This document shows positions 1-36,173 of a stretch of DNA of 36,173 bases, one piece after another. Where the stretch lies: contig AYNO01000017.1 of NCBI GenBank assembly GCA_000500915.1, forward strand, positions 1 to 36,173, given 5' to 3'. Both the position numbers and the translations under genes were made by a program. The stretch is from Rhodobacter sp. CACIA14H1 (GTDB lineage: Bacteria > Pseudomonadota > Alphaproteobacteria > Rhodobacterales > Rhodobacteraceae). How positions within the stretch are numbered: the first letter of the stretch is position 1; each line of letters opens with the position of its first letter. The notes beneath the pieces were generated by a model that saw only the letters and a list, made by a program, of their open reading frames with translations, made no database searches and was not told the origin of the DNA.

Positions 1-131
1 GCCACCGCCCTACCGTTGCGCGGGGCAGGGTCAGGAGCGGAGGTCCTCCCCTTCGAAGGGGCCGTGGGGCGCCGGTGGGCAGAACACGGACCGGTGTGAC
101 GCGAGGGCGGCGCCCGCATCGCGGGGTGGGT

Positions 132-145
132 GCACATATATGTGC
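132..145. repeat. 14-nt perfect palindrome, possible operator
   Basis: GCACATATATGTGC is a perfect palindrome. It extends through a T-G mismatch to GGG/CCC on either side (128-149). An alternating A/T core is unusual in this G/C-rich background. It could be a dimeric regulator site or an RNA hairpin. No flanking promoter is clear. Confidence 0.4.
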
Positions 146-172
146 GCCCGCCCCGGGGGGCGGTGCAGGCGC

Positions 173-196
173 CGCCCGGGCCATCGGGCCCGGGCG
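173..196 (-). terminator. G/C-rich hairpin downstream of the 223-1308 gene
   Basis: Arms CGCCCGGGCC (173-182) and GGCCCGGGCG (187-196) pair over 10 bp around the loop ATCG. It lies 26 bases past the stop codon of the minus-strand gene, the usual place for an intrinsic terminator. No U-tract follows, so termination is inferred from position and stem strength only. Confidence 0.45.
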
Positions 197-222
197 AGGA
201 CCAACCTTTGCGCCGGCCACGA

Positions 223-1308
223 TCAGGCGTCGTGCGGATCGTCTTCCCGCACCTTTCGCCGCAGGGCCGCGAAGAGCCGGTCCTGCAGGATATGACCCAG
301 CAGCATCGCCGCCGACAGGAGCAGCGTCACCAGCCCGCCCAGCAGCGCGTAGCCGATGCCCGTGACGCGGACCGTCGCCCGCAGGAGGCGGGTCTTTCCC
401 AGCACCTCGCACCTTGCGACGATGCGGGGGCCCAGCGCCTCGGTCGCGTTGGCGAGGCGGCGGGCATCGGCGGCATCGTCGATGCGCGACAGCAGGTGCA
501 GCGCGGTGGTGGTGTCGGTCGCGCCGCGGATGCGTTCGAGGTCGGCCGCGACGCTGACGAGCGGGGCGAAGGCATCGGCGCGGAGCGAGAGCGCGACATC
601 GTCGAGCGAGCGGGCGCGGCGCAGCGCGATCCAGTCCACCCCGTCGGTCGCGGCGCGGGTGACAAGCGCGGTCATGCGGGGCGAGAGGCGGCCCATGGCG
701 CGTGCGGTCTTGAGCCCCGAGGCGCCGAGCTTTGCCACCGCCGAAGTGCCACCGGTGGCCACGACGGTTGCCGTCGCCCCGAGGCCCACGATGGACAGGG
801 CGACGGCGATGCGGTCCACCTCTTGCCCCGCCATGTAGTCGATCCCGCCGTCGAGGATGGTCGCCATGTCGCCCACCGGTGTCAGCATCACGGGGGCCTG
901 ACAGAGCATGAAGGTGGACAGCGTGCAGGCGGCGGGGTCCAGCGTGCAGGCGGCGCAGTTGGCGGCGCTGGCCCAGAAGCCCGAATCCTGCGCCCATGCC
1001 GCGTCATAGGCGGCCTGCGTTTCGGGCGGCAGCGGGCGGCCCAGTTCCACCGACAGGTCGCGCAGCGCCGCCAGCACCACCCAGTCGCGGCGTTCGGCGG
1101 CAAGATGATCCGTGATCTTCGCGGGGATCGTGTCGGGGGAAAGGCGGGCCAGTCCGGCATCCACCGTGGCGCGGATTTCCGACGCCGTCGCCTCGCGCAG
1201 GGGGGCGAGGGACGGGTCGAGCGCGATGCGCGTGGCCGAGAGCGCCGTCAGCGCCAGCGAGCCCGCAAGCGCCACAGTCAGGAAAAAGCGCGTCAGGCGG
1301 CGGAACAT
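223..1308 (-). CDS. Membrane-anchored protein of unknown function with a four-cysteine cluster
   Basis: A 361-residue protein I do not recognise. A hydrophobic segment at about residues 7-26 looks like a signal anchor. A small-residue hydrophobic stretch lies at about 168-188, and a clear membrane segment at about 315-340 is followed by a basic tail (LRRKVRE), suggesting a cytoplasmic C-terminus. Residues 118, 121, 128 and 136 are cysteines in a CX2CX6CX7C pattern that would lie on the periplasmic side, so disulfides or a metal site are possible. The ATG at 1308 is six bases after the trpS stop, so the gene is very probably co-transcribed with trpS. The frame is full length and shows strong third-position G/C bias. 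The function is open; I infer only an envelope location. Confidence 0.8.
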   Translation of the reverse strand: MFRRLTRFFLTVALAGSLALTALSATRIALDPSLAPLREATASEIRATVDAGLARLSPDTIPAKITDHLAAERRDWVVLAALRDLSVELGRPLPPETQAAYDAAWAQDSGFWASAANCAACTLDPAACTLSTFMLCQAPVMLTPVGDMATILDGGIDYMAGQEVDRIAVALSIVGLGATATVVATGGTSAVAKLGASGLKTARAMGRLSPRMTALVTRAATDGVDWIALRRARSLDDVALSLRADAFAPLVSVAADLERIRGATDTTTALHLLSRIDDAADARRLANATEALGPRIVARCEVLGKTRLLRATVRVTGIGYALLGGLVTLLLSAAMLLGHILQDRLFAALRRKVREDDPHDA

Positions 1309-1314
1309 GCCGCC

Positions 1315-2361
1315 TTAGCGCCGCCGCGAGCGAATCATGCCCACGATGTCATAGACCTGATCGACGATGGGCCGCGCGATGGCATCGGCGCGGTCCGCGC
1401 CTTCGCCGAGGAGGCGGTCGATTTCGGCCGGGTCCTGCATCAGGCGGTTCATTTCCAGCGTGATGGGTTCCAGTTTCGCCACGGCAAGGTCGGCCAGCGC
1501 CGGTTTGAACGTGCCGAATTGCGCGCCCGCGTAGTCGCGGATCACCTGTTCGGGCGTATGTCCGGCAAGGGCGGCGTAGATGTTCACCAGATTCCGCGCC
1601 TCGGGCCGGTCCTTCAGGCCGTCCAGCGTGTCGGGCAGCGGTTCTGGGTCGGTCTTTGCCTTGCGGATCTTCTTGGCGATGGTGTCGGCATCGTCGGTCA
1701 GGTTGATGCGCGACTGGTCGGACGGGTCGGATTTGGACATCTTCTTCGTGCCGTCGCGCAGGGACATGACGCGGGTAGCCGCGCCTTCGATCAGGGGTTC
1801 GACGACGGGGAAGAAGTTGACGCCGTAGTCATTGTTGAACTTGATCGCGATGTCGCGGCACAGTTCGAGGTGCTGCTTCTGGTCCTCGCCCACGGGGACG
1901 AGGGTGGCCTTGTAGGTCAGGATGTCGGCGGCCATCAGCGACGGATAGGCAAAGAGGCCGAGCGAGACGTTTTCGGAGTTCTTGCCCGCCTTGTCCTTGA
2001 ACTGGGTCATCCGCGACATCCAGCCCATGCGGGCGATGCAGTTGAAGATCCAGCCCAGTTCGACATGGGCCGTCACCTGGCTCTGGTTGAAGAGGATGGA
2101 GCGTTTCGGGTCGATCCCTGCCGCGATGAAGGCGGCCGCCCCTTCGCGGGTCTGCTGGCGCAGCTTTTCCGGGTCCTGCCAGACGGTGATCGCGTGCATG
2201 TCCACCATGCAGTAGATCGTTTCGATGCCTTCCTCCTGCTTTTCCACGAAACGCTTGAGCGCCCCGAGGTAGTTGCCCAGCGTCAGTCCCCCCGAAGGCT
2301 GGATGCCCGAGAAGATGCGCGGCGGGAAGGAAGCCTGAGGCGTTTGGACCGGCTCGGCCAT
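1315..2361 (-). CDS. trpS: Tryptophan-tRNA ligase (TrpRS)
   Basis: Charges tRNA-Trp with tryptophan using ATP, in the cytoplasm. The 348-residue length is normal for bacterial class Ic TrpRS. The HIGH-equivalent motif is [12 protein letters not shown] (TLGN at 27-30, matching the TIGN form usual in TrpRS), and the KMSKS loop is intact at 207-211 ([10 protein letters not shown]). I chose the ATG at 2361 because GGAG lies 6-9 bases upstream and the protein then begins MAEPVQ; an in-frame TTG ten codons earlier is less likely. It sits downstream of glnD and murJ, separated by a plus-strand gene, and leads into the unknown membrane protein gene six bases later. The rhomboid-like gene diverges from it across about 106 bases that must hold both promoters. 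Confidence 0.97.
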
Positions 2362-2467
2362 TTGGTTCTCCGTCTGGAAAAGGTTGCGCAATCCGCTTAT
2401 CGCTGGCGTTGTGGGGCGTCAATCAGGGCGGCCCGCGAGGTGCCGTTTCGCCAGGGATGTGAGGCCG

Positions 2468-3154
2468 ATGTACCAGGACCGCAATGCGCCGCCGCTGAAC
2501 CCTTTGCCCGCTATCGTCTGGGTGCTGGCGCTGCCCATCATCGCGATGGAGGTGGTGCTGTCGCTGGGCGCGTCGGGGCTGGCGGGCGGGATGGAGGGGG
2601 CTGGCTGGCGCCTGCAGGCGCTGGAGCGGTTCGTCTTTTCGCCGCCGCTGATGCAGGCGATGATCGAGCGGGGGGAATATCCGCCGCAGCATCTGGCGCG
2701 GCTGGTGACCTATCCCTTCGTGCATGGCGGCGTGACCCATGCGCTGTTCGTGGTGGTGATCCTGCTGGCCCTGGGAAAGATGGTGGGCGAGGTGTTCCGC
2801 TGGTGGGCGGTGCTGGCGATCTTTTTCGGGGCGGCGGTGGCGGGGGCCTTTGCCTATATGGCCGTGCCGGGGAACGATGCGCCGCTGTTCGGCGGCTATC
2901 CGGCGGTTTACGGGCTGATCGGGGGGTTCACCTTCCTGCTCTGGGTCAATCTGGCGGCGGTGGGGTCCAACAAGTTCCGCGCCTTCACGCTGATCGGGTT
3001 GCTGCTGGGGTTCCAGCTGGTGTTCGGGCTGCTGTTCGGGGGCGGCTATGAATGGGTGGCCGATGTCGCGGGCTTTGCCTGCGGGTTCCTGCTGTCCTTC
3101 GTGGTCAGTCCGGGGGGTTGGGCGCGGGTGATGGCGAAGCTGCGTCAGCGCTGA
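2468..3154 (+). CDS. Rhomboid-fold membrane protein, catalytically dead (pseudo-rhomboid)
   Basis: A 228-residue polytopic membrane protein with about six hydrophobic segments and a rhomboid signature. The early loop/TM2 motif YPFVHGGVTHALF is kept. The two catalytic motifs are not: the GxSG-type serine motif that should precede the AVYG segment reads GGYPAVYGLIGG (Tyr-Pro in place of Ser-Gly), and the TM6 histidine motif (normally AHxGG) reads ADVAGFACGF, with Asp in place of His. It is therefore unlikely to be a serine protease and may bind or chaperone membrane proteins, as inactive rhomboids do elsewhere. The start at 2468 gives MYQDRNAPPL with GAGG just upstream; an earlier ATG at 2384 would overlap the trpS promoter region. 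Its 3' end overlaps the convergent murJ by 10 bases. Confidence 0.85.
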   Translation: MYQDRNAPPLNPLPAIVWVLALPIIAMEVVLSLGASGLAGGMEGAGWRLQALERFVFSPPLMQAMIERGEYPPQHLARLVTYPFVHGGVTHALFVVVILLALGKMVGEVFRWWAVLAIFFGAAVAGAFAYMAVPGNDAPLFGGYPAVYGLIGGFTFLLWVNLAAVGSNKFRAFTLIGLLLGFQLVFGLLFGGGYEWVADVAGFACGFLLSFVVSPGGWARVMAKLRQR

Positions 3155-4689
3155 CGCCGGAGGGCGGCTTTCAGGTCGGACAGGCGCATGGCGCCGAGGG
3201 CGAGGGCGGAGAGCGCATAGGCGGCGATGCCGGTGGCCACCAGCGCGGCAAGGGCGGCGTAGCGCCAGCCCGGCGTGCCGATGGCGGGGCCAAGGAGGAG
3301 TTCCGCCCCCATCAGGGCGGCGCCCATGATGGCGCTGGCGGCGATGATGCGGGGCAGGCGGTGGCGGAAGCGGTCGTCGAAGCGGGCCTCGTCGCCCATC
3401 TTGCGGGTGCCGAGCCAGAGTTGCAGGACCATGGTCCAGCCGGAGACGGTGGTGGCGAGGGCTGCGGCGGAGAAGCCGATGAGGGGCAGCAGGCCCACGG
3501 CCACGACGGCGTTGACGACCATGGACCAGACGGCAAAGCGGAAGGGGCTGCTTGTGTCTTCGCGGGCGTAGTAGAGCGGCTGGAAGACCTTGTGCAGCAC
3601 GAAGGCGGGCAGGCCCGCGCCGTAGATGGCAAGGGCCAGCGCGGTGGCTGCGGTGTCGTCGGGGCCGAAGGCGCCGCGTTCGAAGAGGACTTCGCAGAGC
3701 GGCAGGGCAATGACGACCAGCGCGACGGCGGCGGGGATGGTCAGGAACAGCGCGAATTCGGTGCCGCGGTTGAAGGAGGCGCGGCCGCCTTCGGCGTCTC
3801 CGGCCCGCAGGCGGCGGGACAGGTCGGGCAGCAGGACGGTGCCCACGGCGATGGCGACGACGCCGAGGGGGAGCTGATACAGCCGGTCGGCATAGGAGAG
3901 CCACGCCACCGCGCCTTCGGTGAAGGAGGCGACCTGACGGCCCACCAGCAGGTTCACCTGCACCACGCCGCCCGCCAGCACGGCGGGGGCGGCGATCAGG
4001 GCCAGCCGTTTCAGGTCGGGTGTCAGGCGCGGCAGGCCGGGGGTGAAGCGGAAGCCTGCGCGGTGGGCGGAGACCCATGTGAAGGCCAGTTGCGCGATGC
4101 CGGTCAGCGGCACGGTCCATGCCAGCGTCAGGCCCATGTCCCAGCCCCAGTGATCGGCCAGAAGCATGGCCGCGATGAACATCAGGTTCATCAGGACCGG
4201 CACGAAACTGGCTTCGGTAAAGCGTCCGAATGCGTTGAGGACGCCGGACAGCAGCGCCACCAGCGAGATGAAAAGGATGTAGGAAAAGGAGATGCGCCCG
4301 AAGAGGACTGCAAGGTCGAAGCGGGCGTCACCGACGAACCCCGAGGCCATCAGCCAGACGAGCCATGGCATGGCGATGGTGCCGATGACGGAAAAGACGA
4401 TCAGGATCGAGGCCAGCCCGTTGAAGGCATCGCGGGCGAAGCCCTGCGCGTCCTCTCCGCCTTCCAGCTTTTTGGAGAACATCGGCACGAAGGCCATGTT
4501 GAACGCGCCTTCCGCGAAGAAGCGGCGGAACATGTTGGGCAGCGAGAAGGCGATCAGGAAGGCCTCGGCCACCGGACCGGCGCCGAGATAGGCGGCCATC
4601 ATCACGTCGCGGGCGAAACCGGCGCCGCGCGACAGCAGGGTCCAGCCCCCCACGGTGACGATGGAGCGGATGAGGCGGATGGGCTGCAT
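3145..4689 (-). CDS. murJ: Lipid II flippase MurJ (MviN)
   Basis: Exports the lipid II peptidoglycan precursor across the inner membrane. The 514-residue protein has about 14 hydrophobic segments and begins MQPIRLIRSIVTVGGWTLLSRGAGFARD. The SRxxGFxRD motif and the following FxxPNxFRRFFAEGAFNxAFVP segment are hallmarks of the MurJ/MviN branch of the MOP superfamily. The start codon shares one base with the glnD stop (TGATG), so translation is probably coupled to glnD. A glnD-murJ-trpS grouping is familiar in Rhodobacterales. The 3' end overlaps the convergent pseudo-rhomboid gene by 10 bases, leaving no room for a separate terminator between the two. Confidence 0.96.
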   Translation of the reverse strand: MQPIRLIRSIVTVGGWTLLSRGAGFARDVMMAAYLGAGPVAEAFLIAFSLPNMFRRFFAEGAFNMAFVPMFSKKLEGGEDAQGFARDAFNGLASILIVFSVIGTIAMPWLVWLMASGFVGDARFDLAVLFGRISFSYILFISLVALLSGVLNAFGRFTEASFVPVLMNLMFIAAMLLADHWGWDMGLTLAWTVPLTGIAQLAFTWVSAHRAGFRFTPGLPRLTPDLKRLALIAAPAVLAGGVVQVNLLVGRQVASFTEGAVAWLSYADRLYQLPLGVVAIAVGTVLLPDLSRRLRAGDAEGGRASFNRGTEFALFLTIPAAVALVVIALPLCEVLFERGAFGPDDTAATALALAIYGAGLPAFVLHKVFQPLYYAREDTSSPFRFAVWSMVVNAVVAVGLLPLIGFSAAALATTVSGWTMVLQLWLGTRKMGDEARFDDRFRHRLPRIIAASAIMGAALMGAELLLGPAIGTPGWRYAALAALVATGIAAYALSALALGAMRLSDLKAALRRQR

Positions 4690-7424
4690 CAGCCCTGCGC
4701 CCGTTCGGCGCCATCGGCGATGGCCTGACGCAGTTTCTTCTCCAGCGCCTCCTGTTTCGATTTCGCGTGCAGCTTCAGGCCGAACATGTCCTTCACATAG
4801 AAGCTGTCCACCACCTGCGCCCCGTAGGTCGCGATCACGGCAGAGGCGATGTAGATGTTGTTGTTCGCCAGCGTCCGCGTCAGGTCATAGAGCAGGCCGG
4901 GACGGTCGCGGGTGTCCACCTCGATGATGGTGTAGATTTCGGACCCTTCGTTGTCGAAGGTGATGTGGGTGGGGAAGCGGAATTCGCGTTCGCGCTTCTT
5001 GACCTTGTCGCGATCCTTGAGCGCGTCGCGGGGGACGACTTCGCCCTTCAGGGTCTTGTGGATCATCTGCGACAGGCGGGGCAGGCGTGCGACTTCGTAG
5101 GGTTTGCCTTCGATGTCCTGCACCCAGAAGACGGCGGTGGCGTAGCCGTCCTTCGACGTATAGGTGCGCGCGTCCACCACGTTCGCGCCCACCAGCGCCA
5201 GCGCCCCCGCAAGGCGCGAGAAGATGCCCGGATGGTCGGCCAGCGCGAAGCAGGCGCGGGTGGCGTCGCGGCCTTCGTCGGGGTGCAGGTCGATGCGGAT
5301 CTCGTTGTCGGGAATGTCGCGCAGCAGGCGGGCGAAGACGGCGTGGGTGTCGGTGGGCAGGCCCTGCCAGTAGGGCGCGTAATGGCGCGTCATCTCGTGC
5401 CGCAGTTCCGTTGCCGTCCAGTCGGGCAGGCGGTCGGCAAGGGCGCGTTTCGCCTCGTCCTCGCGGTTTTCGCGGTTGAGCGTTTCAAGCCCGCCTTCCA
5501 GCGCGTCGGATGTCTGCTGGTAGAGCGAGCGCAGCAGCATGGCCTTCCAGTTGTTCCACGTCCCCGGCCCGACGCCGCGGATGTCGCAGACCGTCAGCAC
5601 GGTCAGCAGGTCCAGCCGTTTGCGCGATTTCACCGCCTTGGCGAAATCGCGCACGGTGCGGGGGTCGCCAAGGTCGCGCTTCTGCGCGGTGTCGGACATC
5701 AGCAGGTGATAGCGGACCAGCCATTCCACGGTTTCGGTTTCCTCGGCCGTCAGGCCAAGGCGGGGGCAGACGCGGCGGGCGATCTGGGCGCCGAGGATGG
5801 AGTGGTCTTCGGGCCGGCCCTTGCCGATGTCGTGCAGCAGGAGCGCGACGTAGATGACCTTGCGGTCCACGCCCTGCTTGAGGATGCCGGAAACGACGGG
5901 CAATTCCTCGACCAGTTCGCCGCGTTCGATCTGGGCGAGGATCGAGATGCACTGGATGATGTGTTCGTCCACCGTGTAGTGGTGATAGACGTTGAACTGC
6001 ATCATCGCGACGATGGGTTCGAATTCCGGGATGAAGGCCGACAGGACGCCCAGTTCGTTCATCCGGCGCAGCCCGCGTTCGGGGTTGCCGTGATCCAGCA
6101 GCAGGGACAGGAAGATCTGCACCGCTTCGGGATCGTCGCGCATGTCGTCGTCGATCAGGTCCAGATGCGACGCGATCAGGCGCATGGCGTTGGGGTGGAG
6201 CAGGTATCCCGTCCGCAGCGCCTCTTGAAAAAGGCGCAGGATGTTCAGCTTGTCGGTGAAGAAGCGGCGGGGATCGGCCACGTCGATGCGGCCCTGCACC
6301 AGCTTGTAGCCCGGCTTGACGCGTTTCGTCCGCTTGAAGATGCCGAAGAGAGAGGCTTCGGGTTTGGCGTGCCGCGCCTCGAGTTCCGTCAGGAAGACAC
6401 GGGTCAGGTCGCCCACGCGGGTGGCGTGGCGGAAGTAGTCCTGCATGAAATGTTCGACGGCCCGCCGGCCTGCGCGGTCGGTATAGCCCATGCGGGCCGC
6501 CACCTCGACCTGCAGGTCGAAGGTCAGCTGGTCCATGGCGCGGCCGGTGATGTAATGCAGGTGGCAACGGGCGGCCCAGAGGAAATCCTCGGCCCGCGTG
6601 AAGGTGTCGTATTCGTCGCGGGTCAGCAGACCGGCCTGCACCAGCCCTTCGGGGGACGGCACGCGGTGCAGGTATTTGCCGATCCAGTAGAGCGTCTGCA
6701 GGTCGCGCAGGCCGCCCTTGCCCTCTTTCACGTTGGGTTCGAGGACGTAGCGCTGGCCGCCCTGCCGTTTGTGGCGTTCGGCGCGTTCGGCCAGTTTGGC
6801 GTCGATGAATTCGGGGCCGGTGTTGCGGAACAGTTCGCCCCAGAGACGGTCGCCCAGTTCGGTGGCAAGGGGTTCGTAGCCCGCGATGAAGCGGTGTTCC
6901 AGCAGGGCGGTGCGGATCGTGATGTCGTCGCGGCCGAGGCGGATGCAGTCCTTCACCGTGCGCGAGGAATGGCCCACCTTCAACCGCAGGTCCCAGAGCA
7001 TGTAGAGCATCGACTCGATCACCGATTCCGCCCAGGGGGTGATCTTCCACGGGGTCAGGAACAGGAGGTCCACGTCGGAATGGGGGGCCATTTCCGCCCG
7101 GCCGAAGCCGCCGACGGACAGGACGGCCATGCGCTCCGCCTCGGTCGGGTTGGAGAGGGGATGCAGGTGGTTGCGGGCGATGTCGAAGGCGGTGGCGACG
7201 AGGATGTCGGTCAGATGGGCCTGTGCGCGGATCAGGGCGCGGGCGTCGTGGGGGCGCTCTGCGAAGGCGGCGGCGAGGGCGGCGTTGCCCTGCGCCTTTG
7301 CGTCGTTGAGGTGGCGAACGGCGGCGGCGCGGGCGGCGCGGGCATCGGGCGCCGAGGGCAGGTCGCGGAGGATGGCGTCGTGCAGGGCCGGGGCGTCGAT
7401 GAAGGAAGCCCCCGGCAGGATCAT
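4689..7424 (-). CDS. glnD: Bifunctional uridylyltransferase/uridylyl-removing enzyme GlnD
   Basis: Senses glutamine and adds or removes UMP on PII proteins, controlling nitrogen assimilation. With the ATG at 7424 the protein is 911 residues, normal for the family. The nucleotidyltransferase motif GGFGRAE (105-111) and DVD (117-119) is intact. The HD hydrolase motif (LLHDIGKGRPEDHS) lies near residue 530. Two ACT domains follow near 725 (HPGIFSRLAGALALVGANVV) and 840 (RPGLLYDLTRTLANNNIYI). An earlier in-frame start at 7628 would add 68 low-complexity residues and run into the neighbouring lipoprotein gene, so I reject it; the ribosome site before 7424 is weak, so the start is not certain. The stop overlaps the murJ start by one base. 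Confidence 0.95.
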   Translation of the reverse strand: MILPGASFIDAPALHDAILRDLPSAPDARAARAAAVRHLNDAKAQGNAALAAAFAERPHDARALIRAQAHLTDILVATAFDIARNHLHPLSNPTEAERMAVLSVGGFGRAEMAPHSDVDLLFLTPWKITPWAESVIESMLYMLWDLRLKVGHSSRTVKDCIRLGRDDITIRTALLEHRFIAGYEPLATELGDRLWGELFRNTGPEFIDAKLAERAERHKRQGGQRYVLEPNVKEGKGGLRDLQTLYWIGKYLHRVPSPEGLVQAGLLTRDEYDTFTRAEDFLWAARCHLHYITGRAMDQLTFDLQVEVAARMGYTDRAGRRAVEHFMQDYFRHATRVGDLTRVFLTELEARHAKPEASLFGIFKRTKRVKPGYKLVQGRIDVADPRRFFTDKLNILRLFQEALRTGYLLHPNAMRLIASHLDLIDDDMRDDPEAVQIFLSLLLDHGNPERGLRRMNELGVLSAFIPEFEPIVAMMQFNVYHHYTVDEHIIQCISILAQIERGELVEELPVVSGILKQGVDRKVIYVALLLHDIGKGRPEDHSILGAQIARRVCPRLGLTAEETETVEWLVRYHLLMSDTAQKRDLGDPRTVRDFAKAVKSRKRLDLLTVLTVCDIRGVGPGTWNNWKAMLLRSLYQQTSDALEGGLETLNRENREDEAKRALADRLPDWTATELRHEMTRHYAPYWQGLPTDTHAVFARLLRDIPDNEIRIDLHPDEGRDATRACFALADHPGIFSRLAGALALVGANVVDARTYTSKDGYATAVFWVQDIEGKPYEVARLPRLSQMIHKTLKGEVVPRDALKDRDKVKKREREFRFPTHITFDNEGSEIYTIIEVDTRDRPGLLYDLTRTLANNNIYIASAVIATYGAQVVDSFYVKDMFGLKLHAKSKQEALEKKLRQAIADGAERAQG

Positions 7425-7497
7425 GCCGGGGGGTTCGGGGGAAGCGTGCTGTCGGGCCGGGCCAGACGGGCCTTGGACATGATCCGCGCCGCTGGCG

Positions 7498-8661
7498 TCA
7501 GAACCCTGCCCCGCCGAAGCTGCGGGGGGCGGGTTCGACGACGGTGACGGCGTTGTTCTGGATGCGGGCGATGGCAAGGCCGCGTTCGTTGGTGCCGTTG
7601 GGCAGCAGGCGGAAGACGCCGTTGACACCGACGAAGCCCGCCCCCTGCGTCAGCGAGGCGCGGTCCATGCCGCGGCCCTGCTTGGCCAGCGCACCGATGG
7701 CGGCGATGCCGTCATAGGCGATGGCCGACACGGGATGGGGCTGTTCGCCGAAACTGGACTGGTAGCGGGCCTGGTACTGGGCGAAGAGCGCGGGGTCGGG
7801 CATGGCGAAGATGCCGCCCTGCACGCCCGGCAGCGACAGGGTCGCGGCGGGGATGTCCCAGCGGGTCAGGCCGATATACTGGGTCGTGGCCGGGCTGACG
7901 CCGTTCTCGGACAGGAGCTGCGTCACCAAGGGCAGGGCGCCCGCCGTGTCGGCCGTCAGGAAGACCGCCTGTGCGCCCGATGATCTGGCCTGCGCGGCCA
8001 GCGCGGGGATCGCCTGCACGATGCCGTTCTGCGAGAATTCGTAGGAGCCGGTGGCGACGATGCGCCCTCCGGCAGAGGCGACCCCGCTCTGGATCGCGGC
8101 GCGGCCTGCCTCGCCTCCGGCGTTGCGGTCGTGGATGATCATCACCTGCGCCCGCCCGTTGCGGACGGCATAGGTGGCAAGGCGGCGGGCGGTATTCTCG
8201 AAGGTCGGGCCGAGGACGAAGACATTGCCCCCCGCGATGGCGGGGTTGTTGGAGAAGGACAGCACGTTGATGCCTGCGGGTGCTGCGGCAAGGCCTGCCG
8301 CATTCGCCTCTTCGGCGAAGACGGGGCCGAGGATGACCTGCGCCCCGTCGGCGATGGCCTGCTGCGCGGCGGTGGAGGCCTGCGCGGGCTGGCCTGCGGT
8401 GGGATAGACGCGCAGGTCGATCTGGACGCCCGCGAGATCGGAGATGGCCATGCGGGCCGCATTCTCGATCGACCGCGCCAGCAGCTGGTCGCTGGCCTGA
8501 CCGGAGCCCGAGGGGACGAGCAGCGCCACGGCGACCGGACCGTTGGCGCCTGCCGAAGGGGCGGGGCCGGAGGAGGGCTGGCAGGCCGCGAGCGCCACGG
8601 CGGACAGGGCGAGAAGGGCCTTGCCCAGCGACTTGCGGGCGGTGCGCAAAACAGAGAACAT
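7498..8661 (-). CDS. LpoA-like penicillin-binding protein activator lipoprotein
   Basis: A 387-residue lipoprotein. The N-terminus is basic, then hydrophobic, with a lipobox ending LAAC (lipid-bearing Cys27), followed by a Ser/Pro/Gly-rich linker. The body has the periplasmic binding protein type I fold (Peripla_BP_6/LppC-like): PVAVALLVPSGSG, then GAQVILGPVFAEEANAA and a repeated alpha/beta pattern. It matches the C-terminal half of E. coli LpoA (YraM), which stimulates PBP1A; the N-terminal TPR half of E. coli LpoA is absent, as is usual in alphaproteobacteria. It diverges from rsmI-yraN, the genes that flank lpoA in enterobacteria, which supports the assignment. A ribosome site AAGGAG lies about 12 bases before the ATG. 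An amino-acid-binding role cannot be excluded. Confidence 0.85.
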   Translation of the reverse strand: MFSVLRTARKSLGKALLALSAVALAACQPSSGPAPSAGANGPVAVALLVPSGSGQASDQLLARSIENAARMAISDLAGVQIDLRVYPTAGQPAQASTAAQQAIADGAQVILGPVFAEEANAAGLAAAPAGINVLSFSNNPAIAGGNVFVLGPTFENTARRLATYAVRNGRAQVMIIHDRNAGGEAGRAAIQSGVASAGGRIVATGSYEFSQNGIVQAIPALAAQARSSGAQAVFLTADTAGALPLVTQLLSENGVSPATTQYIGLTRWDIPAATLSLPGVQGGIFAMPDPALFAQYQARYQSSFGEQPHPVSAIAYDGIAAIGALAKQGRGMDRASLTQGAGFVGVNGVFRLLPNGTNERGLAIARIQNNAVTVVEPAPRSFGGAGF

Positions 8662-8726
8662 GCGGTTTCCTCACTCCTTGGGCGCGGCTTTCCGGCGTCA
8701 CCCGGGCACGTCTGAAATCGGCGGGC

Positions 8727-8755
8727 AGCCTAAGGGGTTCCACCGGGGAAGTAAA
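8727..8755 (-). promoter_or_regulatory. Candidate sigma-70 promoter for the LpoA-like gene
   Basis: Read on the minus strand, TTTACT and TAGGCT are separated by 17 bases, placing a start site about 60 bases before the ATG at 8661. It is a reasonable but not strong match to the housekeeping consensus in a G/C-rich intergenic stretch shared with rsmI. Confidence 0.3.
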
Positions 8756-8776
8756 CTTGTCAGGGGAGCCCCGCGC

Positions 8777-9646
8777 ATGTCGTCGCCCGTCCAGGTCTGG
8801 GAAAGGAAACCGCTCGCGGCGGGGCTCTATCTCGTCTCCACCCCCATCGGCGCGGCGCGGGACATCACCCTGCGCGGGCTGGATATCCTTGCCTCGGCCG
8901 ATGTGCTGGCGGCCGAGGATACGCGGACACTGCGGCACCTGATGGAAATCCACGGCGTGCCGCTGGAGGGGCGCACGCTCGTCGCCTGCCATGACCATAA
9001 CGAGGGGGGCGTGGCGGCGCGGCTGCTGGCGGCCGTGGCGGCGGGGAAGTCGGTCGCCTATGCGTCCGAGGCGGGGACGCCGCTGGTGTCGGACCCGGGA
9101 TTCGTGCTGGCACGGGCGGCGGTGGCCGAAGGGCTGCCGGTGCTGGCCGCGCCGGGACCGTCGGCGGTGCTGGCGGCGCTGGCAGTGGCGGGCCTGCCGA
9201 CGGACCGCTTCCTGTTCGCAGGGTTTCCCCCGTCGGCACAGGCGGCGCGGCGGCGGTTCCTCGAGGAGCTGCGCGACGTGCAGGCGACGCTGGTGCTGTA
9301 CGAATCGCCCAAGCGGATCGCGGCATTGCTGGCCGAGGCGGCGGAGGTGCTGGGCGCGGGACGGCAGGCGGCGGTCTGCCGCGAACTGACCAAACGCTTC
9401 GAGGAGGTGCGGCGCGGCACGCTGGGCGATCTGGCGGCAGGGACGGCCGAGGCCCGGGGCGAATTCGTGCTGGTCATCGACCGCGGGGCGGAAAAGGCTG
9501 CCGATTCCGCCACTTGGGAAGAGGCGCTGGACCATGCGCTGCTGACGCTGTCCATCAAGGATGCGGCGGCGATGGTGGCGGAAGCCTTCGGCTTGCCGCG
9601 GCGGGATGTGTATCAGGTGGCGCTGGGACGGGCGAAGGGACGTTAG
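8777..9646 (+). CDS. rsmI: 16S rRNA (cytidine(1402)-2'-O)-methyltransferase RsmI
   Basis: Methylates the ribose of C1402 in the decoding centre of 16S rRNA using S-adenosylmethionine. The 289-residue protein shows the tetrapyrrole-methylase fold: GLYLVSTPIGAARDITLRGLDIL at 16-38, AEDTRTLRHL at 46-55, SEAGTPLVSDPG at 97-108 and the glycine/proline loop AAPGPSAVLAAL at 124-135. I chose the ATG at 8777 because AGGGGAG lies just upstream and the conserved region begins soon after; upstream in-frame ATGs would overlap the divergent lipoprotein gene. It is followed by yraN, as in many proteobacteria, and transcription probably continues through gshB. Confidence 0.95.
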   Translation: MSSPVQVWERKPLAAGLYLVSTPIGAARDITLRGLDILASADVLAAEDTRTLRHLMEIHGVPLEGRTLVACHDHNEGGVAARLLAAVAAGKSVAYASEAGTPLVSDPGFVLARAAVAEGLPVLAAPGPSAVLAALAVAGLPTDRFLFAGFPPSAQAARRRFLEELRDVQATLVLYESPKRIAALLAEAAEVLGAGRQAAVCRELTKRFEEVRRGTLGDLAAGTAEARGEFVLVIDRGAEKAADSATWEEALDHALLTLSIKDAAAMVAEAFGLPRRDVYQVALGRAKGR

Positions 9647-9731
9647 ATGAATCTTCGCTTTTATGGTGCAGGGTCAGGAAGGTTGTTTTCTTGCTGTTGT
9701 CCTTTTGTGGTCGGTGCGGAAGGGGGTCCTG

Positions 9732-10160
9732 ATGGGCGGGGTTTTGCGGCGGGGGTCGGGGCTGCGCGGTCCGGACGGGATGGCACGGGGCGGCGGCGAA
9801 CGGTCGCTGCGGGGCTTGCGGTCCCATCACGCGGGTCTTGCGGCCGAGGACCGGGTTGCGCAGGCCTATGACCGGGGCGGGATGTCTGTCTGTGCGCGGC
9901 GCTGGCGGGGCAGCGCGGGCGAAATCGACATCGTGGCGCGGGACGGCGCGCGTGTCATCTTCATCGAGGTCAAGCAGAGCCGCACCCACGACGAGGCGGC
10001 ATCGCATCTGACACCGTGGCAGATGTCGCGCATCCGGACTGCGGCATCGGAATTCCTGGCCGGCGAACCGCGCGGGCAACTGACCGAGGTGCGCATCGAC
10101 GTGGCCCTCGTGGACGGCTACGGGCGGGTGGAAATCTTGGAAAACGCCTGCGCGGCCTGA
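9732..10160 (+). CDS. YraN/UPF0102 family putative endonuclease
   Basis: A 142-residue protein of the UPF0102 (YraN) family, with a PD-(D/E)XK nuclease-like core: the glutamate of RRWRGSAGEIDIVARDG, then a strand ending FIEVK. The role is unproven; the fold suggests nucleic acid processing, and it commonly neighbours rsmI and lpoA, as here. The start is uncertain. The ATG at 9732 has a good purine-rich site (GGAAGGGGG) 5-13 bases upstream, while the ATG at 9780 would give a product closer to the usual family length of about 120 residues but has a weaker site. The gene follows rsmI by 85 bases and precedes gshB by 75. Confidence 0.85.
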   Translation: MGGVLRRGSGLRGPDGMARGGGERSLRGLRSHHAGLAAEDRVAQAYDRGGMSVCARRWRGSAGEIDIVARDGARVIFIEVKQSRTHDEAASHLTPWQMSRIRTAASEFLAGEPRGQLTEVRIDVALVDGYGRVEILENACAA

Positions 10161-10235
10161 TCCCTGCGGGGCTGGCGGTTTGCATCCGGTGCCGGGTTGC
10201 GCCATCAAGGGCGGTGAAGAAGCCCGGAGTGAACG

Positions 10236-11180
10236 ATGCCCCTCAAGGTCGCCTTGCAGATGGACCCGATCGGGTCGGTCAACATCAACGCCGATTCCAC
10301 CTTCCGCATCGCGCTGGAGGCGCAGGCGCGGGGGCATTCGCTGTTCTACTACACGCCCGACCGGCTGGCCTTTGTCGAGGGGCGGGTGATGGCGCGGGGC
10401 TGGCCCGTCGAGGTCCGGCGCGAGGCGGGCAACCATGTGAGTTACGGCGCCGAGGTGGAGGTGGATCTGTCGGATTACGATGTCGTCTGGCTGCGGCAGG
10501 ACCCGCCCTTCGACATGGGTTACATCACGACGACCCATCTTCTTGAGCTGATCCATCCGCGCACGCTGGTCGTCAACGATCCGTTCTGGGTGCGCAACTT
10601 CCCCGAAAAGCTGCTGGTGCTGCGCTTTCCCGACCTGACGCCGCCCACGGCCATCGCCCGCGACCTGGCGACGATCCGGGCCTTCAAGGCGCGGCACGGG
10701 GACATCATCCTGAAGCCGCTTTACGGCAATGGCGGCGCGGGGGTGTTCCGGCTGGACCCGAACGACCGCAACCTTGCCTCGCTGCACGAGCTGTTCACCG
10801 GGATGAGCCGGGAGCCGCTGATCGTGCAGAAGTTCCTGCCGGATGTGGCGAAGGGCGACAAGCGGGTGATCCTCGTGGACGGGGAGCCGATCGGGGCGAT
10901 CAACCGCGTGCCGCAGGCGGGCGAGACGCGGTCCAACATGCATGTGGGCGGGCGGCCCGAAAAGATCGGGCTGACCGAACGGGATCTGGAGATCTGCCGC
11001 CGCATCGGGCCGGTGCTGCGCGAGAAGGGGCAGGTCTTCGTGGGGATCGACGTGATCGGGGACTGGCTGACCGAGATCAACGTGACCTCGCCCACCGGCC
11101 TGCAGGAGCTGGAGCGGTTCGACGGCACGAATGGCGCCGCCCGCATCTGGGAGGCGATCGAGGCGAAGCGGGCGGGCTGA
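10236..11180 (+). CDS. gshB: Glutathione synthase
   Basis: Joins gamma-glutamylcysteine and glycine with ATP, the second step of glutathione synthesis in the cytoplasm. The 314 residues match the proteobacterial GshB length. It begins [23 protein letters not shown], typical for the family. The ATP-grasp features are visible: [17 protein letters not shown] (phosphate-binding glycine loop), [27 protein letters not shown] and the C-terminal metal-binding segment [18 protein letters not shown] lies about 9 bases before the ATG. It is the third gene of the rsmI-yraN-gshB run. About 130 bases without an obvious terminator separate it from the TPR gene. Confidence 0.97.
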
Positions 11181-11312
11181 CCGGTCCGTTCCGCGCGGGG
11201 GCTGCTGACATTTGCGTGTGGCGGGGGGCGCAGGGGGCGGCCATGCCCTGCCCGCGATTGCCAGCGCGGGGTCGGGCGGCTAGTTTTGGGGCCAGCCCTG
11301 CCGGAGTGTCCG

Positions 11313-13037
11313 ATGCCCGCTTTCCTGCCCAAGTCCGCGACTGCCACCGCGACTGCCCTTTTCGTCACCCTTGCCCTGGCCCTGCCCGCCGTGGCGCAGG
11401 AGGCGCCGCGCGGATCGGCGGGCGCCTTCCTTGCGGCGCGGGTGGCATCGTCGGAGAACGATTACCGGGCCGCCGCGCAATGGTATGACCGGCTGATCGA
11501 CACCGGCGTCAATGACCCTGTCACGCTGGAAGGATCGGTGATCGCGCATCTGGGCCTGGGCGAGATCGGCCGCGCCGCGGAATTGTCGCGCCTGCTGGTG
11601 CAGAAGGGCGGGCGCAGCCAGACGGCCTTCATCGCGCTCATGGCGGATCAGGTGGAGCGGGGCGACTATACGGGGCTGATCGCGGATGTGCGGGCCGGGC
11701 GGTCCGTCGGCAAGCTGCTGGATGATCTGGTGATGGCCTGGGCCGCGCTGGGCGAGGGGCGGATGTCGGATGCGGTGGCGGATTTCGACACCATCGCCAA
11801 GGCGCCGGGGCTGGAGGCGTTCGGGCTGTATCACAAGGCGCTGGCGCTGGCCTCGGCGGGGGATTTCGAGGGGGCGGATGCGATCCTGTCCGGGGCCGAG
11901 GCGGGGCAGATCGCCCTGATGCGGCGGGGCGCCATCGCCCATGCGCAGGTGCTGAGCCAGCTTGAACGCAACGCCGATGCGGTGGCGCTGCTGGACCGTG
12001 CCTTCGGGACGGGGCCGGACCTGCAGATCGACGCGCTGCGGGCGCGGCTGGCGGCGGGGGAGCCGGTGCCCTTCGACATCGTGCGGGACGCGAAGGACGG
12101 GGTGGCGGAGGTGTTCTACACGCTGGCCTCTGCCCTGCGGGGCGAGGCGGAGGACGGCTATACGCTGATCTATGCCCGCGTGACGGCCTGGCTGCGGCCC
12201 GACCATACCGAGGCGCGGCTGATGGCGGCGGGGCTGCTTGAATCCATGGGGCAGCATGTGCTGGCCGGGGAAACCTATGCGACGGTCCCGCCGGAGGACC
12301 CGGCCTATCACGTGGCCGAGATCGGGCGCGCGGATACGCTGACCGCCGCAGGCAAGGTGGATGCCGCGCTGGAGGTGCTGACGGCGCTGACCAGAAGCCA
12401 CGGCCAGCTGATCGAGGTGCAATCCGCGCTGGGCGACGCGCTGCGGCGGCAGGAACGGTTTGCCGAGGCGATCGCGCCCTATACGGCGGCGATCGACCTG
12501 ATCGGCACGCCCGAGCAGCGGCACTGGACGCTGTTCTATTCGCGGGGCATCACGCAGGAGCGGTCGGGGAATTTCGTGGCGGCCGAGGCCGATTTCCGCA
12601 AGGCGCTGGAGCTGAACCCCGACCAGCCGCAGGTGTTGAACTATCTGGGCTATTCCTTCGTGGACCGGGGCGAGAACCTGGACGAGGCGCTGGGGATGAT
12701 CCAGCGGGCCGTCGCGGCGCAGCCCGAGGCGGGATACATCATCGACAGCCTTGCCTGGGCGCTGTTCCGGCTGGGCCGCTATGACGAGGCGGTGGAACCG
12801 ATGGAGCGGGCGGCCCTGCTGGAGCCGGTCGATCCCGTGGTGACGGACCACCTGGGCGATGTCTATTGGGCGGTGGGGCGGAAGCTGGAGGCGCGGTTCC
12901 AGTGGCACCGTGCGCTGTCCTTCGACCCGGAGGACAAGGACGCCAAGCGCATCCGGCGCAAGCTGGAGGTGGGGCTGGATGCCGTGCTGGCGGAAGAAGG
13001 GGCGAAGCCGCTGACCGAAGTGGCGAATGGAAACTGA
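11313..13037 (+). CDS. Exported tetratricopeptide (TPR) repeat protein
   Basis: A 574-residue protein with an N-terminal signal peptide ([17 protein letters not shown]..., likely cleaved after AVAQ near residue 26), so it is periplasmic or outer-membrane associated. The rest is helical repeats with TPR character. The clearest are in the C-terminal half: [25 protein letters not shown], then [49 protein letters not shown] and the final [22 protein letters not shown]. Such proteins are scaffolds; the partner is unknown. The ATG at 11313 has GGAG 8-11 bases upstream. Its stop overlaps the ispE start by 11 bases, so the two are probably translated from one message. I do not assign a gene name. Confidence 0.93.
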
Positions 13038-13866
13038 ATTCGCGCCTGCCAAGATCAACCTGACCCTGCATGTCACCGGACGACGGGCGGACGGGTATCA
13101 TCTTCTGGATTCGCTGGTGGTCTTTGCGGGGGTGGGGGATGTTGTCTCTGCCGCCCCTGCGGACGCGTTGTCGCTGACGGTCACGGGGCCGATGGCGGCG
13201 GGGCTGTCGGGCGAGGGGGACAATCTGGTGCTGCGGGCGGCGCGGCTGGCGGGCGTTGCGGCGCGGATCGGGCTGGAGAAGGTGCTGCCCGTGTCATCCG
13301 GCATCGGCGGCGGGTCGGCGGATGCGGCGGCGACGCTACGGCTGCTGGCGCGGCTGTCGGGGACCGCCCTGCCCGCCCGGGCCGATGTGCTGGCGCTGGG
13401 GGCGGATGTGCCGGTCTGCCTTGCGGGCCGGACGGTGCGGATGACGGGGATCGGCGAAGGGCTGGCGGCGGTGCCCGCGCTGCCTGCGGCATGGCTGGTG
13501 CTGGTCAATCCCGGTGTCGGGGTATCCACCCCCGCCGTGTTCAGGGCGCTGGCGCGGGCCGAGAACGGGCCGATGCCGAAGACGTTGCCGAAACTGCACG
13601 GCGCGGCGGAACTGGCGGCCTTTCTGGCGATGCAGCGCAACGATCTGGAAGCGCCCGCCATGGCGCTGCAACCCGTCATCGGGCGGGTGAAGGCGGCGCT
13701 GGGGGCGCAGCCCGGTTGCCTGCTGGCGCGGATGTCCGGGTCGGGCGCGACCTGTTTCGCACTGTTCGCGGACCCGCTGGCCGCCAGTGCGGCGGCGCGT
13801 GCGATCAGGGCGGCAGAGCCGGACTGGTGGGTGGCAGACGCGCCGGTCCTTCAGCCCCAGTCGTGA
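13027..13866 (+). CDS. ispE: 4-diphosphocytidyl-2-C-methyl-D-erythritol kinase IspE
   Basis: Phosphorylates CDP-methylerythritol in the MEP route to isoprenoids. The 279-residue protein has the GHMP kinase fold: [26 protein letters not shown] at the N-terminus, the ATP-binding loop [18 protein letters not shown] in the middle and [15 protein letters not shown] near the C-terminus. It starts inside the end of the TPR gene (11-base overlap) and has only a weak ribosome site, which suggests translational coupling. Its last 16 bases overlap the 3' end of the convergent small OB-fold gene. The neighbouring polyprenyl synthase uses the product of this pathway, although it lies on the other strand. 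Confidence 0.97.
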
Positions 13867-14171
13867 CGCAGCGCGACCTCTGACCCGTCGGGGCGGCGGA
13901 TGGCGCGGGCGACGAATTCGGGGGGGAAACCCTCTTCCAGCGCACCGAGGACGGTCACATCTTCGCCCACCTTCACGGGCAGGGCGTTGGGGCCGACATA
14001 GACCGTGACGACGCCGGTTTCATCCTTCAGGCGGAAGGCATCGGTGTCGGTGATGCGCAGCACCTTGCCCGACAGCGTGACAGGCTGCCCGCGCGGGGCC
14101 TTGGCGATGGGAACGGGCGCCGCGAAGGCGGCGGCAGAGAGCAGGACTGCTGCAATCGCGGCAGAGCGCAT
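13851..14171 (-). CDS. Small exported OB-fold-like protein
   Basis: A 106-residue protein with a signal peptide ([23 protein letters not shown]). The mature part reads as a short beta-barrel: [32 protein letters not shown], then [12 protein letters not shown] and [17 protein letters not shown]. This resembles the bacterial OB-fold (YgiW/YdeI-like) pattern of exported small proteins; the match is by strand pattern, not by a diagnostic motif. I chose the ATG at 14171 because it gives a clean signal peptide; a longer frame to 14267 would add unlikely sequence and overlap the upstream gene. It follows the polyprenyl synthase by 64 bases on the same strand. Function unknown, probably periplasmic. 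Confidence 0.8.
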
Positions 14172-14235
14172 CGGGGACCCCCTGTTTCCTGTCGTAAGGA
14201 CAGAGGTGGGCGCGGCGCGTCCCGCCTGCAAGGGG

Positions 14236-15237
14236 TCAGCTGATGCGGGCCACCACATAGGCCGCAAGGTCCGACAGCATCCCGCGCAGCGGGTGGTCGG
14301 GCAGGGCCTGCAGGGCGGAGCGGGCGGTTTCGGCCCAGCCCAGCGCCTCGCGGCGGGCGTCTTCCATCGCGCCGTGCTTCGACATCAGCGATATCGCATG
14401 GGCAAGGTCGCCGTCGCGCTGGTCGCCCTTTTCGATGGTGCGCTGCCAGAAGGCGCGTTCTTCGGCATCGGCCTTGGCCACGGCCTTGATGACGGGAAGG
14501 GTAAGTTTGCGTTCGCGGAAATCGTCGCCGGTGTTCTTGCCGATGGCGGCATCGGTGCCGCCGTAATCCAGCAGGTCATCGACGATCTGGAAGGCGATGC
14601 CCAGCGCGTCGCCATAGGCGCGGAGCGCCTGCACCTGATGCTCGGGCGCGGCTGCGACCACGCCGCCGACTTCGGTGGCGGCGGCAAAGAGGGCGGCGGT
14701 CTTGCCCCGGATCACCTGCAGGTAGATGGCTTCGGTCGTACGGAGGTCCTGCGCGGCGGTGAGTTGCAGCACCTCGCCTTCCGCGATCACGGCCGAGGCG
14801 TTGGCGAGGATGTCCATGACGCGCAGCGAGTCGGTTTCCACCATGAGCTGGAAGCTGCGGGCGAAAAGGTAGTCGCCCACGAGGACGGAGGATTTGTTGT
14901 CCCACAGGAGGTTCGCCGTGGGGCGGCCACGGCGGCGCTGGCTTTCGTCCACCACGTCGTCATGCAGGAGCGTGGCGGTGTGGATGAATTCCACCGTCGC
15001 GGCCAGTTTGACATGGTGGTCGCCGTCATAGCCGCAGATGCGGGCTGCGGCGAGCGTCAGCATGGGGCGCAGGCGCTTGCCCCCGGCCTCGACCAGATGG
15101 GCGGTGACTTCGGGGATGCGGGGCGCGTGTTCCGAGGCCATGCGCGTGCGGATCAGGGCGTTGACCGCCTCCATGTCCTGCGCGAGCCATGCGGCAAGCC
15201 GGTCATGCGGTTTCTGCGCTGCCTCGTCCAAGCTCAT
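14236..15237 (-). CDS. Polyprenyl diphosphate synthase (quinone side chain)
   Basis: A 333-residue trans-prenyltransferase that elongates allylic diphosphates with isopentenyl diphosphate. The first aspartate-rich motif is LLHDDVVDESQRRRG (DDVVD at 93-97) and the second is IVDDLLDYGG near residue 217. GGKRLRP at 52-58 and the KTAALF segment complete the signature. Length and motifs match the long-chain octaprenyl/decaprenyl group (IspB/DdsA) rather than the shorter geranylgeranyl or farnesyl synthases. In Rhodobacterales the product would be the ubiquinone-10 tail, so decaprenyl is my inference. It diverges from the DUF2007 gene across 49 bases and leads into the small OB-fold gene. Confidence 0.93.
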   Translation of the reverse strand: MSLDEAAQKPHDRLAAWLAQDMEAVNALIRTRMASEHAPRIPEVTAHLVEAGGKRLRPMLTLAAARICGYDGDHHVKLAATVEFIHTATLLHDDVVDESQRRRGRPTANLLWDNKSSVLVGDYLFARSFQLMVETDSLRVMDILANASAVIAEGEVLQLTAAQDLRTTEAIYLQVIRGKTAALFAAATEVGGVVAAAPEHQVQALRAYGDALGIAFQIVDDLLDYGGTDAAIGKNTGDDFRERKLTLPVIKAVAKADAEERAFWQRTIEKGDQRDGDLAHAISLMSKHGAMEDARREALGWAETARSALQALPDHPLRGMLSDLAAYVVARIS

Positions 15238-15250
15238 TCCCCACAGCCTT

Positions 15251-15279
15251 TTGACATTCAGGGGCAGCGCCCCTTAACC
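15251..15279 (+). promoter_or_regulatory. Strong promoter for the DUF2007 gene, possibly giving a leaderless mRNA
   Basis: TTGACA (15251-15256), 17 bases, then TTAACC (15274-15279). A start site 7-8 bases after the -10 box would fall at or next to the A of the ATG at 15287. The six bases before that ATG (CGCCCC) contain no Shine-Dalgarno purines. Both points fit a leaderless transcript. Confidence 0.5.
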
Positions 15280-15286
15280 TCGCCCC

Positions 15287-15502
15287 ATGAAAGAGCTTCT
15301 TCGCAGCACGGATCCCACGGTGATCGCCTTTGCCACGGCCCTTCTTGAAGGCGAGGGTATAGAGGTATTCGATCTGGACGTCCACATGAGCGTCCTTGAC
15401 GGCAGCCTCGGCATTTTGCCGCGCCGGTTGATGGTGCGGGATGCGGACCTGTTCATGGCGCGGGCGGTGCTGCGGGACAATGACATCCCGACGGGGCTGT
15501 GA
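15287..15502 (+). CDS. DUF2007 domain protein
   Basis: A 71-residue cytoplasmic protein of the DUF2007 (putative signal-transducing) family: KELLRSTDPTVIAFATALLEGEGIEVFDLDVHMSVLDGSLGILPRRLMVRDADLFMARAVLRD. This one-domain pattern, in which a short helix is followed by VxDxHxSxxxG and a PxRxxVxxxD segment, is common in alphaproteobacteria. The biochemical role is unknown. It lies between a polyprenyl synthase and a trmN6-type methyltransferase, a familiar neighbourhood in this group. Its stop overlaps the methyltransferase start (TGATG), so translation is likely coupled. No ribosome binding site precedes the ATG. Confidence 0.9.
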   Translation: MKELLRSTDPTVIAFATALLEGEGIEVFDLDVHMSVLDGSLGILPRRLMVRDADLFMARAVLRDNDIPTGL

Positions 15503-16272
15503 TGGTCCTTCCCGCCGTCTTTCCGGACGAGGCGCTGTCGGATGACAAGTTCCTGATGGGCCGGCTGCGGCTGTTGCAGCCGGTGAAGGGCTATCGCGCG
15601 GCGACGGACCCCGTGCTGCTGGCGGCGGCCTGTCCGGCGGGGACGGGGCAGACGGTGCTGGACCTTGGCTGCGGGGCGGGGCGGCGGCCTTGTGCCTTGC
15701 GGCGCGGGTGCCGGGGGTGGTGCTGGCGGGGCTGGAGGTGCAGCCGGAATATGCCGATCTGGCGCGGCGGAACGCGGCGCGGAACGGCGTGGCGATGGAG
15801 GTGGTGACGGGTGACCTGTCGGCCATGCCAAGGGCGCTGCGGCGGGGGTTCGACCATGTGATCGCCAACCCGCCCTATTACGCGGCGGGCGGGTCGCCGT
15901 CGCCCGTGGCGGTGCGGGACCGTGCGCTGCGGGTGGAGACGCCGATTGCCGACTGGGTGCGCGTCGCGGCGCAGCGGCTGCATCCGGGGGGGTGGCTGAC
16001 GATGATCTTTGCCACGCCCTGCCTGCCGGAGGCACTGGCCGCGCTGGCGCCAAAGATGGGGTCGGCGATGGTGCTGCCGCTGGAGCCGCGGGCCGGGCGC
16101 GAACCGCCCCGCGTGATCCTGCGGGCAAGGAAGGGGGGCGGGGGCGTTCCGGCTGCTGGCGCCCTTTACCATCCATGCGGGGGCGGCGCATGACGGGGAC
16201 CGCGAGAGCTATACCCCGGCCGCCAATGCGGTGCTGCGGGACGGCGCGGAGCTGTCGGCCATGTTCTGCTGA
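15502..16272 (+). pseudogene. tRNA1(Val) (adenine(37)-N6)-methyltransferase-like gene with two compensating frameshifts
   Basis: Three reading segments join into one 256-residue methyltransferase of the TrmN6/YfiC type. Segment 1 (from 15502) encodes VLPAVFPDEALSDDKFLMGRLRLLQPVKGYRAATDPVLLAA and the start of SAM motif I, VLDLGCGAG. It then loses frame at the G-runs 15673-15681, where one G appears missing. Segment 2 carries ALCLAARVPGVVLAGLE and the catalytic NPPYY (HVIANPPYYAAGG). At the G-runs 16133-16144 one extra G returns the frame to that of segment 1, giving FRLLAPFTIHAGA... to a stop at 16270-16272. As written, the first frame stops at 15807 after 101 residues. The net shift is zero. 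This may be sequencing error in homopolymers or a recent inactivation. It is coupled to the DUF2007 gene. Confidence 0.85.
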
Positions 16273-16372
16273 ATTGTCGGGATAAGTCCGAAAGGCTGCC
16301 CCGATTGTCCGTGACACGACTCGCCCCCTGTGGTCCACTTTGGATATTGGAACCAGCTACAGGAGGATGGAT

Positions 16373-16540
16373 ATGACGATTGCTTCGCATCTGCAGGAAC
16401 TGCGCCGCAAGCATGAGCACCTCTCTGACATGGTGGAGCGCGAACAGCGCAGCCCCGGCGCGGACGCCCTCAGGATTGCCGAGCTGAAGAAGCAGAAACT
16501 GAAATTGAAAGAGGAAATGACGCGCCTGCAGCAGGCATAA
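16373..16540 (+). CDS. DUF465 (YdcH-like) small coiled-coil protein
   Basis: A 55-residue highly charged helical protein: MTIASHLQELRRKHEHLSDMVEREQRSPG, then DALRIAELKKQKLKLKEEMTRL. The helix-turn-helix of two charged coils, with KxxHxxLxxxVExE and IAxLKKxKLxLKEE, is the DUF465 signature. The function is unknown; it is probably cytoplasmic and oligomeric. The start is fixed by a perfect AGGAGG at 16361-16366, six bases before the ATG at 16373; the ATG two codons upstream would be too close. The strong ribosome site suggests high expression. The DMT transporter gene converges on it with a five-base gap. Confidence 0.92.
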   Translation: MTIASHLQELRRKHEHLSDMVEREQRSPGADALRIAELKKQKLKLKEEMTRLQQA

Positions 16541-16545
16541 GGGGG

Positions 16546-17415
16546 TTATCCCCCGGCGCTGGCCCCGGCGCTTGCACGGGCTGCCAGCGCCGCACCTGCG
16601 GTGATCAGGATCGCCGCCGCTAGGATGGTCCATGACGCGGGCGATATGCCCGCGACGACCAAGGCAAGCGTGGACAGCAGGGGCGCGGCGTAGGAGGCGA
16701 CGCCGAGAAGCTGGATGTCGCCCTTCTTCATCCCGATATCCCATGTGAAGAAGGCCGCGCCGACGGGCCCGATGCCCAGCGCCACGATGGACAGCCAGCC
16801 GAGCGGGGTGGCAGGCCAGACCGTTTCCTCGACCAGCGGGTGGACGAGGGCGGACAGGATCGCGGTGCCGAGGCAGTAGATCGTCACGGATTCGGTGGGG
16901 ATGTCGCCAAGGCGGCGGGACAGGGTGGAATATCCCGCCCAAGTGACCGCGCAGAGGAAGCCGAGGAAGAGGCCCGTCGCCGTGGCATTGCCGCCCGCAT
17001 CGCGGCCCATGACGATGAGCGCGGCGCCCGCGAAGGCGATCAACGCGCCGGTCAGGGCCAGCGGGCGCAGCCGTTCGCCGGGCAGGAAGCTGGCGAAAAG
17101 CACGATGAACAGGGGCCAGAGATAGGCCATGAGGCCGGTTTCCGCCGCCGGTGCGATGCGGAAGGCGGTGAAATAGAGCGCGTGATAGCCGAAGAGGCCG
17201 ATGATGCCGAAGGCATAGACGCGCCACGGGATGCCGCGCAGGCGGCCGATGCCGTTGCGCAGCGTCCAGATCAGGCCCAGCGTCCCGCCGATGCCGAAGG
17301 TCAGCGCATTCAGCAGGAAGGGCGGGACCGGGGCGCTGCCGATGGTGAAGAGGGCAAGGAGGGACCACATCAGGACGGCGGTGAAGCCGATGGCGGTGGC
17401 GCGTTGGCTGGTCAT
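16546..17415 (-). CDS. DMT-family (EamA) transporter
   Basis: A 289-residue inner-membrane protein with about ten hydrophobic segments in two EamA repeats: residues 8-140 beginning ATAIGFTAVLMWSLLALFTIGSAPVPPFLLNAL, and the second half with YSTLSRRLGDIPTESVTIYCLGTAILSALVHPLVEE and GPVGAAFFTWDIGMKKGDIQLLGVASYAAPLLSTLALVVAG. The opening resembles the YddG aromatic amino acid exporter branch, but the substrate is not proven. I chose the ATG at 17415, which has GGGGA just upstream; a TTG four codons earlier is possible. The double palindrome at 17424-17469 ends eight bases before the start codon, so that element lies in the leader or promoter of this gene. Confidence 0.9.
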   Translation of the reverse strand: MTSQRATAIGFTAVLMWSLLALFTIGSAPVPPFLLNALTFGIGGTLGLIWTLRNGIGRLRGIPWRVYAFGIIGLFGYHALYFTAFRIAPAAETGLMAYLWPLFIVLFASFLPGERLRPLALTGALIAFAGAALIVMGRDAGGNATATGLFLGFLCAVTWAGYSTLSRRLGDIPTESVTIYCLGTAILSALVHPLVEETVWPATPLGWLSIVALGIGPVGAAFFTWDIGMKKGDIQLLGVASYAAPLLSTLALVVAGISPASWTILAAAILITAGAALAARASAGASAGG

Positions 17416-17423
17416 TTTTCCCC

Positions 17424-17469
17424 GCAAATTCCTTCGAAGGAATTTGCAAAAATCTTCGAAGATTTTTGC
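17424..17469. repeat. Tandem TTCGAA double palindrome, copy A
   Basis: Two perfect 24-nt palindromes (17424-17447 and 17446-17469) share a GC at their junction. Left arms are GCAAATTCC and GCAAAAATC, each followed by the core TTCGAA and its mirror arm. Centres are 22 bp apart. The island is A/T-rich in a G/C-rich region. It lies between the phaB terminator and the transporter start codon. Related copies are at 28073-28116 and 31962-32007. Confidence 0.9.
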
Positions 17470-17503
17470 GTTGCGCGGGTTTTAGCGGTTCGCTTCGCAA
17501 AGC

Positions 17504-17528
17504 AAAAGGCCCGCGCTGGGCGCGGGCC
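17504..17528 (-). terminator. Intrinsic terminator of phaB
   Basis: Read on the minus strand, GGCCCGCG pairs with CGCGGGCC over 8 bp around the loop CCCAG, followed directly by TTTTGC. This is a textbook rho-independent terminator 78 bases past the phaB stop codon. Confidence 0.75.
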
Positions 17529-17547
17529 GTTCGATCGGGTCGGGAAA

Positions 17548-17594
17548 GCGATTTCTGACGCAGAAATCGCGGCGGAATTTGCGTCAAATTCCGC
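17548..17594. repeat. Twin hairpins with mutually complementary loops
   Basis: Hairpin 1 (17548-17570) has arms GCGATTTCT/AGAAATCGC and loop GACGC. Hairpin 2 (17572-17594) has arms GCGGAATTT/AAATTCCGC and loop GCGTC. Both stems are perfect 9-bp stems, and the two loops are reverse complements, so a kissing-loop contact is possible. The pair begins 11 bases past the phaB stop, before the G/C terminator, so it lies in the phaB 3' untranslated region. Confidence 0.85.
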
Positions 17595-17605
17595 TGCCCC
17601 GGCTG

Positions 17606-18331
17606 TCAGACGAAGAACTGCCCGCCATTGGCCGAGATGGTGGAGCCGGTGATGAAGCCCGCGTCGTCGGAGGCGAGGAAGACCACCGTCCGCGCAATTT
17701 CCTCCGGCTCGCCCAGACGGCCCACCGGAATCTGCGGGATGATGCGTTCGTTCAGCACCTTTTCGTCGATGGCCTTGACCATTTCCGTGGCGATGTAGCC
17801 CGGGCAGATGGCGTTGACGGTGATGCCCGCCCGCGCCCCTTCCTGTGCCAGCGCCTTGGTGAAGCCCAGATCGCCCGATTTGGCGGCGGAATAGTTGGCC
17901 TGCCCCGCCTGCCCCTTCTGCCCGTTGATGGAAGAGATGTTGATCACCCGCCCGAACTTGCGGTCGCGCATCCCCGACCAGAGCGGATGGGTCATGTTGA
18001 ACAGGCCGGTCAGGTTGGTGTCGATGACCTCTTTCCACTGCTGCGGCGTCATCTTGTGGAACATGGCGTCGCGGGTGATGCCCGCATTGTTCACCAGAAC
18101 GTCCACGGGGCCGACCTCGGCCTCGACCCGCTTGATGCCTTCGACGCAGGCGTCGTAATCCGCGACGGACCATTTGAAGGTCGGGATGCCGGTTTCCTTG
18201 GTGAAGGCGGCCGCCGCCTCGTCATTGCCGGCGTAGTTGGCCGCCACCTTGTAGCCCGCCGCCTTCAGCGCCACCGAAATCGCGGCGCCGATCCCGCGCG
18301 AACCACCCGTCACCAAAGCCACTCGTGCCAT
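17606..18331 (-). CDS. phaB: Acetoacetyl-CoA reductase PhaB
   Basis: Reduces acetoacetyl-CoA to (R)-3-hydroxybutyryl-CoA with NADPH, the second step of polyhydroxybutyrate synthesis. The 241-residue short-chain dehydrogenase has the cofactor motif TGGSRGIG (8-15), NNAG (81-84) and the catalytic Ser134, Tyr147 and Lys151 (INISSINGQKGQAGQANYSAAKSG). The segment ITRDAMFHKMTPQQWKEVIDTNLTGLFN is diagnostic of PhaB rather than FabG. The ribosome site AGGAGG lies 10-15 bases before the ATG. Upstream on the same strand are a small secreted protein gene and phaA; a separate promoter is possible in the 138-base gap, which also holds TGC/GCA inverted repeats. A strong intrinsic terminator follows. Confidence 0.96.
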   Translation of the reverse strand: MARVALVTGGSRGIGAAISVALKAAGYKVAANYAGNDEAAAAFTKETGIPTFKWSVADYDACVEGIKRVEAEVGPVDVLVNNAGITRDAMFHKMTPQQWKEVIDTNLTGLFNMTHPLWSGMRDRKFGRVINISSINGQKGQAGQANYSAAKSGDLGFTKALAQEGARAGITVNAICPGYIATEMVKAIDEKVLNERIIPQIPVGRLGEPEEIARTVVFLASDDAGFITGSTISANGGQFFV

Positions 18332-18384
18332 GCGTCTCTCCTCCTGAATCCAGACGTGTTTGAAATGGTGTTACCGAAACTGTT

Positions 18385-18396
18385 TTGCATACGCAA
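18385..18396. promoter_or_regulatory. Inverted repeat TTGCATACGCAA upstream of phaB, possible PhaR-type operator
   Basis: TTGC-N4-GCAA lies about 55-65 bases before the phaB ATG, in an A/T-enriched stretch that also contains TTGCG and TTTTGCA. PhaR regulators of polyhydroxyalkanoate genes are known to bind TGC/GCA-type inverted repeats. The spacing here is not an exact match to any consensus I am sure of, so this is a candidate only. Confidence 0.3.
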
Positions 18397-18420
18397 CATT
18401 ATTGCGCGTTCATTTTGCAC

Positions 18421-18440
18421 CTGCGGCAATGTGGCCGCAG
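18421..18440 (-). terminator. Hairpin after the small gene between phaA and phaB
   Basis: Arms CTGCGGC and GCCGCAG surround a six-base loop (read on the plus strand, AATGTG). It lies 30 bases past the stop of the minus-strand gene ending at 18470. With no U-tract it may act as a weak terminator, an mRNA-stabilising hairpin or a regulator site. Confidence 0.4.
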
Positions 18441-18469
18441 AAAAGGCGTCCGACAAAGCGGGGCGCCGG

Positions 18470-18862
18470 TCAACCCGGAAGTGGCAGGACGCCGTAGGCG
18501 TGGCCCAGCTCCGTGCAATAGGAGATCCAGTCGAGGTTGGATGCGGTCGAGGTGATGGCGCCGATGCGCTTGTCCCATCTTTCGTCCAGATAGCCGATGA
18601 TCGAGGCGACATCCTGTTCCGGCTCCGGCTGGCCGGATTCGCCCGCAAGGGTGATGGCCCGCGCATGGAAGGCCTGCGCCACGGCGGCGGATTGCGCGAG
18701 CGAGGCAGGGTCGGCCCCCGCATAGCCGTCGGCGCGGCTGACCGCGCCGAAGACCGCACTGCATTCGGCCAGCATGGCCCAGTCCGGCGCGGCGGGCGTT
18801 TCCGCCCGTGTCGCCGGAACGGGCAGCAGAAGCAGAAACGCCGCTGCTGCCCCTGTCCGCAT
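18470..18862 (-). CDS. Small secreted protein encoded between phaA and phaB
   Basis: A 130-residue protein with a signal peptide ([24 protein letters not shown], probable cleavage after TRA). The mature region is helical with two cysteines (AECSAVFGAVSRAD and ISYCTELGHAYG) and no motif I recognise. The pattern of a helix with one Cys near each end suggests a disulfide-closed helical bundle. Its ATG overlaps the phaA stop (TGATG), so it should be translated together with phaA. An exported protein inside a cytoplasmic polyester-precursor operon is odd; it may simply be carried along. Function unknown. Confidence 0.82.
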   Translation of the reverse strand: MRTGAAAAFLLLLPVPATRAETPAAPDWAMLAECSAVFGAVSRADGYAGADPASLAQSAAVAQAFHARAITLAGESGQPEPEQDVASIIGYLDERWDKRIGAITSTASNLDWISYCTELGHAYGVLPLPG

Positions 18863-20034
18863 CAGCGTTCCAGGCACATGGCGACGCCCATGCCGCCGCC
18901 GATGCAGAGCGTGGCAAGGCCGCGCTTGGCGTCGCGGCGGGCCATTTCGTGCAGCAGCGTGTTCAGGATGCGGGCGCCCGACGCGCCGATGGGGTGGCCG
19001 ATGGCGATGGCACCGCCGTTCACGTTCACGATGGACGGGTCCCAGCCCATGTCCTTGTTCACGGCGCAGGCCTGGGCGGCGAAGGCTTCGTTCGCCTCGA
19101 CCAGATCGAGGTCGCCGACCTTCCACCCTGCCTTGGCCAGTGCCTTGCGGCTGGCATGGATGGGGCCGACGCCCATGATCGACGGGTCAAGCCCCGCCGT
19201 GGCGTAGGAGGCGATGCGGGCGAGGACGGGCAGACCGCGCTTTTCCGCCTCTTCCGCCGACATGATCAGCACGGCCGCCGCGCCGTCATTGATGCCCGAG
19301 GCGTTGCCTGCGGTGACGGAGCCTTCCTTGGTGAAGGCGGGCTTCAGCTTCTGCATCGAGTCGAGCGTCGCGCCGTGGCGGATGTATTCGTCGGCATCCA
19401 CCGTGATGTCGCCCTTGCGGGTCGAGATGGTGAAGGGAACGATCTCGTCCTTGAACTTGCCGGCCTTCTGCGCGGCTTCGGCCTTGTTCTGCGAGGCGAG
19501 GGCGAATTCGTCCTGCATGTCGCGGCTGATCTGCCATTGCGACGCGACGTTCTCGGCCGTCTGGCCCATGTGGTAGCCGTTGAAGGCGTCCCACAGGCCG
19601 TCCCGGATCATCGAATCGATGAACTTCATGTCGCCCATCTTGGTGCCGGCCCGCAGATGGGCGACATGGGGCGACAGCGACATGTTTTCCTGCCCGCCCG
19701 CGACGACGATCTTCGCATCGCCGAGCTGGACATGCTGGGCGCCCAGCGCCACGGCGCGCAGGCCCGAGCCGCAGACCTGGTTCAGCGACCAGGCCGAGGA
19801 CTCCTTGGGCAGACCCGCCTTGATATGGGCCTGACGGGCGGGGTTCTGGCCCTGGCCGGCGGTGAGCACATGACCGAGGATCGTCTCTTCCACCTCGGCC
19901 TTGTCGATGCCGGCGCGGGCGACCACCGCCTCGATCACCGCGGCGCCAAGGTCATGGGCCGGGGTGTTTGCGAAGGAACCGTTGAAGCTGCCGACGGCCG
20001 TGCGGGCCGCAGAAACGATGACGACGTTGGTCAT
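18862..20034 (-). CDS. phaA: Acetyl-CoA C-acetyltransferase (beta-ketothiolase) PhaA
   Basis: Condenses two acetyl-CoA to acetoacetyl-CoA, the first step of polyhydroxybutyrate synthesis. The 390-residue thiolase has the acylated Cys88 ([14 protein letters not shown]), His347 ([14 protein letters not shown]) and the proton-transfer Cys377 ([12 protein letters not shown]). Length and motifs match biosynthetic thiolases. I chose the ATG at 20034 ([15 protein letters not shown]) with GAGAGGA upstream; a longer frame to 20055 adds seven residues that include that ribosome site. The stop overlaps the start of the small secreted protein gene, with phaB next, making a phaA-x-phaB unit. The synthase phaC is not in the window. 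Confidence 0.97.
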
Positions 20035-20151
20035 TGGTGATCCTCTCTCTCCCATCGGGCAGGGTCAGCGTGACCTTGCCGCCTTGCAGCATGGCCTAGA
20101 CGGCGGGGGGAACAAAAGCAACAATCTTGCGCGACCAGTTTGACGCAGGGG

Positions 20152-20958
20152 TCAGCCCCGAAGGCCATGCGGGATGAGCTGCGGGGCGCCGAAATGGTAG
20201 CCCTGCAGGCAATCGATGCCCAGCGCGGCAAGCCATGCCGCCTCGTCCCCCGATTCGACGCCCTGGGCGACCGTGACCATGTCGAACTGGCGGGCGATCC
20301 CGAGGAAGGCGGCCATGAGGACCTGATTGTCGGCATGGCCATGGATGCCGCGGGTGTAGCTGGCGTCGATCTTCATGATGTCGAAGCCGAGTTCGCGGAA
20401 ATGGCGCAACTGGACCGGCCCCGCGCCGAAGCCGTCGATGGCGAAGGACACGCCCTTGGGGCGCAGGTCGGCGATGAAGGCGGCAAGGAGTTCCGGCACC
20501 GTCATGGCGCTGGCCTCGCTGAATTCGAGGATCAGGCGGTTGCCCGCGCCCGGATGGCCGGCCAGCCCGCGCCGCAGGATGCGGTTCCAGCGCGGCCAGC
20601 CGACCGAGCGGGCGGACATGTTGATGGACAGCCGCAGGTCGGGGTGGCGCGACAGGGCCTGCAGCGCGATGCCCAGCGCGACGCAGTCGATCTCGCGCCC
20701 GAGCGCGAGCGGTTCGACGGCGTCGATGAATTCGCGGGCGGGGATGGTGCGCCCGTTCGGGTCGAGGATGCGCATCAGCCCTTCGTGGAAACCGGTGCGC
20801 GTCTGCGTGCCGGCCAGCACCACGCGCTGGTAGGCCAGCCGCATCCGCCTTTCGCGCAGGGCGTCGGCCACGCGGTCCACCGCCCGTTCGGCATCCATCG
20901 CCACGGCCACCGAAAGCGGACTGCTGCCTTCGGCAAAGTCCCTGTTGTCCTGTTTCAT
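20152..20958 (-). CDS. Degenerate EAL-domain protein, probably inactive phosphodiesterase
   Basis: A 268-residue soluble protein, nearly all EAL domain. Kept: E59 and R63 of the EAL-motif segment (HEGLMRI), N113 (NMSAR), E145/E148 (LEFSE), K197 (MKIDAS) and the LQGYHFGAP C-terminal motif. Lost: the conserved metal-binding DDFGTG loop reads IDGFGAGP (second Asp is Gly176) and the AEGVE motif reads AQGVES (Glu to Gln232). Cyclic-di-GMP hydrolysis is therefore doubtful; it may bind the nucleotide or a protein partner instead. There is no membrane segment and no GGDEF domain. I chose the ATG at 20958. It diverges from tag across 76 bases and lies upstream of phaA on the same strand. Confidence 0.88.
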   Translation of the reverse strand: MKQDNRDFAEGSSPLSVAVAMDAERAVDRVADALRERRMRLAYQRVVLAGTQTRTGFHEGLMRILDPNGRTIPAREFIDAVEPLALGREIDCVALGIALQALSRHPDLRLSINMSARSVGWPRWNRILRRGLAGHPGAGNRLILEFSEASAMTVPELLAAFIADLRPKGVSFAIDGFGAGPVQLRHFRELGFDIMKIDASYTRGIHGHADNQVLMAAFLGIARQFDMVTVAQGVESGDEAAWLAALGIDCLQGYHFGAPQLIPHGLRG

Positions 20959-20994
20959 CTGCGATCCCCACCGCTGAACATGGACAAGATTGCC

Positions 20995-21016
20995 ACCCGA
21001 CCCGTAAAGATCGGGT
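20995..21016. promoter_or_regulatory. Inverted repeat between the EAL gene and tag
   Basis: ACCCGA (20995-21000) and TCGGGT (21011-21016) form 6-bp arms, 10 bases apart, in the short divergent region. The centre-to-centre geometry of about 16 bp suits a dimeric regulator, but short G/C arms can arise by chance here. Confidence 0.25.
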
Positions 21017-21034
21017 AAACCCCAGGGGATGCGC

Positions 21035-21610
21035 ATGGCTGACAGATGCCCGTGGTGCGGGACCGACCCGCTTTACGTCGCCTATCACGACGACGAATGG
21101 GGCGTGCCCGAACGGGACGGGCGGGCGCTGTGGGAAAAGCTGGTGCTGGAGGGATTCCAGGCCGGCCTGTCCTGGATCACCATCCTGCGCAAGCGCGAGG
21201 GGTTCCGCGCGGCCTTTGCGGGATTCGATCCGGTCATCGTGGCCGGTTGGGGCGAGGCCGAGGTGGCGCGTCTGCTGGCCGATCCGGGGATCGTGCGGCA
21301 TCGCGGCAAGATCGAGGGGGCGATCCGGTCGGCGCGGGCATGGCAGGAGGTGGAGGCCCGCGAGGGGTTCGCCGCCTATGTCTGGCGGCATGTGGACGGG
21401 CAGCCCCTGCAGAACGCGCCCGTGACCATGGCCGATGTGCCGCCCGAAACGCCGCTGTCGCGGGCGCTGTCGAAACAGCTTCGCAAGGACGGGTTCGCCT
21501 TCTGCGGGCCGACGACGGTCTATGCCTTCATGCAGGCGGCGGGGCTGGTGAACGACCATCTGGCCGGATGTCCGGCGCGGCAGAAGGTGGCGGGCCTTTC
21601 CCCGGCCTGA
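21035..21610 (+). CDS. tag: DNA-3-methyladenine glycosylase I
   Basis: Excises 3-methyladenine from alkylated DNA. The 191-residue protein matches Tag: RCPWCGTDPLYVAYHDDEWGVPERDGRALWEKLVLEGFQAGLSWITILRKR at the N-terminus, with Cys and His of the structural zinc site, and the C-terminal NDHLAGC that supplies the other His and Cys. KQLRKDGFAFCGPTTVYAFMQAAGLVNDH is the usual family segment. Two ATGs are possible, 21029 and 21035; I prefer 21035 because AGGGG then sits at normal distance. It diverges from the EAL gene and converges on the thioredoxin gene, with a hairpin between. Confidence 0.95.
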   Translation: MADRCPWCGTDPLYVAYHDDEWGVPERDGRALWEKLVLEGFQAGLSWITILRKREGFRAAFAGFDPVIVAGWGEAEVARLLADPGIVRHRGKIEGAIRSARAWQEVEAREGFAAYVWRHVDGQPLQNAPVTMADVPPETPLSRALSKQLRKDGFAFCGPTTVYAFMQAAGLVNDHLAGCPARQKVAGLSPA

Positions 21611-21650
21611 TCATCGCGGGCCAGCTACCACGGGGGGTGCGGTGGGGGGT

Positions 21651-21670
21651 GCGGGGGGCTGGCCCCCCGC
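21651..21670. terminator. Bidirectional hairpin between tag and the thioredoxin gene
   Basis: GCGGGGGGC and GCCCCCCGC pair perfectly around TG (20 bases), immediately 3' of both convergent genes. No U-tract is present on either strand. Position and stability suggest a shared terminator. Confidence 0.5.
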
Positions 21671-21671
21671 C

Positions 21672-22229
21672 TCAGCCGCCGGCCATCAGCGCGGCGATCA
21701 CGGCCTTGGCGCTGTCGCTGTCCCATTCGGCATCGCCGATCAGGCGGGCGACTTCCTTGCCCTCGGGGTTCAGGATTACGGTGACGGGCAGGCCCATCAC
21801 GCCCATCGCACGGGCGAATTCCGATTTCGGGTCGCGCAGCACGGGCAGGGCCTGCACCCCCGCCTCTTCGTAGAAGCGTTCGATCCCCTCGACCGCGTTG
21901 CGCCCCGTGGCGACGGGCAGCACGGCGATGTCGGGCATGGCCTGCTGCAGCCGCAGGAGCGAGGGCATTTCCTCGCGGCAGGGGGCGCACCATGTGGCCC
22001 AGAAGTTCAGGACGACCCACTTGCCCTGCCATTGCGACAGCGGCACCTCGGCATCCTTGGCGTCAAGGAAGACGGCGGCAGGCACATCCGCAGGCGCATC
22101 GTGCAGGGCGAGTTTCTTCATGTCCCCTTCGCGCAGGGCGGCCACGTCGCCCGCAAGGGCGGCGCCGGTCAGGGCGGGATTTGCACCAAGTGCCAAGGCC
22201 GTATAAAGCACGGCCAGAATTTTACGCAT
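21672..22229 (-). CDS. TlpA-like periplasmic thioredoxin
   Basis: A 185-residue exported thiol-disulfide protein. A hydrophobic N-terminus ([26 protein letters not shown]) serves as signal peptide or anchor. The thioredoxin domain has [21 protein letters not shown] with Cys81 and Cys84, and the cis-proline loop MGLPVTVIL. The AhpC/TSA-like family includes TlpA and ResA, which reduce periplasmic cysteines in cytochrome c or oxidase maturation; a reducing role is inferred, and the partner is unknown. A good ribosome site (GGAGGGTGAGGG) precedes the ATG. It diverges from argH across only 25 bases, so the two promoters must overlap or lie inside the opposite genes. Confidence 0.93.
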
Positions 22230-22254
22230 CCCTCACCCTCCGAAGGCCGCACCC

Positions 22255-23670
22255 ATGTCCAATCCCGCCTCGTCCAGATCCGCCAACCAGATGTGGGGCG
22301 GGCGCTTCGCCGAAGGTCCGGATGCCATCATGACGGCGATCAACGCCTCCATCGGCTTTGACAAACGGCTTTACGCACAGGACATCGCGGGGTCGCGTGC
22401 CCATGCAGCCATGCTGGCCGCCACGGGCATCCTGACGAATAGTGATGCCGAGGCGATCGGGGAAGGGCTTCTCACGGTCTTGTCAGAGATTGAAACGGGC
22501 GGTTTCCCCTTCCGGGTGGAGCTGGAGGATATCCACATGAACGTGGAGGCCCGGCTGAAGGAGATCATCGGCGAACCGGCGGGGCGGCTGCATACGGCGC
22601 GGTCGCGCAACGACCAGGTGGCGGTGGATTTCCGGCTCTGGGTGCGGGACCAGTGCGACGCGGCGATTGCGGGGCTGGAGGCGCTGATGCGGGCGTTTCT
22701 GGCGCAGGCGGAAGCCGGGGCGGACTGGGTCATGCCGGGCTTCACCCATCTGCAGACGGCGCAGCCGGTGACATGGGGGCATCACATGATGGCCTATGTG
22801 GAGATGCTGGCGCGGGATCGCGGGCGGTTCATGGATGCCCGCGCCCGGATGAACGAATGCCCGCTGGGCGCGGCGGCGCTGGCGGGGACGTCCTTCCCCA
22901 TCGACCGCCACATGACGGCCAAGGCGCTGGGCTTCGACCGGCCGACGGCGAATTCGCTGGATTCCGTCAGTGACCGCGACTTCGCGCTGGAGTTCCTTGC
23001 GGCGTCGTCCATCTGCGCGATGCACCTGTCGCGCTTTGCGGAGGAGCTGGTGATCTGGTCCTCGGCCCAGTTCCGCTTCGTGCGGCTGTCGGACCGCTGG
23101 ACCACCGGGTCGTCGATCATGCCGCAGAAGAAGAACCCCGACGCGGCGGAATTGCTGCGGGCGAAGCTGGGGCGGATCATGGGGGCGACGGTGGCGCTGT
23201 TCACCGTGATGAAGGGTCTCGCGCTGACCTATTCCAAGGACATGCAGGAGGACAAGGAACAGGTCTTCGACGCCGCCGACACGCTGATGCTGGCCTTGGC
23301 GGCGATGACGGGAATGGTGTCGGACATGACGGCCAACCGCGACGTTCTGGCGGCGGCGGCGGCATCGGGCTTTTCCACCGCGACGGACCTTGCCGACTGG
23401 CTGGTGCGCGAATTGGGGCTGCCTTTCCGGGACGCGCATCATGTGACCGGCACGCTGGTCGCGCTGGCCGAGAAGAAGGGTTGCGACCTGCCCGACCTGA
23501 CGTTGGCCGACATGCAGGGCGTCCATGCTGGCATCCGGGCCGATGTGTTCGGCGTGCTGGGGGTGGAGAATTCGGTGCGCTCGCGCCGGTCCTATGGCGG
23601 GACGGCGCCCGACAACGTGCGCGGGCAGGTTGCCGCTTGGAAGGACCGGCTGGGTCAGGCGGGGGCGTGA
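22255..23670 (+). CDS. argH: Argininosuccinate lyase
   Basis: Splits argininosuccinate into arginine and fumarate, the last step of arginine synthesis. The 471-residue protein belongs to the fumarase/aspartase superfamily. [14 protein letters not shown] is the usual N-terminal motif, [18 protein letters not shown] the first active-site region, [16 protein letters not shown] the second, and [18 protein letters not shown] (around residue 285) the signature loop with the catalytic serine. The frame ends within a small G-rich tandem repeat that repeats the stop codon in frame. It is followed by three tiny lipoprotein genes instead of the lysA often seen downstream in related bacteria. Confidence 0.97.
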
Positions 23671-23700
23671 CGGGGGGCGTGACGGGGGCGTGACAGGGGC
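23661..23700 (+). repeat. Micro-tandem repeat of GCGTGAC plus G-run at the argH stop
   Basis: GCGTGAC occurs at 23665, 23677 and 23688, separated by runs of five or six G. The first two copies are 12 bases apart, so both TGA triplets are in the argH frame. The G-runs make the spot prone to slippage. Confidence 0.7.
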
Positions 23701-23727
23701 GGGCTGCGGCGCTAGCCTTCCGGAACG

Positions 23728-23901
23728 ATGCGCCGTTTCGTGCCCCTTGCCCTGCTGACGCTGACGGCCTGCGCCGAGATGGTCCTGCCGGACCTGACGG
23801 TGCCGGTGGGCGACGGGGTGGTGTTCGGGACGGACCCGACCGCGCCGCACCCCGTTCTGGGCGTGACGGTGACAGACCCGCTGAACCGGATGCGCCGATG
23901 A
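23728..23901 (+). CDS. Micro-lipoprotein 1 (57 aa)
   Basis: A 57-residue predicted lipoprotein: MRRFVPLALLTLTACAEM, with a lipobox ending LTAC (Cys15) and a 43-residue mature part, MVLPDLTVPVGDGVVFGTDP, then HPVLGVTVTDPLNR. It has no cysteine other than the lipid-bearing one and no domain I recognise. It lies 57 bases after argH. The stop overlaps the next start (ATGA), which supports real translation of both. The ribosome site is weak (CCGGAACG). Short lipoproteins after argH occur in related bacteria, but I cannot name a function. Probably anchored to the inner or outer membrane from the periplasmic side. Confidence 0.72.
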   Translation: MRRFVPLALLTLTACAEMVLPDLTVPVGDGVVFGTDPTAPHPVLGVTVTDPLNRMRR

Positions 23902-24059
23902 CACGACTTTGCACCCTGCTGTTGACCGCTGCCCTGCTGGCCGCCTGCACCGATCCGCGACTGAATGCGGGGCTGAGCCTTGGCGGCGACGGGCTGCGCG
24001 TGTCGCCTTCCATCTCGGCCGGGCTGGGTGGCGGGCGCATCGCCTATGCGCCGCCCTGA
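23898..24059 (+). CDS. Micro-lipoprotein 2 (53 aa)
   Basis: A 53-residue predicted lipoprotein beginning MTRLCTLLLTAALLAAC, with the lipobox LAAC (Cys17). The mature 37 residues are glycine-rich: NAGLSLGGDGLRVSPSISAG, then LGGGRIAYAPP. The alternating hydrophobic/glycine pattern suggests short beta strands. It overlaps the previous gene by four bases (ATGA), so translational coupling is likely. No known domain. It is separate from, but similar in design to, its two neighbours, which may reflect ancient duplication or simply the small size. Confidence 0.72.
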   Translation: MTRLCTLLLTAALLAACTDPRLNAGLSLGGDGLRVSPSISAGLGGGRIAYAPP

Positions 24060-24116
24060 CCGGTCCGCGGCGCCCCCCTGCCCTTTTCCCCGACACGTTC
24101 CCCGAAAGGATATTCC

Positions 24117-24260
24117 ATGCTGCGTGCCGTCGTGTTTCTGGTCCCCGTCCTTCTTGCGGCCTGCGGGGCGGATGGCCCGCCCGTGGCCCCGTCGCAGGCG
24201 GCGGCGCAGGCCCCCGCCATCAGCGGCGAGGTGAAGGTCGGCGTCTCCGGGGGGTTGTGA
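24117..24260 (+). CDS. Micro-lipoprotein 3 (47 aa)
   Basis: A 47-residue predicted lipoprotein: MLRAVVFLVPVLLAACGADG, lipobox LLAAC with Cys16. The mature 32 residues are Pro/Ala-rich (PPVAPSQAAAQAPA) and end ISGEVKVGVSGGL. A good ribosome site (AAAGGA) lies 7-12 bases before the ATG at 24117. The stop overlaps the start of the DUF2834 gene (TGATG), so the two are coupled. Function unknown. The C-terminal GEVKVGVSGG resembles the glycine/hydrophobic pattern of micro-lipoprotein 2. Confidence 0.72.
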   Translation: MLRAVVFLVPVLLAACGADGPPVAPSQAAAQAPAISGEVKVGVSGGL

Positions 24261-24565
24261 TGCGGGCGGTCTGGCTGGCGCTGGCGGTCTGGGGGGCGGT
24301 GCATCCGATGTACTGGTTCGTCACCTACATGCGCGAGACGGGCACCGGCCTGTCGGGGCTGATCGACGCGTGGTATGTCAACGCCTCGACCACGGGGCTG
24401 ACATGGGACCTGACCATCGCGGCGGTCACGCTGACGGTCTGGGTGGTGGCCGAGACGTGGCAGCGCCGCGACTGGCTGGCGCTGGTGGCGGTTCCGGCGA
24501 CCTTCTGCATCGGGGTAAGCTGCGGGCTGCCGCTGTACCTGTACCTGCGGTCGCGGCGGGGCTGA
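24260..24565 (+). CDS. DUF2834 small membrane protein
   Basis: A 101-residue inner-membrane protein with three hydrophobic segments (about 3-22, 47-67 and 75-95). The pattern WLALAVWGAVHPMYWFVTYM, then IDAWYVNASTTGLTWDLTIAAVTLTVWVVAETWQRRDW, is the DUF2834 signature, with conserved P, W, N, T and DLTI. Function unknown. It starts within the stop of micro-lipoprotein 3, and the run ends here: a shared hairpin separates it from the convergent etfD. Confidence 0.88.
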   Translation: MRAVWLALAVWGAVHPMYWFVTYMRETGTGLSGLIDAWYVNASTTGLTWDLTIAAVTLTVWVVAETWQRRDWLALVAVPATFCIGVSCGLPLYLYLRSRRG

Positions 24566-24592
24566 GGGCCCGCCGCCCTGCCGGAACGGAAA

Positions 24593-24612
24593 CAGGCGGC
24601 CAAGGCCGCCTG
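24593..24612. terminator. Bidirectional terminator between the DUF2834 gene and etfD
   Basis: CAGGCGGCC and GGCCGCCTG pair perfectly around AA. Read on the minus strand it is followed by TTTCCGTTCC, so it should terminate etfD well; the plus-strand side lacks a U-tract. Confidence 0.7.
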
Positions 24613-24622
24613 CGATCCGCCG

Positions 24623-26269
24623 TTACATGTTGGGATAGTTCGGCCCGCCCGCGCCCTGCGGCGTGGTCCAGACGATGTTCTGCGACGGGTCCTTGATGTC
24701 GCAGGTCTTGCAGTGGACGCAGTTCTGGAAGTTGATCCGGAAGGTCGCGTCATTGCCTTCGCCCAGCACCTCATAGACCCCTGCGGGGCAGTAACGCTGG
24801 GCCGGTTCGGCGTATTTCGGCAGGTTGACCGCAATCGGGACCGACGGGTCCTTCAGCTTCAGATGCGCGGGCTGCGCCTCGTCGTGGTTTGTGAAGGAAT
24901 AGGCCACGTTGGTCAGCCGGTCGAAGGACAGGACGCCGTCGGGCTTGGGGTAGTCGATGGGCTTGTGGTCCTTGGCCAGCCCCGTCGCCGCCGCGTCGGA
25001 CTTGCCGTGGCGCAGGGTGCCGAAGACGGTCAGGCCGATCGTGTTGGCCCACATGTCGATCCCGCCGCCCATCAGCGACGCGACCAGCCCGTATCTGGAC
25101 CAGAGCGGTTTGACGTTGCGCACCTTCTTCAGGTCCTTGCCGATGGGACCGGTCCGCACCGCGGTTTCGTAATCGTGCAGCTCGTCCCCCTGACGGCCCG
25201 CGCGGATCGCGGCATGGGCCGCCTCGGCCGCCGCCTTGCCCGACAGCATGGCGTTGTGGTTGCCCTTGATGCGCGGCACGTTCACGAGGCCCGCCGAGCA
25301 GCCCAGCAGCGCGACGCCCGGTGCCACCATCTTGGGGATGGACTGCCAGCCGCCTTCGGAAATGGCCCGCGCCCCGTAGGCGACGCGCTTTCCGCCCTTC
25401 AGCAGCTCCGCCACCATCGGGTGATGCTTGAAGCGCTGGAATTCCATGTAGGGGTAAAGATGCGGGTTCTCGTAGTTAAGGTGGACGACGAAACCGACAT
25501 AGACCTGATTGTTTTCAAGGTGATAGATGAAGGACCCGCCGCCCGCATTGGACCCCAGCGGCCAGCCCATCGTATGCGTGACCGTGCCCTCGCGGTGCTT
25601 GGCGGGGTCGATCTCCCAGATCTCCTTCATCCCCAGACCGAATTTCTGCGGGCACTTGCCCTTGGACAGTTCGTATCTGGCGATGACTTCCTTGGACAGC
25701 GACCCGCGCACGCCTTCGGACAGGAAGACGTATTTGCCGTGCAGTTCCATGCCGGGTTCATAGGACGGCCCCGGTTCGCCCGTCGCCGGATCGCGGCCGA
25801 ATTCGCCCGCGACGACGCCCTTCACGCGGTCGCCGTCATAGACCAGCGCCGAGGCCGACATGCCGGGGAAGATCTCCACGCCCAGCCCTTCGGCCACGCC
25901 CGCCATCCAGCGGCAGACATTGGCCATCGACACGATGTAATTGCCGTGGTTGTTCATCAGCGGCGGCATCGGCCAGTTCGGGATGCGGACCTGACCGGCG
26001 GGGCCGAGGATGTAGAAGTTGTCCTCCTTCACTGCGGTCTTGACGGGTGCGCCCATCGTCCGCCAGTCCGGCAGCAGCGCGTCCAGCCCCGACGGGTCCA
26101 GCACGGCGCCCGACAGGATATGCGCCCCGACTTCCGACCCCTTTTCAAGGACGCAGACCGTCAGGTCGGCATCCAGCTGCTTCAGCCGGATGGCCGCCGA
26201 CAGGCCCGCAGGCCCCGCGCCCACGATGACCACGTCATATTCCATCGACTCACGGACGATCTCGGCCAT
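24623..26269 (-). CDS. Electron transfer flavoprotein-ubiquinone oxidoreductase (EtfD/ETF-QO)
   Basis: Passes electrons from reduced ETF, fed by acyl-CoA dehydrogenases, to ubiquinone at the inner membrane. The 548-residue protein has an FAD-binding N-terminus ([20 protein letters not shown]), the [29 protein letters not shown] motif and a C-terminal ferredoxin-like cluster site ([19 protein letters not shown]). All features of the family are intact. I chose the ATG at 26269 ([12 protein letters not shown]); an earlier in-frame start adds a basic, unlikely leader. The acyl-CoA dehydrogenase gene at 29198 is a plausible electron source. The 282 bases up to greA hold no gene and should contain both divergent promoters. 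Confidence 0.96.
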
Positions 26270-26551
26270 CCTGCCTGCTCCTTCCCCGCGTTTCCCTGCC
26301 CGCCCGCGCAACAAAATTGCGGGCAGCCCGCGTCTCCCCTAGCCCAAGCCGCGCCAGAGGGTCAATCGGAACGCGGCATCACATTGTCGCAGAACGGCAT
26401 CGACGCCGCGTCGGGATGTTTTCCGCGTCCTTCCGCCCCCGCCCTCTTGCATTTGGCGCGGGGCTCGGTTCACTTTGCACGGATCGCTGGATGTATCGCG
26501 CCACAGCCGCCGCAAGGGGGCCGTGGCCTTCCTTTTGCCAAGTTGGGACCG

Positions 26552-27022
26552 ATGGACAAGATTCCGATGACGCGTGCGGGCTTCACCGCGCTGGACGAAG
26601 AACTGAAGACCCTGAAGTCGGTCGAACGCCCCGCCGTCATCCGCGCCATCGCCGAGGCGCGGGAACATGGCGACCTGTCCGAGAATGCCGAATACCACGC
26701 CGCCCGCGAAAAGCAGTCCTTCATCGAGGGCCGCATCAAGGAGCTGGAGGGGATGCTGTCGCTGGCCGATGTCATCGACCCGTCCAAACTGTCGGGCGCC
26801 ATCAAGTTCGGCGCCACCGTCACCATCGTGGACGAGGACACGGACGAGGAGAAGACCTACCAGATCGTGGGCGAGGCCGAGGCCGACATCGAACGCGGCC
26901 TGCTGAACATCCGCTCTCCGCTCGCCCGCGCCCTGATCGGCAAGGACGAGGGTGACAGCGTCGAGGTCAAGACGCCGGGTGGCCAGAAGAGTTACGAGAT
27001 CCTGTCGATCCGCTACGTCTGA
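26552..27022 (+). CDS. greA: Transcription elongation factor GreA
   Basis: Stimulates transcript cleavage by stalled RNA polymerase. The 156-residue protein starts [23 protein letters not shown] and carries the coiled-coil tip acidic motif ([27 protein letters not shown]) with the Asp and Glu needed for cleavage. The C-terminal FKBP-like domain ends [33 protein letters not shown]. The ATG at 26552 has GGGA upstream and matches the usual GreA N-terminus. It diverges from etfD, and the unknown coiled-coil gene follows after 23 bases, probably on the same message. Confidence 0.97.
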
Positions 27023-27045
27023 TACCGCGTCATCCGGGGGACACC

Positions 27046-28071
27046 ATGCCCGACCAGCACGACAGACCGGAACCGCTCGGCACCTTCCTGAGGGCCGAGG
27101 ACGCCCCCGCCTTCGGCGCGACCGAGGTGGTGGGCGCGGCGCTGGCGGCGGTCTGGGTTGTGGCGGTGGCGGCCTATGCCCTGCTTTCCCCGTCGCCGGA
27201 GGGCGGGGGCGGGGCCGCGGGCCTGCTGGCGACACTGTTCGCGCTCTTCGTGCCGCTGGCGCTGATCTGGGGGGCGGTGTCGATGCTGCGGTCCATCCGC
27301 GTCCTGCGGGCCGAGGCGGCGCGGCTGCAGGCGACGGTGGATGCGATGCGCAATGCCTATCTGGTCAGCCAGCAATCCTCGGCCGCGATCAAGCCGGTGG
27401 TGGAACAGCGTCTGGAAGAGGTGGCACAGGTCACGAAAGAGGCGGCGGGCGTGCTGGCCACGTTCCAGACCCGCCGCGACCCTGCCCTCAGCGTGCCCTC
27501 CGCCGACCGCAAGGCCGCGCTGGTGCCGCCGCAGCGCCCCGCGCCGCAGGATGAACAGCCCGCGCTGGCCCTTGGCACCCCTGCCGAGGACCTGCGCCCG
27601 CCGCTGTCCATCGCCGATTTCATCCGTGCGCTGAACTTCCCCGAAGGCCCGGACGACCGCGAGGGGTTCCGCGCCCTGCGGCTGGCGCTGGAGGACCGGA
27701 CCACGGCGAAACTGATCCGCGCGGCGCAGGACGTGCTGACCCTGCTGTCGCAGGAAGGCATCTACATGGACGACCTGCGCCCCGAACGGGCGCGGCCGGA
27801 ACTGTGGCGCCGCTTTGCCGCCGGCGAACGGGGTCGCACCATCTCGGGGCTGGGGGGGATACGCGACCGTTCCTCGCTGGCGCTGACGGCGTCGCGGATG
27901 CGCGAGGACCCCGTCTTCCGCGATGCGGGCCACCATTTTCTGCGGACCTTCGACAAGACCTTCCAGGAATTCGAACAGAATGCCTCGGACGCGGACCTTG
28001 CCGAACTGTCGGACACCCGCACCGCCCGCGCCTTCATGCTGTTCGGGCGCGTGACGGGGACGTTCGACTGA
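27046..28071 (+). CDS. Two-TM coiled-coil protein of unknown function
   Basis: A 341-residue protein I recognise only as a Rhodobacterales-type hypothetical. An N-terminal cytoplasmic tail (1-25) leads to two hydrophobic segments (about 27-47 and 57-77). A coiled-coil stretch follows (about 80-140: SIRVLRAEAARLQATVDAMR and EQRLEEVAQVTKEAAGVLATF), then a Pro-rich linker (about 150-180) and a helical C-terminal domain (LSIADFIRALNFPEGPDDREGFRALRLALED to the end). The design of membrane hairpin, coil and soluble domain suggests a scaffold, possibly of the envelope. It follows greA by 23 bases. Its stop is two bases before the double palindrome, copy B. Confidence 0.85.
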   Translation: MPDQHDRPEPLGTFLRAEDAPAFGATEVVGAALAAVWVVAVAAYALLSPSPEGGGGAAGLLATLFALFVPLALIWGAVSMLRSIRVLRAEAARLQATVDAMRNAYLVSQQSSAAIKPVVEQRLEEVAQVTKEAAGVLATFQTRRDPALSVPSADRKAALVPPQRPAPQDEQPALALGTPAEDLRPPLSIADFIRALNFPEGPDDREGFRALRLALEDRTTAKLIRAAQDVLTLLSQEGIYMDDLRPERARPELWRRFAAGERGRTISGLGGIRDRSSLALTASRMREDPVFRDAGHHFLRTFDKTFQEFEQNASDADLAELSDTRTARAFMLFGRVTGTFD

Positions 28072-28072
28072 C

Positions 28073-28116
28073 CAAAAATCTTCGAAGATTTTTGCAAATT
28101 TCTTCGAAGAAATTTG
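28073..28116. repeat. Tandem TTCGAA double palindrome, copy B
   Basis: Two perfect 22-nt palindromes, 28073-28094 (arm CAAAAATC) and 28095-28116 (arm CAAATTTC), each around TTCGAA, with centres 22 bp apart. It lies between two convergent genes, two bases past one stop and 13 past the other. The first unit matches the second unit of copy A; the second matches the first unit of copy C. It probably works in part as a bidirectional terminator. Confidence 0.9.
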
Positions 28117-28129
28117 GGTGGCGGCACCG

Positions 28130-29080
28130 CTACCGGCGCGGCGCCGCAGCCCGCCGCAGCCTGTCGTTGACCGCCCGCCCGAGCCCCACCTCCGGCACGG
28201 GCGCAAAGGCGATCCGCCCCGAAGGCCCCGCCAGATCGTCCGCCTCGCGCAGCACGTGGAACAGCCGCGCCGCCGCCTCCACCACATCGCCCGACTCCGA
28301 CAGCGTCAGCGCCGCCCCGTCGCAGGGGCCGAAGCCCACGAAGACCTCGCCCGGCTTTGGCCGCAGGACATCCAGCCGCACCCCCGCCGCGGGCGCGTAA
28401 TGGCTGGCCAACTGCCCCGGTGCGTTCGGCTTCTCGGCCGATCCGCCCGCCACCAGCGCGACGCCCAGCAGGGATTCGATCTCTTCCGCCGCGACGCCGC
28501 CCGGGCGCAGCAGGGCCGCCGCACCGTCCAGCCCGAGGATCGTCGATTCCACCCCCACCGCGCAGGCGCCGCCGTCCAGCACCGCCTCGATCCGCCCGGA
28601 CAGCCCCGCCCGCACATGCGCGGCCCGCGTGGGGGACACCTTGCCGGACGGGTTGGCCGACGGCGCCGCCAGCGGGCCGCCGAAGGCCCGCAGCAGGGCC
28701 CGCGCCACCGGATGCGCCGGCACGCGGATCGCCACCGTCGCAAGCCCCGCCGTCACGAGGGGCGACAACCCCGACCCGTCGCGCAGGGGCAGCACCATGG
28801 TCAGTGGGCCGGGCCAGAAGGCGGCGGCCACCGCCTCGGCCCTGTCGTCGAACAGGGCATAGCCCCGCGCCGCCGCCACGTCGGGCACATGCACGATCAG
28901 CGGGTTGAACCGGGGCCGCCCCTTGGCGTCGAAGATCCGCGCCACGGCCAGATCGTCCCGCGCGTCGCCGCCCAGGCCATAGACCGTCTCGGTCGGGAAG
29001 GCGACCAGCCCCCCGCCCCGCAGCACCTCGGCCGCGCGTGCGATCCCTTCCGGGCTATCGGTCAAATCCTCGGTCACCAT
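28130..29080 (-). CDS. L-threonylcarbamoyladenylate synthase (Sua5/YrdC family)
   Basis: Makes threonylcarbamoyl-AMP from threonine, bicarbonate and ATP for the t6A modification of ANN-decoding tRNAs. The 316-residue protein has the YrdC domain (GGLVAFPTETVYGLGGDARDDLAVARIFDAKGRPRFNPLIVHV, then VAIRVPAHPVARALL and PLAAPSANPSGKVSPT) and the extra Sua5 C-terminal domain (about 200-316), so it is the long Sua5 type, not short TsaC. I chose the ATG at 29080; the ribosome site is poor, and a TTG at 29122 is an alternative. It diverges from the acyl-CoA dehydrogenase gene and converges on the coiled-coil gene. Confidence 0.93.
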   Translation of the reverse strand: MVTEDLTDSPEGIARAAEVLRGGGLVAFPTETVYGLGGDARDDLAVARIFDAKGRPRFNPLIVHVPDVAAARGYALFDDRAEAVAAAFWPGPLTMVLPLRDGSGLSPLVTAGLATVAIRVPAHPVARALLRAFGGPLAAPSANPSGKVSPTRAAHVRAGLSGRIEAVLDGGACAVGVESTILGLDGAAALLRPGGVAAEEIESLLGVALVAGGSAEKPNAPGQLASHYAPAAGVRLDVLRPKPGEVFVGFGPCDGAALTLSESGDVVEAAARLFHVLREADDLAGPSGRIAFAPVPEVGLGRAVNDRLRRAAAPRR

Positions 29081-29114
29081 CTGACGCAGCGTATCGGTTG
29101 AGCGGGAGCCAAAG

Positions 29115-29134
29115 CCCTGCAATCCTTTGCAGGG
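29115..29134. promoter_or_regulatory. Inverted repeat between the Sua5 and acyl-CoA dehydrogenase genes
   Basis: CCCTGCAA and TTGCAGGG form perfect 8-bp arms around TCCT, 35 bases before the Sua5 ATG and 64 bases before the dehydrogenase ATG. The divergent promoter position suits a regulator site; the identity of any regulator is unknown. Confidence 0.4.
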
Positions 29135-29197
29135 TCAGGTGCCATTATCCGTGCCACGGCCTTTTGCCAAGCACCGGCACAGCCGAAGGAAGAACCC

Positions 29198-30901
29198 ATG
29201 CCCTACCGCGCCCCGCTGTCCGATTACGAATTCCTGCTGGACCATATCCTCGGCTATGACCGCCTGACGGAAGCGGATCGCTTTTCCGACGTGCCGCGCG
29301 ATACGGCCACCGCCATCCTGACCGAGGCGGCACGTCTTGCCGAAACCACGCTCGCGCCGCTGAACCGGGCCGGCGACCGCCACCCCGCGCGGCTGGAGAA
29401 CGGCATCGTCCGCACCTCGCCCGGTTTTGCCGAGGCCTATCGCGCCATTGCCGAAGGCGGCTGGGTCGGCATGTCCGCCCGCCCCGAAAACGGCGGCATG
29501 GGCCTGCCGATGACGCTGGCCACGGCCGTGAACGAAATGATGTCGGCGGCCTGCCTGTCGCTGCAGGTCAACCCGCTGCTGACGCAAGGCCAGATCGAGG
29601 CGCTGGAGCATCACGCCTCGCCCGCGATCCGGGCGCTTTACCTGCCGAAGCTGACATCGGGGGAATGGTCGGGCACGATGAACCTGACCGAACCGCAGGC
29701 CGGGTCGGATGTCGGCGCCCTGCGCAGCAAGGCAGAGCCGCGGGACGACGGGACCTATGCGATCACCGGCCAGAAGATCTACATCTCCTGGGGGGATGCG
29801 GATTTCATCCCGAATGTCTGCCACCTTGTCCTTGCCCGCCTGCCCGATGGCGCGGCAGGCACTGCGGGCATCTCGCTCTTCCTCGTGCCGAAGTTCCTGC
29901 CCGATGCGGATGGCAACCCCGGCCAGCGCAACGCTCTGTCGGTCGTCAGCCTGGAACACAAGATGGGCCTGCACGGGTCGCCGACCTGCGTCATGCAGTA
30001 TGACGGCGCGACCGGCTGGCTGGTGGGCGAGGCGCACAAGGGCATGGCGGCGATGTTCACCATGATGAACAACGCGAGGCTCGGCGTGGCCGCGCAGGGG
30101 ATCGGCGTGGCCGAGGCCGCCTTCCAGCAGGCGCTGGCCTATGCCGAACAGCGCCAGCAGGGCCGCACCCCGACGGGGCGCAAGCCCATCACCGACCATG
30201 CCGATGTCCGCCGGATGCTGGCGCGGATGCGGGCGCAGCTTTTCTCGGCCCGCGCCATCGCCCTGTCCTGCGCCCATGCGATCGACATGGCCAGCGTGAC
30301 CGGTGCGCCCGAATGGCAGGCCCGCGCCGCGCTGCTGACCCCCATCGCCAAGGCCTATGGCACCGATACGGGCAACGAACTGGCGCATCTGTCCATCCAG
30401 ATCCACGGCGGCATGGGCTTTGTCGAGGAGACGGGCGTCGCGCAATTCGCCCGCGACGTGCGCATCACCACCATCTACGAAGGCACCAACGGGATACAGG
30501 CGATGGACCTGACCGCCCGCAAGATGGCCGATGGCGGGGCCGCCGCCTTTGCCCTGATCGACGAGGTGCAGTCGGCGGCCGAAGCCGCCCGCGCCACCCA
30601 TCCCGATCTGGCCCATGACGTCTGGCAGGCCGCCGAGGCCCTGCGCGAGGCGACCGAGACCCTTGTCCGGCAGGACCTGACCGACCGCTTCGCCGGTGCC
30701 GTCCCCTATCTGCGGGCCTTCGCGCTGGTGCTGGGGGCCGATGCCCATCTGCGGGCGGCGCATGTCGCGCAGGGGCCGCGTGCGGCACTCGCCCGCATCG
30801 CGATCCGCCGCCTTCTGCCGGAACATGTGGCGCTTCTGGCCGAAACCCGCGAAGGTGCGGCCAGCCTTTACGCCCTGACTCCGGAAGACCTCGCCGCGTG
30901 A
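29198..30901 (+). CDS. Acyl-CoA dehydrogenase, DmdC/AcdH-like with C-terminal extension
   Basis: An FAD enzyme that oxidises an acyl-CoA to the enoyl-CoA and passes electrons to ETF. The 567 residues are longer than simple acyl-CoA dehydrogenases (about 390) and match the class that includes DmdC (3-methylmercaptopropionyl-CoA dehydrogenase). Visible motifs are MNLTEPQAGSDVGALRS (FAD/substrate), WVG...RPENGGMGLP near the N-terminus, IHGGMGFVEETGVAQFARDVRITTIYEGTNGIQAMDLT with the catalytic Glu in YEGTNG, and the extra C-terminal helical domain. The substrate cannot be told from sequence alone; DMSP breakdown or fatty acid oxidation is possible. AGGAAG lies about 7-12 bases before the ATG. It is coupled by a GTGA overlap to the hydrolase. 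Confidence 0.93.
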   Translation: MPYRAPLSDYEFLLDHILGYDRLTEADRFSDVPRDTATAILTEAARLAETTLAPLNRAGDRHPARLENGIVRTSPGFAEAYRAIAEGGWVGMSARPENGGMGLPMTLATAVNEMMSAACLSLQVNPLLTQGQIEALEHHASPAIRALYLPKLTSGEWSGTMNLTEPQAGSDVGALRSKAEPRDDGTYAITGQKIYISWGDADFIPNVCHLVLARLPDGAAGTAGISLFLVPKFLPDADGNPGQRNALSVVSLEHKMGLHGSPTCVMQYDGATGWLVGEAHKGMAAMFTMMNNARLGVAAQGIGVAEAAFQQALAYAEQRQQGRTPTGRKPITDHADVRRMLARMRAQLFSARAIALSCAHAIDMASVTGAPEWQARAALLTPIAKAYGTDTGNELAHLSIQIHGGMGFVEETGVAQFARDVRITTIYEGTNGIQAMDLTARKMADGGAAAFALIDEVQSAAEAARATHPDLAHDVWQAAEALREATETLVRQDLTDRFAGAVPYLRAFALVLGADAHLRAAHVAQGPRAALARIAIRRLLPEHVALLAETREGAASLYALTPEDLAA

Positions 30902-31938
30902 CACTGCAAGACACTGGCATCCGCCACCCCTTCCCCGACGCCCCCGCCGAAGGGCAGGCGGTGGAGATTGCCGAAGGCATCCTCTGGCTGCGCCTGCCGC
31001 TACCCATGGCGCTGGACCATGTCAACGTCTTCGCGCTGGAGGATGGGGACGGCTGGACGGTGGTGGATACCGGTTTCTCATCGAAACGCGCGAAGGGGAT
31101 ATGGGAGGCGCTGCTTGCGGGTCCGCTGTCGGGGAAGCCCGTCACCCGCGTCATCGTCACCCATTACCACCCCGACCATATGGGCCTTGCCGGCTGGTTC
31201 CAGTCGCGCGGGGCCGAACTGGTGACGACGCGGACGAGCTGGCTTTATGCGCGGATGCTGGTGCTGGACGAACACCCGCTTCCCCTGCCCGAAGCGGTGG
31301 AATTCCAGCGCCGTGCGGGCGTCCCGGCCGACCGGCTGCAGCGCTATGCCACCACGCGCCCCTTCAACTTCGCCGATGTGGTGGACCCGCTTCCCCCGGG
31401 CTTCATCCGCATCCGCGACGGTGACACCCTCTCCGCCGCAGGTCGCCGCTGGGCGGTCCGTACCGGCGACGGCCACGCGCCCGAACACGCGACGCTCTGG
31501 AGCCAGGACGACAACCTGATCCTCGGGGGCGACCAGCTTCTCCCCGGCATCTCGGCCAATATCGGGGTCTATCCCACCGAACCCGATGCCGATCCCCTGA
31601 CCGAATGGCTGGAAAGCTGCGCCCGTCTTGCGCCCCATGCCCGCGAGGACCAGCTTGTCCTGCCCGGCCACAAGCTGCCCTTCACCGGCCTTCCGCTGCG
31701 CCTGCGCCAGATTGCCGAAAACCACGAAGGCGCCCTGTCGCGGCTGCTGGACCACCTGCAGGCGCCCCGCACCGCCGCCGACTGCTTCCTGCCGATCTTC
31801 AAACGGCAGATCGACGGGCCGGAATACGGGATGGCGCTTGTGGAATCGGTCGCCCACCTGAATTGCCTGCTGCGGCGCGGTCAGGTCACGCGGACCCTGT
31901 CGCCGCAGGGCGCGTGGCTGTGGGAACGCAGATCCTGA
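30898..31938 (+). CDS. MBL-fold metallo-hydrolase
   Basis: A 346-residue metallo-beta-lactamase-fold hydrolase. The metal site is visible: THYHPDHMG (HxHxDH), then GDGHAPEHATLW (third His), LGGDQLL (bridging Asp) and LPGHKLPF (last His). The extra C-terminal winged-helix-like part (NHEGALSRLLDHLQ...HLNCLLRRGQV) is typical of the beta-CASP-free LACTB2-like group. A thioester or lactone substrate is plausible beside an acyl-CoA dehydrogenase, but unproven. It starts with GTG overlapping the dehydrogenase TGA (GTGA), which implies coupled translation. A TTCGAA double palindrome begins 24 bases after the stop. Confidence 0.92.
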   Translation: MTLQDTGIRHPFPDAPAEGQAVEIAEGILWLRLPLPMALDHVNVFALEDGDGWTVVDTGFSSKRAKGIWEALLAGPLSGKPVTRVIVTHYHPDHMGLAGWFQSRGAELVTTRTSWLYARMLVLDEHPLPLPEAVEFQRRAGVPADRLQRYATTRPFNFADVVDPLPPGFIRIRDGDTLSAAGRRWAVRTGDGHAPEHATLWSQDDNLILGGDQLLPGISANIGVYPTEPDADPLTEWLESCARLAPHAREDQLVLPGHKLPFTGLPLRLRQIAENHEGALSRLLDHLQAPRTAADCFLPIFKRQIDGPEYGMALVESVAHLNCLLRRGQVTRTLSPQGAWLWERRS

Positions 31939-31961
31939 CGCGGATTCCGCCCTCCCCCACC

Positions 31962-32007
31962 GCAAATTTCTTCGAAGAAATTTGCAAAAGTTTTCGAAAA
32001 CTTTTGC
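31962..32007. repeat. Tandem TTCGAA double palindrome, copy C
   Basis: Two perfect 24-nt palindromes, 31962-31985 (arm GCAAATTTC) and 31984-32007 (arm GCAAAAGTT), share GC and have centres 22 bp apart, the same layout as copy A. It lies between the MBL-fold gene and the DUF6173 gene, ending 39 bases before the latter's ATG. It may end the upstream message, regulate the downstream one, or both. Confidence 0.9.
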
Positions 32008-32046
32008 CCCCTTGCGCCCACGTCCCCGATCCCGTTCCCTGTCCAA

Positions 32047-32529
32047 ATGACACAGGACATCGCCACCTCCGCCGAATATGCTGAAACCGCCGCGCTTCCC
32101 CGTGCGGTTGCCACCCATGCCGACCCTGCCGATTGCGGCAAGCTGGAAACCCTGCCGCTGCCGGCGGCCGCGACCCGCAAGCCGGTGGAAGAGAAAAGCC
32201 CCGCCGAATGGGCCTATGAGCGCCTCATCCTTTACATCCAGAACTTCGAATCCCGGCTCGACTCCACGCAGGAAGTGGCGATGGGCTTCACCGGCGGGCA
32301 GGCGGGCGTGCTGACGATCGAGGGGGTGGGGTTCTTCGACCCCGACCTCGTGACCTTCTTCGGGCGGGACGAGGACGGGCTGCGCACCCAGCTCATCCAG
32401 CATGTCACCCAGTTGAACGTCATCCTGCGTGCCGTGCCGAAACAGGAACCCGCCGAACCGCCGCGCCGCATCGGATTCCGGATGATGCGGCAATGGGCGG
32501 GCGGCGAATCGGGCGACGCCTCGGCCTGA
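32047..32529 (+). CDS. DUF6173 family protein
   Basis: A 160-residue soluble protein. After a variable N-terminus (1-50), the conserved core is EWAYERLILYIQNFESRLDSTQEVAMGFTGGQAGVLTIEGVGFFDPDLVTFFGRDEDGLRTQLIQHVTQLNVILRAVPK, which I recognise as the DUF6173 family of alphaproteobacteria. The function is unknown. No Shine-Dalgarno sequence precedes the ATG (upstream is pyrimidine-rich, GTTCCCTGTCCAA), so the message may be leaderless or weakly translated. Copy C of the double palindrome is just upstream, and the aa3 oxidase subunit IV gene follows with its own likely promoter. Confidence 0.87.
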   Translation: MTQDIATSAEYAETAALPRAVATHADPADCGKLETLPLPAAATRKPVEEKSPAEWAYERLILYIQNFESRLDSTQEVAMGFTGGQAGVLTIEGVGFFDPDLVTFFGRDEDGLRTQLIQHVTQLNVILRAVPKQEPAEPPRRIGFRMMRQWAGGESGDASA

Positions 32530-32561
32530 CCGCTGCGCCCTGCCTGCGACCACCCAAAGGG

Positions 32562-32590
32562 GTGACACAGGCACATGAATCGGCTATCCC
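32562..32590 (+). promoter_or_regulatory. Candidate promoter of the aa3 oxidase subunit IV gene
   Basis: GTGACA (32562-32567), 17 bases, then TATCCC (32585-32590), giving a start site about 24 bases before the ATG at 32621. Spacing is ideal and both boxes are fair matches to the housekeeping consensus. Confidence 0.4.
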
Positions 32591-32620
32591 CACGCGCAAG
32601 AAACGGGAAAGGGAACCGAA

Positions 32621-32767
32621 ATGGGCGATCACCACAGCGAACACGTGCCGGGCAGCATGGACATCCGGGCGCAGGAAAAGACCTTCGCGGGTTTCATGTC
32701 CTTCACGAAATGGGGCGTGATCATCATCTTCGCGATCCTGATCTTCATGGCGCTCGTCAACGCCTGA
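32621..32767 (+). CDS. aa3-type cytochrome c oxidase subunit IV
   Basis: A 48-residue single-pass membrane subunit of the aa3 oxidase: MGDHHSEHVPGSMDIRAQEK, then TFAGFMSFTKWGVIIIFAILIFMALVNA. The His-rich start, the MDIRxQEKTFxGF motif and the single C-terminal helix are diagnostic for the bacterial aa3 subunit IV family. Subunit IV is not needed for catalysis and lies at the periphery of the complex. The main oxidase genes are not in this window. The ATG is preceded by GGGAAAGGGAACCGAA, a good purine-rich site, with a promoter-like pair of boxes upstream. Confidence 0.92.
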   Translation: MGDHHSEHVPGSMDIRAQEKTFAGFMSFTKWGVIIIFAILIFMALVNA

Positions 32768-32813
32768 CGCCGCCGCGTCACCCGGATTTCATCAAGCCAT
32801 TTGGACCCGAACC

Positions 32814-33422
32814 ATGTTGCGCGCCGTTCTTGCCATCCTAGCGCTCGTCACCCTTTCGGCCTGCGGGGCGGAGCCGAAATGGGCGACCGACGAACAGGTG
32901 GCGGCGGCGCGTTACGTGCATGAGGGTCCGCCGTCGATCACGCTTTTCACCGTGATCAACAACCGCTCCGGTTCGGGGGCGCATAGCGGGCTGATGATCA
33001 ACGGCACCGAACGGATCATGTTCGATCCGGCGGGAACGTGGAACCATCCGCGCATCCCCGAACGCAACGACGTGCATTTCGGGATCACCCCGCGCATCGT
33101 GAACTTCTACATCGACTACCACGCGCGCGAGACGTTCCGCGTGGTGGAACAGACGGTCGTCGTGTCGCCCGGCATCGCCGAACTGGTGGCGCAGCGGGCC
33201 AAGGCCTATGGCGCGGTGCCGAAGGCGCAATGCGCGACCTCGATCACGGCGATCCTGCGCGATGTGCCGGGCTTCGAATCGATCCCGCGCACGCCCTTCC
33301 CGAACCGGCTGATGGATGCCTTTGCCAAGCTTCCGGGCGTGACCGGACGCGTCATCTATGACGAGGATGCCGACAAGAACCACGGCGTCCTGCTGATCCA
33401 GTCCAGCCAGGCGCCGATCTGA
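32814..33422 (+). CDS. Lipoprotein with a possible permuted papain-like His/Cys pair
   Basis: A 202-residue lipoprotein: MLRAVLAILALVTLSACGAE with lipobox LSAC (Cys17). The mature part reads TLFTVINNRSGSGAHSGLMINGTERIMFDPAGTWNHPRIPERNDVHFGITPRIVNFYIDYHARETFRVVEQ, then a helix beginning KAQCATSITAIL. A His (H57) at the start of a strand followed much later by a Cys (C140) at the start of a helix is the order seen in circularly permuted NlpC/P60 or YiiX-like papain folds (DUF4105/Lnb are related). I infer that resemblance; no database hit supports it. It would act at the periplasmic face of a membrane, possibly on peptidoglycan, lipid or protein. It follows the oxidase subunit gene by 46 bases. 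Confidence 0.82.
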   Translation: MLRAVLAILALVTLSACGAEPKWATDEQVAAARYVHEGPPSITLFTVINNRSGSGAHSGLMINGTERIMFDPAGTWNHPRIPERNDVHFGITPRIVNFYIDYHARETFRVVEQTVVVSPGIAELVAQRAKAYGAVPKAQCATSITAILRDVPGFESIPRTPFPNRLMDAFAKLPGVTGRVIYDEDADKNHGVLLIQSSQAPI

Positions 33423-33428
33423 CCGGCG

Positions 33429-33755
33429 CTAGCCGACCGTGGCCAGCAGCGCGTAGAGCGTGGCGCCTCCGGCAAGGATGGCGCCCAGCGTGCTGCGCGT
33501 GACGATCCCCACCAGCAGCGTCACCCCCGCCGCCGCGAGCCGCGCGGGGTCCGTCTGCCCTTCGGTCGCGGCGGGCCACAGCACGCCCGGCGCCACCAGC
33601 GCGGGCAGCACTGCCACCGCCGTATAGCGCAGGCAGCGCGTCAGCCAGTCGGGCAGGGGCCGCGCCCCCAGCGTGCCGAGGAAGGAGAAGCGGATCGCAT
33701 AGGTGCCCAGCGCCAGCACCGGCAGCACGATCCAGAAGGCGGTCTTGTCGATCAT
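33429..33755 (-). CDS. azlD: AzlD-family branched-chain amino acid exporter subunit
   Basis: The small subunit of an AzlCD-type exporter for branched-chain amino acids. It has 108 residues and four hydrophobic segments: WIVLPVLALGTYAIRFSFLGTLG, RYTAVAVLPALVAPGVLW, LAAAGVTLLVGIVTRSTLGAILAGG and a short final segment. The YAIRxxF motif near the N-terminus and the PALVAP segment are typical of AzlD. Its ATG overlaps the azlC stop (ATGA), so it is made with AzlC. The transported substrate is inferred from family. Its end is six bases from the convergent lipoprotein gene. Confidence 0.92.
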   Translation of the reverse strand: MIDKTAFWIVLPVLALGTYAIRFSFLGTLGARPLPDWLTRCLRYTAVAVLPALVAPGVLWPAATEGQTDPARLAAAGVTLLVGIVTRSTLGAILAGGATLYALLATVG

Positions 33756-34453
33756 CGCCGCGCCTCCAGCCACCGTTCCAGCCCCGCACCGGCCGCCATG
33801 GCGACCGATGCCGCCACCAGCAGGCCGGTGCCATAGGGCATCCCCGCCAGCAGCAGCGACAGCGCGATGGACATCCCCGCCGCCACCAGATGCGGCAGGC
33901 TGCGCAGCATGGGGGCGACCATGGCAAGGAAGGTGATGGGCAGCGCGAAATCCAGCGCATATTCCGGCGGCAGCGCCCGCCCGATCATCGCCCCCGCAAA
34001 GGATGCCGCGAACCACAGCGGCGCGACCGCCACCACCGCGCCATAGAACACCGCCCGCTTTTCCGCCGCCGTCATGTCCGGCTTGCGGTCGATCTCGGCC
34101 ACCGTCGTCGCAAAGCTCTGGTCCACGAGGAAATAGGCCATCAGCGCCCGCGACCGCAGCGGCAGCGTGCCGAAATGCGGGGCCAGCGTCACCGAATACA
34201 TCACCATCCGCAGGTTCACGGCCAGCGCGGTGGCCAGCACCACGATGACCGGCGCGTTTTCCTGCATCGTCTGCAGTGCGGCGAATTGCGACGCCCCGGC
34301 AAAGACCGAGATGGTGAAGAGCATGGTTTCCGCGACGTTCAGCCCGGCTTCCGTCGCCACCACGCCAAACAGCACGGCAAAGGGGCCGACGACCACCGTC
34401 ATCGGGGAAGCGGCGATCAGGCCGCGGAGGAAGGCCTTGGCTGTGGGGGTCAT
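33752..34453 (-). CDS. azlC: AzlC-family branched-chain amino acid exporter subunit
   Basis: The large subunit of an AzlCD-type exporter, inner membrane. The 233-residue protein has about seven hydrophobic segments: FLRGLIAASPMTVVVGPFAVLFGVVATEAG, FTISVFAGASQFAALQTM, NLRMVMYSVTLAPHF and the YFLVDQSFATT motif, all typical of AzlC. The ATG at 34453 has a strong site (GAGGAG) 3-8 bases upstream; a much longer frame upstream is not supported. It diverges from mobA with 66 bases between, and leads into azlD. Confidence 0.94.
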   Translation of the reverse strand: MTPTAKAFLRGLIAASPMTVVVGPFAVLFGVVATEAGLNVAETMLFTISVFAGASQFAALQTMQENAPVIVVLATALAVNLRMVMYSVTLAPHFGTLPLRSRALMAYFLVDQSFATTVAEIDRKPDMTAAEKRAVFYGAVVAVAPLWFAASFAGAMIGRALPPEYALDFALPITFLAMVAPMLRSLPHLVAAGMSIALSLLLAGMPYGTGLLVAASVAMAAGAGLERWLEARR

Positions 34454-34519
34454 CACTCCTCGCGCTTTACCTTGCGCGGTGGACGGCTTAGGCCTTTTGG
34501 CAGGCAAGGGGAAGGCGGG

Positions 34520-35107
34520 ATGCGGATTTTCGGGGTGATCCTCGCAGGCGGTCAGGGCCGCCGCATGGGCGAGGCGGACAAGGCGCTGCTGCGGCTGGCG
34601 GGCCGCCCGTTGGTGGCCCATGTCGCCGAACGGCTGGAGCCGCAGGTGGAACGGCTTGCCGTCTCGGCCAATGGCGATGCGGGGCGGCTGGCCTTCCTGC
34701 ATTTGCCCGTCCTGCCCGATGACGGATCGCACGGCCCGCTTTCCGGCATCCTGTCCGCGCTGGACTGGGCCGCGCCGCAGGGCGCCACCCATGTCGTCAG
34801 CGCCCCCACCGACGCGCCCTTCCTGCCGCCCGACCTGACCCCGCGCCTGCTGCTGGCGGGCGAAGCGACGGGATGCGCCCTTGCCCGTTCCGCCGGAAAC
34901 GACCACCCGACCTTCGGGCTCTGGCCCGTCACCCTGCGGGACGCGCTGCGCGCCTTCCTTGCCAGCGGGGCGAACCCCCGCGTCCGCGCCTTTGCCGACG
35001 CCCACCGCGCCGCCCGCGCCGACTTTCCGGACGACGGCGCCTTCCGCAACCTGAACACCCCCGAAGACCTGACCGCCGCCGAAGCCCTGCTGCGGGGCAC
35101 CCCATGA
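34520..35107 (+). CDS. mobA: Molybdenum cofactor guanylyltransferase MobA
   Basis: Attaches GMP from GTP to molybdenum cofactor, making the guanine dinucleotide form used by DMSO-reductase-family enzymes. The 195-residue protein has the nucleotide-binding LAGGQGRRMGEADKALLRLAGRPLV at the N-terminus, the metal-site segment SAPTDAPFLPPDL and NLNTPEDLTAAE near the C-terminus. The ATG at 34520 fits the family start (MRIFGVILAGG). Its stop overlaps the mobB start (ATGA), so they are translationally coupled. It diverges from azlC. Confidence 0.96.
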   Translation: MRIFGVILAGGQGRRMGEADKALLRLAGRPLVAHVAERLEPQVERLAVSANGDAGRLAFLHLPVLPDDGSHGPLSGILSALDWAAPQGATHVVSAPTDAPFLPPDLTPRLLLAGEATGCALARSAGNDHPTFGLWPVTLRDALRAFLASGANPRVRAFADAHRAARADFPDDGAFRNLNTPEDLTAAEALLRGTP

Positions 35108-35763
35108 AGGTCTATGGCGTCATCGGCTGGAAGAATTCCGGGAAGACCGGTCTGATGGAACGTCTGGTGGCCGAGATCACGGGGCGCGGCTTCACCGTAT
35201 CCACCGTGAAACACGTCCACCATGACGTGGACCTCGACCAGCCCGGCAAGGATACCTACCGCCACCGCATCGCGGGCGCGTCCGAGGTGGTGCTGGCGTC
35301 GAAGGACCGCTTTGCCCTGATGGTCGAACATCGCGGGCCGGAGCCGGACCTGCGCACAGTGCTTGCCCGCATGGCGCCTGTCGATCTGATCCTTGTCGAA
35401 GGCTACAAGCGCGACACGCACCTGAAACTGGAAGTCTGGCGGCGCGAAACGGGCCATGACCTGATCCAGACGAACGACCCGCTCGTCCGCGCCGTGGCGA
35501 CCGACGATGCCGCGCTGCGCTGTCCCGTCCCTGTCCTTGACCTGAACGATACCGCCACGGTCGCCGATTTCATCCTGCAGGAAACCGGCCTTGCCCCCGA
35601 CCGCTTCGACACCGTCGCCGTGGTGGACTGGTCCGCGACCAACGGCCCCTCCCCGCCCGGGAAAGCGCGGATGCGATCTGGATCGGCACCGCCACCGCCA
35701 CCGGCACCGAAACCCGCTATCTGCGCACGCGGGCCGAGGCAGAGGCGCATCTCTCCGCCCTGA
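35104..35763 (+). CDS. mobB: MobB molybdopterin-guanine dinucleotide P-loop protein, fused to a second domain
   Basis: A GTP-binding helper of MobA. Residues 1-163 are a full MobB: KVYGVIGWKNSGKTGLMERL with the P-loop (GWKNSGKT, 8-15), VSTVKHVHHDVDLDQPGKDTYRHR, VDLILVEGYKRD and the end FILQETGL. No stop follows, and the frame continues into VAVVDWSATNG (171-181), the first strand of a second protein domain. After about residue 187 the reading frame is wrong and the raw frame ends at 35763 in a Pro-rich tail. So MobB itself is intact, with a tail that should be longer (see the next entry). Coupled to mobA by an ATGA overlap. Confidence 0.9.
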   Translation: MKVYGVIGWKNSGKTGLMERLVAEITGRGFTVSTVKHVHHDVDLDQPGKDTYRHRIAGASEVVLASKDRFALMVEHRGPEPDLRTVLARMAPVDLILVEGYKRDTHLKLEVWRRETGHDLIQTNDPLVRAVATDDAALRCPVPVLDLNDTATVADFILQETGLAPDRFDTVAVVDWSATNGPSPPGKARMRSGSAPPPPPAPKPAICARGPRQRRISPP

Positions 35764-36173
35764 TCGACGCCGAACAGGCCGCCGGACGCCGCCTGCTGAT
35801 CGGCTTCGACTTCCCGCTCGGCTATCCCGCCGGTTTCGCGGCCGCGCTGACCGGATCGCCCGATGCAAGCGCCCTGCGCGGCTGGCTGGCCGACCGGATC
35901 ACCGACACGGCCAACCGCAACAACCGCTTTGCCGTGGCCGACGCCATCAACGCCCGCTTCGGCAATGCCCCCTTCTGGGGCCGCCCGCGCAGCCTGTCCC
36001 TGCCCCACCTGCCCGAAACGAAACCCGCCACCTGCCCCTTCCCCGACCGCCGCGCCACCGAAACCGCCGTGCCCCGCGCCCAGACCGTGTGGAAGCTTTA
36101 CACCACCGGTTCCGTCGGGTCGCAGGCGCTGACGGGCCTGCCGGTCGTCCACCGCCTGTCGCGGCGTCCGCGC
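35605..36173 (+). pseudogene. Second domain after MobB, frameshifted and cut by the window edge (DUF429-like?)
   Basis: From 35605 the MobB frame gives FDTVAVVDWSATNGPSPPG. The continuation lies one frame back from about 35664: SADAIWIGTATATGTETRYL, then AGRRLLIGFDFPLGYPAGFAAAL, NRNNRFAVADAINARFGNAPFWGRP and VWKLYTTGSVGSQALTGLPV, open to the window end. One missing G in the run at 35659-35661 explains the break. No start codon exists in the downstream frame near the join, so this is one broken gene, not two. Related bacteria often have this protein after mobB, labelled molybdopterin-guanine dinucleotide synthesis. The VVDWSA and GFDFPLGYP strands look like an RNase H-like DUF429 fold, which is my inference. 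The gene may continue past the window. Confidence 0.75.

Follow-up and report, generated by a model that had tools for sequence, protein, structure and literature searches.

Twin hairpins with unlike stems form a repeated unit at gene ends in Rhodobacter and related genera

Three short intergenic islands of Rhodobacter sp. CACIA14H1 belong to a repeated family in which two abutting hairpins, each pairing with itself and rarely able to pair with its neighbor, lie at the ends of genes. The letters of the stems change in a compensated manner, the two stems of one unit are kept unlike, and the place behind stop codons recurs from site to site. From its sequence and distribution, the unit points to an undescribed gene-end signal. 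We tentatively favor the reading, at a little under an even chance, that it is a strand-symmetric twin hairpin that acts as RNA where transcripts end and cistrons meet.

The islands are located in a 36,173-nucleotide stretch (contig AYNO01000017.1; hereafter, the window) with a GC content of 68.5%, against which they stand out as A/T-rich. As summarized in Table 1, each island is CAAA-nnnn-TTCGAA-nnnn-TTTG twice in contact (44 bp in total), and the TTCGAA centers are 22 bp apart in each. The perfect palindromes, their spacing, and their arm letters are thus exactly as the original prediction gave them. Island 1 sits behind the end of an upstream minus-strand gene and approximately 9 nt 5' of the start codon of a minus-strand YddG-like exporter gene, and orthologous units were found in 7 other loci. 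Island 2 begins 1 nt past the stop codon of a plus-strand gene and ends 13 nt from the end of a convergent minus-strand gene, and island 3 lies 24 nt past a plus-strand stop codon and 40 nt ahead of the next plus-strand start codon. Those flanking genes with a nameable family are ordinary chromosomal genes. The GC-rich hairpin next to island 1 is one of 11 terminator-like consensus matches, with 10.9 expected in shuffles (i.e., no enrichment). The two RNA hairpins foreseen for every island are predicted for islands 1 and 3, which fold as twins; island 2 is the exception, with a single long hairpin predicted by both RNA and DNA parameters.

Table 1. Features in and around the three islands of the window
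Feature	Position	Strand	Details
Aromatic amino acid exporter YddG family gene	16546-17415	-	Downstream of island 1
Island 1, twin-hairpin unit	17424-17469	.	Hairpins 17425-17446 and 17447-17468; TTCGAA at 17433/17455; covariance-model match
GC-rich terminator-like hairpin with T-rich tail	17508-17528	-	Between island 1 and upstream gene; consensus match only
Second kind of tandem hairpin, unlike stems	17548-17594	.	GCGATTTCTG..CAGAAATCGC and GCGGAATTTG..CAAATTCCGC; related design, separate family
Acetoacetyl-CoA reductase family gene	17606-18274	-	Upstream of island 1
Gene ending at island 2	27046-28071	+	No Pfam or NCBIfam match at the cut-offs used
Island 2, twin-hairpin unit	28073-28116	.	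Hairpins 28073-28094 and 28095-28116; TTCGAA at 28081/28103
L-threonylcarbamoyladenylate synthase gene	28130-29080	-	Convergent, ending at island 2
Metallo-beta-lactamase-fold superfamily hydrolase gene (broad fold family)	30898-31938	+	Ends ahead of island 3
Island 3, twin-hairpin unit	31962-32007	.	Hairpins 31963-31984 and 31985-32006; TTCGAA at 31971/31993
DUF6173 gene	32047-32529	+	Starts past island 3

In general, the unit takes the form of two abutting hairpins in a CAAA...TTTG frame, with stems of 9-10 bp and loops of mostly 3-5 nt, and this twin architecture is well supported. The spacing of 22 bp arises because it is the length of one palindrome and no spacer separates the hairpins. 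Among 233 units (loci L001-L269), the spacing is 22 in 224, 23 in 8, and 24 in 1, and a spacing of 23 is frequent in distant genera, so that the fixed distance originally proposed describes most units without being strict. The central hexamer is TTCGAA in 407 of the 466 hairpins and otherwise mostly TTCCAA, TTTGAA, TTGGAA, or TTCAAA, and its central CG varies without compensation. All 18 stem pairs are of the Watson-Crick type in 190 of the 233 units, a proportion biased upward by the requirement of at least 15 of 18 pairs for entry into this set. In ten other genera the loops are diverse (mostly 3-5 nt), and the CAAA...TTTG frame, 9-11 bp stems, and contact between the hairpins are retained in 45 of 60 loci, which yielded 46 pairs (one of them, at L304, is probably unrelated); the other 15 loci match the model without a clean twin at the scan settings. 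The TTCGAA center and the strict 22-bp spacing are not the essence of the unit. The arm words form a small dictionary common to different genera, in which AAATTCC, AAATTTC, AAAATCC, AAAAGTT, AAATCTT, and AAAAATC make up 239 of 322 (L001-L168). Each hairpin is weak, at approximately -6.5 kcal/mol, and the commonest loop is UCGA. According to the accessible sections of one report, Rhodobacter sphaeroides RNase E prefers AU-rich sites, and a small fraction of the 5' ends enriched in an rne mutant carry UCGA (PMC6238624); the match to the loop is a lead only.

The original prediction held that self-complementarity is kept by matched changes, and the larger sets bear this out. Scored at the four variable positions, 97.5-99.4% of 322 palindromes have matching arms, compared with 38-55% if the arms were independent; this pairing is biased upward, because a unit entered the set only when both of its palindromes had 6 or more of the 8 arm positions matching (161 of 171 units, with 10 dropped). 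In a 66-unit alignment, double-sided changes occur in 11 of the 18 pairs (209 cells vs. 65 in shuffles), and the covariation score is 0.48, compared with 0.16 in shuffled and 0.03-0.17 in slid controls. This alignment holds 66 of 82 sequences; the 99.7% pairing in it, and likewise the covariance model built from it, are flattering because the 16 omitted rows are mostly imperfect or odd-ended (13, plus 3 perfect ones).

Comparison of orthologous sites gives the same picture of stems that change in pairs. In 99 comparisons, the identity is 93% within the unit and 46% in the adjacent 20 + 20 nt, where the ungapped alignment understates the true flank identity. The differences at stem pairs are compensated in 103 cases and uncompensated in 39, counted by comparing the first member of each group with the others, so that shared changes enter more than once. 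The site of island 2 provides an example: in the congener G003, letters are replaced in both hairpins, including the loops, with the pairing intact, and the flanking genes are 81% and 71% identical. Three further congeners (G001, G005, and G007) retain the unit at this site; in G002, G006, and G008, the two genes have become separated, and no unit was found within 200 nt behind either gene; G004 is uninformative. Templated mutation in hairpins may help to keep the stems, but by itself it leaves the difference between the twins unexplained.

The two arm words of a unit are within one mismatch of each other at only 2 of 128 independent sites, whereas 38.1 are expected and the lowest of 5000 shuffles gave 22 (one unit was taken per orthologous site, and the expectation is the random pairing of the same words). 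Within the genome of CACIA14H1, near-like arms occur at 1 of 38 sites, compared with 12.7 expected and 4 in the lowest shuffle. This twin-difference rule is unaffected by the arm-matching filter. When all pairings of 22 natural TTCGAA palindromes were folded as RNA, the twin was the best fold in 0, 5, 89, and 99% of those with 0, 1, 2, and 3 arm differences, respectively, whereas DNA parameters gave 0, 67, 100, and 100%. Since the two thresholds differ in this way, the natural limit of stem difference fits RNA better than DNA. Twin folds are predicted for 95% of 61 natural units, 76% of random re-pairings, and 4% of identical pairs. In the distant genera, 40 of the 46 pairs fold as twins; 8 have arms within one difference, and 6 of these 8 still fold as twins, presumably because their loops differ. 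By these predicted folds, the rule therefore seems to concern folding rather than the arm words. The order of the stronger and weaker hairpin along the mRNA shows no bias (32 vs. 30 of 73, p = 0.74).

The three islands belong to a larger repeated family, as the original prediction supposed. The genome of CACIA14H1 (3.87 Mb, 236 contigs) contains 42 TTCGAA pairs 4-34 bp apart, compared with 5 for the reversed control pattern, and 33 of the 42 are the twin-hairpin unit, 28 at a spacing of 22 and 5 at 23 (a 34th row of the unit list, L003, is unrelated and was dropped). The covariance model from the 66 units, whose E-values are rough, gave at least 92 matches at E ≤ 0.001 over both strands, which corresponds to approximately 46 units. 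No tandem hairpin pair arose in any of three Markov-1 simulations of 211,322 bases, the length of the loci from this genome, compared with 41 observed in these loci, most of which were fetched because they bear the unit. In the family, which the record names suggest to be Rhodobacteraceae in the wide sense, the strict pattern is matched in 11 of 394 genomes and the covariance model in at least 29 of 160 genomes, i.e., in at least 28 of 159 sampled genera with Rhodobacter included; in a class-wide draw of 192 genomes, with matches counted as lower bounds, CACIA14H1 was the only one to match the model. The named records with the strict pattern (at least 114 stretches, 80 titles listed) are from Rhodobacter, Tabrizicola, Pseudorhodobacter, Fuscovulum, Pseudogemmobacter, and other Rhodobacterales, and the 4 of the 80 listed titles with other labels are all metagenome-assembled genomes. 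Phage records gave no match to the unit, and Leisingera plasmids gave two weak partial matches. The strict pattern was also observed in two IMG/VR contigs (L039:14046-14073 and L040:4726-4753), which may be host DNA or proviruses.

Several of these distributional features would suit a mobile palindromic repeat, either selfish or neutral, that the host tolerates nowhere but at gene ends. Its pairing would then be kept by hairpin-templated mutation, and near-identical twins would be lost by slippage. A mobile palindromic unit was among the original suggestions, and we regard this reading as rather unlikely but still a candidate. The copy number varies widely within the genus (G000-G008), from at least 92 model matches in CACIA14H1 to at least 49, 20, 42, 7, 66, 34, 50, and 2 in eight congeners (the last in G008); approximately 128 independent sites lack flanking similarity; the small dictionary of arm words recurs across genera; and 57 of the 103 compensated changes require transversions on both sides, which templated mutation could produce without selection. 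However, many sites are shared between genomes, and 53 groups of orthologous sites are common to different loci (158 units, with variation in 45 groups). The expected decay products were not seen either: five seemingly single palindromes in the genome of CACIA14H1, among the matches listed, all have a partner hairpin with other loop letters, and single palindromes as decay products were rejected accordingly. The near-identical arms kept in distant genera when the loops differ are not predicted by slippage, and a Y1 transposase of the RAYT type (PF01797) gave no match in 17 of 18 genomes (G111 has two; the search rings in 5 of 14 controls), although another enzyme is possible.

The unit was compared with REP elements. 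As described in the accessible sections of PMC2817692, REPs and BIMEs are numerous intergenic hairpin-forming palindromes, often at gene ends and paired; the palindrome of a REP is GC-rich and imperfect, with a GT(A/G)G head and an associated RAYT transposase. The unit is likewise extragenic and multicopy; its stems are instead A/T-rich and near-perfect, its paired palindromes are in contact and have different stems, and the flanks of 33 units of CACIA14H1 share no GT(A/G)G head. Membership in the REP/RAYT group was rejected on the missing head, the nature of the stems, and the lack of a RAYT match in 17 of 18 genomes. None of the names Rhodobacter, Tabrizicola, and Paracoccus occurs in the main text of the RepRanger REP survey (PMC12306157).

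The placement of the unit is bound to gene 3' ends. Of 201 neighboring 3' ends, 147 are within 20 bp of the unit, as are both ends in 35 of 50 convergent cases, which agrees with the suggestion that gene ends are the preferred location. In 93 codirectional cases, the preceding stop codon is a median of 10 bp away and the following start codon a median of 33 bp, and 61% of the codirectional units are within 15 bp of the stop codon, compared with 32% under random placement. The expectation that the unit never falls inside a gene is correct for 226 of 233 units, which have no overlap with a predicted gene, but the overlap is 1-15 nt in 5 others and longer in 2, with gene calls taken from a crude codon-usage script.

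Placement also speaks for a bidirectional transcription terminator composed of tandem hairpins without a U-tract and acting mainly on RNA polymerase, which we consider unlikely. Among 161 units, the flanking genes are codirectional in 94 cases, convergent in 50, and divergent in 8 (for 9, a neighbor is missing), whereas the 668 intergenic regions of at least 46 bp in the same loci are codirectional in 424, convergent in 105, and divergent in 139 cases, so that convergent regions are enriched (50/152 vs. 105/668) and divergent ones rare (8/152 vs. 139/668); some of these loci overlap and are counted twice, and nearly all were fetched because they bear the unit. At 74 of 145 convergent gene ends, fewer than 20 nt are left outside the unit, which thus nearly fills the gap. 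Against this, the codirectional majority includes 53 of 93 cases with the next start codon within 50 bp, leaving little room for a new promoter, and the A/T-rich stems form weak hairpins. A U-tract is required of an intrinsic terminator, and at least 5 T among the 8 nt behind the unit were found in only 2 of 281 cases, with 4 of 8 in a further 9. The classical tandem terminator mentioned among the original suggestions is therefore unsupported, and the canonical intrinsic terminator was rejected for the same lack, even though the hairpins do stand behind stop codons. Exclusion of other terminator-like GC hairpins near the units, which a first comparison suggested, left no consistent effect once the free length was matched. 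Known bidirectional intrinsic terminators, in the accessible parts of PMC7566282 and PMC5381666, resemble the unit in that one hairpin is common to two convergent genes and its stem shows compensatory changes, but the unit differs in its two hairpins, its weak A/T-rich stems, its lack of a U-tract, and its greater number of codirectional than convergent copies.

The RNA reading would accommodate both kinds of placement. Because of the palindromy, both strands share the structure, which suits convergent genes; either strand, if transcribed, would yield an identical pair of neighboring A/U-rich hairpins. Placed between convergent genes, the unit would close the 3' ends of both mRNAs; where it separates a stop codon from the start codon of the next gene, it would cap the upstream cistron and set apart the next ribosome-binding site in the manner of an intercistronic stabilizing hairpin. 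It may serve as a barrier to 3' exonucleases and perhaps aid termination. A complete terminator is unlikely near a start codon, and therefore 3'-end protection or cistron separation fits more sites than termination alone. Hairpins in RNA at the end of a message are suggested by the self-pairing stems, the freer loops, the avoidance of cross-pairing at the RNA threshold, and the place behind stop codons; we infer from these features that the unit acts as RNA and that its action is 3'-end protection or formation. Island 1 fits the separation role only, since it lies just before a start codon and beyond the terminator-like hairpin and so leaves the upstream gene uncapped. The observations that weigh against this reading are the weakness of the hairpins, the single-hairpin fold of island 2, the position of island 1, the 57 of 103 compensated changes with transversions on both sides, the 15 of 60 distant loci without a clean twin, and a null wobble test, in which sense-strand mismatches in the 233-unit set were G-U in 10 and A-C in 9 cases, with no sign of RNA-level selection.

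An intercistronic mRNA-stabilizing hairpin of a related genus is a works-like analogue of the RNA reading, since it too is a hairpin between cistrons, as are the 94 units between codirectional genes; it is one operon-specific structure and not a repeated family, and it is likened by description, not by sequence. The GeSTer scheme reportedly includes tandem-hairpin terminator shapes without a U-tract, as predicted shapes only; these are said to resemble the unit in having two hairpins in a row past a stop codon and to differ in having no common sequence frame or unlike-stem rule.

That the unit instead acts as DNA, either as a cruciform or as a protein-binding site (e.g., for a nucleoid protein, gyrase, or a dimeric regulator), is improbable. 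The perfect A/T-rich palindromes in a G/C-rich genome, the mismatches without strand asymmetry, and the few units held by divergent regions would agree with such a site, but the central dinucleotide and the spacing vary, the position is tied to stop codons, and the avoidance of like twins extends to the limit set by RNA folding, although DNA parameters would allow two thirds of one-difference pairs. The more specific proposal that two protein dimers share one DNA face is contradicted by the tolerated spacing of 23, the uncompensated central CG, and palindromes kept different, because like protein sites would not need unlike palindromes; the tandem operator of a dimeric DNA-binding protein in fixed helical phase was rejected for these reasons.

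No known family accounts for the unit, in agreement with the original impression: no description was found in the searched libraries or in the titles and abstract openings among the matches listed, with subscription papers mostly outside this search. Rfam 15 gave no match above the gathering threshold in the window and only sub-threshold matches at 17400-17620, and a known RNA family was rejected for the window. We class the unit with the hairpin elements that recur at gene ends; its folding rule is unusual.

Repeated gene-end palindromes are often explained by mobile origin, and transcript ends by GC-rich stems and U-tracts; the twin-hairpin unit fits neither picture. It offers a rule measurable from sequence alone, namely, that adjacent hairpins differ enough to avoid joint misfolding, at the threshold set by RNA energies, and it makes testable whether compensated palindromes are kept by folding selection or by templated mutation. 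If the unit acts as RNA, it would give G/C-rich alphaproteobacteria a compact part for 3' ends or junctions that works in both directions. A bolder and doubtful extension is a family-wide punctuation mark of transcripts, in which the stem letters might drift within the small dictionary provided that each stem keeps to its own pairing and does not pair with its neighbor, a dedicated RNA-binding or processing factor might read the constant CAAA...UUUG, and other families of the same design might exist beside it, such as that at 17548-17594. If this is true, the 3'-end and cistron-junction signals of bacteria would gain a new class.

The second family of tandem hairpins, seen in the window at 17548-17594 (TTTCTG..CAGAAA beside AATTTG..CAAATT, with ACG/CGT-like loops), was also observed at L027:4655-4702, L036:2819-2891, and L172:647-693, and three of its hairpins lie in a row at L036. 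Further tandem hairpins with unlike stems of other sequence are present at L059, L104, L120, L141, and L151. At L165, a site orthologous to the unit of L149, two much longer palindromes stand in a row instead.
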